Source: Synoicihabitans lomoniglobus (GTDB lineage Bacteria > Verrucomicrobiota > Verrucomicrobiia > Opitutales > Opitutaceae). From it: DNA of 64,000 nt. The stretch covers positions 5,699,501 to 5,763,500 of the forward strand of contig NZ_CP119075.1 in NCBI RefSeq assembly GCF_029023725.1, written 5' to 3'. Made by a program: the position numbers and the translations under genes. The notes under the pieces are model-generated. The model saw nothing but the letters and a program-made list of their open reading frames with translations. It ran no database searches and was not told where the DNA came from. Below are positions 1-64,000 of this stretch, piece after piece (position 1 is the stretch's first letter; each line of letters starts with the position of its first letter).

Positions 1-1665
1 AATTATCCGGGAATCACCAATCCCAATCCGCGGGGCGGTTGGTATTACAAGTGCGCCAACATCGTGCTCGCGGCGGACGGTTCACTGGTGGCGAGTTGGC
101 AACTGTCGGACAATCACGTTTCCTTGATGAGTCACATCATGGTGGCTCGGTCCTCCGATGGCGGACGAACTTGGGGGGATTATCAATCCATCGCCCAAGC
201 CGACGTGTGGCTCGATCACAGCGTGTATGTGGTGCCGCAGATGAGTGTGCTTCGCGACGGTCGAATCGTGATCATCAGCGATTGGGGCAAACGCCATCCC
301 GGGCAAAGTTTCCCGATGCTCGCGCATTGGCAGAAGCCCGATCGCGGGATGGCGAATTTCATTTTCTGGAGCGAAGACAATGGGAAAACCTGGACCAAGC
401 CGGAGAAGATCGACGACGTCGGCGGCGAGCCCGGCTACATTCTTGAAATGAGTGACGGCACGCTCGCCTACACGCGCACGTCCTCCAATACAACCGACCT
501 GCTCAAGAACCCACCGTTGCCGTGGGGCGATATCTATTACCGCAACGAAATCGTGTTTTCCGACGACCGAGGAAGCACGTGGGGACGGCCGACCTGGGTG
601 TCGGACAGCCCGTTCTACGGGGATTGCGAAGTGGGCTTGGTCGAGCTTTCGCCGAACCACCTTCTCGGAGTGACGCGCATCGGTTTGGGCAACGGGCAAT
701 TCGGTCACCCTAGTCGACTGCTCTACAGTGATGATGGCGGCCGGTCGTGGCCGCGGGCAGAGTTGGCGCCGTTTTATGGCCAACGTCCCCATATTCGCAA
801 ACTGCAGTCGGGTCGCTATCTGGTGACGTATCGCAATCGTTGGGGCACGCCCGGCACACGCGCGTTGGTGTTTGATCCGCAGGAGGACAGCGGATTTCAG
901 CCGAACTCGTGGATTCTGGACGAAGAACGCTGTGAACTGACCTCGAACCAGATGACGTTGCGCACCGAACACGGCCAGCGCGGAGCGGTGACGTTTAACT
1001 TGTATCCCGCTCAGGATGACCAATCTCGCGTGGAGATGGAGGCGACCCTGCGCGTCGATTCCACGGCGACCAATGGTGTCACACTCAGTGCTGGATGCTG
1101 GGTGCACCTAGCGAATGACCGGGTCTATCTGGGAGATCGTCCGGAGACGGGGTTCGCGCTCGATACCAAGAAGTGGCACGACTACCGCATCGTGAGGGAA
1201 AACGGATCCATTCGCATCGACGTGGATGGAAGGGAACGTCTGCGCGCTGATATTGCCGACATCTGGGTGCGGCCGGTGCGTTTCGGAAATCGGGCGGTGT
1301 CAGGCCCGGTCGAAGCGAAGCACGGTCACGTTGAACCCTATTCCCAGAATCGCAGCGTGAGCCACTGGAAAAACGTGAGCGTGAAGGTTGATAACGCGAC
1401 CGATTACGACATCAAGTGGAGCTGGCAATCAACGCAGGGTTACCCTGACCAATTCCGGCGCGACCGCACCGTTGTGCTCGACTATTCGTATCCGGGGGAC
1501 TGTGGATACAGTTCATCGACGCAACTCCCGGACGGTCGAATTGTCATCGTCGATTACACCACGGGAGGTGATCTCGACAGCTATTCCTGGGGGGCGGAAG
1601 GCCGCGGCACGGCGCCGTTTGTGCGCGCTTACCATGTGACCGAAGCGGACCTGGTGCGTCCTTGA
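1..1665 (+). CDS. Sialidase (BNR/Asp-box exo-sialidase family), 5' end outside window
   Basis: The frame is open from base 1, so the gene begins upstream and the GTG at 64 is probably internal. Four Asp-box repeats (S-x-D-x-G-x-T-W type) are visible: SSDGGRTW, SEDNGKTW, SDDRGSTW and SDDGGRSW, the signature of six-bladed beta-propeller sialidases. A C-terminal part without Asp boxes (about residues 290-440 of the visible protein) resembles a jelly-roll add-on. The family releases terminal sialic acids from glycans, usually outside the cytoplasm; the signal peptide cannot be checked here. The stop codon overlaps the start of the kelch mutarotase gene, so the two are probably co-translated. Another glycan-active BNR hydrolase remains possible, since substrate cannot be read from sequence. 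Confidence 0.85.
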   Translation, partial: NYPGITNPNPRGGWYYKCANIVLAADGSLVASWQLSDNHVSLMSHIMVARSSDGGRTWGDYQSIAQADVWLDHSVYVVPQMSVLRDGRIVIISDWGKRHPGQSFPMLAHWQKPDRGMANFIFWSEDNGKTWTKPEKIDDVGGEPGYILEMSDGTLAYTRTSSNTTDLLKNPPLPWGDIYYRNEIVFSDDRGSTWGRPTWVSDSPFYGDCEVGLVELSPNHLLGVTRIGLGNGQFGHPSRLLYSDDGGRSWPRAELAPFYGQRPHIRKLQSGRYLVTYRNRWGTPGTRALVFDPQEDSGFQPNSWILDEERCELTSNQMTLRTEHGQRGAVTFNLYPAQDDQSRVEMEATLRVDSTATNGVTLSAGCWVHLANDRVYLGDRPETGFALDTKKWHDYRIVRENGSIRIDVDGRERLRADIADIWVRPVRFGNRAVSGPVEAKHGHVEPYSQNRSVSHWKNVSVKVDNATDYDIKWSWQSTQGYPDQFRRDRTVVLDYSYPGDCGYSSSTQLPDGRIVIVDYTTGGDLDSYSWGAEGRGTAPFVRAYHVTEADLVRP

Positions 1666-2855
1666 TGCGCTGCGCAACGCTTTCCTCCTTACTGATGTAT
1701 CTTGTGCTATCAGCCTCCGTTGAGCGATCGATCCGATGGCTAAGTCTGGCGGCGCTAACTTCCTTTCTTGTTCCCTTGGTTACTATGTCCGTTGCTCTCG
1801 CTGTCGAACCCGACTCTTCGAAATTGTTCCAATGGGAACGATGGCCCGATCTGCCCGATCCCGTCGGATTGAAGGGCATGGCGGCAGGCGTCAGTAACGG
1901 GCACGTGGTGCTTGCGGGAGGCTCCAATTTTCCGGTGCCACCGCGGGATGGCGGGCCTAAAACTCTGGCGACGGCCATCTATGTGCGGGCGGTCGGCGCG
2001 AACGCGCAAACGCCCTGGCGACGCGTGCCGGCAGTCTTGCCCGCCGGGTGGGCCGAAGGTGCGGCGGTGACCACGGAGTTCGGGGTCGTGGCCCTTGGCG
2101 GTTTGGCGACGAACGGGGCCCAGGCAGGAGTATTTTTGTTGGGTTATAGTCCGAAAATACGAGACGTGACGCGACGCCTTTTGCCGGACCTGCCCGTGCC
2201 GCTGGCGAGTCTGGCGGCGGTTTATAGCGGCGGAGTGATCTATGTGGCGGGAGGCGACACCGGGACATCCGCTTCGAGTCAGTTTTGGGCACTCAACCTT
2301 GCGGCGGCGGTGGACGATCCCAAGGGGCCGCATTGGCAATCGTTACCCAGTTGGTCCGGTCCCGCCCGGTTCGGTGCGGTGCTCACGGCGCTGGGCAAGG
2401 CGGATCATACGCGGCTGTATCTGCTGGGCGGACGAATCAAAACCGGTCGCCCGGTGAGCGAGTCGGATTATCGGAATGACGCTTATCGGTATGACCCAAA
2501 ATCGAATACCTGGGAGGTGCTGCCGGAGATGCCGCATGCGGTGCTCTTGGGCGGAGTGTTGCCCCTGGATGAAAATCGGCTGGCGGTCGTGGGAGGATCG
2601 GACGGACACGATTTGGACCGCATGGCGGAACTGGGAGCGCGGTATCGGATCCCGGATCGGGTGATGGTTTTTGATACGCGTCGAGACGAGTGGGAATTGA
2701 CGGATCCGATGCCTCTCGGCGTGGTGGGCGCTCCCATCGTGCCGTTGCCGAATGGAGGTTGGTTGGTGGTGGGCGGCGAATATTCACCCGGACTACGAAC
2801 CCCTCGGGTTTATGAGGTTACCGTCGCGTCGGAAACCACGGGAGCGTTTCGATGA
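1665..2855 (+). CDS. Kelch-repeat mutarotase (N-acetylneuraminate epimerase-like), exported
   Basis: The ATG at 1665 overlaps the sialidase stop; a TTG one codon earlier is less likely. A hydrophobic N-terminal stretch ending near the ALAVEP segment looks like a signal peptide. The body has repeated kelch blades with GG doublets (VLAGGSN, VALGGLA, YVAGGDT, YLLGGRI, AVVGGSD, LVVGGEY), giving a six-bladed propeller of the cyclically permuted mutarotase group. Known members convert alpha- to beta-N-acetylneuraminate, speeding sialic acid uptake. The position between a sialidase and an SSS symporter fits this role; the exact sugar is inferred. It ends in an ATGA overlap with the symporter gene. 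Confidence 0.85.
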   Translation: MRCATLSSLLMYLVLSASVERSIRWLSLAALTSFLVPLVTMSVALAVEPDSSKLFQWERWPDLPDPVGLKGMAAGVSNGHVVLAGGSNFPVPPRDGGPKTLATAIYVRAVGANAQTPWRRVPAVLPAGWAEGAAVTTEFGVVALGGLATNGAQAGVFLLGYSPKIRDVTRRLLPDLPVPLASLAAVYSGGVIYVAGGDTGTSASSQFWALNLAAAVDDPKGPHWQSLPSWSGPARFGAVLTALGKADHTRLYLLGGRIKTGRPVSESDYRNDAYRYDPKSNTWEVLPEMPHAVLLGGVLPLDENRLAVVGGSDGHDLDRMAELGARYRIPDRVMVFDTRRDEWELTDPMPLGVVGAPIVPLPNGGWLVVGGEYSPGLRTPRVYEVTVASETTGAFR

Positions 2856-4327
2856 GCGGATTGGATTACATCATTCTCTTTTTGTATCTCGGGCTCGTTT
2901 GCGGCATCGCAGCGTTCTTTTCGGGGCGACAGAAATCGCTGAAGGACTATTTCATGGGCGATCGCAATATCCCGTGGTATGCGGCGGCGTTTTCGGGCGT
3001 GGCCACGATCGCGAGTGCGGCGTCGTTTCTGGGAGGCCCGGGCATGGCGTTTTCGGGTAATCTGCAGTTCCTGCAATACCGGTTGGCGATGCCGCTCGTG
3101 CTGGGTATCATTTGCGGGATCATCCTGCCGATGTTCTTCCGCCTGCAGGTGTATTCGATTTATGAATATCTGGAGCGGCGTTTCGATTTTCGGGTCCGTT
3201 TGGTGGCGAGTGGACTGTTCCTGTTGCTTAAGGCGGGTTATCTCGCGATCTGCATCTATGCGCCCGCGCTGGTGTTGTCCCGGACGCTCGGCGTCTCCAT
3301 GACATGGATCGTGATCGGGGTGGGCGGAGTGACTGCGCTATACACCATGGTGGGCGGCATAAAAGCGGTGATCTGGACCGACACCATGCAGTTGGGTATT
3401 TATCTCGGTGCGATCGTGTTGGTGATCAGTTTGATCGCAAATCAAGTTGATGGGGGCTTGGCCGGGGTGATTCAGATTGCGGGCGATCACGGCCGGTTGA
3501 GTTTCTTTAATTTCTCCACTGACTTTTCCGAACGTTACACGTTCTGGGGTGGGCTGTTCGGAGGGACGGTATTTACCATCAGTCAATTTGGGGTGGATCA
3601 GGCGGAAGTGCAGCGGTTTCTCACCACCGCGAATGTGCGGCAGTCCAATATTGCCATGATCAGCTCCATGATCGCGGCCTCACTTGTGGGCGTGGCGATC
3701 TTCTTTATCGGCGCGGCGCTCTTTGCCTTTTATCAGACGCACCCGGAGAAGATGGGGGAAGCGGTGATCAGTTCGAATGGCATCTTTCCGAAGTTCATTG
3801 TCGAAGAGTTGCCGACCGGGGTCAAAGGCCTGCTCGTGGCCGCTATCCTAGCGGCGGCGATGTCGACGATAAGTTCGATTCTCAATTCGATGTCGACCGT
3901 GGTGTTGTCGGATATCTGGCCACGGGTGAGAGCGGATGTCCCGGGAGTTCGAGCCGGGCGTGGGTTTACCGTCGTGTTTGGTGTGACCGCGACAGTGTTG
4001 GCGAGTTTCGGTTCTCGTTTCGGCAATATTCTGGAAGCGGCGGTGTTGGTTTCGAATCTATTCGGGGGCAGTCTGGTGGGCACGTTTTTGCTTGGCATGC
4101 TGGTGCGACGAGTGACGGCTCGGGGGGCTTTGATTGGAATGTTGAGCGGGTTCGCGACCGCGATCGGTTTGTGGCAAGGCACATCCGTCGCGAGTCTGTG
4201 GTATGGCGTGTTTTCGCTCGCGGTCGTTTTTGTCGTAGGCCTTTTGGCCAGTCTGCTCGAAGCTCCGCCGCCCGCGGAGAAATGGCGTGGTTTGGTGGTG
4301 GGCACGTCTCCATTGCCGGATGATTGA
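2852..4327 (+). CDS. Sodium:solute symporter (SSS family), probable sialic acid importer
   Basis: This 491-residue polytopic protein has about 13 hydrophobic segments and the usual SSS N-terminus (a first helix, then SGRQKSLKDYFMGDRNIPWYA, of which the DYF-G-R-PW spacing is typical). The ATG start overlaps the preceding stop by four bases, so it is the third gene of a tight operon with the sialidase and mutarotase. SSS proteins couple inward Na+ flow to solute uptake at the inner membrane. Context points to sialic acid or another released sugar. The highly hydrophobic core and normal length suggest an intact transporter. Substrate is inference from neighbours only. Confidence 0.88.
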   Translation: MSGLDYIILFLYLGLVCGIAAFFSGRQKSLKDYFMGDRNIPWYAAAFSGVATIASAASFLGGPGMAFSGNLQFLQYRLAMPLVLGIICGIILPMFFRLQVYSIYEYLERRFDFRVRLVASGLFLLLKAGYLAICIYAPALVLSRTLGVSMTWIVIGVGGVTALYTMVGGIKAVIWTDTMQLGIYLGAIVLVISLIANQVDGGLAGVIQIAGDHGRLSFFNFSTDFSERYTFWGGLFGGTVFTISQFGVDQAEVQRFLTTANVRQSNIAMISSMIAASLVGVAIFFIGAALFAFYQTHPEKMGEAVISSNGIFPKFIVEELPTGVKGLLVAAILAAAMSTISSILNSMSTVVLSDIWPRVRADVPGVRAGRGFTVVFGVTATVLASFGSRFGNILEAAVLVSNLFGGSLVGTFLLGMLVRRVTARGALIGMLSGFATAIGLWQGTSVASLWYGVFSLAVVFVVGLLASLLEAPPPAEKWRGLVVGTSPLPDD

Positions 4328-4397
4328 GGACCGGGCTTCGGGGGCGACAGGCGGTATCCTGCGGAGGCGTTTGAAGGGCAGGCTGCGGGGAATTCGG

Positions 4398-5216
4398 TTA
4401 AGCCAGGATGCGGTGTTCTCGCCGATAGGCGGCGGGGGTTTGGCCATGACGGGATTTGAAAGCGCGGTGAAACGCAACGACATCGGAGAAGCCGAGGCCA
4501 GCGGCGATTGCCTTCATGGGTTCATACGTTTCACTCAAAAGGCGGCGGGCCTCTGTGTCACGAACAGAGCGAATGAACTCGCCCACTGGGACGCCATGTT
4601 CCGCGAGAAAAACGGTGCGAAAGCGACTGGTGGAAAGGTCGAAAGCCTCGGCGAGTTCGCTGACCCGGGGGAGTCCTGCCAAGCGATCTTGAATCCATGC
4701 GGTGAGGGGAGGCAAGGGCAGGCGTTGCCGTGGGTGCGTGAGGTTGGTCGTCAATAGTCCGCCTTGAGTCAGCACGACCGTGAGACGAGCTTCACGCTCG
4801 AGCTGCGCCCTGGGAGAGGGGGCGGATGGGAAAGAACAGCTGCACGCGAGGCTGAGCTCGATATCGCGAATGAGGTGGTGTGGATAGGCGGGGTCGAGGG
4901 GCGTCCATCCTTGGCGTTGAGCGAGCAAGGGGGCGAGGGGCGAGGGCACTCCAGGGCACACGGTAAAGTGTTGAATGGATACGCGTGCATGATGGCTGAT
5001 CACGTATCCCGAAAAGGCGGTGTAGGGCCAAATGAGCACGCCCTCATGGGCGTCGAGTTCCAGATCATGGTCGGTCGCAGGAAAACGCAGGAGGATCTTT
5101 CCTTGGTGCACCACCAGAAGGTCGTGGTGAGGCCAACTGGCGGGACCGATCGGGTGGTCTCGATCAAAGCGACCGTATCCAGCGCGATGGAACGCATAAA
5201 AAGACATTGAGATCAA
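4398..5216 (-). CDS. AraC family transcriptional regulator
   Basis: This 272-residue protein has a cupin-like N-terminal sensing half (about 1-150) and two helix-turn-helix motifs in the C-terminal 100 residues. The first is near VSELAEAFDLSTSRFRTVF and the second near IAAGLGFSDVVAFHRAFKSRHG; the closing GQTPAAYRR is typical of AraC proteins. Starts at 5216 or 5207 are both possible. It is divergent from the ferritin-like gene whose preferred ATG is at 5264, with under 50 bases between them, so it probably controls that gene and itself. It converges on the sialidase operon, which it may or may not regulate. The effector is unknown. Confidence 0.88.
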   Translation of the reverse strand: MISMSFYAFHRAGYGRFDRDHPIGPASWPHHDLLVVHQGKILLRFPATDHDLELDAHEGVLIWPYTAFSGYVISHHARVSIQHFTVCPGVPSPLAPLLAQRQGWTPLDPAYPHHLIRDIELSLACSCSFPSAPSPRAQLEREARLTVVLTQGGLLTTNLTHPRQRLPLPPLTAWIQDRLAGLPRVSELAEAFDLSTSRFRTVFLAEHGVPVGEFIRSVRDTEARRLLSETYEPMKAIAAGLGFSDVVAFHRAFKSRHGQTPAAYRREHRILA

Positions 5217-5263
5217 TAAAGAGGCGCTTCGGTCAATTGTGCGAGTCCCTAGAAAAAGATAGG

Positions 5264-6574
5264 ATGATCAATGTAACCTCTTTGCCTATGACTCTGCCTG
5301 AATCGACTGTTTTCCCTCCCGCTGCGCTGCGGTCTCATCAAATCAACGGAGCGAAACCGGAAAGTTGGTCTTCCCAGACCATCGCCTCGGGAGTCACGCA
5401 GTTGACGACGTTGTTCGCGTTACAGCGTGAATTGGTGCGGAGCTCGGCGGCGTGGCTGGCAGGCGTGCCTTACTGGGATGCGAAGGAGCAGCTCGCGCGA
5501 CACATTCTCGCGGATGCGCGGGCGGCGGAGGCCGTCCTGCAACGGTTGCACGAATTGAAGGCCTCTGGCGTGGAGCACCAACAGGTGGCCGGGGTGCAGG
5601 CACTGGGCCATGACCTCGCGTGCGCCCCGCATGGCGATGCGTGGTTGCGGGCCCACTATCGCGTGGTGAAACCGGCGTTGATCGCCGAGCTGACATCGTT
5701 TTTGCAACGTAGTGATCCGGTGATGGACGCGCCCACTCACGACGTGATTCGGCACGTGCGGGCGGTGTGGCAAACCCAGGTTTCGTGGTTCGTCGAATTC
5801 ACGCCGTCGTATTCAGCATGGGAATACGCGGACGACGAAACGGCAAACTGGGAGTCCAGGGTCAAAGCGGTCATGGCTTTGGTGAGTTTGGATGCGGCCG
5901 ATTTTTACCCCCGCGATGCGCGCCTGTCTCCCGGTGAACGCTCGGCGGATTTCGAGGGAATCGCGAGAGTTCGCCGCGACAAGACCTGCCGATTGGCGAA
6001 TGATACGGGATTCCCACGGGAGGGGGCGACTTTTGAACAGAAGCGATTTCTGGTGTTCTACAATCACACCCAAGAAATGCAGTTTGCGGAGTCATTGGGA
6101 GAGATTCTGTATGAGACCGTGGAGATGCCGTGGGCCTTCCATCTCGATTTGGCGCGGCACCTGGCTGATGAGGTGCGCCATGCGGGCATGGGGGTGGAGC
6201 GATTGCGGCAGCTGGGGGTGGAGCTAACCGAGATTCCGATGCAAACCCAACACTACAAATTCCGAACGAACATGAGTGCGATGGAGCGGTTTTGTCTCAT
6301 GACCCTCGTGATGGAAGCGACGGCGTTTGAGCGTAAACGAGCCAATGTTGAACTTTTTGAATCTCATGGCGACGAGGTTTCGCTCCTCTACGAAACCTAC
6401 GATATCCGCGATGAAATGCTGCACACAAACCTAGGTCACGTGTGGGTGCCTATTCTGTTGCGAGTCTACCACGATGCACGCTCGGTCAAAGCCCTGACTG
6501 AGCATTGTCGAGGTCTGATCGCGCAGGTCATCACGACCTACCCCGCGAACGCCGCTAACATGGTGAGACGGTAA
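5264..6574 (+). CDS. Ferritin-like, putative diiron helical protein of unknown function
   Basis: I chose the ATG at 5264; an upstream in-frame start at 5207 would overlap the divergent AraC gene, and 5288 is another option. The 436-residue product has two ExxH motifs, LADEVRHAG (about residues 299-307) and IRDEMLHTN (about 381-389). Each is preceded by a helix with Glu residues (QEMQFAESLGEIL and LVMEATAFERKR), the pattern of a four-helix ferritin-like metal site. No signal peptide or membrane segment is evident. The N-terminal half is helical and unrecognised. Divergence from an AraC regulator suggests inducible expression. An oxygenase, oxidase or metal-storage role is possible; no substrate can be given. 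Confidence 0.6.
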   Translation: MINVTSLPMTLPESTVFPPAALRSHQINGAKPESWSSQTIASGVTQLTTLFALQRELVRSSAAWLAGVPYWDAKEQLARHILADARAAEAVLQRLHELKASGVEHQQVAGVQALGHDLACAPHGDAWLRAHYRVVKPALIAELTSFLQRSDPVMDAPTHDVIRHVRAVWQTQVSWFVEFTPSYSAWEYADDETANWESRVKAVMALVSLDAADFYPRDARLSPGERSADFEGIARVRRDKTCRLANDTGFPREGATFEQKRFLVFYNHTQEMQFAESLGEILYETVEMPWAFHLDLARHLADEVRHAGMGVERLRQLGVELTEIPMQTQHYKFRTNMSAMERFCLMTLVMEATAFERKRANVELFESHGDEVSLLYETYDIRDEMLHTNLGHVWVPILLRVYHDARSVKALTEHCRGLIAQVITTYPANAANMVRR

Positions 6575-6587
6575 CAGTGGCGCGAAA

Positions 6588-7343
6588 TCAGTAGCGCACC
6601 TCGAGGGTGACGTTGCCTTCGATGTCGATGAAGCCGGGTTCGACGGCGGGGGAACCGCCGGACGATTCCAGGGCGGCCATCTGCATCATACCGCGCTGCA
6701 TCGGGCGGACGGGCCCGTTGCTGTTGACGTGGATGCGCACGACTTCGTTGATGCGGTGGTCGAGCGTGGAGAGGACGGCTTCGGCCGTGTCGCGGGCTTG
6801 GCGAGTGGCCGCTTGCAGGGCTTCAGTGCGAGCGTCGTTAATCGCGTCATCCGATGCGATGAAATCGAAACGGGTCACGCGGTTGGCTCCCGCTGCGATC
6901 ACTCCGGCCGCGAACTCACCCGCTTTATCGGCGGGCACCGTGAAGGTGGCGTTCCACAACGCGGCGTAGGCGACGACGTCGGATTCATTGTTTCGCAGGG
7001 AGCTCGCCTTGTTGCGACTGTAAATGGGGTTGAGCGTGAGCGCACCGGCCTGGATGCGGTCGGCATCGTGGTCCTTCAGATAGGCCAGCACGGCTTGCGA
7101 AGGTTTGATCACCGCCTGACTGGCCGCCGCGGAGGTTTCCTCCTGCGCGGCAATAACGATCGAGATCTGAGCAAGGGTGGCCGGGATGCGCACGCTTTCC
7201 TGTCCGGTCACCGTGAGGATGCGCGGCGCCGAGGGGTCGACCGGGGAGGTCTGGGCGGAAGCGGCGGGCACGAGAAACGCGACGCCGAGCGCCAGCGCGG
7301 AGAGGAGTGAGAAACGGCGAAATCGGGTCATGAAGGGACGCAT
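6588..7343 (-). CDS. SIMPL (DUF541) domain protein, exported
   Basis: This 251-residue protein has a clear signal peptide (Arg-rich start, hydrophobic LLSALALGVAFLVPAASA, then AQTS). The mature part follows the SIMPL pattern: an opening ILTVTGQESVRIPATLAQISI, a helical middle, and a closing GNVTLEVRY strand. SIMPL/DUF541 proteins are periplasmic or surface-exposed; some protect against oxidative stress but the molecular activity is unclear. It lies between the convergent ferritin-like gene and the end-to-end ADOP permease gene on the same strand, with 48 bases to the latter. Confidence 0.82.
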   Translation of the reverse strand: MRPFMTRFRRFSLLSALALGVAFLVPAASAQTSPVDPSAPRILTVTGQESVRIPATLAQISIVIAAQEETSAAASQAVIKPSQAVLAYLKDHDADRIQAGALTLNPIYSRNKASSLRNNESDVVAYAALWNATFTVPADKAGEFAAGVIAAGANRVTRFDFIASDDAINDARTEALQAATRQARDTAEAVLSTLDHRINEVVRIHVNSNGPVRPMQRGMMQMAALESSGGSPAVEPGFIDIEGNVTLEVRY

Positions 7344-7391
7344 GGTTCCTCCGTGGACACGGACGCGGGCGTTAGGTTTCGCCGGATGGTT

Positions 7392-10043
7392 TCAATCAGA
7401 CCGTAGCGCGACCATGGGATCGACCCGGGAGGCGCGACGGGCCGGCAGGTAGCCGGCCAACAGTGCGCAGCCCAACACCGCGCCGGTCATCACCACATAC
7501 GTGCCAGGGTCGAACGAACTCACCTCGTAGAGCAACGTCTCCATCGCCCGGCCGGTGGCGAGTGCGGCCATGAGCCCTCCCGCGATGCCCGCCAGCGCCA
7601 GGCGCACGGTCCGGCCCACGATCTCGCGGCGGACGACCGAAGCGGTCGCCCCGAGGGCCATGCGAATGCCGATCTCCTTGGTGCGTTGGGCGACGGTGTA
7701 GGAAATCACCCCGTAGAGCCCGAGTGCGGCGAGCCCCAGCGCCATGGCCGCGAAACCGGCGACGAGCGAGGCCATGAGTCGACGCGGAGAGTTGGCATGA
7801 TCGACGAGTGACGTCATCTCACGGGCTTGAGTGAGGGGCAGTGTTGGATCGATGGCGTGCACCGCTGATCGCACGCTCGCCATGAGGGTGTTGAGTGGCA
7901 GGGCAGAGCGGATCATGAGGTCCCAGGAACTGCCGCCGAGGGAACGGGTGGAGAGATACATTTCGTTGCCGGGATTTACTTCGGGACCGCGATGGTGGAC
8001 ATCCTCCGCGATGCCGATCACGCGATAAGGCTGACCATTAACGCTCACAAAACGATCAATCGCGCTTCCCTGCGGCCAGAATCGGCGGGCCAAGGTTTGA
8101 TTGATGATAATGACCGCCTGGTCGCCGCCGTCCGTGCGTCGGAAATCGCGACCGGCGACGAGGCGTGTGCTCATCGCGTCCATGAGTCCGGTGGAGACCA
8201 CGCGTAAATGAGCGCTGGTGAATTCGCGGCGCTCATCGATCTCGGGGTTATCGACGGCGGCCACGCCCCAACTGCGATCGCGTTCCACGGGCAGGCAATC
8301 CGTGAAGCCGACCGCCGTCACGCCGGGTAGAGCGCTCACTTGGTCGACGATACTGTCCAGAACCACGGGTCCGGTTTCATCGTATTGCAGCACATCGATG
8401 CGAACTGCGGTGAGGTTCTCCGGATCATAGCCCAGATCGATTGCCAGCACGTTGTTGAGACTGCGCACGACCAGGCCCGCCGCGATTGCCAAGCCGCACG
8501 CGAGGGCGACTTCGAGCACGACCAGGACCGAACGAGTGCGCGCCAAACCGCGACCGGTCGTGGAGCCGCGTCCCTCTTCCTTCAGTGCGGCAAACCCCGG
8601 CCCGCGGCCAAAGCTCGACCGCCACGCCGGAGCGATGCCGCACAGCAGCGCGGTCGCCACACACAGGGCCAGCGTGAAGCCCAGGGCCGCGCCGTCGAAG
8701 TCCACGCTTTGGAGCAAGGGAATCGCGATGGCCGAACGCACGGACAAGTAGTGAATGAAACCCGCCGCGAGGGCGACGCCGAGGGCCGAGCCGATGGTGA
8801 CGAGCACGCAGCTCTCGGTGAATAACTGCCGCAAGATGCGTCCGTCGCCCGCGCCCAAGGCGGCGCGCAGCGCGAGTTCCTTGCCGCGAGCCGCGCCGCG
8901 AGCGAGCAGCAGCCCGCCGAGGTTGAACGCGACGATCGCCAGCACGAGTCCGGCCGCCACCCAGAGAAAGAGCAGCGGCTGCTTCAGGCCGCCCGCAATG
9001 TGCTCGTGGAGCGAACGGGCGTTGGCGCGATGATACTCGTTGAGGTTGCGTTGCTCCCGGGCCAGCGCCATCGCGACGGCGAGATCGGCGGAGGCCTGCT
9101 CGACCGACACGCCCGGTTTCATGCGACCGATCGGCGCGAGGGTATTGCCCCAATTGCGCCGCTGGTTGTTGACCAGCACGAAGTAGCAATCGATGCGCAC
9201 CGCCGGATAAAAGGTGGAGGCAAAGGCATCCTGCCGGGGCGTGATGCCGAGCACCTGCACCGGCACGTCGTTGATACGCACGATTTGCCCGACGATGCCC
9301 GGGTCGGAGTGAAACCGGCTTTGCCAGAGTTGATGAGTGAGCAGCACGACCGGCGGGCCGTTCTCCACGGCGTCGTCGGCGGTGAACAAACGCCCGCGAT
9401 GCGCGGTCATGCCGAGCATGGGAAACAGCCCGGGCGATACGATGATCGTATTGATTGTTTCGGCGGGTTCGCCGGCACTGGATAGGCGATAGGTCTGGCG
9501 CAGCGAAAATGGATCGAAGACCTCGAGCGCTTCGAGCGTTTGGTTATTTTCCGCCAACGCTTCCCACGTGTCGACCAGGTGAGCGACCGCCGAGAGGTCC
9601 TCGGTCGTCGCGGCTGGGTCGCCGTTGGCGATCAGGAGCATGCGCTCCGAACCGGGGAATGGCAGCGGGCGCAACAGCACGGTGTTGACGAGACTGAACA
9701 CGGTCGTGTTGAGGCCGACGCCGACCGCGATAATTAGTATGGCGATGAAAGTGAATCCGCGTTCGCGGCGCAGCAGGCGCACCGTGTGACGCAGGTCTTG
9801 CCCGAGTTGTTCGAGCAGCGGCAGACCGCGCGTCTCGCGATGGAGTTCACGGGTTTGCTCCACCCCGCCGAGCGCGATGCGGGCGCGGCGGCGGGCCTCG
9901 GTCGGGCCCATGCCCCGGCCGATGTTTTCTTCGGTCAACAGGTCGAGATGATGGGCCAACTCTTCGTCGAGATCGGCGTCGAGTCCGGGTTTGCGAAACA
10001 CCGCGCGGAAGCGGGCGTTGAGACGGTTGAGGAAGGGGCTCAT
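7392..10043 (-). CDS. ADOP-family ABC transporter permease (MacB/FtsX-like)
   Basis: This 883-residue permease begins with a soluble segment (about 1-75) typical of ADOP proteins (EELAHHLDLLTEENIGRGM). It continues with a first membrane helix, a large MacB-type periplasmic domain, three helices, a second periplasmic domain and three C-terminal helices ending PARRASRVDPMVALRSD. That duplicated FtsX architecture defines the acidobacterial duplicated orphan permease group, found without an adjacent ATPase. None is adjacent here either. Its start overlaps the stop of the upstream PadR gene by four bases, so the two are co-regulated. Transport of small molecules or efflux is likely, but no substrate is known. 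Confidence 0.88.
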   Translation of the reverse strand: MSPFLNRLNARFRAVFRKPGLDADLDEELAHHLDLLTEENIGRGMGPTEARRRARIALGGVEQTRELHRETRGLPLLEQLGQDLRHTVRLLRRERGFTFIAILIIAVGVGLNTTVFSLVNTVLLRPLPFPGSERMLLIANGDPAATTEDLSAVAHLVDTWEALAENNQTLEALEVFDPFSLRQTYRLSSAGEPAETINTIIVSPGLFPMLGMTAHRGRLFTADDAVENGPPVVLLTHQLWQSRFHSDPGIVGQIVRINDVPVQVLGITPRQDAFASTFYPAVRIDCYFVLVNNQRRNWGNTLAPIGRMKPGVSVEQASADLAVAMALAREQRNLNEYHRANARSLHEHIAGGLKQPLLFLWVAAGLVLAIVAFNLGGLLLARGAARGKELALRAALGAGDGRILRQLFTESCVLVTIGSALGVALAAGFIHYLSVRSAIAIPLLQSVDFDGAALGFTLALCVATALLCGIAPAWRSSFGRGPGFAALKEEGRGSTTGRGLARTRSVLVVLEVALACGLAIAAGLVVRSLNNVLAIDLGYDPENLTAVRIDVLQYDETGPVVLDSIVDQVSALPGVTAVGFTDCLPVERDRSWGVAAVDNPEIDERREFTSAHLRVVSTGLMDAMSTRLVAGRDFRRTDGGDQAVIIINQTLARRFWPQGSAIDRFVSVNGQPYRVIGIAEDVHHRGPEVNPGNEMYLSTRSLGGSSWDLMIRSALPLNTLMASVRSAVHAIDPTLPLTQAREMTSLVDHANSPRRLMASLVAGFAAMALGLAALGLYGVISYTVAQRTKEIGIRMALGATASVVRREIVGRTVRLALAGIAGGLMAALATGRAMETLLYEVSSFDPGTYVVMTGAVLGCALLAGYLPARRASRVDPMVALRSD

Positions 10044-10399
10044 GGCATCGCCCTCTTGCCGCCGGGCGCGGTGCCCAGAAAGCGGTCCATGACATCGGCG
10101 ACGCGGCGCCAGTTCTTTGCGTCGGCCTCAAGACGTTTGCGACCCCGCGCGGTGATGGCGTAGAACTTGGCGCGGCGGTTGTTGTCGGACGTGCCCCAGT
10201 CGGCGGTGATCCATTTGCCCTGCAACAGGCGCACGAGCGCGGCGTAGATGGTGCCTTGGTTGAGGAGTAGATCACCGTCGCCGACCTGTTCGATGCGGCG
10301 GGCGATGCCGTAACCATGGAGCGGTCCCATAGCGTCGAGAGATTGCAGCACCATGAGGTCGAGAGTGCCTTGGAGGAGATCGAGTTTTTCGGGAGGCAT
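10040..10399 (-). CDS. PadR family transcriptional repressor
   Basis: This 119-residue protein has the PadR winged helix: LLQGTLDLMVLQSL at residues 8-21, HGYGIARRIEQ, then LNQGTIYAALVRLLQGKWI, and the beta-wing ending in YAITARGRKRLEAD. PadR proteins usually repress the neighbouring membrane-protein operon and their own gene. Two identical-architecture inverted repeats lie just upstream (10411-10425 and 10441-10455), fitting autoregulation. The stop overlaps the ADOP permease start. A paralogous PadR/ADOP pair lies at 39393-42382. Confidence 0.92.
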   Translation of the reverse strand: MPPEKLDLLQGTLDLMVLQSLDAMGPLHGYGIARRIEQVGDGDLLLNQGTIYAALVRLLQGKWITADWGTSDNNRRAKFYAITARGRKRLEADAKNWRRVADVMDRFLGTAPGGKRAMP

Positions 10400-10410
10400 G
10401 ATAGCTTACG

Positions 10411-10455
10411 TGTGGTTAAGCCACATGAGTAGGAAACACATGTGGTATGTCCACA
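10411..10455. promoter_or_regulatory. Tandem PadR operators upstream of padR-permease operon
   Basis: Two inverted repeats of form TGTGG-N5-CCACA occur at 10411-10425 (TGTGGTTAAGCCACA) and 10441-10455 (TGTGGTATGTCCACA). Their centres are 30 bp apart, about three helical turns, and the first ends 11 bases from the padR start codon. Identical arms and regular spacing suggest cooperative binding of two PadR dimers. Seen directly; binding protein inferred. Confidence 0.75.
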
Positions 10456-10499
10456 TAAAAAGGCCAATCGCGCCGCGAGCGCGGAAGGGTTGGAGCTGA

Positions 10500-11288
10500 T
10501 CAACCGGCCGTCACTTGCACGCTGGTGATACCGCGCAGGAACATATAAAGTGCCACGGTGCCGCCCATGATCAGGAGATGGAGAAACATGGCCGCGAAGC
10601 CCTTGATGATCGTCATGACCCACGACGCCCCGACCATGCCGCGGAGGCTGGCGACCACATAAACAAGTGGTAACACCTCAGAGATAAATGATGCCGCCCC
10701 GTCGATGATTTGGCGAATCGAGCCCGGCTCGATCGGAGCAGGTCCGATGAGCCAATCGATGATGAGGCGCAGCCAGAAGAGAACAAACCAGACCGAGTGG
10801 AGGTGCACGGCCATGACAAGGTATTCGACGTAAAAACCGTTTCGCTTGCGGTGCAGCAAGTGGAGGATGGCGGCGAATGCCGGCACCAGAAAAAACATGA
10901 GGTATTGCACCAGCCCGAACACGGCCCCCGTGTTGCCATCATCGACCCCGAACGAGATGAACATCACCCGATTTTGGCCGATAAGGGAGACGGTGAAAAA
11001 GTAGATCACACTGATCGACAAGTAGAGCCGTAGCGGGGGCACGTAGGCGGCGCGTTTGCCGTCATTGTAGTCGCGGGTGAGTTTTCCGGGATGGCGGAAC
11101 AGGTCCCGCAAGGTGCGCCACCACAGACCGTCGAGATTGAGAAACGTCGCAATCGCCTCGCCCAGAAACATGCGCAACGGGAGGCGAGTCGGCTGCGTCT
11201 TCTGTCCACAGTGCGGACAGAATTTATCCGTCACCGGCGTCCCGCAATTGAGGCACGATGCAGGGTGAGGCTCGGGTGCGTTGGTCAT
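10500..11288 (-). CDS. DUF3667-type membrane protein with N-terminal zinc ribbon
   Basis: The N-terminus has two CxxC-type pairs (CLNCGTPVTDKFCPHCGQ, residues 13-30), a probable zinc ribbon. It is followed by a conserved amphipathic segment ending in GLWWRTLRDLFRHPGKLTRDY and several hydrophobic helices. Total length is 262 residues, usual for DUF3667 proteins. The function of the family is not known. The gene stands alone, divergent from nothing close; the intergenic repeat at 11309-11434 lies upstream. No signal peptide is seen; the ribbon is probably cytoplasmic. Confidence 0.75.
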   Translation of the reverse strand: MTNAPEPHPASCLNCGTPVTDKFCPHCGQKTQPTRLPLRMFLGEAIATFLNLDGLWWRTLRDLFRHPGKLTRDYNDGKRAAYVPPLRLYLSISVIYFFTVSLIGQNRVMFISFGVDDGNTGAVFGLVQYLMFFLVPAFAAILHLLHRKRNGFYVEYLVMAVHLHSVWFVLFWLRLIIDWLIGPAPIEPGSIRQIIDGAASFISEVLPLVYVVASLRGMVGASWVMTIIKGFAAMFLHLLIMGGTVALYMFLRGITSVQVTAG

Positions 11289-11308
11289 GGGGTTTTCAGC
11301 CTGAATTT

Positions 11309-11434
11309 TTCAACCACAGATGGACACAGATTAACAAAGATTTAGATCCGGCAAACGAAGGTGTTGTCTGATAAATAGGTTTCAGTGCGTAGCCGGTAGG
11401 CGAAGCCATCTGTATCCATCTGTGGTTAAAAAAC
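11309..11434. repeat. Dispersed intergenic inverted repeat (AACCACAGATGGACAC family), paired copy
   Basis: The left arm contains AACCACAGATGGACACAG and the right arm the near-complement, ending CCATCTGTGGTTAAAAAA, separated by about 70 bases. The transcript could form a stem of roughly 25 bp. Related single or paired copies occur at 12506-12546, 15474-15513, 23739-23908, 29370-29450 and 52995-53024. Confidence 0.8.
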
Positions 11435-11444
11435 AGCCGAATGA

Positions 11445-12473
11445 TCAGGGTTGCTGGCGCAGGGATGGGCCGTCGACCCATTCGCTTTCGACCATTTCGA
11501 CGCGCGGGGTTTGGGGGATGCCGAAGTCGCGGTTGGCAATGCGGGCAGCGAGCAGCTCGACCGCCCAGGCGCCCATGAGAGCCTGGTTTTGTTGCATGCC
11601 GGCAAAGCCCGAGCCTTCGACGGTGTGCCCGAGCACGGCGACACCGAGGTCGTCGGGCGGACGGATGCCGTTGAGCTTGAGCACGAGCTTGAGCTGCCCG
11701 ACGGCGGCCGAGGAATGCACGAAGATGATGGCGTCGGGCTGGTGCGCGCTGCGCCATTGCAGAAACGGTCCGGCCTCGAACTCGGTGACGCGCAGCACGG
11801 GCACGGCGCGCTTGATGCCGACGTGTTGCTCGCACCAGCCGAGGTAGGCGGCGGCGTGGGAGTGGTGGGTGCGGGCGTCCTCGTATTCGCTCAGCACGAG
11901 CCCCGGTCGGCGGTAGCCGAGAGCGCGCAGTTGGTTCAGGGCGTTGAGCGTGTCGATGTAGGGTCGACTGGTTACGCGATGCAATTTGGTGCGGATGCTG
12001 AAACCCACCGTGACGACGGCGCAGGCTTTCAGTTCGGAGGGGAAATCCTGCTCCACGTCGGGACTGCCAAAGGAGAGTAACCCTTCAATGCCGCGGGCCT
12101 CCAGAATCTCGCGGAAGCGGCGCAGGGAAAGTCCCGGCGCTTTCAACCACAATGGTTCGAGGCGGTAACCCACCTCGGTCGCGCGCCGTATCATGCCTTC
12201 GTAAATACGCGTGAGGTGCGGGGACTTTTCCCACGGGCGTTGATGGTCGTAGAACGAGATCACGCCGAAACACGCCCGCTCGCGTTGGACGCGCGGTTTG
12301 CGCAGGTGGCGCATCATGTCGACGATGCGGGCGTCGGGGGCGTAGCCGTGTTCCGCCGCGAGGGCGCGAACGCGTTCCTTGGTCGCGGCGGCGATGCGCG
12401 GACTATCCCGCAGCGCGAGCGAGATCGCGGAGGGAGACAGGTCGGCAAGTTTGGCCAGTTCGCGCAGCGTCAT
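11445..12473 (-). CDS. LacI family transcriptional regulator
   Basis: This 342-residue protein opens with a LacI helix-turn-helix (MTLRELAKLADLSPSAISLA, residues 1-20), then the hinge and a periplasmic-binding-protein-like sensor domain to the end. The HTH is slightly shorter at the N-terminus than in LacI itself, as in many verrucomicrobial homologues. Such proteins repress or activate sugar-utilisation genes when a sugar ligand binds. The next gene upstream on the same strand is a GH115 glucuronidase ending 117 bases away. Regulation of xylan or glucuronide use is therefore plausible but not proven. Confidence 0.88.
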   Translation of the reverse strand: MTLRELAKLADLSPSAISLALRDSPRIAAATKERVRALAAEHGYAPDARIVDMMRHLRKPRVQRERACFGVISFYDHQRPWEKSPHLTRIYEGMIRRATEVGYRLEPLWLKAPGLSLRRFREILEARGIEGLLSFGSPDVEQDFPSELKACAVVTVGFSIRTKLHRVTSRPYIDTLNALNQLRALGYRRPGLVLSEYEDARTHHSHAAAYLGWCEQHVGIKRAVPVLRVTEFEAGPFLQWRSAHQPDAIIFVHSSAAVGQLKLVLKLNGIRPPDDLGVAVLGHTVEGSGFAGMQQNQALMGAWAVELLAARIANRDFGIPQTPRVEMVESEWVDGPSLRQQP

Positions 12474-12505
12474 GGGAGGTGGCGCGTCGTGCGGTCAGCC
12501 TGAAG

Positions 12506-12546
12506 TTTTTTAACCACAGATGGACACAGATAAACCCGGATAAGGA
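12506..12546. repeat. Single arm of the AACCACAGATGGACAC repeat family
   Basis: The stretch TTTTTTAACCACAGATGGAC followed by ACAGATAAACCCGGATAA matches the left arm of the paired copy at 11309-11434. No matching right arm is seen nearby. It sits between the lacI-type gene start and the GH115 gene end. Confidence 0.7.
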
Positions 12547-12589
12547 GCTCAAGCTAAACTGTTGAGCAATGCGGTTGCTAACCGTGGTT

Positions 12590-15466
12590 TTACTCGATTC
12601 CGCCGCGCGGGCTCTCGGGTGGGCCGAGGTAGCTGGGGAGGACGCCTTGGCCTTGGTTGCGCCAGGTGGCGGGGTTGCCGAGAATGAGGCGTTCGAACAC
12701 GACGCCGGGCGTGACGCGCCAGAGCTTGATCGTGTGCACCCCGGGATGGTCGATGGTGACTTTGGTCTTCACGCGGGTGACGCCATCGCCGACCGCCTTT
12801 TCCCAAGTCTGGAGGGTTTTCCATGTATCCACTTTTAGGATCTCAGGCTGGCCGTCGTCGATCGACACGGCGAAACGCAGGCCATCACCGCTTTGATAAT
12901 CGAGCGATGGTGCGGTGTGGATCTCCAGATCGATCTCGCCGGTGGTGCGGGCGAAGATGTCGTATTCGAGGTGGGAGCTCTGCCCGCCCGGTTTTTCGTG
13001 GTCGGCCCGGACGGGATACGAGGCAACTCCGCCGAGGGTGCGGCCGAAGTCTTCGAGCACCTGCCAGTAGGTGTTGCCGGAGGAGACCGCTCGGGAATAG
13101 TTCGGCGCTTCGATGGCGATGTGACCATTCACCTCGATGTGACCGTCAAAGGCGCCGGGGCGCAGGTCGGACGGATTCACGATGGGCACCGTGACGCGAA
13201 AGCTTTGTCCCGCGGTGGTGTTGATGGTGAAGCCGGTTTCGGTGGTGTCTTCGGGCACGCGGGCCCAGTCGGCGGCGACCGTGAGACGGACCATCTCTTC
13301 CACGGGTCCGCCGGCGGGTTCGACTTTAAGCCAAGCGGCGTCGGGGCGGACGGTGAAATCGAAGGCGGTATCGCCGCGATTGAAGAGCTCCACCCAGCGG
13401 GTGCTGGCGCTGTAGACGTCGATGGCGGGCACGGTGGGTTGGGGCACGCCCCAACGCGGGAAACCAAACGGGCTGCCCTCGACGGCGAGGCCAGGGCGCG
13501 CGCCGGGGTTGGGCCGCAGTTTCTGCACGGCGGGCATGACTTCGGCGGGCGGCGTTTGCCAGTAGGTGTAGCCGAAGTTGGCTTCGGCCATGGTGTGGTT
13601 CCACTTGCCGTCGAGCAGGCTGTGATATTCGTCCACCAGCGCGGCGTCTTGGTCGAACATGGCGTGGGCGTGGGCGGCGGCGGTGTTGGCGGCCGCACGG
13701 CCTTGTTCGGCGTAGAGGGAATTTTTGGCGGCGGCGATGTGCACTTCGCGCACGGTCGCGCTGGCCTTCACCGGGTAGAGCACGAGTTGAAAAAAGGCGG
13801 CGCGAGCGTCGTCGGGCAGGGCGGCGTTGACGGCTTCGGCGCGGGCGACGAGGTCACGCCATTGGGTGAGGATGCGCTCGGCTTCGTCGTAGTTGACGAG
13901 ACTGTAGGTGTCGGGCGCCATCATCTCGGGGGTGCGATGGCGGTTGAGTTTGGTGTAGCCGTCGATGAGCGCGGCGATTTCGTCGGCGTGCTCGGAGCCG
14001 AACTCACGGGCGGCCCATGCGGGCGTGTAGGCGCGCATGGCCTCGTAGTCCATGCCGGCCGGGTCCCAGGCCATGGTGAGGAAAAATTCGATGGGAAACT
14101 CCATCGGTTTGAGGTCGCCGACATTGACGATCCAGATGCGATTGGCGGCGTGTTGCCAGGCTAGGTGCATCTGTTCCCAGACCTTGCTGATGGGCTGCAC
14201 GTTGAGCCACTTGTAGTTGCGCGGTCCGCCCACGTAGTCGAAATGGTAATACACGCCGGCGCCGCCGGGACGCTCCATCTCCTCGGGCGTGGGCAGGCGG
14301 CGAATGTTGCCCCAGTTGTCGTCGCACCAGAGGAGGATGACGTCGTCGGGCACGCGCATGCCGGCTTCGTAGTAGTCCTGCACCTCCTTGTAGAGCGCCC
14401 AGAGCTGGGGGATCTGGGGATTGGGGCGGCCGAGGGTTTCCTCGAGAATGGTGCGTTGGTCGGCGACCACGCGTTCGAGCAGGGCGGTGTTGGTGTCGGC
14501 TGACATGGCGGAGTCGCCATCGCCGCGCATGCCAAGGGAGTAGATGCTTTCGTAGGGTTTGGCGCGTTCGACGGCTCCGGTCCAAAACTCGCGCAGTTTG
14601 GCGTCGTTCTTGGTGTAGTCCCACGGACCCTCGCCGTATTTGTCCCACTCGGCGTGGGCGCGCATCAGGGGTTCGTGGTGGGTGGTGCCGATGACGATGC
14701 CGTATTCGTTGGCCAGTTGAGGGTTGAGGGGATCGTCGTCGGAGAACGCCCGCGGTTGCCACATGGCGGGCCAGATATAATTGGCGCGGAGACGAAGCAG
14801 CAGTTCGAAGACGTGGACGTAAAACGTGTGGTCAAAAGCGCCGAATTTTTCGCCCACCCAACCCGTGAGAGCGGGAGCCTCGTCGTTGATGAAAATGCCG
14901 CGATATTGGACGCCAGGGCCGTCGTCGGTGATGCCCTGGGCGGCGACGTGAAGCTCGGCGGAGGTTTTTACGGGCACATCGGCCCACCAATACCAGGGGG
15001 AGACGCCGATTTGTTCCGAGAGCTCGTAGATGCCGTAGATGGTGCCGCGCATGTCGCTGCCCGCGATGACCAGATCGTTGCCCACTTTTTGAATAATGAA
15101 GGCCTCCCACAGGCCGCCGATTTTGGAGACGTCGAGTTGGCGGGACTCGATGAGGTGGTCGATCATCTTGCTATGCCCGATGGTGCCGATGACGACGCGC
15201 CAGCCGCCGGCAAGCGGGTTCTTCGAGATTGAAGGCGCGAGCGAAGTCACGCGCTCGACGTCGGCGCGGAGATCGTCGACGGCATGGTGGACGCCCTTGA
15301 AGTCGTGATCGTCGATGATGAGGGTCGCGGCCTTGCCCTTGGCGACGAGAGGGAAAGTGTCGGGGCCGGCGGTAGCGGAGACGATGGCGTCGTGAGTGAG
15401 CGCAGACGTGACCGTGGCGGTTGCGAGCGCGAGCAAGGTGAAGAGAAGGGAGCGGGGACTAAACAT
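12590..15466 (-). CDS. GH115 family alpha-glucuronidase, exported
   Basis: I chose the ATG at 15466, which gives 958 residues starting with a clean signal peptide (MFSPRSLLFTLLALATATV, then TSALTHDA). A longer frame to 15565 reads through a repeat and has no secretion logic. GH115 hallmarks are visible, including LLWCDDNWGNIRRLPTPEE, the YHFDYVGGPRNYKWLN region and WAAREFG. The C-terminal 300 residues form beta-rich domains typical of the family. GH115 enzymes remove glucuronic or 4-O-methylglucuronic acid from xylan and its oligomers, outside the cytoplasm. Neighbouring LacI and LysR regulators could control it. Confidence 0.88.
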   Translation of the reverse strand: MFSPRSLLFTLLALATATVTSALTHDAIVSATAGPDTFPLVAKGKAATLIIDDHDFKGVHHAVDDLRADVERVTSLAPSISKNPLAGGWRVVIGTIGHSKMIDHLIESRQLDVSKIGGLWEAFIIQKVGNDLVIAGSDMRGTIYGIYELSEQIGVSPWYWWADVPVKTSAELHVAAQGITDDGPGVQYRGIFINDEAPALTGWVGEKFGAFDHTFYVHVFELLLRLRANYIWPAMWQPRAFSDDDPLNPQLANEYGIVIGTTHHEPLMRAHAEWDKYGEGPWDYTKNDAKLREFWTGAVERAKPYESIYSLGMRGDGDSAMSADTNTALLERVVADQRTILEETLGRPNPQIPQLWALYKEVQDYYEAGMRVPDDVILLWCDDNWGNIRRLPTPEEMERPGGAGVYYHFDYVGGPRNYKWLNVQPISKVWEQMHLAWQHAANRIWIVNVGDLKPMEFPIEFFLTMAWDPAGMDYEAMRAYTPAWAAREFGSEHADEIAALIDGYTKLNRHRTPEMMAPDTYSLVNYDEAERILTQWRDLVARAEAVNAALPDDARAAFFQLVLYPVKASATVREVHIAAAKNSLYAEQGRAAANTAAAHAHAMFDQDAALVDEYHSLLDGKWNHTMAEANFGYTYWQTPPAEVMPAVQKLRPNPGARPGLAVEGSPFGFPRWGVPQPTVPAIDVYSASTRWVELFNRGDTAFDFTVRPDAAWLKVEPAGGPVEEMVRLTVAADWARVPEDTTETGFTINTTAGQSFRVTVPIVNPSDLRPGAFDGHIEVNGHIAIEAPNYSRAVSSGNTYWQVLEDFGRTLGGVASYPVRADHEKPGGQSSHLEYDIFARTTGEIDLEIHTAPSLDYQSGDGLRFAVSIDDGQPEILKVDTWKTLQTWEKAVGDGVTRVKTKVTIDHPGVHTIKLWRVTPGVVFERLILGNPATWRNQGQGVLPSYLGPPESPRGGIE

Positions 15467-15473
15467 GGGAAAC

Positions 15474-15513
15474 TTTTTGATAACCACGAAACACACGAAA
15501 GACACGAAACCGT
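15474..15513. repeat. Diverged arm of the intergenic AACCAC repeat family
   Basis: TTTTGATAACCACGAAACAC and the following ACGAAAGACACGAAAC resemble the family at 11309-11434 with GA changes. It lies directly upstream of the GH115 start codon, so it forms part of that gene's leader or promoter region. Confidence 0.55.
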
Positions 15514-15634
15514 CAGCATGAATGGGTAAGACGGGGAGGGGAGTCAGCTTACCGTAGACGGCCATGAGGTCAAAAGGTGCCGTTGCGCTAACATTTATCG
15601 GCAGGCGCCGTCAGCCTGCCGTCGGCGGCCAGAT

Positions 15635-16549
15635 CTAGCGGTCGATGGCGAGTTGTCGGGAGAGGGCGTCCGCAAGTTTGTTGGCAATTGGTCGCACGTG
15701 GGACAGGCGGGGGTTCCATGCCAGAGCGAGATCGCGGTGCAGCACGGCGAGTGCTTTGTCCTCGATCATCAGATATCGAGGTTCTTTCAGGTCGCTGGTG
15801 GCTATCTTGGGCAGGATCGCGGCGAAGCAACCTGTTCTCACCGCACTCAGGCTTTGGGGGAATGATTCGCAAAGAAGGGAAGGGGTGAGATCGGTCCCGC
15901 TGGCGTTGGCTATCTCTCGTAGTCGACGAATGAACTGGCCGTCGGATTTCTGCGATGCGATCGGCAGATGGGCCAGAGCATGAGCGAGAGTGACCTTCAG
16001 GCGCGGCGGTTTCAGTTCCCGAGGAACAACCAGGGTGTATTTCAGTTTCCCGAGTGGCTTGGACTTGAGCGTCGCGGGCACCGCGTTGCGTCGAAGTATA
16101 CCAAAATCAATGCGGCCGTCGCTCAACTGCTGGACGATGTCGTTCGTGCGAAGATTGGCGGTTGCGAGACGCACGTCGGGAACGGTGGCCAGAACGTTGC
16201 CCACGCGCGGAATGACCAGCCATTGAATGATGCTGTCTCCGGCGGCGATGGTGTAGTCCACACTTTCGGCGCGGCATTCCGCGCGAAAGTCCTCGATGCT
16301 TTGCAGGTGGCTGCGAGCGAGTTGAGCCAGACGCGCGCCCTGTGGAGTAAGGCGCAGCACTTTCCCGCTTCGTTGCGCGACGTCGCAGCCGAAGTATTCC
16401 GAGAGTTCGCGAATCTGACGGCTGTATTGGCTTTGTCGCACGGGGTCTCCCGGAACGGCGGCGGCGATGCTGCCAGCGTCATGGACCTCCACCAATACAC
16501 GCAAGCGATCAAGGGAAAGACCGCGCTCGGAGAACAGATTTTCAAACAT
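15635..16549 (-). CDS. LysR-type transcriptional regulator
   Basis: I prefer the ATG at 16549 (304 residues); an extension to 16639 adds residues without HTH character. A LysR-like winged HTH occupies residues 1-65 (LSLDRLRVLVEVHDAGSIAA, then QSQYSRQIRELSEYFG and LRLTPQGARLAQLA). A substrate-binding domain follows (DYTIAAGDSIIQWLVIPRVG; DFGILRRNAVPA). Family members sense small metabolites. It is upstream of GH115 on the same strand with about 170 bases between, so it may regulate that gene or act elsewhere; the tRNA array begins about 680 bases on the other side. Confidence 0.82.
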   Translation of the reverse strand: MFENLFSERGLSLDRLRVLVEVHDAGSIAAAVPGDPVRQSQYSRQIRELSEYFGCDVAQRSGKVLRLTPQGARLAQLARSHLQSIEDFRAECRAESVDYTIAAGDSIIQWLVIPRVGNVLATVPDVRLATANLRTNDIVQQLSDGRIDFGILRRNAVPATLKSKPLGKLKYTLVVPRELKPPRLKVTLAHALAHLPIASQKSDGQFIRRLREIANASGTDLTPSLLCESFPQSLSAVRTGCFAAILPKIATSDLKEPRYLMIEDKALAVLHRDLALAWNPRLSHVRPIANKLADALSRQLAIDR

Positions 16550-16730
16550 GATTAACCAGTCAGGTAACCTGCGCGAAACGACATGGCAAGGATTGGGCCC
16601 GCGTGGTAGACTCCGCGGCATCAACCCCTCGCCGGGCAACTTCTTGATAAAAGATGCGATCCGCTCTTGATCAGCCTGCCTGCGAATCCGTTGTAGTTAA
16701 TCGAACCTTAAAAACACACTCTCCGCTGTC

Positions 16731-16883
16731 ATGATTTCCACCCGACCCTATGAACCCAGATTATCCGCTTCAACGGCGCGGGGTTGGTCGTGTGCGATCA
16801 AGGAACCGCATATGCCGGAGCAGAATGATCCGGGTGATTTTCGACTCGTCTATAACAGTTTTAAGGAAAGGGGCGCGACCTAG
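16731..16883 (+). CDS. Possible small protein of 50 residues (uncertain)
   Basis: An open frame starts at the ATG at 16731 and ends at TAG 16881-16883. The C-terminal half (MPEQNDPGDFRLVYNSFKER) reads like protein rather than random sequence, and a strong intrinsic terminator follows 28 bases later. There is no clear ribosome-binding site before 16731; an internal ATG at 16812 would give 23 residues. Function unknown. It could equally be a noncoding transcript that ends at the terminator. Confidence 0.3.
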   Translation: MISTRPYEPRLSASTARGWSCAIKEPHMPEQNDPGDFRLVYNSFKERGAT

Positions 16884-16910
16884 CGTTGAGGAGATTTTAT
16901 ACCCTCATGT

Positions 16911-16941
16911 GCCCGCTTTCCGCCCGGAAGCGGGCTTTTTT
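16911..16941 (+). terminator. Rho-independent terminator before the tRNA array
   Basis: GCCCGCTTTCCG pairs with CGGAAGCGGGC (one bulged T, two-base loop) and is followed by six T residues at 16936-16941. It would end a short transcript started around 16.7 kb and isolate it from the tRNA array. Confidence 0.8.
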
Positions 16942-17225
16942 GTGTCCATCACAAGGCCGCTTCCGGAACGCAGAGCTTCCCAAGGCTCTACCTCATATTC
17001 CGTAAGTGGCTTCACCGCTGAGCCCAGCCAATCAGCCAATGTCCGCGCAATCCAGCGGGTGTCCAATCCGGCGAGAGCCGAGAGGGGCGGGGTGGTTCTT
17101 TGGTTTATTGGGGTCCCGGCACGTGTGTCGGGCGTCGATCGGCAACGCATGCCGAAATCTTCCGGTTAGGGTGCGCGTCATCACGTGTTAAAAGGCGATG
17201 CTTGCCGCGCCGGAGGTTCATTTTT
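16942..17225. other. Unassigned region upstream of the tRNA array
   Basis: About 280 bases with no convincing gene. The last bases (GGAGGTTCATTTTT) resemble the CCATTTTT junctions between array tRNAs, so a further degenerate tRNA may end at about 17220, but I could not fold a cloverleaf. The array promoter presumably lies here; I see no clear consensus boxes. Confidence 0.4.
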
Positions 17226-17302
17226 CACCGGGTCGTCTAACCGATCAGGACCCTGGCCTTTCAAGCCAGTGAATGCGGGTGCGAGACCCGTCCCGGTGAC
17301 CA
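17226..17302 (+). tRNA. tRNA-Glu (TTC)
   Basis: Acceptor CACCGGG pairs fully with CCCGGTG, then A and encoded CCA. Anticodon arm CTGGC-CTTTCAA-GCCAG gives TTC. T arm GCGGG-TGCGAGA-CCCGT has G at position 55 instead of T. The D loop has no GG pair. First recognisable gene of the array. Confidence 0.9.
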
Positions 17303-17308
17303 TTTTTT

Positions 17309-17445
17309 GCGCGCATGGCGTAGTAGTAACGCGGTGGTCTGCCAGTCCACAGTCCCGAGTGCGATTGACTCGCTGAGCTCGGGCCCGGTGGCCCAGCCAT
17401 GCTGGCTGCCCATCTTCGCTTCGCTACGTCTCGGTGCGCGCTCCA
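17309..17445 (+). tRNA. tRNA-Gly (GCC) with 63-base insertion in the T arm
   Basis: Acceptor GCGCGCA pairs with TGCGCGC far downstream, followed by T and CCA. Anticodon loop CTGCCAG gives GCC; the 31-39 pair is T-T. The T stem CCGAG and loop TGCGATT are followed by 63 extra bases (17367-17429) before the matching CTCGG. The D loop AGTAGTA replaces the normal AGTGGTA. Whether the insert is spliced out or kills the tRNA is unknown. Confidence 0.75.
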
Positions 17446-17447
17446 CA

Positions 17448-17522
17448 GGAGTCGTGGTGTAAAAGTAGCACAACGGACTTTTAATCCGTTTAGCGTGGGT
17501 GCGAATCCCGCCGACTCCACCA
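17448..17522 (+). tRNA. tRNA-Lys (TTT)
   Basis: Acceptor GGAGTCG/CGACTCC, A, CCA. Anticodon arm ACGGA-CTTTTAA-TCCGT. T arm GTGGG-TGCGAAT-CCCGC with G55. The short D arm GTG/CAC has loop TAAAAGTAG with no GG. It starts two bases after the previous CCA. Confidence 0.9.
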
Positions 17523-17531
17523 CTACTTTCC

Positions 17532-17608
17532 GCACGACGAGGAAGCCAGTGAATCCGGCCGCCTGCAAAGCGGTGTCCTGCCCGGGGCGGCACCGGGGTC
17601 GTTCTCCA
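17532..17608 (+). tRNA. tRNA-Cys (GCA)
   Basis: Acceptor GCACGAC/GTCGTTC has one mismatch, then T and CCA. Anticodon loop CTGCAAA gives GCA on a GCCGC/GCGGT stem. T arm CCCGG-GGCGGCA-CCGGG has G54-G55-C56. Confidence 0.8.
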
Positions 17609-17623
17609 TTTTTTGAATACGTT

Positions 17624-17699
17624 GGGGACTTAGCTCATTCAGCAGAGCGGCTGTTTTGCACGCAGCAGGCGGCGGGGGCAGAGCCCGCAGTCTCCACCA
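17624..17699 (+). tRNA. tRNA-Ala (TGC)
   Basis: Acceptor GGGGACT/AGTCTCC with one GT wobble, A, CCA. Anticodon arm GCTGT-TTTGCAC-GCAGC. T arm GCGGG-GGCAGAG-CCCGC with G55. D arm GCTC-ATTCAGCA-GAGC lacks the GG normally found in this otherwise standard arm. Confidence 0.88.
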
Positions 17700-17768
17700 C
17701 TTTCCCGAACGGCGGGATGCGGGGCCTTGGACGAGGTTGTCGTATCCCGCCGTTGGAGGTGCGGTTCC
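17700..17768 (+). other. Unassigned hairpin between array tRNAs
   Basis: A 9-bp hairpin CGGCGGGAT/ATCCCGCCG and a T-arm-like TGCGGTT are present, but no consistent cloverleaf or CCA end could be built. It may be a decayed tRNA gene of the array. Confidence 0.4.
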
Positions 17769-17842
17769 CGGCTTGTAGCTCAACAGCAGAGCACCCGGTT
17801 GATAACCGGGCGACCACGGAGCATCACCGTGCGAGCCGACCA
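17769..17842 (+). tRNA. tRNA-Ile (GAT)
   Basis: Acceptor CGGCTTG/CGAGCCG, A, CCA. Anticodon arm CCCGG-TTGATAA-CCGGG. T arm CACGG-AGCATCA-CCGTG with G55-C56. D arm GCTC-AACAGCA-GAGC lacks GG. Confidence 0.88.
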
Positions 17843-17867
17843 CGCTACGGTCCATTTTCGTGTATTT

Positions 17868-17942
17868 ATCCGGCCATGTTCCAAGCGGCGACAGAGACTC
17901 CAAACCTCAGTGTGGTGGGTGCAAGTCCCACGCCGGATGCCA
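17868..17942 (+). tRNA. tRNA-Trp (CCA)
   Basis: Acceptor ATCCGGC/GCCGGAT fully paired, G, CCA. Anticodon loop CTCCAAA gives CCA on a weak stem with an A-C mismatch at 31-39. T arm GTGGG-TGCAAGT-CCCAC with G55. Confidence 0.82.
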
Positions 17943-17955
17943 GTTTTTTCGATTC

Positions 17956-18031
17956 GAACGTTTGGTGAAGCAAGTGCTCACGCTTGGTTGAAGCCCAAGA
18001 GAATCCGGCGCGATACCGGGAGCGTTCACCA
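17956..18031 (+). tRNA. tRNA-Phe (GAA)
   Basis: Acceptor GAACGTT/AGCGTTC, A, CCA. Anticodon arm CTTGG-TTGAAGC-CCAAG. T arm TCCGG-CGCGATA-CCGGG with G55. D arm GTGA/TCAC has no GG in its loop. Confidence 0.87.
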
Positions 18032-18040
18032 TTCTATTTC

Positions 18041-18111
18041 TGCAGGGAGCCAAGCGGCCAAGGCGTCTCATAAGCGACCTTTCCCGGGGGCAGTTCCCGG
18101 CCCTGCATCCA
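18041..18111 (+). tRNA. tRNA-Met (CAT)
   Basis: Acceptor TGCAGGG/CCCTGCA, T, CCA. Anticodon loop CTCATAA gives CAT on a stem with one mismatch. T arm CCGGG-GGCAGTT-CCCGG with G55. The D loop keeps a GG. An initiator is unlikely because the acceptor 1-72 position is paired; a lysidine-modified Ile tRNA cannot be excluded. Confidence 0.8.
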
Positions 18112-18117
18112 TTTTAT

Positions 18118-18193
18118 CAGAGCGTAGCGTAGCAGTTAACGCGCTCGGTTTGGAACCGAGGGATCGCAGGTGCAAGTCCTGCCGCTCTGACCA
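18118..18193 (+). tRNA. tRNA-Pro (TGG)
   Basis: Acceptor CAGAGCG/CGCTCTG, A, CCA. Anticodon arm CTCGG-TTTGGAA-CCGAG. T arm GCAGG-TGCAAGT-CCTGC with G55. D loop AGCAGTTA lacks GG. Confidence 0.9.
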
Positions 18194-18201
18194 TTTTTAC
18201 T

Positions 18202-18290
18202 CCGCGTGTAGAGCGAAGCAGCAAACGCATCCCGCTGTAAACGGGCCGGTCCATCGACCTTCGCAGGTGCAAGTCCTGCCGCGCGGACCA
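18202..18290 (+). tRNA. tRNA-Tyr (GTA)
   Basis: Acceptor CCGCGTG/CGCGCGG, A, CCA. Anticodon loop CTGTAAA gives GTA. A long variable arm (GGTC/GACC) as expected for bacterial tRNA-Tyr. T arm GCAGG-TGCAAGT-CCTGC with G55; D loop without GG. Confidence 0.88.
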
Positions 18291-18296
18291 ATATTT

Positions 18297-18372
18297 CAGG
18301 TGAGCGGCCCAGACAGCGGGGCACCGGTTTGTGATGCCGGCGAAGAGAGTGCGACTCCCTTCCACCTGACCA
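18297..18372 (+). tRNA. tRNA-His (GTG)
   Basis: Acceptor CAGGTGA/CCACCTG with one mismatch, A, CCA. Anticodon arm CCGGT-TTGTGAT-GCCGG. T loop TGCGACT with G55 on a stem with one mismatch. The extra G-1 typical of tRNA-His is not obvious. Confidence 0.8.
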
Positions 18373-18383
18373 CCTTGATTTGT

Positions 18384-18459
18384 GACCGCGTAGCACGTTT
18401 AGAAGTGCAGCCGCCTGTCGAGCGGAAGGCAGGGAGTGCAACTCTCCGTGCTGGCTCCA
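18384..18459 (+). tRNA. tRNA-Asp (GTC), weak acceptor stem
   Basis: Anticodon loop CTGTCGA gives GTC on CCGC/GCGG. D arm GCAC-GTTTAGAA-GTGC lacks GG. T loop TGCAACT with G55. The acceptor GACCGCG/TGCTGGC has only about five of seven pairs, so the 5' boundary or function is uncertain. CCA encoded. Confidence 0.65.
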
Positions 18460-18466
18460 AAATTTT

Positions 18467-18552
18467 GCTCAAGTGGTGGAAGAGAATACACGGCGGCTTC
18501 AAACCCCGCTGCCCAACGTGGCATGAGGGTGCAAATCCCTCCTTGAGCACCA
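18467..18552 (+). tRNA. tRNA-Leu (CAA)
   Basis: Acceptor GCTCAAG/CTTGAGC, A, CCA. The anticodon arm reads CAA if the 31-39 pair is a C-C mismatch; shifted by one it would read TCA, which I consider less likely because the class II variable arm (TGCC/GGCA) and D arm are Leu-like. T arm GAGGG-TGCAAAT-CCCTC with G55. Confidence 0.75.
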
Positions 18553-18558
18553 GATTTT

Positions 18559-18730
18559 CGCGAAGTGGTGACGAAGCGCGAAGCGCGGAGATGGCGTAGC
18601 CCTGAGATTCGCGAAGGGTGAGCGCAGCGGGTGCCCTTCGGGCGGCGGCGCGAACAAATGAGTATACACAGCAGGCTTAAACCCTGCCGGGCTTTGGCCC
18701 GTGTCGGTGCAAGGCCGACCTTCGCGACCA
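18559..18730 (+). tRNA. tRNA-Leu (TAA) with about 82-base insertion in the D arm
   Basis: Acceptor CGCGAAG pairs with CTTCGCG, A, CCA. Anticodon arm GCAGG-CTTAAAC-CCTGC gives TAA; long variable arm CGGGC/GCCCG; T arm GTCGG-TGCAAGG-CCGAC with G55. Between TGGTG and the rest of the D arm lie about 82 extra bases (18571-18652), which include a second copy of CGCGAAG at 18610. A shorter tRNA starting there would still carry an insertion. Confidence 0.7.
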
Positions 18731-18737
18731 TTTTATT

Positions 18738-18823
18738 CGGCGTGTGGTGGAACAGTATACACACGAGTTTTAGAAACTCGCGGGCGAAAGCCCATGCAGG
18801 TGCGACCCCTGTCACGTCGACCA
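18738..18823 (+). tRNA. tRNA-Leu (TAG)
   Basis: Acceptor CGGCGTG/CACGTCG, A, CCA. Anticodon arm CGAGT-TTTAGAA-ACTCG. Long variable arm GGGC/GCCC. T arm GCAGG-TGCGACC-CCTGT with G55. The D loop lacks the usual GG. Confidence 0.9.
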
Positions 18824-18836
18824 TTTCCACCGTGAT

Positions 18837-18911
18837 GCCTCTCAAGCGTAGTGAGCGATGCGCGGCCCTTGTAGTGCCGTGAGGTCGGTGCAATTCCGAC
18901 GGGAGGCTCCA
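18837..18911 (+). tRNA. tRNA-Thr (TGT)
   Basis: Acceptor GCCTCTC/GGGAGGC, T, CCA. Anticodon loop CTTGTAG gives TGT, with a C-T mismatch at 31-39. T arm GTCGG-TGCAATT-CCGAC with G55. No GG in the D loop. Confidence 0.85.
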
Positions 18912-18917
18912 TTTTTA

Positions 18918-18992
18918 TGGACCGTGGTGAAAAAGATATCACCCGACTTTGCGAAGGTCGTATTCCCGGTGCGATTCCGGGCGGTCCAACCA
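18918..18992 (+). tRNA. tRNA-Arg (GCG)
   Basis: Acceptor TGGACCG/CGGTCCA, A, CCA. Anticodon loop TTGCGAA gives GCG on CGACT/GGTCG. T arm CCCGG-TGCGATT-CCGGG with G55. D arm GGTGA/TCACC, loop AAAAGATA without GG. GCG rather than the usual ACG is notable for bacterial Arg. Confidence 0.88.
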
Positions 18993-18998
18993 GTTTAG

Positions 18999-19073
18999 CT
19001 CCGAGTGCCCGAATAGAAAGGGACCCGTTTTCTAAACGGAAGGATGCAGGTGCGAGTCCTGCCTCGGAGACCA
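18999..19073 (+). tRNA. tRNA-Arg (TCT)
   Basis: Acceptor CTCCGAG/CTCGGAG, A, CCA. Anticodon loop TTTCTAA on CCGT/ACGG. T arm GCAGG-TGCGAGT-CCTGC with G55. D arm CCC/GGG, loop without GG. Confidence 0.88.
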
Positions 19074-19076
19074 TTA

Positions 19077-19153
19077 GCCCCGGTCGGCAACCGTAGAGTC
19101 AACCGCGCTTCGAACGCGGATTAGTGCAGGTTAAAATCCTGCTCGGGGCGCCA
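19077..19153 (+). tRNA. tRNA-Arg (TCG)
   Basis: Acceptor GCCCCGG/TCGGGGC, G, CCA. Anticodon arm CCGCG-CTTCGAA-CGCGG. T arm GCAGG-TTAAAAT-CCTGC: the only array member with T55, but C56 is replaced by A. Confidence 0.88.
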
Positions 19154-19194
19154 TTTTCGCGCAGACGGTATCTTCAGTGACGGCGGATTACCTG
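19154..19194 (+). other. Possible 5' half of a disrupted array tRNA
   Basis: After the usual CCATTTT junction the bases CGCGCAG and a D-arm-like stretch lead to GGATTACCTG, whose loop ATTACCT could read TAC (Val). The sequence then runs straight into the repeat at 19195 and no 3' half is found. Tentative. Confidence 0.3.
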
Positions 19195-19280
19195 TAGGGC
19201 CTCACCTTGTGTGAGGCCGCATCCTGCGCCTCCCGACCCCACTCCGCTGCGGCTCGACGCAAGGTCGAGCCCTACCTCTT
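19195..19280. repeat. Two-hairpin repeat (GTGAGG / GGCTCGA family), copy 1
   Basis: Contains GGGCCTCACCTTGTGTGAGG and, after a short spacer, CTGCGGCTCGACGCAAGGTC then GAGCCCTAC. Each half is a hairpin. A close copy is at 29244-29342. Here it lies inside the tRNA array, between the TCG and CGT tRNAs. Confidence 0.85.
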
Positions 19281-19282
19281 TC

Positions 19283-19357
19283 GCACCGCAATCATTGGCA
19301 GCGATGTCCCGCGCTCGTAACGCGGCGAGGCCGGTGCAACTCCGGCGCGGTGCTCCA
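19283..19357 (+). tRNA. tRNA-Thr (CGT)
   Basis: Acceptor GCACCGC/GCGGTGC, T, CCA. Anticodon arm CCGCG-CTCGTAA-CGCGG. T arm GCCGG-TGCAACT-CCGGC with G55. The D loop keeps TTGG. Last tRNA of the array, separated from the others by the repeat. Confidence 0.87.
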
Positions 19358-19437
19358 GTTGTCTCCCAATATTTCAAACCAAAGAACCCCGATTTTTCAG
19401 ATCCATCCTCATTCCCAATTTTAACAACCAAAGAACC

Positions 19438-20073
19438 ATGAACCAAGACATCACCAACAAACCCATCGTGCTTTCGCTCAACCGCGTTTGGCAGCCCATC
19501 GGGCACCGCACGGTTCGGCAGGCGCTCGTTGCGCTCGCCGGGGGCAGCGCCGGCAACCCGCCGGCGTTGGGCTTGGATATCGATTACCCCCGACTCCCCG
19601 ACGGGAGCTGGGGCTTCGAAAGTCCGAGCCAGTTGCGACCCGTGTCCTGGGACGAGTGGCTCGCCTTGCCGATCCGCGATTTCGATCTCGTGGTGCGCGC
19701 GCCGGGCCGGACCGTGCGGGTGCCGACCGTCATGGTCTCCACCCACTACAGCCGGATGCCGGTCCACCAACCGAAGCCCAGCCGCGAGGCCATTTTTTCC
19801 CGCGACGGCGGTGTCTGCCAATACACGGGCGAACGCGTCGGCAAGCGGGGTGGTAATCTCGACCACGTGGTGCCCCGGCACCGCGGCGGACGCGACAGTT
19901 TCGAGAACCTCGTCTGGTCCAAACGCGAAATCAACACCCTCAAAGCCAACCGGCTCCCGCACGAAGCCGGGCTGCGTCTTATGCGGCGTCCCCAAGCGCC
20001 CGCCGCACTCCCGGTCGCGGCCACGCTTCGCGAGGCCCGACATCCCGACTGGCGACACTTCCTGGCCCCCTGA
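19438..20073 (+). CDS. HNH endonuclease family protein
   Basis: This 211-residue protein has an HNH core at about residues 113-165. It has CQYTG (C127) in place of the first CxxC knuckle, then LDHVVPRHRGG with the catalytic DH and His, and FENLVWSKREIN. The family cleaves DNA or sometimes RNA with a single metal ion. The gene starts 80 bases after the last array tRNA and precedes a sigma factor gene, so it belongs to the island. The N-terminal 100 residues are unrecognised and could bind the target. It may be a homing-type nuclease that mobilised the island or a processing nuclease. Confidence 0.8.
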   Translation: MNQDITNKPIVLSLNRVWQPIGHRTVRQALVALAGGSAGNPPALGLDIDYPRLPDGSWGFESPSQLRPVSWDEWLALPIRDFDLVVRAPGRTVRVPTVMVSTHYSRMPVHQPKPSREAIFSRDGGVCQYTGERVGKRGGNLDHVVPRHRGGRDSFENLVWSKREINTLKANRLPHEAGLRLMRRPQAPAALPVAATLREARHPDWRHFLAP

Positions 20074-20145
20074 CATCCGCTCGCAGGTCAGGGAGGCGCC
20101 GGTCTTCACGACATCACTCATCCCCTTTGCGGGCGGATTCTTCCC

Positions 20146-20844
20146 ATGACCTGTATCACTCCAGTTCCGTCTCCGGTGGTCGACTTTCTCGACCTCGTGG
20201 ACACGGCTGTGGCGTCGGTTTCCCGCCGACTGCCGTCGCACGTCGCTCGCGATGACCTCGCGAGCGTGGGCAAGCTCGCCCTTGTCGTTGCGCTCGAGCA
20301 ATGCGACGGCCCGCGGCGCGAGATGCGTGCCTATTGTTACGTGCGCGTGCGCGGTGCGATTCTCGACGAGCTGCGCCGCCTGGATCCGCTGACCCGCCGT
20401 CAACGCGCGCTCGCTCGCACGATTGCCGAGTCGCGGGTGCGCCTGGCTCACCGCGGCGGGGGAGACCCTACCATCGAGGACATCGCGCGCGACACGGGCC
20501 TGAGCACGTTTGAGATCGACGCCGTGCGCGCCGCGCAACGCGAGCCTGAGGAGCCGGAGTGGGGAGCGCTGCCCGACACCGATGGCATTTGCCCGGCAGT
20601 CAATGCTGAGCAAGTCGACCTGTTGGCCACCCTGCTCGCCGCGTTGGAACGTCTTCCAGCCAACCAAGCACTCGCTCTGCGTCGTTACTACCTCGAGGAC
20701 GGCACGCTCGACGACATTGCCGCCGATCTGGGCGTGTCGCGCGAACGAGCCCGCCAAGTGCGTGAAGCCGGCCAGAAAAACCTGCGCGGTGACCTCATCG
20801 TGCTCGCGGCTTGGGAAGCGCTCATTGCGGGCGGGCAGCGCTGA
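20146..20844 (+). CDS. Sigma-70 family RNA polymerase sigma factor (group 3/FliA-like)
   Basis: This 232-residue protein has region 2 around residues 15-85 (DDLASVGKLALVVALEQCD; YCYVRVRGAILDELRRLDPL, matching the FliA/SigB consensus VRGAILDELR). Region 3 is near PTIEDIARDTGLSTFEI and region 4 near LPANQALALRRYYLEDGTLD followed by the HTH DIAADLGVSRERARQVREAG. Such factors direct RNA polymerase to a dedicated promoter set. Placed between HNH and AAA genes, it probably drives the island or the tRNA array. I could not find a repeated promoter motif by eye. Confidence 0.9.
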   Translation: MTCITPVPSPVVDFLDLVDTAVASVSRRLPSHVARDDLASVGKLALVVALEQCDGPRREMRAYCYVRVRGAILDELRRLDPLTRRQRALARTIAESRVRLAHRGGGDPTIEDIARDTGLSTFEIDAVRAAQREPEEPEWGALPDTDGICPAVNAEQVDLLATLLAALERLPANQALALRRYYLEDGTLDDIAADLGVSRERARQVREAGQKNLRGDLIVLAAWEALIAGGQR

Positions 20845-20886
20845 ACAGCGCGAGCCCGCCATTTCATCACGTTCAAAATTTTAGTC

Positions 20887-22026
20887 ATGAAATCCCTTTT
20901 CACCAAAACCGAATCACCTCCGTTGCACTACATGCAAACCGCGCTCTGTGGCACCGAGATTCCCTATCCGGCGCTTGAGCGCGGCTGGCTGCATGGTCGC
21001 CAGCTCAAGGCCGCGTGGGATGCGCAGAAAATCGCGCACACGATCGGCGATCACTGCTGGCTCAGTCATTACGGTATGGATACAGCAGCCGAGGACGATC
21101 CCTCGACGGTTCGCCTTTACGCGCTTGCCGGATTCTGGCCCGGGCACGGCTTTGTGGAGCTCTTGCTGCGCAACGCCAATCCACTCGACGATCACCCTCG
21201 CGGCTCGTTGATGGTCTACGCCGGCACGCCGGCGCAGGCTGCGAAGCTGCTGGAGGAGCTCTACGCCCACTATCGTTGCACAGACATCGAGGAACCACCG
21301 GCGCACCGCATCGGATTGCTCAACGAAAGTTACGGCGATCTGGAAGTGCGTCGCGTGCCGATCGCGGCCGACCAAGTCGTGCCCCGGGACCGCACCCACC
21401 TCTACTACGGAGAGGCCGTTCCCGCGTGGATCGAGCACTGGCTGGAGCGCATGGACGCGCGGCGCTACGGGTTGAGCCTGCTCACCGGCGAACCCGGCAC
21501 CGGCAAGACGTCGCTGCTGCGCTCGCTCGCGCACTGGCTGACGGAGACCCACCAGTTCTACGTCATGTCGGCCGCGCGGTTCGTCAAACTCGATGCCGGA
21601 GAGATCGTGTCCTTCTGGGCCGAGGAAAACCGCACCTCCAATCTGCGCAAAGTGCTTGTGCTCGAAGACGCCGAAAGCGTGCTCATGCGCCGCGCCGAGG
21701 ACAATCGCGAGCGGGTGGCCCTGCTACTCAACCTCACCGACGGTATGACCGGCGACGCGCTTGGACTGCACGTGGTGTGCACCATGAATGGCGAACTCGC
21801 CGATCTCGACCCGGCGCTGCTGCGCCCGGGCCGCCTGATCGCACATCGTGAGTTTGGACCGCTGACCCCGGCCGAAGCCCGGCGCCTCGCCGCACATCTC
21901 GAACTCACGCCCCCGGACCATGATCGTCCGGCTACTCTGGCCGAAGTGACCAACCCGCCGATCCCTGATGGTCCTGTTAAAGGCACAGCGATCGGCGGCC
22001 CACGTCGCTCACTCGGCTTTCATTAA
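20887..22026 (+). CDS. AAA family ATPase of the RNA-repair island
   Basis: This 379-residue protein has a Walker A GEPGTGKT (about residues 201-208), Walker B VLVLEDAE (about 256-263), sensor-like VVCTMNG and an arginine-finger motif LLRPGR, all typical of classic AAA ATPases. The first 180 residues are unrecognised and may recognise a substrate. AAA rings remodel proteins or nucleic acid complexes. The island context suggests action on RtcB, SPFH or RNA complexes, but this is inference. The gene starts 42 bases after the sigma factor; a small hairpin (CCTGA/TCAGG) follows its stop. Confidence 0.85.
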   Translation: MKSLFTKTESPPLHYMQTALCGTEIPYPALERGWLHGRQLKAAWDAQKIAHTIGDHCWLSHYGMDTAAEDDPSTVRLYALAGFWPGHGFVELLLRNANPLDDHPRGSLMVYAGTPAQAAKLLEELYAHYRCTDIEEPPAHRIGLLNESYGDLEVRRVPIAADQVVPRDRTHLYYGEAVPAWIEHWLERMDARRYGLSLLTGEPGTGKTSLLRSLAHWLTETHQFYVMSAARFVKLDAGEIVSFWAEENRTSNLRKVLVLEDAESVLMRRAEDNRERVALLLNLTDGMTGDALGLHVVCTMNGELADLDPALLRPGRLIAHREFGPLTPAEARRLAAHLELTPPDHDRPATLAEVTNPPIPDGPVKGTAIGGPRRSLGFH

Positions 22027-22182
22027 AACCTGACTCAATAATCAGGAAACCACCGGCAATAGCGCTATCTCCGATTTAAGGAACGTGTTAGACTGCCGCC
22101 GAATTAAACCAAGAAATCAAAACCCGATCGGGTGCGGGGGCGACAGGCCCAGCCCGGTCCACCAAGAAGAAAAACAATCGTC

Positions 22183-23718
22183 ATGAACATTGAAATCAAA
22201 GCCCGCGACCTGATCGCGGAAGGCTGGCACGAAGGAAAACGCCTGGGCGCTACGCTGCGGCGTGCTCGTCAGATGGAGGCCGAAGGCGTGGAACGTGCGA
22301 CCTTGCTGGTGCAGCTCGAGGAAGAATTCCCCAAGCAATTGATCGTGGCCCTGCCGCGACACGAGCCGGCGCCGCTGGCCGAGGCCATCGAGGCCGAGGG
22401 CGACGAGGAAACCGCCAATGTTACCGCGGTGCGTCGTCGTATGCACGAGATGCTGCGCATGCCGGTGGTGCAACGTGGGGCCATCATGCCCGATGCCTGC
22501 CCGACAGGCCAGGCCCCTGCCACCATCCCGGTGGGCGGCGCGATCGCCGCGGAGAACGCCATCATCCCGGGCGCGCACTCGGCCGACATTTGTTGCTCGA
22601 TGTTTGCGACCTTCTTCCCGGCCAATCACCCGACGACCGAGATGATGGATCACCTGCAAAAGGTGACTCACTTTGGTCCGGGCGGACGCCCGCGGGGCGA
22701 CCAGTGGACCTCGGCCGTGCTCGGAGAGCCGGTGTGGGACAATCCCTACCTCGGCGGCCTGCGCAGCCGCGCTCAGGATTTCCTGGGCACGCAGGGCGAC
22801 GGCAACCACTTCTCCTACATTGGCCGTGTCGATTTCACGGATACGCAACGAGCCGCCCTCGAGGCAGCCGGTTACAACGACCTGGCCAAATCGATCGAGC
22901 GTCGTGACGGCGCGTTCAACGTCTTGGTGACCCATCACGGATCGCGTGGACTGGGGGCCGATGTCTACAAGCGTGGACTCAAGGCCGCCAAGAAATGGTG
23001 CCGCGAGAATGCCAAGGACATCCCGGATGCTGCCGCCTGGTTGCCGTATGATTCGCCGGAAGGCGCGAGCTACTGGGAAGCGTTGCAATACGTGGGCCGT
23101 TGGACGCGCGAGAACCACGCGCTTCTCCACGACGCCTTGCTGCGTCGGCTGGGTCAGCGCGCGCTGGTGCAGATCGGCAACGAGCACAACTTCGTGTGGA
23201 AACGCGGTGACACCTTCCTGCACGGCAAGGGAGCGACGCCAGCGTGGAAAGACGCCGAAGGCCGACCGTTGCTGGGATTGATCCCGCTCAACATGGCGCG
23301 AGAGATCCTGCTCGTGCTCGGGGCGGACAATGACGACTACCTGTCGTTCTGCCCGCACGGAGCCGGCCGCAACCGCTCGCGCACGGCGACGATTGCGCCC
23401 TACAAGAACGACGACGGTGAGCTCGATCCGGGCCGCGTGAAGCAGGTGCTCGACGAGACCACCGCCGGACTCGACATTCGTTGGTTCAACGGAGGAGCGG
23501 ACCTGTCGGAGTCGCCGCTGGGCTACAAGGACGCGACCAAAGTCAAAGCGCAGATCGATCAGTTTGGTCTGGCCCACGTGGTGGGAGAAATCCAACCGCG
23601 CGGCTGCATCATGGCCGGCGAAGCAGACGAGCAGCCCTGGCAACGCGCCCGTCGTCTGAAGCGCGCCCGCCACAAGGCGGAGCGCCAGGACGCCGCGCAG
23701 GAACTCGACCAAACCTGA
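22183..23718 (+). CDS. rtcB: RtcB family RNA ligase
   Basis: I chose the ATG at 22183 (511 residues); the upstream GTG at 22132 adds a non-conserved lead. Family motifs are present: SADICCSMF (about residues 134-142, metal-binding Asp and Cys), GNEHNFV (about 332), and FCPHGAGRNRSR (His near 392, the residue that is guanylylated in RtcB). RtcB joins RNA 3'-phosphate or 2',3'-cyclic phosphate ends to 5'-OH ends using GTP and Mn2+, repairing nuclease-cut tRNAs or other RNAs. The DICCSM version differs from the common DIGCGM, suggesting a divergent subgroup. It is the key enzyme of the island. Confidence 0.95.
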   Translation: MNIEIKARDLIAEGWHEGKRLGATLRRARQMEAEGVERATLLVQLEEEFPKQLIVALPRHEPAPLAEAIEAEGDEETANVTAVRRRMHEMLRMPVVQRGAIMPDACPTGQAPATIPVGGAIAAENAIIPGAHSADICCSMFATFFPANHPTTEMMDHLQKVTHFGPGGRPRGDQWTSAVLGEPVWDNPYLGGLRSRAQDFLGTQGDGNHFSYIGRVDFTDTQRAALEAAGYNDLAKSIERRDGAFNVLVTHHGSRGLGADVYKRGLKAAKKWCRENAKDIPDAAAWLPYDSPEGASYWEALQYVGRWTRENHALLHDALLRRLGQRALVQIGNEHNFVWKRGDTFLHGKGATPAWKDAEGRPLLGLIPLNMAREILLVLGADNDDYLSFCPHGAGRNRSRTATIAPYKNDDGELDPGRVKQVLDETTAGLDIRWFNGGADLSESPLGYKDATKVKAQIDQFGLAHVVGEIQPRGCIMAGEADEQPWQRARRLKRARHKAERQDAAQELDQT

Positions 23719-23738
23719 GCCCGTTAGTCTGCTGTTAT

Positions 23739-23908
23739 TTTTAACCACGTCTATGAACGAAGTGAATGGCCTGAGATGGACACGAATTGCTCCACTACCG
23801 TTACGCTTTAAGACACCACTCCACGGGTTTTTATTAATAGCCCTGAGTTCCTCAGTTCCGGGACGAAGCGGTAGCGAAGTCATTCGTGTCCATTCGTGGT
23901 TAAAAACA
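23739..23908. repeat. Paired intergenic inverted repeat (AACCAC family), rest of gap unassigned
   Basis: The left arm TTTTTAACCACG continues to GGACACGAAT, and the right arm reads ATTCGTGTCCATTCGTGGTT then AAAAA. They are about 100 bases apart between rtcB and the SPFH gene. The pair could form a long hairpin and act as a terminator or processing site. Bases 23909-24070 hold no recognisable gene; the SPFH promoter may lie there. Confidence 0.75.
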
Positions 23909-24070
23909 GCGCGCTGACGGCCTATATATTTTCAACCCTTTGCTCCGGCGCCGTAAGGCCGAAAACCACCATCGCCCGCACTCTTTGAACAGATTGCCGC
24001 GGGCCAATCTGACCCGGTTTTTCCGACCACATGGACGGCGCTTCGGAGCATCCAATTTACAACTACAGTC

Positions 24071-24970
24071 ATGCAAAAAGACATTATCATCAAAGACACC
24101 CATCGCGCCGTTTGGTATGAAAACGGAGTGATGAGCAAAGTGCTGGGACCCGGTCGTTACCGGGTGCCGCGCAAGCCGTTCTTTCGGCGCACCAAAAACC
24201 ATCCGGTGGTCGAACTGGCTTTCGTCGATGTGCGCGAACGCGACCTCACGATCAAAGGCCAGGAAATCCTGACCGCGGACAAGGTCGCGATTCGAGTGAG
24301 CATCATCGTGCAGTTCAAAGTGACCGATCCGGTCGCCGCCCTGCACCATGTGAACAACCACGACGAACGCCTCTACAGCGATGTGCAGTTGGCGGCCCGC
24401 CGTTCGCTGGCATCGATGTCGCTCGAACAGATTCTGACCAACCGCAACCAGCTCAGTGAAGACATCCTGGGTGAAGTGACAGCCGCGGCCACCGGTTACG
24501 GTGTGAGCATTCTGCGGGCCGACGTAAAGGACCTCATGTTCCCGGGCAACCTGCAGGAAATCATGAACAAGGTGCTGACGGCGGAACGTCTCAGCCAGGC
24601 GCAGCTCATTGAAAGCCGCACCAAAGCGGCGCAGCGGCAGATTGATGCCGAAGCGCAGGCGGCGAACCAGCGTCTGGAGGCCGAACTGACGGCGGAAATC
24701 GAGACCCAGACCGCGGCGACGCGGGCGGCGGCGCGATTGAAGGAAGCCCACGCGGAAGCCGAAGCCCTGCGCATCAAGAACGATGCGGAAGTCGAGGCCC
24801 TGCGCGAGCAGACCAAGGCCGCCGACGCCTATACGAAACACCCGGCGCTCCTGCGTCTACGCGAACTGCAGGCCCTCGGCGAAGTCGCCACCAACGCCAA
24901 CGCCCGGATCTTCGTGGGATTCGACAAACACACGGAGCCGGGTGAAGATTTCAAAACGATCATGAGCTGA
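24071..24970 (+). CDS. SPFH/Band 7 (slipin-like) protein
   Basis: This 299-residue protein has a prohibitin-like domain at residues 1-165 (YENGVMSKVLGPGRYRVPRK; VRERDLTIKGQEILTADKV; AARRSLASMSLEQILTNR) followed by a long alanine- and glutamate-rich coiled coil (about 165-265). Unlike most slipins it has no N-terminal membrane helix, so it is probably cytoplasmic or peripherally attached. SPFH proteins assemble into scaffolds, and homologues occur in bacterial RNA-repair clusters. It stands 24 bases before the next gene and likely opens the seven-gene operon. Confidence 0.88.
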   Translation: MQKDIIIKDTHRAVWYENGVMSKVLGPGRYRVPRKPFFRRTKNHPVVELAFVDVRERDLTIKGQEILTADKVAIRVSIIVQFKVTDPVAALHHVNNHDERLYSDVQLAARRSLASMSLEQILTNRNQLSEDILGEVTAAATGYGVSILRADVKDLMFPGNLQEIMNKVLTAERLSQAQLIESRTKAAQRQIDAEAQAANQRLEAELTAEIETQTAATRAAARLKEAHAEAEALRIKNDAEVEALREQTKAADAYTKHPALLRLRELQALGEVATNANARIFVGFDKHTEPGEDFKTIMS

Positions 24971-24994
24971 TGCTCGGTTTTATTCCGTCCTACG

Positions 24995-25663
24995 ATGACC
25001 CCTCAACTGACCCAGTCCATTGGTGCGCTTTACGATGCGTTTGAGTTGGTGCCCAAACCGGAATCGATAGCAGCTTGCCCGTGTTGCCTCTCTGATGAGG
25101 AAATCGCGATTCTTCTAACCAAGCCTTTGCGCGATATCTCAGAGGGCGAGTTGTGCACTTACGCCTCGAAAGCACTTTTGACCGTGGGCGAGGAATCAGA
25201 TTTCCGATATTACCTGCCTCGAATCCTGGAGGTGTTGGTATCGGAACCGGGGTGGTGGCCTGATCCGGAAGTGGTGGGGCGAGCATTGTTGAATGCCGGT
25301 TGGACTGGTTGGTCATCGACGGAAAAACAGGCCGTTTCGGGAGTATTCGAAACTATGGTTGTTGAGTCTTTGGTTGATCCTGAAGGTTCGGACCTCGACT
25401 CGTGGCTTTGTGCGGTGGCTCGATGCGGAATGGACCTACCGTTGTTCTTGCGGCGAGTAGCGTCGTCAGATGAAGCGGTTTTAGCCCTCTACACGCAGAA
25501 CGCGGGTGCCATCATGCAGGGCAAACTTGCCAATGAGTTTTGGGAAGATGTTCCAGTGGAAGCCAAATTGATGCTGGAGTGGTTTTATTCCACCGAAGTT
25601 AGGCTGCTGATTCTTGAATCTTACGGGGTCGAACTGAACCCTCCGATTGCACCGCAACCATGA
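24995..25663 (+). CDS. Unknown helical protein of the RNA-repair operon
   Basis: I do not recognise this 222-residue protein. It is acidic and probably alpha-helical with no signal or membrane segment. A Cys-rich patch ACPCC near residue 28-32 and conserved-looking LVPKPESIAACPCCLSDEEI suggest a metal or structural role. It lies 24 bases after the SPFH gene, and its stop overlaps the following nucleotidyltransferase start as ATGA, so translation is coupled. A role as adaptor between SPFH scaffold and RNA-modifying enzymes is only a guess. Confidence 0.7.
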   Translation: MTPQLTQSIGALYDAFELVPKPESIAACPCCLSDEEIAILLTKPLRDISEGELCTYASKALLTVGEESDFRYYLPRILEVLVSEPGWWPDPEVVGRALLNAGWTGWSSTEKQAVSGVFETMVVESLVDPEGSDLDSWLCAVARCGMDLPLFLRRVASSDEAVLALYTQNAGAIMQGKLANEFWEDVPVEAKLMLEWFYSTEVRLLILESYGVELNPPIAPQP

Positions 25664-26601
25664 ACTCCGAACCTCAACGTCCATCAGCAGGCACCCAGGT
25701 GGTCGTCCAGCAGGAATCTGTGGGCAGCAATGGCCGTGCGATTCACCCGGTGGGGGCGGTGGGTATCATCGTGCGGACACCGGTGGGAACAGAGACCGGC
25801 TATGCGGTTCGATTTCATGACGGGTTCGAAGTCACCTTGCCCCGTGAGGGCTTCGAGATTCTCAAACACTTCAAGGATCACTTGCCGTCGTCTGCGTCGG
25901 CAGAGGAAGTCTTTGATCTGGAATCGCTGGTTGTTTTCTCCTGCGTGGTGGGCTCGCGTGCCTACGGCTTGGATACAGAAGAATCCGACACCGATGTGCG
26001 CGGGGTCTATGTTGCGCCGGCGGAGATGCTCTGGTCTTTGTTTGGCGCGCCCGAGCAGTTTGAGGACGGTGAGGCGCAGTCCTGCCATTGGGAATTGCAG
26101 AAGTTTCTGACGATGGCGCTCAAGGCGAATCCCAACATCCTGGAGTGTCTCTACTCGCCGCTGGTCGAGAAGGTGACGCCGGTAGGGGAGGCGTTGCTGG
26201 CGTTGCGCGAGCGTTTTCTGTCGCGCGTGGTTTTTCAGACCTTCAACGGCTACGCGCTCAGTCAGTTCAAAAAGCTGGAGCAGGACTTGCGCAATCAGGG
26301 GAGCATTCGCTGGAAGCACGCGATGCATCTGCTGCGGTTGTTACTCACCGGGGCAGCGACGTTGCGCGAGGGGCGGGTTCCCGTGCGGGTGGAGGCCCAT
26401 CGTGAGCGTCTGTTGGCGGTCAAGCGCGGTGAATTGGCGTGGTCGAAGGTGGATGATTGGCGGAAGGAACTGCACCGGGAGTTCGAAGCGGCTCTCGCGT
26501 CAACCCGCCTACCGCCACGGCCGGACTATGAAGCGGTGAATCATTTCCTGATCGAGACGCGTCGTGATCAGGCGCGTAACGGCCAGACACTCATCGGATG
26601 A
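25660..26601 (+). CDS. RlaP-type nucleotidyltransferase (Pol-beta superfamily, YcgL-like)
   Basis: This 313-residue protein has a nucleotidyltransferase motif GSRAYGLDTEESDTDVRG at about residues 98-115 (GS, then two Asp in DTD). It matches the MNT-fold YcgL group, whose family is described as linked to RNA repair. A small beta-rich N-terminal domain (about 25-75) precedes it and a helical C-terminal half follows. It probably adds nucleotides to RNA ends or to another target; the reaction is not proven. Four-base overlaps at both ends tie it to its neighbours. A second, shorter member is at 27239. Confidence 0.85.
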   Translation: MNSEPQRPSAGTQVVVQQESVGSNGRAIHPVGAVGIIVRTPVGTETGYAVRFHDGFEVTLPREGFEILKHFKDHLPSSASAEEVFDLESLVVFSCVVGSRAYGLDTEESDTDVRGVYVAPAEMLWSLFGAPEQFEDGEAQSCHWELQKFLTMALKANPNILECLYSPLVEKVTPVGEALLALRERFLSRVVFQTFNGYALSQFKKLEQDLRNQGSIRWKHAMHLLRLLLTGAATLREGRVPVRVEAHRERLLAVKRGELAWSKVDDWRKELHREFEAALASTRLPPRPDYEAVNHFLIETRRDQARNGQTLIG

Positions 26602-27242
26602 GGGCACTGCAATATGTGGAGCGTGTGGCCTGGGATCGTCTTTGGGGCCGCTGGGGCGTGGCCGCCAACACAGATGTTTGGTTTGCCCGGATCACAGCCG
26701 CTTACGGAGAGCCACGGCGTCACTATCACAACCTGCAGCATGTTGACGCTTGTCTGGAGCAGGCGGAGGCGTTGCAGGAAACGGCCTCCGATATCGACGC
26801 CGTGCGGGCGGCGTTGTGGTTTCATGATGTTGTCTACGATCCTAAGTCGCACACCAACGAACAGGATAGTGCGCTGCTCTTTCAGGAGTTTGCGCAGGCG
26901 GTGGGTTTGGGGGCCGACCGGGTGTGCGAGGTGCAGCGCTTGATTGAGCTTACCGCCGGGCATGTCGTTGCGGTGAATGATCGAAATGGCGCGGTGATGG
27001 CTGATGCAGATTTGGCCGTGCTGGGTGCGTCGGCGGAAGCCTATCGCGACTATGCGGACGCAATCAGGTCGGAGTATGCGTTTGTAGAGGAAAGCAACTA
27101 TGCCCGTGGGCGTCGTGAGGTGCTTGAACGTTTCCTGGAGCGGTCCGTTATCTACCAAACCTCGTGGATGCGGGACCGTTATGAGCAGCAAGCCAGACTC
27201 AATCTTCGCTCCGAAATCGAGAAACTCTCCCTTTTGCCATGA
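26598..27242 (+). CDS. HD-superfamily phosphohydrolase
   Basis: This 214-residue protein has the metal-binding pattern of the predicted metal-dependent HD group. RHYHNLQHVD supplies the first His, LWFHDVVYD (about residues 73-81) the HD pair, and DADLAVLG the last Asp. The family hydrolyses phosphoesters. Between two nucleotidyltransferases in an RtcB cluster it may remove 2',3'-cyclic phosphates or terminal nucleotides from damaged RNA. That role is inferred from context. It overlaps both neighbouring genes by ATGA junctions. Confidence 0.85.
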   Translation: MRALQYVERVAWDRLWGRWGVAANTDVWFARITAAYGEPRRHYHNLQHVDACLEQAEALQETASDIDAVRAALWFHDVVYDPKSHTNEQDSALLFQEFAQAVGLGADRVCEVQRLIELTAGHVVAVNDRNGAVMADADLAVLGASAEAYRDYADAIRSEYAFVEESNYARGRREVLERFLERSVIYQTSWMRDRYEQQARLNLRSEIEKLSLLP

Positions 27243-28009
27243 CGCTTGATCCCAGACTACAACAGATTGCCGATGCGCAACCTTACCCGCTGGTGTTTGC
27301 GACCATCAGTGGCGCGCACCTGTATGGCTTTCCGTCACCGGACTCGGACTTCGATCTGCGGGGAGCGCACGTGCTGCCGCTGCCGAAGGTGGTGGGGCTC
27401 ACTTTGAGCGACGAGACGGTAGAGGACTCGCGCGTGATTGACGGCCTGGAGATGGACATTGTCAGCCACGATGTGCGGAAGTTTTTTGGCCTGCTGCTCA
27501 AGAAAAACGGGTATGTGCTGGAGCAAGTGCTGTCGCCGTTGGTGGTGCGCACCAGTGCAGCGCATGAGGAGCTGCGAGCCATTGCGGATGATTGTGTGAC
27601 GCGGCATCACGCCCATCACTACCTGGGCTTCTCCGAAACGCAGTGGAAGCTGTGGCAGAAGGAGTCGCCGCGGCGTATCAAGCCGTTGCTTTATGTGTAT
27701 CGCGTCCTGCTCACGGGCATCTGGCTCATGCGCACCGGAGAGGTGCAGGCCAACGTCACGGTGTTGAACCGTGAGTTTCGACTCCCCCAGATCGATGACT
27801 TGGTGGCACGCAAGACCGCGGGCGCTGAACAGCAGACCATCGAAGATCAGGACATGGCCGTGCACGAACGCGCCTACGGTTCTTTGAGTAGTCAATTGGA
27901 GGAGGCACGAGACTCAAGTAAGCTGCGCGAACGACCCTCCGAGGCGACGTTCGCGCAGCTCGACGACCTGTTGGTGCGATTGCGAACGAGCTCGGGGAAA
28001 GGAACGTGA
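27239..28009 (+). CDS. Second RlaP-type nucleotidyltransferase
   Basis: This 256-residue protein has the motif ISGAHLYGFPSPDSDFDLRG at about residues 24-43 with both catalytic Asp residues in DFD. It lacks the N-terminal beta domain of the first copy. The helical C-terminus contains LLYVYRVLLTGIWLMRTGEV, similar in place to MHLLRLLLTGAATL in the first copy, so the two are paralogues. Two RlaP proteins of different size in one operon suggest distinct RNA substrates or a heteromer. The activity is predicted only. Confidence 0.85.
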   Translation: MTLDPRLQQIADAQPYPLVFATISGAHLYGFPSPDSDFDLRGAHVLPLPKVVGLTLSDETVEDSRVIDGLEMDIVSHDVRKFFGLLLKKNGYVLEQVLSPLVVRTSAAHEELRAIADDCVTRHHAHHYLGFSETQWKLWQKESPRRIKPLLYVYRVLLTGIWLMRTGEVQANVTVLNREFRLPQIDDLVARKTAGAEQQTIEDQDMAVHERAYGSLSSQLEEARDSSKLRERPSEATFAQLDDLLVRLRTSSGKGT

Positions 28010-28016
28010 ATTTGAA

Positions 28017-28448
28017 ATGAAACGTCGTCAGATGAATTCCTTGGCCAGTTCGCTTTGTGGATACCTGTGCTCCCGTAACAACGATATCGCCGGATATTGG
28101 GGTATCGGAAAACTCTGTCTGGTTGCGCAACGTCGCCGAGTTGCGAAGTTCAGCTTCAAGATTCGGCCAGGTGAAACTCTACGAATCGATGGCTATGAAA
28201 TCACCGGATCAAAAGTCGTGACGGATAAATTCGTTCGATTTGGTCTCGATACGATCGAGGGCAGGTTGTCGTTCTTCGAGGATGGTCGCTATCCTTATGG
28301 CGCGCGGAAATACATTTGCGGAATTGCCATTGCAGTCACGCAAGATGGCAGGACCGGGCTTGGTCTATATCACGTTGCCTGTTGGGCACATGATGCCTCA
28401 AAGGAATCTCGTCGCGGGAATTGGGTGCAACCCAAGGGTGTTTTTTAA
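28017..28448 (+). CDS. Small unknown protein of the RNA-repair operon
   Basis: This 143-residue protein has no family I recognise. Start at 28017 or 28032. It looks beta-rich (FSFKIRPGETLRIDGYEITG, then SKVVTDKFVRFGLDT) with no membrane segment or signal. It sits seven bases after the second nucleotidyltransferase and just before the ATP-grasp gene, so it is almost surely part of the operon. A nucleic-acid-binding beta fold is possible, without direct evidence. Confidence 0.65.
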   Translation: MKRRQMNSLASSLCGYLCSRNNDIAGYWGIGKLCLVAQRRRVAKFSFKIRPGETLRIDGYEITGSKVVTDKFVRFGLDTIEGRLSFFEDGRYPYGARKYICGIAIAVTQDGRTGLGLYHVACWAHDASKESRRGNWVQPKGVF

Positions 28449-28454
28449 TCACGA

Positions 28455-29219
28455 ATGAGAACAGGAATTGAATTACCAGTCATGCCTACGTTGATTCTTA
28501 GCCCACGCCAAACCGAGGATGCCCAACTCTTGTGGCGGGCTGCGATTCGTGCGGGTTGGGCGATTGAACGCGCGTTCGGCTGGAAGTCCCCCGCGAAACC
28601 GGAAGATGATTTCACAATATACGGGGAACCTGTTTTCGTTCAGGCGATCGCCGAGAGTTGTGACGTGAAGGTGGTGGTGCCGACAGATGACTGGTTGGCC
28701 ACATTACCTCTGCGATGGTCGGGCCGAAACGTGAAACTGATGTCGTTGGAGGATGCTCGTTTGATTGGCGTATCCCGTTTCATCAAGCCCTGTTCGGATA
28801 AGGAGTTCGCTGCGGGATTGTATGGCAAAGGTAGGTCGTTGCCCGATGAGCAATTGTTGCCGAACGACCTTCCCGTCTTGGTGCAGGAACCGGTTTCATG
28901 GGAGACAGAGTTTCGTTGTTTCGTCGTCAATCGTCAGGTGAAAACCTGTTCGGTTTACGCGCGCGGTGGAGAGCTGGCCCAGGCAGAGGATGGTGCGTGG
29001 CCTGCCTCGGAACAGGAAGTGACTCAGGCCGTCAGGATATGCGAAGCGGTTTGTGCGGATGCTGACGTGGCGCTTCCCGTCGCGGTGGTGGTCGACGTCG
29101 GACTGATTGCAGGTCGCGGCTGGGCTGTCGTTGAGTGTAACGCCGTCACATCCTCCGGAATCTACGGCTGCGACCCGGCGAAGGTCCTGGAGGTATTGAA
29201 GCACGGACTGGCATTATAG
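28455..29219 (+). CDS. ATP-grasp (DUF4343-like) protein
   Basis: Starts at 28455 or at the ATG 28482; neither has a strong ribosome site. The 254-residue product has ATP-grasp-like features: SRFIKPCSDKEF with a conserved Lys, VLVQEPVSWETEFRCFVVN with an acidic metal ligand, and a closing VVECNAVTSSGIYG that fits the Glu-x-Asn metal site. ATP-grasp enzymes form acyl-phosphate intermediates and usually ligate carboxylates to amines or thiols. Members of this group are found in RNA-repair gene sets. Last gene of the operon; its true substrate is unknown. Confidence 0.78.
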   Translation: MRTGIELPVMPTLILSPRQTEDAQLLWRAAIRAGWAIERAFGWKSPAKPEDDFTIYGEPVFVQAIAESCDVKVVVPTDDWLATLPLRWSGRNVKLMSLEDARLIGVSRFIKPCSDKEFAAGLYGKGRSLPDEQLLPNDLPVLVQEPVSWETEFRCFVVNRQVKTCSVYARGGELAQAEDGAWPASEQEVTQAVRICEAVCADADVALPVAVVVDVGLIAGRGWAVVECNAVTSSGIYGCDPAKVLEVLKHGLAL

Positions 29220-29243
29220 GATTCCCAACGACTTCGGATTCCA

Positions 29244-29342
29244 GTGGGACCTCGCCTCGTGTGAGGCCGCGTTTCCTATCCACTCTCTTTCCCGGCGGCC
29301 CACGCTCACTGCGGCTCGACACAAGGTCGAGCCCTACATCCA
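29244..29342. repeat. Two-hairpin repeat (GTGAGG / GGCTCGA family), copy 2
   Basis: GGGACCTCGCCTCGTGTGAG followed by GCCGCG, and later CTGCGGCTCGACACAAGGTC with GAGCCCTACATC, match the copy at 19195-19280. It lies 25 bases after the last gene of the RNA-repair operon, so the two copies bracket that gene set. Confidence 0.85.
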
Positions 29343-29369
29343 CGAGCAATCAGGCGTTATACGATACTA

Positions 29370-29450
29370 GCTTGGTCGCGGATGGACGCGGATGTGCTGG
29401 ATCCAGCCGGTGTGGGGTTCGGGATCTGTGTTTATCTGTGGTTAAAATTC
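29370..29450. repeat. Paired diverged copy of the AACCAC repeat family
   Basis: A left part GCGGATGGACGCGGATGTGC and a right part ATCTGTGTTTATCTGTGGTT followed by AAAA. It sits at the 3' end of the convergent HD gene and could serve as a bidirectional terminator. Confidence 0.6.
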
Positions 29451-29451
29451 T

Positions 29452-29997
29452 TCACTCCAGTGGTGCCAGGAAAGTGATCAGGTTTGCAATGTGGTCGGGG
29501 ATGGGGATGGCGAGGTGTTCGCAGCCTAGTTCTATGACGCTTCGATCCACTTTGGCGGCGAAGCTGGGCTCTTTGAACTTCTTGCGGAGGGATTTGGCCT
29601 TCATCTGGCCGTAGGGCACGGGATTCAGCTTTCGGTAGGCGTAGAAGATGCCACAGAGTTCATCGCAGGCGAGCAGCGCTGCGGCGAGGCGGGTGCGGGG
29701 CAGCGTCTTGTAGTTGTTGTAGCCATACGCGTGGGCTTCGACGGCGTGGATGAGCTCCTCGGGGTAGCCCCATTCGGCGAACCATTTGAGCGATTCCGTG
29801 GGGTGCGTTTCCGGGAATTGCTCATAGTCCAGGTCGTGGAGCAGGCCGGTGAGATACCAAAGGTGTTCGTCCTCGCCGAAGTGGCGGGCGTAGCCGACGA
29901 GGGCGGTGCCGACCATGAGCGCGTGGTGGCGCTGGTAGGGGTCCTGGACCTGGCGTTCGAGCAGAGCGTGGGCGGCGGCGCGGTCGGGCAGGGGCAT
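29452..29997 (-). CDS. HD domain hydrolase
   Basis: This 181-residue protein has an HD domain: YQRHHALMVG (first His), GLLHDLDYEQFP (about residues 50-61) with the HD pair, and further His residues in VEAHAYGYNN. Such small HD proteins hydrolyse nucleotide or other phosphoesters. It converges on the RNA-repair operon, so co-function is not implied. It is unlike the 26598 protein in its motif spacing. Translation from the ATG at 29997 fits the domain start. Confidence 0.8.
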   Translation of the reverse strand: MPLPDRAAAHALLERQVQDPYQRHHALMVGTALVGYARHFGEDEHLWYLTGLLHDLDYEQFPETHPTESLKWFAEWGYPEELIHAVEAHAYGYNNYKTLPRTRLAAALLACDELCGIFYAYRKLNPVPYGQMKAKSLRKKFKEPSFAAKVDRSVIELGCEHLAIPIPDHIANLITFLAPLE

Positions 29998-30286
29998 GCG
30001 GGAATTTTCAAGCCATGGTCCGATGCGTCAATGGTCCGACTTGAGAAAGGGACCCGGCGGGTGGTTTGACTCACGATGGGGTCAACGTATTGATTCGGCG
30101 GAGGGACAGGCGGCGCCGGGACGATGCGTGGCTCCGGTCAGGCGTTCGATCACGGCTTCGAGACGGGGCCAGAAGGCGACCCTTTTCAGCAGGGGGTTCA
30201 TCAGGTGGGTGATCGGACCGTTTTCGGCGCGCGTCCGGCGGGAGAGTTTGTGCGCGTGGTTGGCGTTTCCCGTTCCCGTTCCCGTT
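29998..30286. other. Gap with a possible 39-residue reading frame on the minus strand
   Basis: No recognised gene. A minus-strand frame 30082-30201 (MNPLLKRVAFWPRLEAVIER, then LTGATHRPGAA) reads like a protein fragment but has no known family. The repeated CCCGTT triplets at 30268-30285 lie near the GH35 end. Likely remnant or noise. Confidence 0.3.
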
Positions 30287-31951
30287 TTAGCGGTAGCGGT
30301 AGAGCTTGATGCGCTGGATATCGATGCGACCCGGTTCGAGGCGGAGGTGGCGGCCTTGGTGGGTTTGATCGCCGTTGAGCCAACTGAGGTTGGTCCACTC
30401 GCCGTTGTCGTCGTATCGACCGGTTTCGCATTCGAGAATGCCCACGATTTCGCCGGGTGTTTCGGAGTGAAAGGTGACCTTGGCTCCGATGCCGGCGAAG
30501 ACGAACTCGTCGGGACCGGTGGCGATGACGAGTCCGCCGGCGGGCAGGCGGGAGCTGCCGCGCGTGTCGCCGGATTCGTTGATGACGCCGTCGGCGAGGG
30601 AGGGGGCCGAAGTGCGCTCGTAGGTGACTTCGAGGATCACGTTGTTGAGGCGCACGCGCTGCGGCACGCGTTGCTCGGCGGGGGTGGGAGGCAGCAGCCC
30701 GCGCATGGTGCCCCGACCCTGGTGGGCGGTGAGCAAGGGCGTGAGTTGGCGAATGGCGTCGTAGCTGTCGCGGAGGAGGCGTTGGGCGTGGCCGCTGATC
30801 GACTCGATGCCGAAGGGAGAAAACCCCAGACCATCGTGCTGACCGACGGCGTAGAGCGCGTTGACGGAGGCGTCGGTATTACGCAGGGCCTCGGGCACGA
30901 GCAGTGGGTTGCCCACGCGGTGATAGAGCCCGGTCCAGTGGGCGAACTCGGGGAAGTAGATGTCGGGAGAGTAGATATCGATGGCGGGCGCGGCGGCGCG
31001 CCAGACGTTGATGAGATGGGGCAGCGGACCGGCGCTGGGGTATTGGCCTGGTTCATACAACGTGCGAATGAGGGCGGCGTTGACCAAGACGGGCAGGTCG
31101 ATTTCGGCGCGCCCGGCGGTGGCGAGTTCCTGCGTATAAGCGGCGAAGGCCCAGGCCATGAAAATTTCGGCGCTCGCCGGTTCGGGGCCGAAGACCTCGG
31201 TCCAGCTGCCGCTCATGCGGCGGCCGTGGGTGGACCAGAGTTGGGCGAACTCGGGAACGAGCAGGCCGGCTTTTTCCTGAGCGGCGAGGGAAGTGGTGAG
31301 GGCGGCGGGCACGGGAGCGTTCCACGCGGCCTGGGCGAGAGCCGCGTGGTCGCGGGCGGAGGGAATCATGCCGATTTCGTTTTCGATCTGCACCATGATG
31401 ACGGTGTGATGATCGCTATCGATCTCGCGCAGGTGACGCATGAAGGCCACATAGGCGGCGCGGTCGGCGGCGAGCACGTTGGCGCTGAAGGGGGAGAGGA
31501 TTTCGACGGCTCGACCCTCGCGGTCGCGGGAGCGTGGAAAACGTTCGGTATCGAGCTTCACCCAATTGGGGGCGTAGCAGGACATGCTGTTTTTCCACGC
31601 GCCGAACCAGAGTAGCACGAGTCGCATGTCGTGCTCGCGGGCCTGCGCGATGAGACCGTCCATCAGGGTCCAGTCGAAGACGCCTTCCTGCGGTTCGCTG
31701 CGATCCCAGTAAACGGGGGCGACGACGGTGTTGAGGTTGAGATCAACGAGTTTGTCCCACGTTGCGGAAAGCGGATCCAGACCGCCGGCGACGGAATTGC
31801 CGAGTTCGCCGCCGCGCATGATGAACGGCTGACCGTCGACGATGAGCTGGGTGGCGTCGCCCTGCGCGGCGAGGTGAGGCGTTTCCGCAGCGGTCAAGGC
31901 CAACGGAGCGAGCAGGGCGAGGCAGAAGGGGATTATTTTGAGGTGAGCCAC
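30287..31951 (-). CDS. GH35-type beta-galactosidase with DUF5597 C-terminus, exported
   Basis: I chose the GTG at about 31951, which gives 554 residues starting with a signal peptide (AHLKIIPFCLALLAPLALTA). The longer frame to 32188 overlaps the ceramidase-like gene. Residues 25-340 form a GH35-like TIM barrel with MVQIENEIGM (acid/base Glu) and LLVPEALRN (likely nucleophile Glu); the end matches DUF5597 beta domains. The family releases terminal beta-galactose from oligosaccharides, probably outside the cytoplasm. It follows the ceramidase-like gene on the same strand. Confidence 0.82.
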   Translation of the reverse strand: MAHLKIIPFCLALLAPLALTAAETPHLAAQGDATQLIVDGQPFIMRGGELGNSVAGGLDPLSATWDKLVDLNLNTVVAPVYWDRSEPQEGVFDWTLMDGLIAQAREHDMRLVLLWFGAWKNSMSCYAPNWVKLDTERFPRSRDREGRAVEILSPFSANVLAADRAAYVAFMRHLREIDSDHHTVIMVQIENEIGMIPSARDHAALAQAAWNAPVPAALTTSLAAQEKAGLLVPEFAQLWSTHGRRMSGSWTEVFGPEPASAEIFMAWAFAAYTQELATAGRAEIDLPVLVNAALIRTLYEPGQYPSAGPLPHLINVWRAAAPAIDIYSPDIYFPEFAHWTGLYHRVGNPLLVPEALRNTDASVNALYAVGQHDGLGFSPFGIESISGHAQRLLRDSYDAIRQLTPLLTAHQGRGTMRGLLPPTPAEQRVPQRVRLNNVILEVTYERTSAPSLADGVINESGDTRGSSRLPAGGLVIATGPDEFVFAGIGAKVTFHSETPGEIVGILECETGRYDDNGEWTNLSWLNGDQTHQGRHLRLEPGRIDIQRIKLYRYR

Positions 31952-32060
31952 GGTGGTGAGGAAACCCCATAGTGACCCGTTCGGAAACGTCCAAATGCGG
32001 TGGTGGTTGGCCAACAATAGACGAGGCGTGAACGCCCCCCCCCTCTCTCTCTGCCGCTCA

Positions 32061-33476
32061 CTAGGCGAGGAGGAGGCGCAGGGCCGTGGTGAGTTGTGCG
32101 TCGATGCTGGGTTCGCTGAACGCGACGCTGACCTCGTATCCGCCGGCGGGATACTCTGACGCGGTGGGAATATACCAGGGGCCGCCATCGCCGTAGGCCG
32201 CGACGAGGACGGGGCGGTCCGGGCGCAGCGCGCGAGCGAGGAGTTGGTATTCCACGAATAATTCCCCCGGCAGGTGCAGGAGCGCGCACGCGTTCACTTG
32301 CAGACAGCTGAGGCTTAGCGGGATTTGGCGGGCGACCCGGTGTTCCCAACTGGTCCAGAAGGCGTGTAACAATGTGCCGATCTGCTGGGCCTCGGGGCCG
32401 GCTTTGGCGCCGACTTCCATGCCGAGGGCGGTGGGGGCGGGCGCGGGACGGGGTGTCGGCAGGATTGATTGCGAGCGCCATGTGATGGTGGTCAACGGGG
32501 TGGGGACGAGGGCGGCTTCCGAGGCCACGATGCCGTCGTAAACGCGTTGGGTGAGGGCGCTACGATCGGCGGGGGAACCGTCGTTGTATTTACCGGCGGC
32601 GACGTTGCCCGCGCAACCGGTGAAATACAGCTGCGTGCAGCCGGGCTCGTCGTGTTGACGTTGCTTGCGGGCGAGTCCCACGAAGTCGCTGCTCACGCGG
32701 CCATCGCGATAGTAGCTCATCGGATGGGTCGCGTAGTAGTGACACGAAACGACTTTTCGGGCCCCCGCATAGAAAGCGATTGTCTGCAGTGTCGGATCGA
32801 TCAGGCCCTCGGGCATACTTCGTAATTCGGGGTCGGTGCACGCACTGCCGCGCATGGAGCGCACGCGTCCGGAGGCATCGCGATCCATGCGTCGGTTGGC
32901 CGCGACGTTGTGCACGGTGGCCTGGCCGTGGGCCACGTGGGTGATGGGCTGCGGTCGTTGCAAAGCGTGGCGAACGGCGGTGCGTGCGCGATCGAGGCAG
33001 CTTTCGAAAAAGGGGAGTTCGAATACGGGCGGCAGCTCGGGATGAGTGGCGGCGATCGACCGGGTTTCGTGGCAGACGAATGGAGTGTTGTGTTGATGCA
33101 CGCAGTGCACCGCCACGCGGTCCGGAGTCGTCCCGGCAGCAGCGGCCAACGCGGTGCGCCAAGCCAAATGGGATTCGTTCAACAACCCCGCCCAGTCGAC
33201 GGCGCACACCACGATCGGCGCGCCCGCGCCGAGCAAAACGTAGCCGATGGCTTCCAGCGGATCGTCGTAGTCAATGGCAGACATCACCAGTCCGCCGAGC
33301 AACGCGTGGTGCAGCGGCGGCGTGACATCGAACCGGAAGGGCGCGATCGCAAACGCTGTTTCCGTGTCGTCGATTTGCCCGGTGCTCATGAGGCCGAGCG
33401 TCAGCGCCGGCGCGGCGCCCACGCAAGCTCTGGACGTGTCGAAATGCGCCGCCGAGTAATTTTCATTTCGTTTCAT
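32061..33476 (-). CDS. Neutral/alkaline ceramidase-like protein
   Basis: This 471-residue protein resembles the N-terminal domain of neutral ceramidases: FRFDVTPPLHHALLGG near residue 48, VHCVHQHNTPFVC with metal-ligand His residues, YYATHPMSYYRDGRVSSDF and the QLYFTGCAGNVAAGKYND segment. The true enzymes hydrolyse sphingolipids, but bacterial short homologues often sit with sugar-catabolism genes and lack the C-terminal domain. No signal peptide is obvious, so a cytoplasmic role is possible. It shares an intergenic region with the divergent aminotransferase gene. Confidence 0.75.
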   Translation of the reverse strand: MKRNENYSAAHFDTSRACVGAAPALTLGLMSTGQIDDTETAFAIAPFRFDVTPPLHHALLGGLVMSAIDYDDPLEAIGYVLLGAGAPIVVCAVDWAGLLNESHLAWRTALAAAAGTTPDRVAVHCVHQHNTPFVCHETRSIAATHPELPPVFELPFFESCLDRARTAVRHALQRPQPITHVAHGQATVHNVAANRRMDRDASGRVRSMRGSACTDPELRSMPEGLIDPTLQTIAFYAGARKVVSCHYYATHPMSYYRDGRVSSDFVGLARKQRQHDEPGCTQLYFTGCAGNVAAGKYNDGSPADRSALTQRVYDGIVASEAALVPTPLTTITWRSQSILPTPRPAPAPTALGMEVGAKAGPEAQQIGTLLHAFWTSWEHRVARQIPLSLSCLQVNACALLHLPGELFVEYQLLARALRPDRPVLVAAYGDGGPWYIPTASEYPAGGYEVSVAFSEPSIDAQLTTALRLLLA

Positions 33477-33571
33477 TTTGTGTAACTCCGGCGATCCGTT
33501 GCATTGCGTTCCCCGTTCACGCTGCGGGTTGCCGCAGACCGATCTTTTTGCCGCTGACCCAACCGCCTTTC

Positions 33572-34840
33572 ATGAATTCCTCCGTCGGCACTACGGCCGA
33601 AACTTCTTCGCAACGGATAATTCCCGCACCCTGTTTGGGTTGGTCGCTCGTGGGGGCGGAGGAGGAGCAACTCGTGTTGGAGGTGCTGCGCAGTCAGGCG
33701 CTGTTTCGCTACTATGGCCCCGACCCGAAATCACCGCCGGCGATGGTGGCGACCTTGGAGCGAGAGTTCGCCGCACTGGTCGGCACCCGGTTTGCCCTCG
33801 CGGTCACGAGTGGCACGGCGGCGTTGCAAGTCGCGTTGGGCGCGCTGGGCGTGGGGCCCGGTGATGAGGTGATCGTGCCGGCGTGGAGTTGGGTGTCGTG
33901 TTTTACGGCGGTGGTGCGCGTCGGGGCCCGGCCGGTGTTGGCCGAGGTCGATCAATCGCTTTGTCTTGCGCCGGGTGAAGTCGCGCGGTTGGCCGGACCG
34001 CGCACCAAGGCGGTGTTGGTGGTGCATTTCCAAGGCGTCGCGGCTGATCTCGATGCCATTTTGGCCGAGGCCGAAGCTGCGGGCATCGCGGTGCTGGAGG
34101 ACTGCGCGGAGAGCCCCGGTGCCCTCTACAAAGGGCGGCGAGTGGGCTCGCTCGGCGACATTGGTATTTTTAGTTTTCAACATCACAAGACGATCACCAG
34201 CGGCGAGGGCGGCATGGTGGTGACCAACGATGCGCGGCGTTATGAGCGCGCGGTGCGTATGCACGACGTGGGGCAGTTTCGGCCCTTTCATGCGGCGCAA
34301 ATTGAACCGACGGAAACGGCGTTCTGCGGCGAGCAAAGCCGCATGTCGGAACTCACGGGCGCGGTCGCGTTGGCGCAATTGCGCAAGGTGGATCGTATCC
34401 GGTCGCATTGCCGGGGGCTGAGTCTGCGGCTGCGCACGCATCTCGCGGATTTGCCGGGAATCAGTTTGCGGCCGATTCCGGATCCGGAGGGCGAGTCGGG
34501 TATCGAGACGTATTTTTGGGTGGCGACGCCGGAGCTGCGCGATGCGTTTCGGGCGGAGTTGGTGGCGGCGAAAATCCCGTGCGACCAAATGACCGGCACC
34601 TACGCGCAATACAACCGGGCCTATGTCCATAGCGGGCTGGCGCACGCGCCGGGGGCGACGCCATTTCGGCCTGGTCCGGATTGGCCGGACGCCGCCTACC
34701 GGGCGGAGAGTTTTCCGCGCACGGAGCGTTTGATTCACCGGTTCCTAGTGATTCCGGTGGGCATGAAACACACGCTGGCCGACATGGATCATATCGGCGC
34801 GGAGGTGCGCCGTATTCACGCGCAGTTGCAGCTCGGTTAA
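33572..34840 (+). CDS. DegT/DnrJ/EryC1/StrS family aminotransferase
   Basis: I prefer the ATG at 33572 (422 residues) over 33548. The PLP-binding pattern is clear: VTSGTAALQVALGALGVGPG, the DEVIVPAWSWVS segment, VLEDCAESPGALYKGR (PLP ring Asp) and IFSFQHHKTITSGEGG with the Schiff-base Lys. The family transaminates nucleotide-linked or free keto-sugars. It precedes an SSS symporter gene by 15 bases and is divergent from the ceramidase-like gene, suggesting a small sugar- or amino-sugar-related operon. Substrate unknown. Confidence 0.88.
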   Translation: MNSSVGTTAETSSQRIIPAPCLGWSLVGAEEEQLVLEVLRSQALFRYYGPDPKSPPAMVATLEREFAALVGTRFALAVTSGTAALQVALGALGVGPGDEVIVPAWSWVSCFTAVVRVGARPVLAEVDQSLCLAPGEVARLAGPRTKAVLVVHFQGVAADLDAILAEAEAAGIAVLEDCAESPGALYKGRRVGSLGDIGIFSFQHHKTITSGEGGMVVTNDARRYERAVRMHDVGQFRPFHAAQIEPTETAFCGEQSRMSELTGAVALAQLRKVDRIRSHCRGLSLRLRTHLADLPGISLRPIPDPEGESGIETYFWVATPELRDAFRAELVAAKIPCDQMTGTYAQYNRAYVHSGLAHAPGATPFRPGPDWPDAAYRAESFPRTERLIHRFLVIPVGMKHTLADMDHIGAEVRRIHAQLQLG

Positions 34841-34855
34841 CTCTCTCTGGCCCTG

Positions 34856-36334
34856 ATGGAATTCCTGGATTACACAGTCATCGGGCTCTACTTCCTCCTC
34901 GTGGTCGGCATCGGGGTGATGTCGTATCGCAAGGTCAAGGGCTCGCGGGATTTCTTTGTCGCGGGAGGCAAGATCCCTTGGTGGCTCGGCGGCGTGTCGC
35001 ATCACGTTTCGGGCTACAGTGGCGTGGTTTTCGTGGGTTATGCGGCGATCGCCTACGAGTATGGTTTTACGCTCTACGTGTGGTGGGCGGGTTCGATCAT
35101 CGTGGCGTGTGTGATCGGCGCGCTGGTGTTTGCACCGCGGTGGGCGCGACTGCGCATGGCGTTGGCGATCGAGTCGCCGACGGAGTATTTGGCGATGCGA
35201 TACGGCGTCGCGACTCAGCAGGTCATGGCGTGGAGTGGCGTGCTGTTGAAGTTGTTCGATGTGGGGGCTAAATGGGCCTCGATCGGCATCCTGTTGCACG
35301 GGTTTACGGGACTGCCGCTGACGACCGGCATCCTGCTCTCGGGAGTGGTGTCGCTGTGCTACATCACGGTCGGCGGACTCTGGGCCGACCTCTATAACGA
35401 CTTTGCGCAGTTCTTCGTGCAGGTGGCGGCGGGGTTGGTATTGTTTGTCACGGTGGCGCGGCATCTGGGCGGTGTGTCCAGCGTGGCGACGATTTGGGAA
35501 CGGCTACCGTCGGATCACGGGCAGTTGTTCAACGGACCCTATACGCCGCTGTTTTTGGTCGGCTTCGTCATGGTGGCAACGATGAGTTCCAACGGCGGCA
35601 CGTGGAATCTCGCGGCGCGCTACATCGGCGCTCCTTCGGCGGCGAGTGCGCGCAAGACGGCGCTGTTGTCGGGAGCGCTCTACCTGGTCTGGCCGTTGGT
35701 TTTGTTTTTCCCCATGTGGGCGGCGCCACTGTTGTTGCCGAATATCGCGGACCCGTCCCAGTCCTACGTGTTGCTCGTGCGGCAGTATCTGCCGGCGGGT
35801 TTGGTGGGACTGGTGCTGGCTTCGATGTTTGCGGCGACGACCTCGATGACGTCGTCGGATACCAACACCATCTCCTCGGTGGTGACGCGGGATATTTTGC
35901 CGGTGTTGTCCGCGAAATTTCGGGACCTTGATCAACGGCAATCGCTGCGCCTCGCGCGGCTGACGACGCTCGCGTTCATGGCCGCGACGCTGCTGATCGG
36001 CATCGAGGCGGAGCGGTTTGGCGGGGTGCTCGGATTAATCATCTCGTGGTTTGGCGCGCTGATCGGACCGGTATCGGTGCCCATGTTGTTTGGTTTGTTG
36101 CCGGTTTACCGAACGGCGGATGCGCGGGCGGCGATCGGTTCGATTTTGGCGGGGTTTGCCGGGTTCGTGGTGGTGACCTACGGTATGGAAGCCGAGCTTG
36201 GCCTGCGTATTCTCGTGCCCATTGCCTCGTCGATCACGGTTTTCAGTGCGATGGCTGGGTGGAGGCGGAAGCGGCCCGTGCCTCGGGCGGTCGCGAAACT
36301 CATGCAAGGGCTGTCATCGGATGCGGTGGGCTAG
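34856..36334 (+). CDS. Sodium:solute symporter (SSS family)
   Basis: This 492-residue polytopic protein has the SSS start (FLDYTVIGLYFLLVVGIGVM; SRDFFVAGGKIPWWLGGVSH) and about 13 hydrophobic helices. It probably imports a sugar or related solute with Na+ across the inner membrane. The gene starts 15 bases after the aminotransferase stop, so they are likely co-transcribed. It is only distantly similar to the symporter at 2852, by the differing helices. No terminator is obvious before the cytochrome gene. Confidence 0.88.
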   Translation: MEFLDYTVIGLYFLLVVGIGVMSYRKVKGSRDFFVAGGKIPWWLGGVSHHVSGYSGVVFVGYAAIAYEYGFTLYVWWAGSIIVACVIGALVFAPRWARLRMALAIESPTEYLAMRYGVATQQVMAWSGVLLKLFDVGAKWASIGILLHGFTGLPLTTGILLSGVVSLCYITVGGLWADLYNDFAQFFVQVAAGLVLFVTVARHLGGVSSVATIWERLPSDHGQLFNGPYTPLFLVGFVMVATMSSNGGTWNLAARYIGAPSAASARKTALLSGALYLVWPLVLFFPMWAAPLLLPNIADPSQSYVLLVRQYLPAGLVGLVLASMFAATTSMTSSDTNTISSVVTRDILPVLSAKFRDLDQRQSLRLARLTTLAFMAATLLIGIEAERFGGVLGLIISWFGALIGPVSVPMLFGLLPVYRTADARAAIGSILAGFAGFVVVTYGMEAELGLRILVPIASSITVFSAMAGWRRKRPVPRAVAKLMQGLSSDAVG

Positions 36335-36466
36335 GCTGGCAAATTTCCGTTTGCTTTACGGCTCCGCGAAAAATTTCGCCGGGTGGTTGGCTTCTCGACG
36401 CGGTCCCCTTGAGGTTGTTCCCGCAAACGACCGCCCGATGGGGGCGGCCCCTTAGAATTTCGACTC

Positions 36467-39256
36467 ATGATGCGTTCGCTCCGTTCCCTTCGCCCGATCC
36501 TAACTGCTTCCACGGCCTGTGTGCTGTTGGCGGCTTGCGCCACGCGCGCGCCGGAATCCGTGCCAGCATCCACTCCGGTTGCCATGGCCCCGGAGCCAGC
36601 TCCCGTGCACCGCTCCATGGCGCTCACGCCCGCGGAGGCCATCGCCGCTATGGAGCTCAAGCCCGGCTACGGGCTCGAAGTCGTGTTGGCCGAGCCGCAG
36701 GTCGAGGAGCCCGTGATGGTCGCGTTTGATGGCAACGGCACGATGTATGTCGCCGAGATGCGCACTTACATGCAGGACGTCGACGCGACCGGCGAGATGG
36801 TGCCGACCAGTCGAGTCTCGCGCCACGAGGATACCGATGGCGACGGCGTCTACGACCGTCACACGATCTTTGCCGACGGCCTGCTGTTGCCGCGCACGTT
36901 GCTCACGCTCGAAAACGAAGTCGTGATCGGCGAAACCAACACGCTCGATCTCTACGTCTACGAGGACACCGATGGCGACGGCGTGGCTGACACGAAGAAG
37001 CCGTGGTTTCGCGGTGGTCCGCGCGGGGGCAATCTCGAGCACCAGCCCAACGGCCTGACGTGGGCGTTGGACAACGGACTTTACGCGACCTTCAACGACT
37101 TTCGTCTGCGCTACACGAATGGCACGGTCGTGCGCGAAAATATTCCGGTCAACGGCGGCCAGTGGGGTCTCACCCAGGACGACTGGGGCAAGGTCTGGTT
37201 TGTGCATGCCGGGGCCGAGACGGGGCCCGAACATTTCCAGCAACACATCATCTACGGCCAGTTCCGCTCCCCCGAAGAACACATCGGCGACTACAAGATC
37301 GTGTGGCCGATCGACAACATTCCGGATACCCAGGGCGGCCCCGGTCAGCTGCGGCCCGACAACACCCTGAACCATTTCACCGCCACGTGCGGCCAGGATA
37401 TTTTCCGGGGTGATCGACTGCCCGTCGACCTGCGCGGCGACCTGTTGTTTGCCGAACCGGTCGGACGGTTGATTCGACGCACCGAGATCACGTCCGACGA
37501 CGGCATTGTTAAACTGGCCAACCCTTATGAAGCCGCCCACGGCGAATTCATGCGCACGCGTGATCCGTTGTTCCGTCCGGTCAACATGGTCACCGCGCCC
37601 GACGGCACGCTCTACGTGGTCGATATGTATCGAGGCATCATCCAGGAGGGCAACTGGACTCGCGAAGGCACTTACCTCCGCGAGCAAATCGTGAAGCATG
37701 GCCTCGATCGCGAGATCGGCCGCGGCCGCATTTATCGCGTGCGTCACGACGACTTCACGCCCGGTCCGCAGCCGCGCATGCTCGAGGAAACGTCGGCGCA
37801 ACTTGTCGCGCATTTTTCACATCCCAACGGTTGGTGGCGCGACACCGCGCAAAAGCTTCTCATCCTGCGCGGCGACCATGCGGTCGTGCCGGCGCTGACC
37901 GATCTCGCCGCTGGTCGCACCACGACCAACCCGCTCGCCCGCAGCCATGCGCTGTGGACGCTCGAAGGTCTCGATGCCCTCACGCCCGAGTTGGTGCAAG
38001 GCGCGCTCGCCTCTGATCACCCCGGTCTGCGCCGCATGGGATTGCGCCTCGCGGAGGGTTGGTTGCTGCCAGCCGAGGGCGGAAACACCGCACCTTTACC
38101 CGTCGACGAAGAAGCGCGATCTGCTCCGGCGGTCATCGCGGACGCCGACCGGACGCCTGCGACGGTGATTCGTCCGGCGGCGGGCATCGGGGCGGCCGAT
38201 GTCGCGTCGCTGCGCGCGGGCATGCAGGCGGCGTTGCAGGACTCCGATCCCGAAGTCGTCGTCCAAGCGATGGTCTCGCTCAACCGCGTCGGTGGCGACG
38301 ATGTCGAATCGCTGATTCAAAGCGCGGCGGAGGCGTCGACGTCCGCCGGCGTTTATAGTATCAACGAACAACTTTGGCAAAAGGGCGCGGACGAAGATCC
38401 GTTTCTCATGGTGCAACTCGGCGCCGCCGGGCTGAAGTCCTACCGTGAGGGCAAAAAGATTTATGACTCGTTGTGCTTTTCCTGCCACGGCCCCGATGGG
38501 CTGGGGGTGGCCGTGAACGAGGAGCGCAAGCTTGCGCCACCGCTGACGGATTCGGCGCGGGTGCTCGGCAGCGAAGGCGCGATCATCGACATCGTATTGC
38601 ACGGATTGCAGGGCGACGTCGATGGCGTCGACTACGGCGCACCGATGATTCCGATGAATTCCTATTCCGACGCGGAACTCGCGAGTGTGTTGACCTACAT
38701 CCGCAACAGCTTCGGCAACCGCGGCAGTGTGGTCGAAGCCGACACGGTGGCGACGCATCGGAAGCGTGGCGCGGCGCGCACGGCGTTTTGGACGATGGCG
38801 GAACTCGAGCAGTCCTATCCGGTGCTCACCGTGCCGCGGGAGCGCTTCGTGAAACGCGATCAATGGAAGCTCACCAACGGCGAACCCTTGCAGGAGGGCA
38901 GCCAGCTCACCCACGCGATTGACGACAGCTTGGAGACTGGCTTTGCGACCGCCAAAGTTGCGCCGTTTCCGGGGCAGTGGTTGGTCATCGAACTCCCGGC
39001 GAAGAGCACCATCACGTCCATTGTGATGGATGCCACCGGCGACGAAGAATCTTACGCGCCGGGTTATGACGTGCAGATCTCCACTGACGGTCAGTCATGG
39101 GGCGAACCCGTGGTTAAAGCCATCGGGGAAGTGAAAGCGCGGCTGCACCTGGCGAAGCCGATCGAAGCCAAGTGGCTGCGCCTGACGGTGAACCACAAAG
39201 ACGGCTGGCAACGTTGGGTGATCAACAACCTCGAACTCTACGGCGACGAAGGCTGA
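36467..39256 (+). CDS. PVC-type haem-binding CxxCH protein (secreted lipoprotein)
   Basis: This 929-residue protein begins with a lipoprotein signal (ACVLLAACATRAPES; lipobox LAAC near residue 23). A beta-propeller of the membrane-bound dehydrogenase type follows (residues 60-430; GNGTMYVAEMRTYM, DTDGDGVYDRHTIFADGL), then HEAT-like helices. A cytochrome c domain comes next with CFSCHGPDGLG (CxxCH at about residue 669), and a C-terminal discoidin-like domain. This layout is nearly restricted to Planctomycetes and Verrucomicrobia. It likely oxidises sugars or other substrates at the cell surface; donor and acceptor unknown. Confidence 0.88.
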   Translation: MMRSLRSLRPILTASTACVLLAACATRAPESVPASTPVAMAPEPAPVHRSMALTPAEAIAAMELKPGYGLEVVLAEPQVEEPVMVAFDGNGTMYVAEMRTYMQDVDATGEMVPTSRVSRHEDTDGDGVYDRHTIFADGLLLPRTLLTLENEVVIGETNTLDLYVYEDTDGDGVADTKKPWFRGGPRGGNLEHQPNGLTWALDNGLYATFNDFRLRYTNGTVVRENIPVNGGQWGLTQDDWGKVWFVHAGAETGPEHFQQHIIYGQFRSPEEHIGDYKIVWPIDNIPDTQGGPGQLRPDNTLNHFTATCGQDIFRGDRLPVDLRGDLLFAEPVGRLIRRTEITSDDGIVKLANPYEAAHGEFMRTRDPLFRPVNMVTAPDGTLYVVDMYRGIIQEGNWTREGTYLREQIVKHGLDREIGRGRIYRVRHDDFTPGPQPRMLEETSAQLVAHFSHPNGWWRDTAQKLLILRGDHAVVPALTDLAAGRTTTNPLARSHALWTLEGLDALTPELVQGALASDHPGLRRMGLRLAEGWLLPAEGGNTAPLPVDEEARSAPAVIADADRTPATVIRPAAGIGAADVASLRAGMQAALQDSDPEVVVQAMVSLNRVGGDDVESLIQSAAEASTSAGVYSINEQLWQKGADEDPFLMVQLGAAGLKSYREGKKIYDSLCFSCHGPDGLGVAVNEERKLAPPLTDSARVLGSEGAIIDIVLHGLQGDVDGVDYGAPMIPMNSYSDAELASVLTYIRNSFGNRGSVVEADTVATHRKRGAARTAFWTMAELEQSYPVLTVPRERFVKRDQWKLTNGEPLQEGSQLTHAIDDSLETGFATAKVAPFPGQWLVIELPAKSTITSIVMDATGDEESYAPGYDVQISTDGQSWGEPVVKAIGEVKARLHLAKPIEAKWLRLTVNHKDGWQRWVINNLELYGDEG

Positions 39257-39329
39257 GCCCGTAGCTGGCGACGTTCCGACTCATTCACTCCGGCGGATGG
39301 CTGGGAGCGTTCGAGGTGCGGCGGGTGTC

Positions 39330-39394
39330 ATACCTCGGGTGTCTACCTATAATACCTTGACAGTCGACCTATAATGCCTCGGCATTCGAGGTAT
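39330..39394. promoter_or_regulatory. 22-bp periodic half-sites and palindrome before padR-2
   Basis: Half-sites ATACCTCG (39330), ATACCTTG (39352) and ATGCCTCG (39374) are spaced exactly 22 bp apart, and CGAGGTAT (39387-39394) closes a palindrome CCTCG-GCATT-CGAGG that overlaps the PadR start codon. Two TATAAT boxes (39348 and 39370) lie inside the repeats. The pattern suggests PadR binding over the promoter; the transcript may have a very short or no leader. Confidence 0.65.
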
Positions 39395-39731
39395 GAAGCG
39401 ATTGCAGACGTCGTTGTTACAGGGCACGCTGGATTTGATGGTGTTGCGGGTGGTGAGTGCCGGTCCGCGTCACGGTTATGATATCGCGAAGCGCATCGAG
39501 GTATTGTCCCGGGATATCCTGAGCATCGGCCAAGGGTCACTGTATCCGGCGCTGCATCGGCTGGAAGAGCGGGGGTTCGTCAAAGCGACTTGGAAGATGA
39601 GTGAGACGGGTCGGCGGGCGCGCTTCTACGCCTTGACTGCGGCGGGCAAGCGGGAGTTGACCGCGAGTGAGGACTATTGGCGGGCATTTAGCACGGCGGT
39701 GGAGCACGTGCTGAAAGGAGCGGACGCGTGA
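39393..39731 (+). CDS. PadR family transcriptional repressor (second copy)
   Basis: This 112-residue protein has the PadR winged helix: LLQGTLDLMVLRVV (residues 8-21), HGYDIAKRIEVL, IGQGSLYPALHRLEERGFV and YALTAAGKRELTASE. Similar to the PadR at 10040 but with different upstream sites, so the two regulators probably recognise different operators. The ATG at 39393 is only a base or two after GAGG, so ribosome-site spacing is unusual and the mRNA may be nearly leaderless. The GTG start of the next gene overlaps the PadR stop by four bases. Confidence 0.9.
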   Translation: MKRLQTSLLQGTLDLMVLRVVSAGPRHGYDIAKRIEVLSRDILSIGQGSLYPALHRLEERGFVKATWKMSETGRRARFYALTAAGKRELTASEDYWRAFSTAVEHVLKGADA

Positions 39732-42382
39732 GGGGGCTGCGCACGCTGTGGCGATGGTTGACGGCGGGGTGGCGGCAACGCTCCCGCGAGGGGGATTTGG
39801 CAGAGGAAATGGCGCACCACGTCGGCGAGTTGGAGCAGGATCATCGGCGGCGCGGTTTGACGGCGGAGAAAGCGCGCTGGGCGGCCCGGCGTGACTTCGG
39901 GGTGGCGCAAGATGCCTTTGCCGAAGAAGCCCGGGAAGCGTGGGCGGGCAGGCGCACCTTGGAGCTCGGTCGCGACGTGCGTTTTGGCTGGCGCATGATG
40001 CGCAAACACCGGGCGCTGACATTCGCGGTGGTGCTGACGTTGGGACTTTGTCTGGGCGGAAATACGGCGATTCTGGCGGTCTTGAATCAGCTGGTGCTGC
40101 GGCCGCCGCCCTTTCCGGAACCTGATCGTTTGGTGGAAGTTTATAGTGGTTACGCGGGATCGGGCATCGTCGATGCCGGCAGCAATGCCTACCGACTGCG
40201 GCGCATGAGCGAGTTGGCGGATGTGCAGGAAGGGGCCGCGTTGTGGAACGAGGAGTGGCGGATTGCGCGGTGGGACGAAGCCTCGCGCCAATTGAAAGGG
40301 TGGTGGGCCTCGGCCGGTGTGATGAAAACGGTGGGGCTGGTGCAACGGCGAGGCCGGGGCTTTGAGCCGGGCGAAGAGCGGGCGGTGTTGTTGGCCGAGA
40401 CGTTTTGGCAGGACGTGATGAATGGCCGCGAAGATGCGGTGGGTGGTGGTTTCGTGATTCAAGGCGAAGCGCATACGGTGGTGGGCGTGGTGGCGGGATT
40501 GCCGGCGGATGTCGCTTACGTGCGGGTGCGCCAATGGACCGAAGCGGAGTATCAGGGAACCGACTACGATGGGCGGCACGATCGTTTGGGCCGACTGTGG
40601 TTACGATTGGCTCCGGGAGTGTCGCTGGCGCAGTTGCGGGCGCGGATCGAGGCCCTGGACGCGCGGGAACTTGCGGCCGGATCGGCGGCGGATCGGGCGC
40701 GAGCGCAGCAGGAGGGATTTGCCACACGGGCGGATCGACTGGCCGACGTGCGCAATCGGGAATTGCGGCCTCGGCTCTATTTGCTGCAAGCGGCCGGTTT
40801 ACTGGTATTGCTGATCGGGGCGGTGAATATTGCCGGGTTGTTGACGGCGCGGGCCAACGCGCGGCGGGAAGAGCTGGCAACCCGCGTGGCCTTGGGGGCG
40901 ACACGCGGACGCTTGGTGCAGCAATGGACCACGGAGAGCGTGCTTTTGGCGGTCGCCGGTTGGGCGTGTGGCATCGGTGTCGCCGGCGTGATGTTGCGAT
41001 ATTACCCGCAGTGGACCGGGGCGACGGCGGAGGCAGATGTGGCGACGTTGTTGCCGCCGGGGGTGGTGGTCGCGTCGCTGGGACTGGCTTTGGTGACGGC
41101 GTTGTTTCTGGGGCTGATGACCGGCACACAAGTGGCGGCCATGCATGGTCGAGTTTCCACGCCAGGCGTGGCGCGCGGCGGCACCCCGACCAAAGCGTTG
41201 CGGCGATTGGGTGGACGATTGGCCTCGGCGCAGACCGCGGTGGCAGTGGTGCTGCTCGGGGCCGCGGGGATGTTGTGGCAAAGTTATGCGCAGGTGATCG
41301 GGCGGGAACTCGGGTATGCCGCGGACGAGTTGGTCATGATGCGGGTGCTGCTGCCGGAGGACCGTTACGCGGAGGCGGCCGACAAGGATGCGTTTGCGGA
41401 ACGTTTGGAGCGCACCTTGGCGGCCATTCCCGGAGTTGAGGGCGTGGCGCGCACGAGTTTTGTGCCGACGTTTGGGCATCCGGACATGGCCCTGCATGTG
41501 GCGGGTCGCGAAGCGGGGGAGGCGGGGCTCGGTCGCGTCGCGTTTACGCAGGTGAGCCCGGACTATTTTGCGACGATGGAAATACCGATACTGCAGGGTA
41601 GAGGTATCGAAGATGGGGATACGGCATGGTGGCGCGAGGCGGTCGTGATTGACCGGCGCTTGGCGCGCAGTGTGTTCGGCGACGGGGAAGCGGTGGGCCA
41701 ACGGATCCGGTTGGGAGCGAATCCCCGCAATCCCAACGCTTGGCCGGTGGTGGTGGGCGTGGCGGCGGAAGTGCGGCACGGCGGGTGGGACGAAGCCGAC
41801 GGTTTGCCCATGGTTTATCGACCCATCGCGGAGAGCGGTGGCGCGGAGTTCAGTGTGGTGCTGCGCACGCCGCGCGATCCGGCGGAGCTGTTGGCGGTCG
41901 TGCGCACGGCGGTGCAGGAGCTTGATCCCCAGGTGCCGGTGTTTCGGTTGGGCTCGATGGAAGCGTTTTTGGCGGAATCGGTGCAACCCCGGTTGACCCT
42001 GCTCAATATCATCGGCGCGTTCGCCGTGATTGCGTTGGGTCTCACGACGCTGGGCGTCGCGGGCATCCTGTTTTTTGATGTGGGATCGCGGACGCGGGAG
42101 CTCGGGATTCGCCTCGCCCTCGGGGCGGATCGCGGGGCGGTCCAGCGGTTGGTCGTGCGCCAAGCCCTGACGCGAGTCGCTTGGGGCGTGGCGATCGGTT
42201 TGCCCGGGCTTTATGCGGCGGGCATGGTGATGAGAGGGGTGTTATTCGATGCCTCCGCTCCGCAGGTATTGGTCTACGGAGTCGTGGTCGCGGCGATGGG
42301 AATAGTCGGACTCGTGGCTGGATACTTTCCCGCCCGACGCGCCGTCAAAGTGGATCCGGTCGAGGCGCTGCGCGCGGGTTAA
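39728..42382 (+). CDS. ADOP-family ABC transporter permease (second copy)
   Basis: This 884-residue protein starts at GTG 39728 and has the same architecture as the 7392-10043 permease: soluble N-terminus with EEMAHHVGELEQDHRRRGLT, helix near 90-115, MacB-like periplasmic domain, three helices, second periplasmic domain and three terminal helices ending in FPARRAVKVDPVEALRAG. No ATPase gene is adjacent. Sequence differs enough from the first copy to suggest distinct cargo. Control by the overlapping PadR gene is likely. Confidence 0.88.
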   Translation: MRGLRTLWRWLTAGWRQRSREGDLAEEMAHHVGELEQDHRRRGLTAEKARWAARRDFGVAQDAFAEEAREAWAGRRTLELGRDVRFGWRMMRKHRALTFAVVLTLGLCLGGNTAILAVLNQLVLRPPPFPEPDRLVEVYSGYAGSGIVDAGSNAYRLRRMSELADVQEGAALWNEEWRIARWDEASRQLKGWWASAGVMKTVGLVQRRGRGFEPGEERAVLLAETFWQDVMNGREDAVGGGFVIQGEAHTVVGVVAGLPADVAYVRVRQWTEAEYQGTDYDGRHDRLGRLWLRLAPGVSLAQLRARIEALDARELAAGSAADRARAQQEGFATRADRLADVRNRELRPRLYLLQAAGLLVLLIGAVNIAGLLTARANARREELATRVALGATRGRLVQQWTTESVLLAVAGWACGIGVAGVMLRYYPQWTGATAEADVATLLPPGVVVASLGLALVTALFLGLMTGTQVAAMHGRVSTPGVARGGTPTKALRRLGGRLASAQTAVAVVLLGAAGMLWQSYAQVIGRELGYAADELVMMRVLLPEDRYAEAADKDAFAERLERTLAAIPGVEGVARTSFVPTFGHPDMALHVAGREAGEAGLGRVAFTQVSPDYFATMEIPILQGRGIEDGDTAWWREAVVIDRRLARSVFGDGEAVGQRIRLGANPRNPNAWPVVVGVAAEVRHGGWDEADGLPMVYRPIAESGGAEFSVVLRTPRDPAELLAVVRTAVQELDPQVPVFRLGSMEAFLAESVQPRLTLLNIIGAFAVIALGLTTLGVAGILFFDVGSRTRELGIRLALGADRGAVQRLVVRQALTRVAWGVAIGLPGLYAAGMVMRGVLFDASAPQVLVYGVVVAAMGIVGLVAGYFPARRAVKVDPVEALRAG

Positions 42383-42408
42383 TCCGCGCGCATTTGCCCA
42401 CCCCCGGC

Positions 42409-44520
42409 CTAAGCGATCGTCACCGTCGTGGTCGCGGGAGCGGGGGCGCCGAGGGCGATGGCGCGAGGGCCGGGAGAGGCGGAGCCGATGACGAGACCGT
42501 AGTCGCCGACGACCGGCACGTGTTTGCCTTGCGCATCAACTTGATAAAGCGCTTCGGGCCGCAAGGTGAAGACGACCGGCGCGGTTTGCCCGGCCGGCAG
42601 ATGCAGTTTTTGAAAATCGACCAAGGTCGCCACGGGGGCGTCGGCCCAGGACGTGGGCGGCTGGATGTAACATTGCACGGTTTCGCTCACGGCCTGGTAT
42701 CCCCGATTGGTCAGCGTAGTGGTCGCAATGATACTGCCGTCGAGTTCCGTCGTCGTTTCGAGCGGGCCGTAGCTCAGCTCGCCGTAGCTCAGCCCGAAGC
42801 CGAACGGATAGAGCGGTTCTTTGGTGGCGAACCGATAAGTGCGGCCCTGCATGGCGTAGTCTTCAAACGGCGGCAGGTCGGCGGTCGCGTAGGGCACGGT
42901 GACGGGCAGCTTGCCGGACGGAGCGGCGTCGCCGAAGAGCACGTTGGCGAGCGCGGTGCCGCCTTCGCAGCCGCTATACCAGACCTGAATGACGGCGTCG
43001 GCGAGCTCCTGCACTTCCGGCACGGCGAGGGCGCCACCGCCGGTGAGCACGACCACGAGGTGTTTGGCGTGGGTGCGCAGCTCTTTGAGGAACTCGATTT
43101 GCGAGGCGGGTAACTCGATGAAATCGCGGTCGCCGCCGGATGCGGAAGCGACGGCATCGCCCTCTTCGCCTTCCAACGTGTGGTCGGTGCCGAGCACGGC
43201 GATGACCACCTCGGAACGGTCGGCGGCGCCGAACGTGTAGTTGACGCCCGGGGCCTTCGCGCCCTGGAGCGGGCAACCGTGGCGATACTCGATGCGCACG
43301 CCCTCGGCGACGCGGGCATTGACGCCTTCGGTGTAAGTCACGAGGCGACCGCTCACGCCGTAGTAGTTGCCGAGCAGGGCCCCGACACCACCGGCCAACG
43401 GACCGCAGACAAGCAGGCCGTCGGGGTCGTCGCGCAACGGGAGCAGGTTGTCTTTGTTCTTGAGCAATACCATCGACTCGATCGCGGTGCGCCGCGCGAG
43501 ATCGCGGTGTTCGGCCGAGTCGACGATGTCGATTGGCGTGTCGGCCCACGGCGTCGTGCCGGTGGGATCGAGCAGGCCGAGACGGAATTTGGTGCTGAGT
43601 AATCGGCGCACGGATACGTCGACATCGGCCTCGCTGACGAGTCCCTCGCTCACCGCGGTCAGCAGATCGTTGTAAGTGCAGCCGCAGTTGAGGTCGCAGC
43701 CGTTTTTGAGGGCGAGCGCGGCGGATTCGGCGGCGGTTTTGGTGACCTGATGATCGACGTGGAAGTCGAGCAAAGCCCAGCAATCGCTGACGACGTGACC
43801 TTGGAATTTCCATTCGTCGCGCAGGATGTCGACGAGCAGTTGTTTGGAGCCGCAAGCCGGCTCGCCGTCGACGCGGTTGTAGGCGCCCATGACGGTTTCG
43901 ACGCCGGCATCGACGAGTTTCTTGAAAGCGGGCAGATAGGTTTCCCGCAGATCCTTGCGAGTGGGGCGGGCGTCGAATTTGTGGCGATCCTGTTCGGGGC
44001 CGCTGTGCACCGCGTAGTGTTTGGCGCAGGCCGCGGCTTTTAAGAAACGCTCATCCTGCCCTTGCAGACCCTCGACGACGGCGACGCCGAGTTCGCCCAT
44101 GAGATAGGGATCCTCGCCAAACGTTTCCATGCCGCGACCCCAGCGCGGATCGCGGAAGATATTGATATTGGGCGTCCAGAACGTGAGCCCCTGATATTGT
44201 CCGCGACGACCAGCGCGCAGCGCGGCGTGGTGTTTGGCCTGGGCTTCGTCGGAGATGACCGAAGCGACCTGGCGAATAAGGTCGCGGTTGAACGTCGCGC
44301 CCATGGCGATGCCTTGGGGGAAGACGGTGGCACGACCATTGCGACCGATGCCGTGGCAGGCCTCGTTCCACCAATTGTATTCGGGAACATCGAGCCGAGG
44401 GATGGCCTTGTTCTCGTGGAGGAGTTGGTTGACCTTTTCCTCAAGCGTGAGGCGGGACAGCAAATCGTTGATGCGATCGGAGACGGGCAGACTGGGGTCC
44501 TGGAAGGGGTAAGCAGACAT
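42409..44520 (-). CDS. GH3 family glycoside hydrolase (beta-glucosidase/xylosidase type)
   Basis: This 703-residue protein has the GH3 N-terminal TIM barrel (DRINDLLSRLTLEEKVNQLL; NEACHGIG; TFWTPNINIFRDPRWGRGME), the nucleophile motif HVVSDCWALLDF (Asp of SDC), the alpha/beta sandwich domain, and a C-terminal fibronectin-III-like domain (YPFGFGLSYGELSYG). No signal peptide is visible, so it may act on imported oligosaccharides. NEACHG and RWGR residues resemble xylosidase and glucosidase members alike. With GH115 nearby, xylan use is plausible. Confidence 0.9.
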   Translation of the reverse strand: MSAYPFQDPSLPVSDRINDLLSRLTLEEKVNQLLHENKAIPRLDVPEYNWWNEACHGIGRNGRATVFPQGIAMGATFNRDLIRQVASVISDEAQAKHHAALRAGRRGQYQGLTFWTPNINIFRDPRWGRGMETFGEDPYLMGELGVAVVEGLQGQDERFLKAAACAKHYAVHSGPEQDRHKFDARPTRKDLRETYLPAFKKLVDAGVETVMGAYNRVDGEPACGSKQLLVDILRDEWKFQGHVVSDCWALLDFHVDHQVTKTAAESAALALKNGCDLNCGCTYNDLLTAVSEGLVSEADVDVSVRRLLSTKFRLGLLDPTGTTPWADTPIDIVDSAEHRDLARRTAIESMVLLKNKDNLLPLRDDPDGLLVCGPLAGGVGALLGNYYGVSGRLVTYTEGVNARVAEGVRIEYRHGCPLQGAKAPGVNYTFGAADRSEVVIAVLGTDHTLEGEEGDAVASASGGDRDFIELPASQIEFLKELRTHAKHLVVVLTGGGALAVPEVQELADAVIQVWYSGCEGGTALANVLFGDAAPSGKLPVTVPYATADLPPFEDYAMQGRTYRFATKEPLYPFGFGLSYGELSYGPLETTTELDGSIIATTTLTNRGYQAVSETVQCYIQPPTSWADAPVATLVDFQKLHLPAGQTAPVVFTLRPEALYQVDAQGKHVPVVGDYGLVIGSASPGPRAIALGAPAPATTTVTIA

Positions 44521-44871
44521 GGAGCGATGGGGGACTGGAAACTAAGGGGGACATCACTGTTGTGGAATCCGACGAACTCCTCGACGCGCTCCCGGTTCTA
44601 ACAGTTGCGAACCGCCGTCAGCCTGCTGGTTTAACGCAAAGACGCGAAGATCGCAGAGGGCGCAAAGTAAAAGGCCGTGACTGGGCGGACTTGAATTTAG
44701 ACGCGAATGAGTGGTTATGTTTCCTCTCCAGAAGCTTGAATCGCGTCCGATTCGCCGAGTCGGGCATGAAGCCCGGCATTCTGCGCTCCTATAAAAACGG
44801 ACCTGCCTCACCGCCTTGGCGGTCTTGGCACGCTTGGCGTCTTGGCGTTAAAAACCAGCGGGCTGAAAGCC
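44521..44871. repeat. Intergenic region with an inverted-repeat pair of a second family
   Basis: Between GH3 and the MYG1-like gene. TTTAACGCAAAGACGCGAAG at about 44630 is matched in reverse by CTTGGCGTCTTGGCGTTAAA at about 44833, so the two could base-pair over a loop of about 170 bases. No gene is evident inside. It resembles the AACCAC repeats in design, not in sequence. Confidence 0.6.
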
Positions 44872-45756
44872 TCAGGGTGTGGCGGCGATGGTGAGGAGTT
44901 CGCGGAGGCGAGCCGGGTCGGTGGCGGAGGTCTTGGCGACGAAGCCGCGCAAGTGGGCGAAGTGCACATCGGCTTCGTCGGTGATGCGGGTGAAATCCAT
45001 GGCCGGATGATCGCGGTGACGGGACAGGCCGTAGCCAGCGCCGCGTCGATCGGGAGCGATGATGGCAACCACGCAATCGTTGAGATCCTGTTCCATGACG
45101 TAGCGATCGAGACCGCTCGACGGCTCGTCGGGAAGCGGGTCGGTGCGCGGGAGGAACAGCACTTCGGCCGGGACGTCGCCGTTCGTTACGCCGTCGAGGG
45201 TCCAGCGCTGGGCGTGTTGGCCGATGAAATCGAGGCGGGTGCGCAGACCGCGGAGATAGTCGAGCAGATCGCGGCCGACCATGCGCATGAGTTCCCAGAT
45301 CGGTTCACCGGCGGCGTGTTCGGTTTGACCGGCAAAGCGACGCAGCATCGTGCCGTCGATGGGGGAGTAGAGTTGGTTCACGATGTCGCGCTCGACGCCG
45401 AGCCAGCGGGCGGTGGCGTTGGGGCCGCGGCAATCAAACCACTCGGCCGGTTCGAGCCAGTCGCAGAAGGCGCGCGCGTCCTCGTAGAGACGGAGATGTT
45501 GCAATACCAGTGAGAGCGCGCAGGTGGGCGCCGCGTCGTCGGGCAGCTGGTGGTGATCGAAATTGAGGAGGGCGGGATCGTGAACGTGGCCCACATCGAC
45601 GACGACGATGGACGCGTCGGCGAGATCGGCATCGGTAGGTTCGCGGCGCACGATCGGCACGGGCGTGGACGCCGAAGCGACCAACACGCAGCAGGCAAGA
45701 AACTCATCTTTGTGGGCACCACCCGGATGGGTGAGGATCGTGGTAAATGGCGACAT
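44872..45756 (-). CDS. MYG1-like (UPF0160) metal-dependent hydrolase
   Basis: I prefer the ATG at 45756 (294 residues) because the family motif begins near it: TILTHPGGAHKDEFLACCVL, followed by IVVVDVGHVHDPALLNFDHH with the His and Asp metal ligands, and GVTNGDVPAEVLFLP later. MYG1-type proteins are DHH-like enzymes; the eukaryotic member is a 3'-5' RNA exonuclease. The bacterial role is unknown. It diverges from the small nucleotidase-like gene at 45938, with about 180 bases between them. Confidence 0.8.
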   Translation of the reverse strand: MSPFTTILTHPGGAHKDEFLACCVLVASASTPVPIVRREPTDADLADASIVVVDVGHVHDPALLNFDHHQLPDDAAPTCALSLVLQHLRLYEDARAFCDWLEPAEWFDCRGPNATARWLGVERDIVNQLYSPIDGTMLRRFAGQTEHAAGEPIWELMRMVGRDLLDYLRGLRTRLDFIGQHAQRWTLDGVTNGDVPAEVLFLPRTDPLPDEPSSGLDRYVMEQDLNDCVVAIIAPDRRGAGYGLSRHRDHPAMDFTRITDEADVHFAHLRGFVAKTSATDPARLRELLTIAATP

Positions 45757-45937
45757 GAAGCGCCCATCCAACACACGCAGTTCGCTAAAAGCCAAGCCAG
45801 CGGAGGGGGTTGCCCATTAAATCACCCCCAAACTCGCGGGATCGTAGAGCTACGGGATCGAGCGAACTGCCTGCTCAAGGTTCAGTGTCTTTTAGGGTGT
45901 TTCGTGAATGGAATCGTTACAGGCTGATCGCATCGCT

Positions 45938-46372
45938 ATGAAACCCATTCTCTATATCGCCATGGATGACGTGCTGGTGGACGTCGCCTCCGGACTGAAC
46001 TTCGTGGCCAAGGAAGTCGTCGAGAAATACGCCGGTCGAGTCGCGGAGATTCCGGGCCTTTTTGGCAAGATGGATGCCGTGCCGGAAGCGGTGTCGGCCT
46101 TCCGTCAACTCGCGGAACGATACGACACCTATGTGGTTTCGACGGCCCCGTGGGACAACCCGACCGCGTGGAGCGACAAGGTCAGTTGGGTGTCATGTCA
46201 TCTCGGAGACGCGACGCGGGATCGCCTCGTGTTGACCCCGACCATGAGCCTGTTGCGAGGCGATATTCTGATCACCGCGACCGCGACGGATTTTACGGGA
46301 GAAGTGATCACTCTCGGTTCCGCGGCGACGCCCGATTGGGCGGCCGTGCTGCAAAGACTGATCGCGGATTAG
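45938..46372 (+). CDS. 5'(3')-deoxyribonucleotidase-like protein, catalytic Asp missing
   Basis: The ATG at 45938 gives 144 residues with similarity to cytosolic deoxyribonucleotidases (NT5C type). STAPWDNPTAWSDKVSWVSC and RLVLTPTMSLLRGDILI match typical family blocks. However, the HAD nucleophile pair usually written DxD reads AMDD here (YIAMDDVLVD), so the first Asp is Ala, and the late acidic DDR motif reads TAT. It is therefore probably inactive as a phosphatase and may have a regulatory or binding role. The downstream minus-strand gene overlaps its end by four bases. Confidence 0.7.
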   Translation: MKPILYIAMDDVLVDVASGLNFVAKEVVEKYAGRVAEIPGLFGKMDAVPEAVSAFRQLAERYDTYVVSTAPWDNPTAWSDKVSWVSCHLGDATRDRLVLTPTMSLLRGDILITATATDFTGEVITLGSAATPDWAAVLQRLIAD

Positions 46373-46545
46373 GAGTCCGCCTGAGCAGCAGTGTTGTCCT
46401 CGGATTCCCATTCCTGACAACACGCGCCTCGAAGCGGGTAGCAGTCATCACAGATCGGCACATCGCCCACCCGCAAAACCACCGGCACCCCGCAATGCAC
46501 GCAAGGCAGCGGGGGCACGATTGGAGTATCCGCAGCAGAAGCCAT
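46369..46545 (-). CDS. Small zinc-ribbon protein (58 residues)
   Basis: The start at 46545 (MASAADTP) is more natural than 46581. Two Cys pairs, CVHCG and CDDCYP, followed by another CC suggest a zinc ribbon. There is no family I recognise. It converges on the nucleotidase-like gene, overlapping by four bases. Small zinc proteins of this type are common and their roles are unknown. Confidence 0.5.
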   Translation of the reverse strand: MASAADTPIVPPLPCVHCGVPVVLRVGDVPICDDCYPLRGACCQEWESEDNTAAQADS

Positions 46546-46725
46546 GGCGCGAAGCACGTCGCACCCCGTCCCCCGTGTCAAACGAGGGCAGGGCAGAGCA
46601 TCACCAGTAAGTGCGCCCTGTTCAAAATGGCCCGCGATACCGCTGGTTGGAAATCCCTCGAGGGCGAATTTATGCCATCAAAATAGTAATTTGACGTCGA
46701 AATGTCGCTCGATAGGGTGGTGCGC

Positions 46726-47058
46726 ATGAAGAGGGCCACCACCTTTCGCTTAAAGCCGGATGTGCAAGCGGGCTTGGATCTCGTCAGTCAGCTGCAGCAC
46801 CGTCCGAAGAACAAATTGGTTAACGAAGCCGTGGCCGAGTATGTCACGCGCCACGCGCTCCAGACCGACGAGGCGCTGCAAGATATCCTGCGGAGCTTGG
46901 GCGCTTATCGACAATCGGATCCCGATTTTGAGCACGCGATCGATGCCGCCGTTGCTGCCGAAGCGTCCCGCCGCTCGCACGAGGATCCGGCAGAAGGGCA
47001 ACCGACCCCTTCTCTTTCACCGGTCACCGCCGGGTTGCGCCAACTGATCGATGCCTGA
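46726..47058 (+). CDS. Ribbon-helix-helix antitoxin-like protein
   Basis: The ATG at 46726 gives 110 residues starting MKRATTFRLKPDVQAGLDLV, a ribbon-helix-helix DNA-binding start, followed by NKLVNEAVAEYV (helix 2). An acidic C-terminus could contact a toxin. The stop lies eight bases inside the following Fic gene, so the two are a coupled module. RHH antitoxins usually repress their own operon. An RHH partner for a Fic toxin is plausible from context but differs from the classic FicA antitoxin. Confidence 0.8.
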   Translation: MKRATTFRLKPDVQAGLDLVSQLQHRPKNKLVNEAVAEYVTRHALQTDEALQDILRSLGAYRQSDPDFEHAIDAAVAAEASRRSHEDPAEGQPTPSLSPVTAGLRQLIDA

Positions 47059-47653
47059 TTGGGATGAAGACAGCCCTCGGCTGCGCCAAAACCTGAAGCA
47101 AGTTCTGACCGCCATCCGGGCGCAGGCTGCGGCGCGAGGGAAACTACGTCTCACCGACGCCAAAACCTGGCATCGTGTTATGATGGCCGGACTCACGCCT
47201 CCGGACAAAACCATGGTGGGTCGATTCCGCGGCACCGATCCGTTGACGAGCGTCGAGATTTTGGTCGGCTCGTATCCCGGTGTCGCTGCCGCCGAAGTCG
47301 CCGCGCAAACGACTCAATTTGAAACGACGCTCGGGCAAATCACCCAGCACCTCGACGCCACCATTGCTCCGGGGGCGACGCTGACTCCGGATCAACTTAC
47401 CGCCATCATCGAAGCCTGCGCGTGGGTCCACGCCGAATGGGTGCGCATTCACCCCTTTGCCAATGGCAACGGCCGCACCGCTCGCTTCTGGGCCAACGCC
47501 ATCGCCATGCGTTACCAGCTCCCACCCTTTATTCGGCTCCGCCCGCGCCCCAACTTTGGCTACGACATCGCCTCCGGCGAAACCATGCTCGGCCATCGCA
47601 AGCCTACCATCGTTACCTTCCGGCGCATGCTCGACGCGTTCCTGGAAGGGTAA
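47051..47653 (+). CDS. Fic family protein (probable AMP-transferase toxin)
   Basis: This 200-residue protein has a complete Fic motif HPFANGNGRTARFW (about residues 134-147) matching HxFx(D/A)GNGRxxR, with the catalytic His. An inhibitory helix (S/T)xxxE(G/N) is not evident, so control may rest on the RHH protein upstream, whose gene overlaps. Fic enzymes transfer AMP or other phosphates to target proteins, such as gyrase. It opens the defence island and is followed about 120 bases later by the type I restriction genes. Confidence 0.88.
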   Translation: MPDWDEDSPRLRQNLKQVLTAIRAQAAARGKLRLTDAKTWHRVMMAGLTPPDKTMVGRFRGTDPLTSVEILVGSYPGVAAAEVAAQTTQFETTLGQITQHLDATIAPGATLTPDQLTAIIEACAWVHAEWVRIHPFANGNGRTARFWANAIAMRYQLPPFIRLRPRPNFGYDIASGETMLGHRKPTIVTFRRMLDAFLEG

Positions 47654-47770
47654 TGAAGCGCGACTGTCGGTAAGCCTTTACCGCACTGCAATTTCCTTCA
47701 TTGCTAGGGCCTCCACCCTTGGAGCTGGCCCCCCAAGCGAACGTTTCCCTCCCTCCTATCGATAAACTCG

Positions 47771-50700
47771 ATGAGTTCCCCCAACTCACTCGCCAGCAAT
47801 TTCAGCTTCCTCCAGGAGCACGACGAACAGCTTCTGCGGTTGGGATTACTCGCGGAGCGATACTTTACGGAGGATCCGAACACGTGCCTACTCAAATTTC
47901 GGCAACTGGCGGAGATTCTCGCACAAACCGCCGCCGCCTATGTGGGCGTCTACAAGGAGGAACAGGAAGGTCAGTATGAGTTGCTGAGTCGCTTGGCCCG
48001 CCAGGGGATTCTACCGCGGGATATCTCTCAGCTGTTCAGTGAAATTCGTCGCACGGGCAATGAGGCCTCCCATGCGATCGCGGGTGATCATTCGCTCGCG
48101 CTCGATATGCTCAAAGTGGCGTGGCAGCTCAGCGTTTGGTTTCACCGCACGTTCAAGGCTCCCAAGTTTCGCTCCGGTGCGTTCATTCCACCGCGCCCTC
48201 CCGAGGAGGAAAGCGACTCCCTACGGGCAAGGCTGAAAGAACTGTCAAACCAGCTCGCCGCTCAATCTGCAGCCAAGCTGCAGGCACAACAGCAACTCGA
48301 GTCGCTCTCATTCGAACTGCACGCCGCCAAGGACGAAACCAGTTTCTGGGAGAATATGGCCACCGAAGCCGACGCTGAGTCAGCTGCGCTCAAACAACGA
48401 CTCGCGGCCCAGCAGGCCACCTCCAAGGACCAGCCCAAATCGAAGACCAATTCATTGGTCGGCGCCGCCAAACGGGCCGCCAAGAACATCCATCTCGACG
48501 AGTCCGAAACGCGCCGGATCATCGACCAGCAACTGCGTGACGCGGGATGGACTGCCGACACCGAAAATCTGCGCCACGCGAAAGGGACTCGGCCGGAGAA
48601 AGGTCGGAACCTCGCCATCGCCGAATGGCCCACCGAGACCGGTCCGGCCGACTACGTGCTGTTCGTTGGCCTTACCCCGATCGCGGTCGTCGAAGCCAAG
48701 CGCAAGAACGTCAACGTCTCCTCCTCCCTCCAGCAGGACAAACGTTACAGCCGCGGGTTTCAGCCCTCCGCCGAGACCGTAATGCACGATCGCAATTGGG
48801 GCACTGAAAAGGAGTTTCGCATCCCGTTCGTTTACTCGACCAACGGCCGCCCCTACTTGCTCCAACTTGCGACCCACAGCGGCATCTGGTTCTGCGATAT
48901 TCGCCGCCCCGACAATTTAGCCACCGCGCTCCAAGGTTGGCACTCGCCCGAGGGCCTCACCGAGCTCCTCAAACGCGACGACGATGCAGCACACGCGAAG
49001 CTGACCGAGGAAACGTTTTCCTATGGGTTCACCGTTCGCGACTACCAGCAGAAGGCCATCCTCGCCGTCGAACGCGAAATCGTCGCCGGCCAGCGCACCA
49101 TGCTTCTCGCGATGGCGACCGGCACCGGCAAGACTAAGACCTGCATCGCGCTGATCTACCGCCTACTCAAGACCCAGCGATTCCGCCGCATCCTCTTCCT
49201 CGTCGACCGCTCCGCCCTCGGAGAACAGGCCGCCAACGCGTTCAAGGATACGCGCATGGAGAGCCTGCAAACCTTCGCCGATATCTTTGGCATCAAGGAA
49301 CTCGACGAACCCGAGCCCGAGACCGCCACGTCCGTGCACCTCGCCACGGTGCAGGGCATGGTAGCTCGCGTGCTCAATCCGTCCGAGTCCGCTCTGCCGC
49401 CCACCGTCGATCAATACGACTGTGTGGTCGTCGACGAATGTCATCGCGGCTACTTGCTCGATCGCGAGATGAGTGACACGGAGCTCTCGTTCCGCAGTCA
49501 GGAAGACTACATCTCCAACTATCGCCGTGTGCTCGACTACTTCGACGCCGTGAAGATCGGCCTCACCGCGACGCCCGCGTTGCACACGTCGGAAATCTTT
49601 GGTCCGCCCGTCTACACCTACTCCTATCGCGAGGCCGTGATCGACGGCTATCTCATCGACCACGAACCGCCGATCCGGATCGAGACCAAGCTCTCCAAGC
49701 AGGGCATCATTTGGAAAAAAGGAGAGGACGTCTCGGTCCTCAAATCCAACGCCTCTCAGGTCGAGCTCTTCAAGGCGCCCGACGAGATCAAAATCGATAT
49801 CGCCCAGTTCAATCGCAAGGTCATCACCAAGCCGTTCAACCAGGTCATCTGCAACTACCTCGCCCGCGAGCTGGACCCGACCTCCCCCCAGAAAACCCTC
49901 ATCTTCTGCGCCAAGGACGAGCACGCCGATCTCGTGGTCGATCTGCTCAAGCAGGCCTTCAGAAAGGTCTACGGCGCGGTCGACGACGATGCTGTGATCA
50001 AGATCACCGGCGCCGCCGACAAGCCGCTGAAACTCATTCGCCGTTTCAAGAACGAGCTCAACCCCACCATCGCCGTCACCGTCGATCTGCTCACCACCGG
50101 CATCGACGTCCCGGAGATCTGCAACCTTGTCTTTTTACGCCGGGTCAACAGTCGCATCCTCTTCGACCAGATGCTCGGTCGCGCCACCCGCGTTTGCGAT
50201 GAGGTCGGCAAGGAAACGTTCCGGATCTTCGACGCCGTGCGCATCTACGAGATTCTGCAAACCATCACCGCGATGAAGCCCGTGGTCGTGAACCCCGACA
50301 TCAGTTTCTCCCAACTGGTGCGCGAGCTCACCGAGGTGACGACCGACGACGCGATCACGTTGGTGCGCGACCAGTTCCTCGCCAAACTCCAGCGTAAGAA
50401 ACGCCATCTCAGCGAGTCCGCCGCCCGCGATTTCGAGACCCGGGCCGGGATGCCGCCAAGCGACTTCGCCGCCGAACTCAAGGCCATGCCGCTGGCGAAG
50501 ATCGCCGCATGGTTCGTCCAAAATCCGGACCTCGGTGAAATCCTCGATCGCAAGCATGACGGCCCGGGTGAGCCCGTGCTGATCTCCGCCCATGAGGACG
50601 AGTTGACCGACGTTGTGCGCGGCTACGGTAGCTCCACCAAACCCGAGGACTACCTGCAGGCCTTCACCGAGTTTGTTAAGACCAAGGGCAACGAAATCCC

Positions 50701-51154
50701 GGCCCTCATCACTGTCGTCACCCGTCCGCGCAGTCTCACCCGCAAGCAGCTCCGCGAGCTCATGCTCGCTCTCGACCAAGCCGGTTTCTCCGAGGCCAAT
50801 CTGCACGCTGCCTGGCGCCAAAAAACCAACCAGGAAATCGCGGCCCGCATCATCGGCTACATCCGCCAAGCTGCCCTCGGCGATCCCCTCATTCCGTTTG
50901 CCGAACGCGTCGACCACGCCCTCCAGTCCATGTTGGCCTCCCGCGATTGGACGACGCCCCAACGCGATTGGCTCAAGAAGCTCGCCGCCCAGACCAAGGC
51001 CAATCAACTCGTCGATCTCGACGCCATCGAAGACCCCAACCTGCTCTTCAAGCGCGAGGGCGGAGGCTACGCGCGGCTCAATAAACTCTTCGCGGGCGAG
51101 TTCTCGCAAATCCTCGAGCAGTTCAACGGCTCCGTCTGGCAAAACCCCGCGTGA
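47771..51154 (+). CDS. hsdR: Type I restriction enzyme R subunit (helicase/nuclease)
   Basis: This 1127-residue protein has DUF4145 at about 1-120, a coiled coil at about 150-235, and a restriction nuclease region with DYVLFVGLTPIAVVEAKRKN (catalytic D...EAK). Walker A ATGTGKTKT (about residues 455-463), DECHRG box, and helicase C domain with LTTGIDVPEI and RATRVCDE follow. An EcoEI-type C-terminus completes it. It translocates DNA and cuts at a distance when unmethylated sites are recognised by the M-S complex. Intact and full length. The start of the following AlbA_2-type gene reaches it within about 35 bases. Confidence 0.95.
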   Translation: MSSPNSLASNFSFLQEHDEQLLRLGLLAERYFTEDPNTCLLKFRQLAEILAQTAAAYVGVYKEEQEGQYELLSRLARQGILPRDISQLFSEIRRTGNEASHAIAGDHSLALDMLKVAWQLSVWFHRTFKAPKFRSGAFIPPRPPEEESDSLRARLKELSNQLAAQSAAKLQAQQQLESLSFELHAAKDETSFWENMATEADAESAALKQRLAAQQATSKDQPKSKTNSLVGAAKRAAKNIHLDESETRRIIDQQLRDAGWTADTENLRHAKGTRPEKGRNLAIAEWPTETGPADYVLFVGLTPIAVVEAKRKNVNVSSSLQQDKRYSRGFQPSAETVMHDRNWGTEKEFRIPFVYSTNGRPYLLQLATHSGIWFCDIRRPDNLATALQGWHSPEGLTELLKRDDDAAHAKLTEETFSYGFTVRDYQQKAILAVEREIVAGQRTMLLAMATGTGKTKTCIALIYRLLKTQRFRRILFLVDRSALGEQAANAFKDTRMESLQTFADIFGIKELDEPEPETATSVHLATVQGMVARVLNPSESALPPTVDQYDCVVVDECHRGYLLDREMSDTELSFRSQEDYISNYRRVLDYFDAVKIGLTATPALHTSEIFGPPVYTYSYREAVIDGYLIDHEPPIRIETKLSKQGIIWKKGEDVSVLKSNASQVELFKAPDEIKIDIAQFNRKVITKPFNQVICNYLARELDPTSPQKTLIFCAKDEHADLVVDLLKQAFRKVYGAVDDDAVIKITGAADKPLKLIRRFKNELNPTIAVTVDLLTTGIDVPEICNLVFLRRVNSRILFDQMLGRATRVCDEVGKETFRIFDAVRIYEILQTITAMKPVVVNPDISFSQLVRELTEVTTDDAITLVRDQFLAKLQRKKRHLSESAARDFETRAGMPPSDFAAELKAMPLAKIAAWFVQNPDLGEILDRKHDGPGEPVLISAHEDELTDVVRGYGSSTKPEDYLQAFTEFVKTKGNEIPALITVVTRPRSLTRKQLRELMLALDQAGFSEANLHAAWRQKTNQEIAARIIGYIRQAALGDPLIPFAERVDHALQSMLASRDWTTPQRDWLKKLAAQTKANQLVDLDAIEDPNLLFKREGGGYARLNKLFAGEFSQILEQFNGSVWQNPA

Positions 51155-51189
51155 ACCAAGGCCCCCACCGCATTCATTCGCATCCAATC

Positions 51190-52830
51190 ATGCCCACTTC
51201 CTCATCGCAATTTGAACAATGGCTCGATGCCCCTGAAGGCACGAACATCGAGTTCAAGTCGGCTGCCGGAGGCTATCACTTCGATAGACTACTGCAGTAT
51301 TGCGTCGCTTTGGCCAACGAAGGAGGTGGACAAATCATCTTCGGCGTGACCGACCGTCGGCCTCGCTCGGTTTCCGGCACGCAGGCGTTTGCCGAGCCTG
51401 GCCGCACCGAGGAGGGTTTGTATCAACGCCTTCACCACCGAATTCCCGTGGAGGAGTATTACCATGGTTCAACTCGCACTGTCATTGTTCACGTCCCGGG
51501 TCGCTTGCCCGGCACGGCTTGGAGCATTGACGGTCGCTACTTGAAACGGGCCGGCGACGGTCTCGTCGGTATGCCCGACACCGAGCTTCGGGCCATCTTT
51601 TCCGAAACCGGACCCGATTTTACCGCCACCCCCTGTCCAGCGGACATCTCGGTGTTGAACCCTGACCTCGTGGCTACCTTTCGTGAGCGCTGGGCCGTGA
51701 AATCCGGGAATCCCCGCCTTCGTCAACTGTCCGATGCAGCACTTCTGCAAGATGCCGAACTTCTCGTTGACGACCGCCCTTGTTATGCCGCGCTCCTCTT
51801 GATGGGAACACGTGAAGCACTGTCCCAATTCCTCCCTCAAGCGGAGGTCGTGTTCGAATACCGTTCCTCGGAAGCCTCCGGACCCGCTCAGGACCGGGAG
51901 GAATTTCGGACGGGATTCCTCGGCTTTCAGGACGCGCTTTGGAAGAAGATCAACCTGCGCAATGACCGCCAGAGTTATCAGGACGATTTCTTTCGCTACG
52001 ACATCCCCACCTTCGACGAGGTCGCGATTCGTGAGGCAATTCTAAATGCCGTAGCTCACCGCGACTATCGCTTCGGGGGCTCCATCTTCATCCGGCAATA
52101 TGCTCGTCGCCTGGAAATCGTAAGCCCCGGGGGCTTACCGCTAGGTATCACGCCCGACAACATTGCCGATCAACAGAACCCACGCAACCGACGCCTTGCC
52201 GAAGCCCTGCAACGTATCGGCTTCGTGGAGCGGGCCGGACAGGGCATGAACCTCATGATCGAGAACGCCATTCGGCAGACCAAACCTCTGCCCAGTTTCG
52301 CCGGTAGCGCCGATCATGAGGTTCAACTGACGCTCGCCGGCACCGTGCAGAACCCGGCCTTCATCCGCTACCTTGAACGTCTTGGCGACGACCGCCTCTC
52401 CACGTTTTCCACCTACGACTATCTCACGCTGGATGCGTTGCAACGTGACGTTCCTCAGCCTCTGGAAGAACGGATGTCTGCCCGTCTGCCCTCGCTCTTG
52501 GAAATCGGAGCAGTTGAACGCATGGGACGCGGCAAAGGCACTCGCTACCTGCTCTCCCGCGAACTCTTCGCCGCCATGGGCAAATCCGGCGCCTACACCC
52601 GGCAGCGTGGACTCGATCACGAAACCAACAAGGCGCTCCTGATGAAACACCTCTGGGATCACGCCACGACCGGTGCCCCCAAACGGGATTTGGTTCAGGT
52701 GCTACCATCCGTTTCCGCAAGTTCACTGCACCGCTTGCTGGAGGAACTGCGAGACTCCGGCTTCGCGGAACTGCGAGGCGAACGACGCTGGGCCCGTTGG
52801 TTTCCACTCAAGCCCTATGTGCCAAACTAA
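51190..52830 (+). CDS. AlbA_2/Schlafen-type ATP-binding protein between hsdR and hsdM
   Basis: The ATG at 51190 gives 546 residues (an upstream GTG at 51151 would overlap hsdR). The N-terminus has an AlbA_2 divergent AAA_4 domain (EGTNIEFKSAAGGYHFDRLL; LANEGGGQIIFGVTDRR) and the middle an HATPase_c_4-like part (REAILNAVAHRDYRFGG; GFVERAGQGMNLMIENA). The C-terminus may be winged-helix. Proteins of this type are frequent in type I restriction and other defence loci, with unclear function, probably nucleic acid binding or regulation. Its position inside the R-M-S set suggests an accessory role. Confidence 0.8.
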   Translation: MPTSSSQFEQWLDAPEGTNIEFKSAAGGYHFDRLLQYCVALANEGGGQIIFGVTDRRPRSVSGTQAFAEPGRTEEGLYQRLHHRIPVEEYYHGSTRTVIVHVPGRLPGTAWSIDGRYLKRAGDGLVGMPDTELRAIFSETGPDFTATPCPADISVLNPDLVATFRERWAVKSGNPRLRQLSDAALLQDAELLVDDRPCYAALLLMGTREALSQFLPQAEVVFEYRSSEASGPAQDREEFRTGFLGFQDALWKKINLRNDRQSYQDDFFRYDIPTFDEVAIREAILNAVAHRDYRFGGSIFIRQYARRLEIVSPGGLPLGITPDNIADQQNPRNRRLAEALQRIGFVERAGQGMNLMIENAIRQTKPLPSFAGSADHEVQLTLAGTVQNPAFIRYLERLGDDRLSTFSTYDYLTLDALQRDVPQPLEERMSARLPSLLEIGAVERMGRGKGTRYLLSRELFAAMGKSGAYTRQRGLDHETNKALLMKHLWDHATTGAPKRDLVQVLPSVSASSLHRLLEELRDSGFAELRGERRWARWFPLKPYVPN

Positions 52831-53101
52831 AACCATTTCTGGTTTATAGATTTTGATCCAAGTGGCACAATTTGTTAATTATTAATAAGTTCTATAACTC
52901 TTATAAGTCTGACAATGTCTGACAACTGACACATAGACGCGCCATAAGCTTACCACGCTGTTCATGTGGCAACACAACGCACCTCGGTGCTTCCCATCCG
53001 TGTCCATCCGTGGTTAAAAAATCAGTTCCAAAGTGATTCACTGCCCCTTCGTGGTTACGACCTTTCCTCTCTCCGCCTGATCCGCCTTTCTGTCTGCTCG
53101 C
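52831..53101. promoter_or_regulatory. AT-rich promoter region before hsdM with an AACCAC repeat arm
   Basis: An AT-rich stretch (52845-52915; TTGTTAATTATTAATAAG, then TATAAC) contrasts with the GC-rich surroundings and could contain the hsdM-hsdS promoter. A direct repeat TCTGACAATGTCTGACAA at about 52907 may be an operator. A single arm of the intergenic repeat (CCATCCGTGGTTAAAAAA) is at 52995-53024. No gene. Confidence 0.55.
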
Positions 53102-54550
53102 ATGCCCACTCACGACATCGTCGCCAAACTCTGGAACCTCTGCAACGTCCTCAAGGACGACGGCGTGACCTATCACCAATACGTCACCGAGCTCACCTAC
53201 CTGCTCTTCCTCAAGATGGCGCAGGAGACCGGCACCGAGGACCAGATTCCCGCCGGCTACCGCTGGGCCGACCTCGAGTCCAAGAGCGCGCTCGAGCGCC
53301 TCAACCACTACCGCCTCGGCCTCGTCCATCTCGGCACCAACGGCTCGCAACTCGCGCAGGAGATCTTCGCCAACGCGTCCTCGTTCATCAAGAAACCCGC
53401 CACGCTCTCCACCCTCGTATCGGAAATCGAAAAACTCGACTGGTATTCCGCCCGCGAGGAAGGCCTTGGCGACCTCTACGAAGGCCTGCTGGAGAAGAAC
53501 GCCAACGAGAAGAAGTCCGGCGCCGGCCAATACTTCACGCCCCGCCGTCTCATCGACAGCATGATCAACGTCATGCGCCCGTCGCTGACTGACGTCATCC
53601 AGGACCCCGCCGCCGGCACCGGTGGTTTCCTCATCGCCGCCAACCACTACCTACGCGAGCACCACGACTTCGACGCCCTCACCGAAGCCCAGCAGCGGAA
53701 ATACCGCACCGGCACCTTTTACGGCATGGAGCACGTGCAGGACACCCACCGCCTCGCGCTCATGAACCTCATGCTGCACGGCATCGACGGCGGTATCCGT
53801 TACGGCGATACCCTGTCCGACGACGGCGCCGCGCTGCCCTCGGCGACGCTCATTCTCAGCAACCCGCCCTTCGGCACCAAGAAAGGCGGCGGACTGCCCT
53901 CGCGCACCGACTTCACCTTTCCCACCAGCAACAAGCAGTTCTGTTTCCTCCAGCACATCTACCGCGGATTGAGACCGGGCGGCCGCGCGGCGGTCGTCCT
54001 GCCCGACAACGTGCTCTTCGAGAGCGGCGTCGGCAAAGACATCCGCCGCGACCTCATGGACAAGTGCAACCTGCACACGATCCTGCGCCTGCCCACCGGC
54101 ATCTTCTACGCCCAAGGGGTGAAGACCAATGTGCTCTTCTTCACCCGCGGCAAGACCGACAAAGGCAACACCCGGGAAGTCTGGGTCCATGACCTGCGGG
54201 CCAACATGCCGCAATTCGGCAAGCGCACGATCCTCACCGCCGCGCACTTCGCCGAGTTCGAAGCCGCCTACGGCGACGACCCGCTCGGCTCCCCCGCCGC
54301 GCTCGCCCAACGCACCGACACCGGCGAAACCGGCCGCTGCCGCCGCTTCACCCGCGAGTGGATTGCCGGCCGCGACGACAGCCTCGACATCGCCTGGCTC
54401 AAGGACGACGAAGCCGAATCGAGCACCGACCTACCAGAACCCTCCGTCCTCGCCACCGAAGCCATGCAGGAACTGGAAGCCATCATGGAAGACCTGCGCG
54501 GCATCCTCGCCGAACTGGGCGAAGAAGAGGTGGAGGAAGTCGAGTCGTGA
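53102..54550 (+). CDS. hsdM: Type I restriction-modification M subunit (N6-adenine methylase)
   Basis: This 482-residue protein has an HsdM N-terminal helical domain (1-140) and an adenine methyltransferase domain with DPAAGTGGF (motif I, about residues 167-175) and LSNPPFGTKKGG (motif IV NPPF, about 255-258). It methylates the host recognition site with the S subunit. The S gene overlaps its stop by GTGA. Intact by length and motifs. Confidence 0.95.
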   Translation: MPTHDIVAKLWNLCNVLKDDGVTYHQYVTELTYLLFLKMAQETGTEDQIPAGYRWADLESKSALERLNHYRLGLVHLGTNGSQLAQEIFANASSFIKKPATLSTLVSEIEKLDWYSAREEGLGDLYEGLLEKNANEKKSGAGQYFTPRRLIDSMINVMRPSLTDVIQDPAAGTGGFLIAANHYLREHHDFDALTEAQQRKYRTGTFYGMEHVQDTHRLALMNLMLHGIDGGIRYGDTLSDDGAALPSATLILSNPPFGTKKGGGLPSRTDFTFPTSNKQFCFLQHIYRGLRPGGRAAVVLPDNVLFESGVGKDIRRDLMDKCNLHTILRLPTGIFYAQGVKTNVLFFTRGKTDKGNTREVWVHDLRANMPQFGKRTILTAAHFAEFEAAYGDDPLGSPAALAQRTDTGETGRCRRFTREWIAGRDDSLDIAWLKDDEAESSTDLPEPSVLATEAMQELEAIMEDLRGILAELGEEEVEEVES

Positions 54551-55886
54551 GCGATTTGCCGGAGTCTTGGTCCCGAGCCAACATTGGAGCCGTGATCGAA
54601 CGGACAGATCAACGCGTCCCCGGGGCGAAAGAGGAATTCGTATACGTTGATATTGGCTCAGTTAATCGAGAGACAAAAACGGTTCGTGGAGCATCGAAAA
54701 TCGCGGGTAGCAATGCACCAAGTCGGGCGAGAAAGGTGATTCGAACGGGTGACGTCGTCGTTTCGATGACGCGTCCAAATCTGAATGCGGTCGCCCTCAT
54801 CGACGAAGATCTGGATGACCAAATAGCATCGACGGGGTTTGAGGTTCTTCGTTCTAATGAACTCGATCCGCGTTGGCTTTATTATCTCGTTCGAACGGAG
54901 GCATTCGTAGGCCGTATGACAGACCTCGTCCAAGGAGCTCTGTATCCCGCAATTCGACCGAGGGATATTCATGCCTTCGAGATCCCAGTCGCCCCGCTCC
55001 CCGAGCAAAAGCGAATCGCGGACAAGCTCGAGGCGGTGTTGGGCCGGGTGGACGCCTGCCGCGCCCGCCTCGCCCGCGTCCCCGACCTCCTCAAACGCTT
55101 CCGCCAATCCGTCTTAGCCGCCGCCACCTCCGGCCGCCTCACCGCCGACTGGAGGGAAGAGCAAAACGGCGTGGAATGGAGGGATACAGAGTTTGGCGCA
55201 CTGATCGCTGATGGACCAAAAAATGGACTCTACAAATCTTCGTCTTGCTACGGACAGGGCACTCGAATTCTGCGCATCGATAATTTTTACTCGGGTAGAA
55301 TCAATGTGTGGTCCGACTTGAAACGTCTCGATGTCACTGAAATCGAGCTACGCGATTTCGGATTACAAGTTGGCGACATTGTCATCAACCGAGTGAACAG
55401 CATGTCTCACCTTGGAAAGTCTGCTTTGGTGCGCGATTTGCCCGAACCGTGCGTTTTCGAAAGCAACATGATGAGGGTCCGCCTCGACCCCACTTCGATC
55501 ACGACTGGGTTTGGAATTCTGGTCCTGACCTCCCCAAGTGGAATTGCGGAACTTCAGGAAAAGCAAAACAAGCAGTAAATCAGGCGAGCATTAATCAGGG
55601 GGACGTGAAAGGAGTTCGAGTCTCGCTCCCGTCACTCGACGAACAGCAAGAAATCGTCCGTCGGGTTGAAGCTCTCTTCGCCTTCGCCGACCGCATCGAA
55701 TCCCGCCTCAACGAAGCGCAAACGACCGTCGACTGCCTCACGCTGTCCACCCTAGCCAAAGCCTTCCGCGGCGAGCTCGTCCCGCAAGACCCCAACGACG
55801 AACCGGCCACCGCCCTCGTCGCCCGCATCCGCGCCGAACGCGCCGACTCCTCAACCCCAAAACGCCGCGGTCGCCGAGCCATTTAG
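54547..55886 (+). pseudogene. hsdS: Type I restriction specificity subunit, frameshifted
   Basis: Starts at GTG 54547 and reads through the first DNA-recognition domain, the central coiled coil (LPEQKRIADKLEAVLGRVDA) and most of the second domain until TAA at 55576-55578. A different frame (to 55886) then carries the expected continuation KAKQAVNQASINQGDVKGVR and the second conserved helix LDEQQEIVRRVEALFAFADR. Joining them needs one extra base near CAGGAAAAG at about 55555. So the gene has a single-base frameshift, a sequencing error, or phase variation. Without S, methylation and restriction should both be lost or altered. Confidence 0.85.
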
Positions 55887-55932
55887 CGAGCCCCACAAGA
55901 GGCGCAGCTCACACCCAGAAATTTCCATCCAG

Positions 55933-56109
55933 ATGAATGCCCTCACTTCGGAACAGCTTGCTCAAGTGCAACCTTCCCTGCGCGATCCGATCGAGTATCG
56001 AAAATCTGGGTTGAGCTTGAACCACATCATCGGATGCCCCTTGGACTGTTCCTATTGCGTCCGTCATTTGTTTGGGGGATTAAAAGAGGATTTGAAAGGG
56101 ACAGGTTAA
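55933..56109 (+). pseudogene. Truncated radical SAM protein (58 residues), cut by HEPN cassette 1
   Basis: A short frame from ATG 55933 holds HIIGCPLDCSYCVRHLFGG, with a CxxxCxxC radical SAM cluster motif at its end, like the N-terminus of spore-photolyase-type radical SAM proteins. It stops at a TAA inside the left end of the HEPN cassette (56088). No downstream remainder of the gene is seen, so only the first part survives here. Confidence 0.75.
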
Positions 56110-56731
56110 AAACGATATCGAACAAGCGGAGGCGCTGGCTGACGCGTGGTCACGTTAGGCCGTAAAATTCCCTCATGACATCCATGATTCAACTACAGGA
56201 AGACCGCCGCATCGAATCCTCCGGCCTGAGCACCGCATGGTTGATGGAGCAGGCGGCCTGGCTTCGTGAGCAGCGATCGCTGCATGACGATAGTTGCCGG
56301 TTCTTCATGACCGCCGGGTCACTTTTTGAGTTCGCTCGGTTTGACTACGCTTTGGGCACCGTGGCCTTCTTTCATGCGGTCATCGGTCTGGAACGAGCAC
56401 TCAAAATCCACTTCCAGAAAGACGACTATCTCAAGCCACTGCTCAAACGAGCAGTTGATGAGCAGGTCTTTACCGACGAGCTGTTCAAGGGGCAATTCAC
56501 GTGGTGTGACATGATGCAGGATCTCTGCACTCGCCATGGAATGAAGAGGTCCACCGGCTACTGCGAATGTCTCGCGATCCTGTTGCCCGAGCAGCGTAAC
56601 CTCTACTTCCACGGGACCAAACTCATGGGGCCGGATTATTTCCGCTTCACGGTTCACGTGCGCATCCTGGCCGACGCCTTAGACACCGGTCGCCCGGGCG
56701 TCTACTCTCACTAGGGATTTAAAGGGACAGG
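56088..56731 (+). mobile_element. HEPN cassette, copy 1 (flanked by GGATTT-AAAGGGACAGG repeats)
   Basis: The unit is bounded on the left by GGATTTGAAAGGGACAGG (56088-56105) and on the right by GGATTTAAAGGGACAGG (56715-56731), in direct orientation, and contains one HEPN gene. It interrupts a radical SAM gene. A second copy of the same unit lies at 58792-59438. The ends resemble those of REP-type or other small non-autonomous elements; no transposase is inside. Confidence 0.7.
56175..56714 (+). CDS. HEPN-domain protein (cassette copy 1)
   Basis: This 179-residue helical protein carries a near-C-terminal RNLYFHG (about residues 150-156), which matches the RX4-6H motif of HEPN ribonucleases, and a helix VAFFHAVIGLERALKIHF earlier. 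HEPN proteins of this kind are usually RNA-cleaving toxins or defence effectors. No partner nucleotidyltransferase lies next to it. It is about 90% identical by eye to the protein at 58878. Activity is inferred from the motif only. Confidence 0.65.
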   Translation: MTSMIQLQEDRRIESSGLSTAWLMEQAAWLREQRSLHDDSCRFFMTAGSLFEFARFDYALGTVAFFHAVIGLERALKIHFQKDDYLKPLLKRAVDEQVFTDELFKGQFTWCDMMQDLCTRHGMKRSTGYCECLAILLPEQRNLYFHGTKLMGPDYFRFTVHVRILADALDTGRPGVYSH

Positions 56732-56822
56732 GATTTAAAGAGATGAAAAATGGCGATGAAAAATGGGGTCAGACTTTGCACATTGCACTTTGTTCTGACA
56801 AGAGACCTAAGGACGTCATACC

Positions 56823-57857
56823 TTGACTTTTGACTCTACAACTCCCGGAGAGGGGGACGCGGTCGGACGCAAAACGCGGGTTGAAGGCCGGTTTGAGAAC
56901 GAGACCCTTTGGCTCTCGCAGGCCTTGATGGGGGAATTGTTTGGCCGCTCAACAAAGACGATCAACGAGCACCTCAAAAATCTCTACGCCGAGGAGGAAC
57001 TGACCCCCGAGGCAACTATCCGGAAATTCCGGATTGTTCGGATTGAGGGCTCACGGGAGGTCGTCCGCGAGATCGAGCACTACAACCTGGAGGCGATTCT
57101 GGCCGTCGGTTTTCGCGTCAAATCTCCTCGCGGCACGCAGTTCCGCAAATGGGCGAATACCCGTTTGCGGGAATATCTGGTCAAGGGTTTCACCATGGAT
57201 GACGAGCGGCTGAAAACCCCGCCCGTTCCCGGCAGCAGCGCCGTGCCTGATTATTTCGATGAGATGCTGGCTCGCATCCGCGACATCCGGTCGAGCGAAC
57301 GAAGGATGTATTTGCGCGTTAAGGAGCTCTTCACGCTGGCGGCAGATTACGAATTGAGTCGAAAAGACACGGTGCAGTTTTTCCGTATCATGTAGAACAA
57401 GCTGCACTTTGCGGCCACCGGACAAACCGCCGCCGAACTGATCGCGAGTCGGGCCGATGCGTCTCTCCCGAACATGGGACTGACCGTTTGGAAAGGGGCC
57501 ATCGTGCGGAAGCAGGATTCCGCGGTCGCCAAAAACTATCTGAAGGAGACCGAAATCGACGAACTCAACCGCATCGTCGTGATGTGGCTCGACTTCGCCG
57601 AGGATCAGGCGAAACGCCGCAAACAGGTGTTCCTCGAAGATTGGCAGGGTAAACTCGACGAGTTCCTCCGTTTCAATGATCGCGCCGTGCTGCCCGATTC
57701 GGGAGCCGTCAGTAAGCAGGACACAGGTGCCCACGCGGCACTCCAGTATGAACGCTTTGAGCAACGGAGACGGGCCGCTAGGGAAGCCGCGGGAGCCGCC
57801 GACACGATCGATCACCTGGAAGACTTGGGCAAAACCGGACGCCCCTCAGAGCAATAA
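56823..57857 (+). pseudogene. RhuM-family virulence protein with in-frame TAG
   Basis: The frame starts at TTG 56823 and shows RhuM features: LWLSQALMGELFGRSTKTIN (HTH-like), EGSREVVREIEHYNLEAILA and RGTQFRKWANTRLREYLVKG. A single TAG at 57393-57395 (after VQFFRIM) interrupts it, and the same frame continues with NKLHFAATGQTAAELIASRA through to 57857. A C-to-T change at a CAG (Gln) codon explains it. RhuM function is unknown; it is common near defence and mobile genes. It may now be inactive or produce a truncated protein. Confidence 0.8.
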
Positions 57858-57944
57858 CTCCAGCTTCACCCCCTGCATCGCACTGAACTCCTTGCCCTTC
57901 CGGCGCCGATAAGCCTCACCCCGACTCGCTCTCAAAATGTGCCC

Positions 57945-58106
57945 ATGAAATTCACCGAAGCCCAACTCGAAACCGCGATCTTCGAGCTCCTCGGAGCCGA
58001 GGGCTACCCGCATGTGTTGGGCGAGGCGATAGAGCGGCAACCGCAGGTCGTTCTGATCAAGGCGGACCTGCGGGCGTTCTTGGGAATCAGGCATTTTTCT
58101 GGCTAA
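57945..58106 (+). pseudogene. Remnant of a type I restriction R subunit
   Basis: A 53-residue frame begins MKFTEAQLETAIFELLGAEG, the usual start of a class of HsdR proteins, then jumps after PHVLGEAIERQPQ to KADLRAFLGIRHFSG. The middle of the gene is missing, so this is a decayed fragment with a deletion. The AbiEi operator sequence begins at its last codon. Confidence 0.6.
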
Positions 58107-58139
58107 ATGTCACACGTTAAGAATCAATGTGTGACATTT
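58105..58139. promoter_or_regulatory. Perfect 11-bp inverted repeat at the abiEi promoter
   Basis: AAATGTCACAC (58105-58115) and its exact complement GTGTGACATTT (58129-58139) are separated by 13 bases. It precedes the preferred abiEi start (58152). AbiEi antitoxins are known to repress their own operon by binding inverted repeats in the promoter, which this fits. Confidence 0.75.
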
Positions 58140-58151
58140 TCCGACATCCTC

Positions 58152-58757
58152 ATGCCGTCCGCTCTCCAGAAAAATCTGAGTTCACTTGCCGCCGGGAACG
58201 AGCTGCTGACAACGGCACAGCTTCTGGAGGCCGGGATTTCTGACCAGAGCATCACCAGGCTCGTCGAGAAGGGCACACTGGTGCGTGTGCGCCGTGGGAT
58301 TTATGAGCACGCCGATTCTCCAACGAGTGAGCATCACGATCTGATCCAAGTCGCCAAGAGTGCCTCCCGCGCCGTTGTCGTGCTGGTCAGTGCCCTGCGC
58401 TTTCACGAAATCGGCACCCAATCGCCCCATGAGGTCTGGATTCAGCTTCCGGCGCAGACGCGGGTTCCCAAGATCGACTGGCCGCCCATCCGGGTCATCA
58501 GGACGCGGGTGAATGAACTCCAAACCGCGGGGGTGGAGCATCACCAGCTCGGCGGAGCCGAGGTCGCCATCACAACCCCGGCTCGGACGGTGGCGGATTG
58601 TTTCAAACACCGCAACAAGCTGGGCATCGACGTCTGCGTGGAGGCACTCAGGGAAACCCTGAACGCACGCAAAGCGAAGATCGGAGAGATCAGCGAAATG
58701 GGTCGGCTCCTGCGAGTCGGTAAAATCATGAGACCGTATCTGGAGGCGATGATATGA
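58152..58757 (+). CDS. AbiEi family antitoxin (type IV toxin-antitoxin)
   Basis: I prefer the ATG at 58152 (201 residues); an ATG at 58107 would place the start inside the operator repeat. An N-terminal winged HTH (LLTTAQLLEAGISDQSITRL) and GTLVRVRRGIYEHA lead to the antitoxin C-domain (VVVLVSALRFHEIGTQSPHE; ITTPARTVADCFKHRNKLGI). AbiEi blocks the AbiEii nucleotidyltransferase toxin, whose gene here is truncated within 20 codons. The antitoxin may now be orphaned. ATGA overlap with the toxin start is kept. Confidence 0.88.
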   Translation: MPSALQKNLSSLAAGNELLTTAQLLEAGISDQSITRLVEKGTLVRVRRGIYEHADSPTSEHHDLIQVAKSASRAVVVLVSALRFHEIGTQSPHEVWIQLPAQTRVPKIDWPPIRVIRTRVNELQTAGVEHHQLGGAEVAITTPARTVADCFKHRNKLGIDVCVEALRETLNARKAKIGEISEMGRLLRVGKIMRPYLEAMI

Positions 58758-58813
58758 AAAACGTCGCCGCTTCCATTCGGAAGAAGCAAAAGGATTTTAA
58801 AGAGACAGGTTAA
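58754..58813 (+). pseudogene. Truncated AbiEii toxin start, cut by HEPN cassette 2
   Basis: The frame MKNVAASIRKKQKDFKETG overlaps the antitoxin stop. MKNVAASIR resembles the start of AbiEii/AbiGii toxins. It ends at TAA inside the left end of HEPN cassette copy 2 (58792). The rest of the toxin is not found downstream. Confidence 0.7.
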
Positions 58814-59438
58814 CAATGATATCGAACAAGCGGAGGCGCCGGCTGACGCGTGGTCACGTTAGCCGTTAAGTTCTCCCATGACATCCATGATTCAACTGCA
58901 GGAAGACCGCCGCATCGAATCCTCCGGCCTGAGCACCGCGTGGTTGATGGAGCAGGCGGCCTGGCTTCGTGAGCAGCGATCGCTGCATGGCGATAGTTGC
59001 CGGTTCTTCATGACCGCCGGGTCACTTTTTGAGTTCGCTCGGTTCGACTACGCTCTGGGCACCGTGGCCTTCTTTCATGCGGTCATCGGTTTGGAACGAG
59101 CACTCAAAATCCACTTCCGAAAAGACGGTCATCTCAAGGCACTGTTCAAGCGAGCCATTGATGAGAAGGTCTTTACCGACGAGCTGTTCAAGGGGCAATT
59201 CACGTGGTGTGACATGATGCAGGATCTCTGCGCTCGCCATGGAATGAAGAGGTCCACCGGCTACTGCGAACGTCTCGCGATCCTGTTGCCCGAGCAGCGC
59301 AACCTCTACTTCCACGGAACCAACCTCATGGGGCCGGATTATTTCCGCTTCACGGTTCACGTGCGCATCCTGGCCGACGCCTTAAACACGGGTCGCCAGG
59401 GCGTCTACTCTCACTAGGGATTTAAAGGGACGGGTTAA
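58792..59438 (+). mobile_element. HEPN cassette, copy 2
   Basis: Bounded by GGATTTTAAAGAGACAGG (58792) and GGATTTAAAGGGACGGG (59418), with one HEPN gene inside, as at 56088-56731. Both copies share sequence before the ATG (GATATCGAACAAGCGGAGGC) and to the very end, so the unit of about 645 bases was duplicated or moved. Here it interrupts the AbiEii toxin gene. Confidence 0.7.
58878..59417 (+). CDS. HEPN-domain protein (cassette copy 2)
   Basis: This 179-residue near-duplicate of the 56175 protein has the same RNLYFHG (RX4H) motif and helices. Differences cluster in the middle: QKDDYLKPLLKRAVDEQ in copy 1 versus RKDGHLKALFKRAIDEK here, with few others. Conservation of the RX4H residues suggests the function is kept. 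Expression signals are the same in both copies. RNA cleavage is predicted, not shown. Confidence 0.65.
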   Translation: MTSMIQLQEDRRIESSGLSTAWLMEQAAWLREQRSLHGDSCRFFMTAGSLFEFARFDYALGTVAFFHAVIGLERALKIHFRKDGHLKALFKRAIDEKVFTDELFKGQFTWCDMMQDLCARHGMKRSTGYCERLAILLPEQRNLYFHGTNLMGPDYFRFTVHVRILADALNTGRQGVYSH

Positions 59439-59456
59439 ATGCGAGGTCTGAGGTAA

Positions 59457-59670
59457 CAGCGCCGAAGCTGGAAGCATCGGCCACGGTGGTGCGGAAGAGT
59501 GGCCGAGGCATCCTGCCTCGGGACCAAAAACGAGGGTCCGAAAACGGGTCTGGTTTTGTGGTTTGGGGTGATGTTGAGTTTGTCGCGCCGTCTGGCCGTG
59601 GAGGTTTCAATGAGACGGGTAGCACATGATCGCTGAGGATTCCTTCGGGCAAATCGCAGCGTGTAAGGAT
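59457..59670. repeat. About 200-bp repeat (GCCGAAG-GGAAGCATCGG family), copy 1
   Basis: Begins GCCGAAGCTGGAAGCATCGG, then a hairpin at GGCATCCTGCC, and ends near CATGATCGCTGAGGATTCC. A close copy is at 60388-60605 and a short one at 62005-62085. The two long copies flank an antitoxin-toxin pair. The remaining gap to 59797 holds no gene. Confidence 0.8.
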
Positions 59671-59797
59671 CACTTACAAGTTCGCCACGAGGGGGCCCCA
59701 CCACGAAAAACAAATCCTCACCAAGACCTCATCTCATCGCGTCTGGCTTAAATACGCCGGACTTGCGGCGCACACGTCCTCTTGTAGCATATTCACC

Positions 59798-60010
59798 ATG
59801 AGCTCCGTCCAAGAAATTCAAGACGCGATCCTAAATCTGCCTCCACAGGACCGTGAAGCCTTGCGGCACTGGCTCGACGATACCGAGGAGGAGACTCCCG
59901 AGATGCTGGCCGCCATCGACGCAGGCCTGAGTTCCCTGCGGAAAAAGGGTGTGATCCCGTTGGAGGATGTCCGTCAGAATATCGCTTCATGGGCTACCAA
60001 GTCGGTCTGA
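59798..60010 (+). CDS. Small antitoxin (addiction-module component type)
   Basis: This 70-residue protein (EIQDAILNLPPQDREALRHW; LRKKGVIPLEDVRQNIASW) resembles short helical antitoxins paired with RelE/ParE toxins. The RelE-like gene starts inside its last codons (59989), so the pair is coupled. It probably wraps the toxin and represses the promoter. Flanked by two copies of a 200-bp repeat. Confidence 0.8.
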   Translation: MSSVQEIQDAILNLPPQDREALRHWLDDTEEETPEMLAAIDAGLSSLRKKGVIPLEDVRQNIASWATKSV

Positions 60011-60285
60011 CCGAAGAGGCCCGGGCCGATCTTGGCGAGGTCGTCCGGTTTCTCGCAGAAAAGAGCTCCGAGTCGGCCGAACGCATCGGCCACGAATTGC
60101 TCGACGCCGCGCTAACACTCACCCTTTTCCCGCGCCGGGGCGCATCCGTGCGACGTCGGCCGGGTGTGCGCAAACTCACCCACCGCCACTACCTGATCTT
60201 TTATCAGGTCAATGAAACCGCGGAGTGGGTTGAAGTCATCCGTATCTGGGACGGTCGGCAAAATCCGGCGTCACTTCGCCTTTGA
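59989..60285 (+). CDS. RelE/ParE family toxin
   Basis: This 98-residue protein has the RelE/ParE fold pattern: VGLTEEARADLGEVVRFLAE helix pair, RRGASVRRRPGVRKLTHRHY (basic core) and closing LIFYQVNETAEWVEVIRIWD strands. RelE members cleave mRNA at the ribosome and ParE members inhibit gyrase; which applies is not certain, though the IRIWDGRQNP end is ParE-like. It follows its antitoxin gene with a 22-base overlap. Confidence 0.88.
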   Translation: MGYQVGLTEEARADLGEVVRFLAEKSSESAERIGHELLDAALTLTLFPRRGASVRRRPGVRKLTHRHYLIFYQVNETAEWVEVIRIWDGRQNPASLRL

Positions 60286-60387
60286 ATTCGAAGACGACCT
60301 CGTATTCACCGCGCAACGTTTCCCCGACTATCGTTGGGGATGGCTGAAGACGTCGGGTCTTTGCGCATGGAATCGGTGACCGCGAGT

Positions 60388-60605
60388 CGGCGCCGAAGGC
60401 GGAAGCATCGGCCACGGTGGTGTGGAAAAGTGGCCGAGCCATCCTGCCTCGGGATCAAAAAACAAGGGTTTAAAAACGGGTCGGCTTTGTGGTTTGCGAT
60501 CATGTTGAATGCGTCGCGCCGTCTGACCGTGGACGTTCTTGATGAGGATGGGTAGCACATGATCGCTGAGGATTCCTTCGGACAAATCGTAACGAATCAG
60601 TGTAG
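60388..60605. repeat. About 200-bp repeat (GCCGAAG-GGAAGCATCGG family), copy 2
   Basis: Closely matches 59457-59670, including GGAAGCATCGGCCACGGTGG and GTAGCACATGATCGCTGAGG. Directly repeated around the toxin-antitoxin pair, it could have mediated its insertion or could allow its loss by recombination. Bases 60286-60387 and 60606-60716 show no gene. Confidence 0.8.
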
Positions 60606-60716
60606 TCCGAAGCTGCTTAGGGGACAAGGACAGGGGTCATGGCCGAAAAAAGACCGCATCTTGCGACCGATTGACTTGCGGCCGCGAAGTGCCTTGCGGT
60701 TGCGTTGACGCCTTCC

Positions 60717-61982
60717 ATGGCAGCATCCGAAAAGCAGAGCGACTTCCCGTTTGAACTCGATGGAGGCAGGCCCGCCAAGGCCCAGCCTATGAGCGTGCGT
60801 CTCACGGGCGGCAAGCCCACCAAGCAGCTCTCCCGTCAACAGAAGAAATTCGGACAACTGCTCAAAGAGGTCGAAAAACTCCGCGCCCGCCAGCAACGCA
60901 TCACCACCTCTTGGGAACGCTTTCTCTCCGCCTACCTCGCACGCGTCCATCCCGAGGAACAGCGTCAGCACGACTTGCGCAAAGAGGTCGTCCGCCAACT
61001 CGCCACCCACCTCCACAACCCGGGGAGACTCGGGCCGCGCCAACGCGAGGCCCTCGCCGATCTGATCGCAGCACAGCTCGACGTTATCCTGGATCGGGAA
61101 CCCGAGCTCACCGACCCCGACTTGGTCGTCTTGATCGAACACTTCAAAAAACGCGACGCCGCCGCACGCGCATCACGTCGCGACACCGACGACGAGAATG
61201 GTGATGGCGAACTGGATGGCTTGCCGCCCTTCGTCGCCGCCCTCATTCGGGACTCTGGGCTCGATCCGGCCGGCTTCCGCAGTGGGATGAGCCCCGCCGA
61301 GATCCAGCAGGAAATCGAACGGCAAATGATGGCGGGCCTCGGCATTGACGACTTCGATCCGAAAGACGTCAAACCCGGGCCGACGGCGCGATCACGCAAA
61401 TCGAAGGACAAACGTAAGGGCAAAACCGCCGATCCTCGCGAGCAGGCCGAGCAGGTCGAGGCGGCGCGCAAACGCACCCTCTCCGTCATTTACAAGCAAC
61501 TCGCCAAAGCCCTGCACCCCGACCTCGAAACCGACCCGACCAAGCGCGAGCAAAAACACCACCTGATGCAGGAGCTCACCACCGCCTACAAGCAAGGCGA
61601 CCTGCACACCTTGCTGCGACTCGAGCTCGCTTGGATTCAACGCGAGGAAGACGACCTCGATCGCCTCACCGACGAGAAGCTCAAGGTCTACATCGAACTT
61701 CTCCAACAGCAGGTCGCGGACCTCCGCGAGGAAGTCGCCGCCATCCCTTACCAGCCGCATTTCGCCACCGTCAGCCGCTTCGTCAATCCCTTCACCGGCG
61801 AGCCCGATGGCGTCGAGAGTATCCTCGCCAACCTCCGACCCTACACCGAATCGCTCACGGACGCCCAAGCCGCGCTGCAAGGCCCCGCCGCCCGCACCGA
61901 ATTGCGCGACATGATTCGTGCTCACATCGCACAGCAAAAGGCCGCTTCGCGCCTACCCGACTTCCGCATGTTCGGCCTCTGA
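60717..61982 (+). CDS. J-domain-like helical protein
   Basis: The ATG at 60717 gives 421 residues (a TTG at 60705 is less likely). A J-domain-like segment VIYKQLAKALHPDLETDPTK with the HPD tripeptide (about residues 261-280) lies between long charged coiled-coil parts. J domains stimulate Hsp70 ATPases, so it may recruit a chaperone. N- and C-terminal regions are not recognised. It stands alone, following the repeat-flanked toxin-antitoxin pair. Likely cytoplasmic. Confidence 0.7.
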   Translation: MAASEKQSDFPFELDGGRPAKAQPMSVRLTGGKPTKQLSRQQKKFGQLLKEVEKLRARQQRITTSWERFLSAYLARVHPEEQRQHDLRKEVVRQLATHLHNPGRLGPRQREALADLIAAQLDVILDREPELTDPDLVVLIEHFKKRDAAARASRRDTDDENGDGELDGLPPFVAALIRDSGLDPAGFRSGMSPAEIQQEIERQMMAGLGIDDFDPKDVKPGPTARSRKSKDKRKGKTADPREQAEQVEAARKRTLSVIYKQLAKALHPDLETDPTKREQKHHLMQELTTAYKQGDLHTLLRLELAWIQREEDDLDRLTDEKLKVYIELLQQQVADLREEVAAIPYQPHFATVSRFVNPFTGEPDGVESILANLRPYTESLTDAQAALQGPAARTELRDMIRAHIAQQKAASRLPDFRMFGL

Positions 61983-62004
61983 GCGAATGTCCGGCTCGAG
62001 GTGA

Positions 62005-62085
62005 CAGTGCCGAAGCTGGAAGCATCGGCCACGGGGGGAATGCAGGGACGGTGGCCGAGGCATCATGCCTCGGGGCTGAATGACG
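62005..62085. repeat. Short copy of the GCCGAAG-GGAAGCATCGG repeat
   Basis: GTGCCGAAGCTGGAAGCATC and then GTGGCCGAGGCATCATGCCT match the start of the longer copies at 59457 and 60388. It lies just after the J-domain-like gene. Confidence 0.75.
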
Positions 62086-62138
62086 GTTCGGTGGGTCGGG
62101 GTTGCTCCAGTGGGTGGTGCGGTGTTCTCTGCGTGGCC

Positions 62139-62640
62139 ATGATACCTACTCGTCGCCGTCTGGAATATACTTCCGGCTATCTTACCTTAGGATTGTCTCA
62201 AGGAGGCGGCGGGGGAGTTGGCGTTGATCGAGGAGGCGGATGCTCGATCGGCCGATGTCATGCGGCTGCGGGTGGAGCTCTACCACCAATCCAAGCAATG
62301 GAGGCGGCTCGCCATGGCGGGGGAGTCGTTGGCGGATTTGGCGCCCGAGGAGGAGCAGGGGTGGATTTCCTGGGCGTATGCGTTGCGGGAGTTGGAACGC
62401 GTGGCGGATGCTCAGGATGTGCTGTGGCGGGCCGAGCCGGCTCACGGGAAAACGAGCGCCGTGCTGCATTACAATCTCGCGTGCTATGCTTGCCTGTTGG
62501 GCGACCTGAAGGAGGCCAAACGGCGGCTGGCGATGGCGGTAAAAATGGATGACGAATTTGAATCCAGTGCGTGGGATGATCCCGATCTCGCGGCCTTGCG
62601 CTCCGATGGCGAAGCGGGAAATGACGTAAAGGAGTCGTGA
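62139..62640 (+). pseudogene. TPR-repeat protein with a frameshift near its start
   Basis: The main frame (from about 62203) encodes TPR-like helices: LALIEEADARSADVMRLRVE, GWISWAYALRELERVADAQD and LHYNLACYACLLGDLKEAKR. Its natural start is in another frame at ATG 62139 (MIPTRRRLEYTSGYLTLGLS), and the two join if one G near CAAGGAGG (62200-62204) is removed. So the gene is frameshifted or the base is a sequence error. TTG 62218 could also start a shorter product. TPRs mediate protein contacts. Confidence 0.6.
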
Positions 62641-62686
62641 TCCGGGTTGGCATCCAACTCACATTGCCGAAGGTTAGATCGGTAGC

Positions 62687-63703
62687 ATGCATCACCGATT
62701 CGCACCATTCTCGATCCGACGGTTGCGGGGTGGCGTGCTGCTGGCTTTGTCCCTGTCGATCGGAGTCGTCTTGCGAGCGCAGCAGCAGGCGGCGGTCGAG
62801 GACGAGTGGGTCGTGGATACGGAGGGGTTGTTTGAGTTGGGGCGGGCGTTGTTTGAGGAACACGCGCCCGATGACATCAAGGCGCAGTTTCGCTTTCCGT
62901 CGCGGGACGAGTTTGACGAATTTGCGGTGCGGTTGCAGCGGGCTTTGCAGGAGGGGTCGCTGGACGATCTCGCCGACTATCGGGCGGAGGCGCAGGCGGC
63001 GTTGATCGCGGTGCGGGCGTTTCCGGACTATGCGCCGTATGCGGATTGGTTGCAGGAGCGGTTGGACTACATCGACGCGGCGGGGTGGATTCGCGCGCAG
63101 CCGCCGCCGCGGCCGGTGGTGAAGCCCGTGCCGAACGAGCCGGTGCGGGCGGCGCCGTCGCGTCCGCGGGAGGTGGTGCCGCATTACGATTTGTGGGTTT
63201 CGCGCATGCAGGATCGTCCGAGGCCGGCGGTGGCGTCGCGGTTCGTGCCGGGTTTGCAGCCGATTTTTGCGCGGGTGGGCGTGCCGAAGGATTTGGTATG
63301 GTTGGCGGAAATCGAATCGTCGTTTAACCCGAATGCGCGCAGTCCGGTGGGGGCGCGGGGACTGTTTCAATTCATGCCCGGCACGGCGACGGACATGGGG
63401 TTGAGTTTGCGTCCGTTTGACGAGCGGGCCGATCCGCGGAAGTCGGCGCAGGCGGCCGCGAGTTATCTGAAACAATTGCACGGGAAGTTTGGTTCCTGGC
63501 CGTTGGCGTTGGCGGCCTACAATGCGGGGCCGGGCCGGGTTGACCGCACGCTGAAGGCGCATCGGGCGGCGACTTACGCGGACATCGCGGAGGCGTTGCC
63601 GGCGGAAACGCGTATGTATGTGCCGAAGGTATTGGCCACGGTGGCGGTGCGTGCGGGCGTCTCCCCGGCCGATCTGGCGCGGGCGATGACGGCGGTGAAG
63701 TGA
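62687..63703 (+). CDS. Lytic transglycosylase (SLT domain), exported
   Basis: This 338-residue protein has a signal peptide (RRLRGGVLLALSLSIGVVLR, then AQQQ) and a C-terminal SLT domain from about residue 200: LVWLAEIESSFNPNARSPVG with catalytic Glu, GLFQFMPGTATDMG and ALAAYNAGPGRVDR. Such enzymes cleave peptidoglycan glycan strands to 1,6-anhydro products. The N-terminal part is unrecognised, with a Pro-rich linker. MltD-like in its core. No adjacent cell-wall genes are visible. Confidence 0.88.
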   Translation: MHHRFAPFSIRRLRGGVLLALSLSIGVVLRAQQQAAVEDEWVVDTEGLFELGRALFEEHAPDDIKAQFRFPSRDEFDEFAVRLQRALQEGSLDDLADYRAEAQAALIAVRAFPDYAPYADWLQERLDYIDAAGWIRAQPPPRPVVKPVPNEPVRAAPSRPREVVPHYDLWVSRMQDRPRPAVASRFVPGLQPIFARVGVPKDLVWLAEIESSFNPNARSPVGARGLFQFMPGTATDMGLSLRPFDERADPRKSAQAAASYLKQLHGKFGSWPLALAAYNAGPGRVDRTLKAHRAATYADIAEALPAETRMYVPKVLATVAVRAGVSPADLARAMTAVK

Positions 63704-63790
63704 GCACGTCGCGCGGAAAGACCGGTCGCTATATTCTCCCAACTCTCTCTCGTATGGCCCGAGAAAGTGATTTACGGTTGGAATCACCTC

Positions 63791-64000
63791 ATGGAAACGA
63801 CCACCCCGACGGAGAGTATTGCGCTGTTGATCGACGCGGATAACGCACCGGCGGCGAAGATTGATTTTATCATCGCGGAGCTGGCGTCGTATGGCGTCGT
63901 CAACATTCGTAAGGCTTACGGTAATTGGAAGAAGTCAGAGCTCTCGGGCTGGGAAAAGGTGCTGCACGAATATGCTATCCAGCCGCGGCAGCACTTTGAC
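63791..64000 (+). CDS. NYN domain protein (LabA/DUF88 type), 3' end outside window
   Basis: The ATG at 63791 opens a frame that runs off the window end (70 codons visible). ALLIDADNAPAAKIDFIIAE with the Asp pair and VNIRKAYGNWKKSELSGWEK match the N-terminus of NYN (PIN-like) nuclease domains of the LabA type, which bind metal via DxDN. The rest cannot be seen, so the C-terminal domain (often OST-HTH) is unknown. Confidence 0.85.
   Translation, partial: METTTPTESIALLIDADNAPAAKIDFIIAELASYGVVNIRKAYGNWKKSELSGWEKVLHEYAIQPRQHFD

Follow-up and report, generated by a model that had tools for sequence, protein, structure and literature searches.

A 22-bp-spaced array upstream of a padR-permease gene pair in Synoicihabitans lomoniglobus as a probable autorepressor operator reaching into the start codon

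Operators of the PadR-s2 group contain an inverted ATGT/ACAT motif with a spacer of ~8-10 nt (PMC3506622). Within the PadR family, LmrR represses its own gene, several dimers binding its promoter (PMC4534193), and in LftR two tyrosines have been described as signature residues for DNA binding (PMC6457526). The acuR-acuI-dddL operon of Rhodobacter sphaeroides provides a leaderless, repressor-first arrangement (PMC3017554), and some Verrucomicrobia are listed as Shine-Dalgarno-poor (PMC10783764). For the operators of padR genes of the TIGR03433 type, no study was found among listings of the open-licence literature, and the full permease name appeared there in one paper, on Dyadobacter species. 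The matter is of some weight, because some genomes contain dozens of TIGR03433 matches (33 in genome G078 and 25 in genome G057), yet no operator study was found in that literature.

The window analyzed here is a stretch of 64,000 nucleotides (positions 5,699,501-5,763,500) from the single-contig 5.93-Mb genome of S. lomoniglobus. The gene under study, padR (39393-39731, forward strand), encodes a protein of 112 residues that scores 135.2 bits against NCBIfam TIGR03433 (padR_acidobact), above the curated cut-off of 101.8, and 82.4 bits against Pfam PadR. On the same strand, it is followed by a gene for a duplicated FtsX/MacB_PCD permease (39728-42382). This protein contains FtsX and MacB_PCD domains, but its score of 579.5 bits against TIGR03434 (ADOP) lies below the curated cut-off of 622.3, and it is therefore termed ADOP-like only. 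The GTG start of the permease gene overlaps the padR stop by 4 nt (GTGA, 39728-39731), which suggests coupled translation. The genome contains nine PadR matches, of which two fall in the window. A sequence search of the PDB with the PadR protein returned 48 distinct sequences at E 0.001 or better, the best being 1xma, and in our reading Tyr29 and Tyr51 of the focal protein correspond to the signature tyrosines of LftR.

Three abutting 22-bp units occupy positions 39330-39395 of the forward strand, spanning -63 to +3 with respect to the padR ATG (39393-39395). Unit 1 (39330-39350, centre 39340; ATACCTCGGGTGTCTACCTATA) is an extra upstream copy, unit 2 (39352-39372, centre 39362; ATACCTTGACAGTCGACCTATA) contains the hexamer TTGACA at 39357-39362, and unit 3 (39374-39394, centre 39384; ATGCCTCGGCATTCGAGGTATG) reaches into the start codon. 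The initial annotation had described ATRCCTyG half-sites recurring every 22 bp, and the periodicity was confirmed for all three units. The three-copy score of the array, 32 of 44, was the window maximum; 22 was the sole period among those scanned (10-40) to attain 32 anywhere, and none of 300 dinucleotide shuffles of 39257-39395 reached this value. Self-matching at a lag of 22 amounted to 35 of 49 positions (39326-39396), with every other lag from 5 to 35 giving 20 or fewer. The strict pattern ATRCCTYG-N5/6-CNANSTAT matched three times in the 5.93-Mb genome, each time within the array (reversed control, 0), and no other array of this type turned up genome-wide. A looser dyad search of the genome, allowing up to three mismatches, yielded five further dyads; these were discarded as candidate targets, because each sits within an open frame of 435 codons or more and is probably a chance match.

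Each unit is a degenerate dyad in which half-sites of approximately ATANNTYGA flank a 3-bp centre. The symmetry is weak, with 5, 7 and 7 of 10 positions pairing in units 1, 2 and 3, respectively. As a bare palindrome, unit 3 is ordinary, since 334 window positions equal or beat its seven pairs. A 43-bp palindrome centred at 39373 pairs at 14 of 21 positions and is among the 12 window positions that score that well or better, of which 39351, 39373 and 10433 fall in the two padR operators. Given that a 21-bp dyad of this quality is ordinary, symmetry alone was dropped as evidence for an operator, and the case for the units is built on their periodicity and on the relatives described below. A closing palindrome had also been reported to cover the ATG; the dyad at 39374-39394 does include the A and the T, but the G lies outside it. 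Units 1 and 2 are identical at 17 of 22 positions and both carry ACCTAT where symmetry would want AGGTAT; unit 1 thus probably arose by duplication of unit 2.

Set against the described systems, the locus shares with LmrR and the PadR-s2 group a small PadR protein and dyad arms 9 nt apart, the LmrR promoter being bound by several dimers (PMC3506622 and PMC4534193). It departs from them in that the arms are of the ACCT/AGGT type (GCCT-N9-AGGT in unit 3) rather than the canonical ATGT/ACAT with a spacer of 8-10, the units follow one another directly at 22 bp and extend into the start codon, and the neighboring gene encodes an ADOP-like permease rather than LmrCD. Dyads of the form ATGT-N9-ACAT are present in some relatives (e.g. 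L016 and L129). Like acuR-acuI-dddL, this is a repressor-first operon with the operator over the promoter, and the acuR system has no leader; unlike it, the repressor is not of the TetR family, the operator contains more than one dyad, and the leaderless start, which was mapped in R. sphaeroides, is only a proposed one here (PMC3017554). Other TIGR03433-type padR promoters of Acidobacteriota, Gemmatimonadota and Opitutaceae that were collected here also have two dyads, usually with TTGACA in the left one and with the right one shortly before the ATG. In contrast to the focal promoter, their commonest spacing is 30-36 bp, which leaves room for a -10 element after TTGACA.

Comparison loci were collected by a protein search of 150 family genomes (up to 30 loci), by a contig scan (80 loci of at least 580 found) and by two profile searches of 252 and 372 genomes, which are overlapping sets. 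The layout of the focal operator, with dyads 22 bp apart and the ATG ending the last dyad, recurs as abutting 22-bp dyads in 12 relatives (L010, L011, L012, L013, L014, L016, L043 = L136, L129, L130, L133, L135 and L137). These come from eight genomes, and because G078 contributes three and G057 and G310 two each, some of them are paralogues. The relatives keep two units, spaced from the ATG as in the focal gene, and the padR ATG closes the last unit as its final three bases in 12 of 13 operators, the exception being L014. There, as in L042, which has an identical PadR protein, the ATG at the operator end begins a frame of 12 codons, possibly a small upstream coding frame, and the TGA of this frame shares bases with the padR ATG (ATGA). 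No third unit was found in the relatives; at -53, the 11 that were scored gave -21 or lower, and L135 was judged by reading.

A matrix built from 11 of these operators, with the focal one left out and L135 used in no matrix or tree, was applied to 63,979 window positions. Unit 2 ranked first (20.8), unit 3 second (19.3) and unit 1 third (12.3), ahead of a next best score of 10.6. When each of 12 operators was left out in turn, every one scored at least 14.4 at both units. In a column profile of 12 operators, in which the L010 row is off register by 22, columns -45 to -13 held no more than 0.40 bits, and 20 of the 23 columns from -12 to +10 held at least 0.78 bits. Units 2 and 3 are kept among relatives whose proteins, for the six compared, are 50-59% identical to the focal PadR. 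The L043 operator forms a 43-bp palindrome without mismatch (pairing was scored at 19 cross-arm positions, all of which pair, and the outer two pair by reading). A focal-like permease lies downstream in 10 of the 11 relatives tested, with a weak match for L013 (E 8e-6) and none for L010 at E 1e-5. The layout accompanied 10 of 13 clade-profile matches at E 1e-42 or better in the 252-genome search (L131, L132 and L134 being without it) and 8 of 8 matches in the 372-genome search.

The wider family was surveyed in 112 distinct TIGR03433-type promoters, using raw best scores of which some are off register (e.g. L063 and L071); protein duplicates and L091 were left out, and L032 was not found. The two dyads are 30-36 bp apart in 63 promoters and 22 bp apart in nine (eight clade members and L023), and across the family TTGACA usually stands at a fixed place in the left dyad. 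For the position of a -10 element after TTGACA, 102 of the 112 promoters could be aligned and 70 non-clade rows passed a strict rule. Among these 70, TAnnnT occurred 19 times over the four spacers 16-19, once over the six spacers 9-14 and 18 times over the ten spacers 20-29; because of this last group, a usual -10 element at spacers 16-19 is favored but not proved. In the eight clade members, the corresponding counts were none at spacers 16-19 and six at spacer 7, which is the junction box discussed below. The focal clade would represent a shortened form of the wider 30-36 bp layout, and the focal operator is best read as a two-turn variant of it. Two promoters with comparable features were observed elsewhere: that of L049 (a PadR from uncultured Acidobacteria, not a clade member) bears a palindrome with 23-bp spacing which, possibly by convergence, likewise terminates on the ATG, and the operator of L005, a paralogue in the focal genome, has a spacing of 25 and also extends into its start codon.

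In a tree of 118 PadR proteins, the 12 sampled clade members grouped on the same side of a single branch (SH-aLRT 90). When paralogues from G078 and G057 were added (49 of 55 fetched loci gave a usable gene), the resulting tree of 160 proteins placed four more inside the clade (L153, L161, L176 and L186) with a support of 88. Both trees are based on 111 columns, and many of their forks are poorly separated. L161, L176 and L186 have a spacing of 27-29 with the ATG still at the dyad end, and L153 has no clear two-dyad site. The notion that the layout is exclusive to the clade was abandoned on this evidence; the layout is neither exclusive nor obligatory there. Of all protein columns, residue 46, which precedes QGSLYP just ahead of the recognition helix, was the one most strongly associated with base three of the TCNA arm (100 of 118 promoters). 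Glycine was paired with G in 31 of 31 cases, glutamine with T in 21 of 22 and glutamate with T in 15 of 17, with asparagine and lysine mixed. Correction for the tree left three independent pairs, none against the association and too few for a test, so residue 46 is treated as a lead only. Together, the collected promoters suggest a testable operator code consisting of layout, half-site and perhaps a residue that keeps paralogues apart.

The most likely verdict on these data is that the array is a real operator and that it serves autorepression. As a specific statement, we consider it highly probable that the array serves the padR-permease operon as its autorepressor operator, lying over the core promoter and the start codon. 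This assignment is drawn from the window-topping periodicity absent from the shuffles, the top three ranks given to the focal units by a matrix derived from 11 other operators, the layout common to 13 operators, 12 of them sampled on one tree branch, the confinement of the strict pattern to this array, the pairing of residue 46 with an operator base (glycine with G throughout) and the precedent of LmrR, a PadR protein that represses its own gene with several dimers on the promoter. It is weakened by the poor symmetry of the focal units and by a layout that is neither exclusive nor obligatory. One PadR dimer would bind each unit, and with 22 bp corresponding to 2.1 turns, the dimers would be placed on nearly the same helix face. 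Dimers in place there would mask the -10 boxes together with the transcript start and the start codon, so that padR and the permease gene would be shut off until a ligand releases the repressor.

The transcript start bears on how this operator would work. TATAAT boxes had been placed within the repeats, correctly, at 39348-39353 and 39370-39375; boxes of this kind sit where the outer TAT and AT of neighboring units join. The upstream box belongs to a promoter candidate, P1 (GTGTCA-N17-TATAAT, 39325-39353, forward strand), with 10 of 12 matching positions, a predicted start near 39360 and a leader of ~33 nt. It is the only sigma-70-like match in 39150-39480 (shuffle mean, 0.1). The box at the junction of units 2 and 3 is a -10 candidate that would give a leader of ~11 nt; its best -35 element matches at only three of six positions with a spacer of 15, and TTGACA at 39357-39362 was rejected in that role because a 7-nt spacer is not promoter spacing. 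The nearly leaderless start proposed in the initial annotation was thus not established for the focal gene, for which P1 is the best match, although the position of the junction box is common to relatives. We would put at somewhat less than even the chance that the message is nearly leaderless, either from the junction box or from TTGACA at 39357 with a -10 element inside unit 3 and transcription beginning on the ATG or beside it, so that operator and start codon form one element. Nine of the 13 operators, the focal one included, have a TATNAT whose first base lies 23 nt ahead of the ATG (L130 and L133 have none at the junction); in L137, TTGACA-N16-TAGAAT (11 of 12) would start transcription within ~3 nt of the ATG; L010 and L016, by reading, lack a Shine-Dalgarno sequence ahead of theirs; and acuR offers a precedent of an mRNA starting at its AUG (PMC3017554). 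The lack of TAnnnT at spacers 16-19 in the eight clade members counted above and the L014 operator-end ATG, which is not the padR start, speak against such a start. This reading concerns the transcript start and can be compatible with an autorepressor operator. A role of unit 3 mainly in RNA, where a hairpin in a long transcript would close over the start codon and control translation, appears very unlikely: RNA 39360-39430 does fold unit 3 into eight pairs that include the A and U of the AUG, but any DNA dyad yields such a hairpin, folding of the stretch as a whole does not surpass that of shuffled sequences (z -1.06; 30 of 200 shuffles equal or exceed it), and the hairpin is absent from RNA starting at 39382. 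That the array is a functionless product of chance or slippage is hardly credible, since units 2 and 3 persist among the diverged relatives, even though units 1 and 2 do resemble a tandem duplication.

A further alternative is that the focal array is bound in addition by a different PadR paralogue or by some unrelated regulator, and one candidate is the product of the first padR of the window (10040-10399, reverse strand). Its operator (10408-10458, reverse strand) has two dyads centred at 10448 and 10418, 30 bp apart, with half-sites of the ATGTGG type, and the two proteins share 48 identical residues over 112 aligned positions. The claim that the two operators differ held up: a focal matrix from six half-sites scored the dyads of the first operator at 0.9 and -7.8 (window ranks 499 and 8736) as against 21.8-23.2 for its own units, and a matrix from the four half-sites of the first operator scored the focal units at 2.3, 3.9 and -2.1 (ranks 481, 229 and 2851) as against 21.7 for its own two, both matrices being in-sample and each scoring the other's sites ~18 bits or more lower. 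The accompanying claim that the paralogues should not cross-regulate is favored by these in-sample scores but received a qualification from the relatives-only matrix, which gave the first operator 3.9 (rank 9 of 63,979) and -6.6 (rank 148), far below the focal units but not plain background. The ninth rank is probably explained by the ATGT-type arms that some relatives share with the first PadR, and weak cross-binding would be possible. Many paralogous operators also have a common core in the register T-N-G-A-N3-T-C-N-A, and comparison of the focal operator with the first over 18 positions gives 10 agreements, against a random 95th percentile of 9. Against this stands the observation that in relatives the layout is found before the adjacent padR, and binding of the focal array by a second regulator is on balance improbable. 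Separate operators are therefore favored for this pair, as judged from the DNA. Other pairs in the genome agree more closely (L005 and the first PadR, 14 of 18; L002 and L007, 15; L006 and L008, 17), so that separate operators are no rule among paralogues, and some of these may cross-talk; L006 and L008, which lie outside the window, may cross-regulate.

Returning to autorepression, the focal clade presents a natural case of merged operator, promoter and start codon. A joint reading of the observations, which we regard as rather unlikely in its full form, is that one element does three jobs in this clade: the dyads would bind PadR, the dyad junction would be the -10 element, and the start codon would be made up of the bases at the outer end of the last dyad. 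The promoter would have been rebuilt when the distance between the dyads shrank by approximately one helical turn relative to most of the family, and TTGACA, the former -35 hexamer, would have been kept purely as part of the operator. Transcripts that start from the junction box would be short and have a free start codon, and longer ones would fold the last dyad over it, such that mainly promoter-proximal, nearly leaderless messages would make the repressor.

In G078, 26 of the 33 TIGR03433 matches of the genome lie within ~120 kb of one contig (C10, ~94,000-214,500), many of them ~3 kb apart, as if padR-permease pairs had been tandemly amplified.
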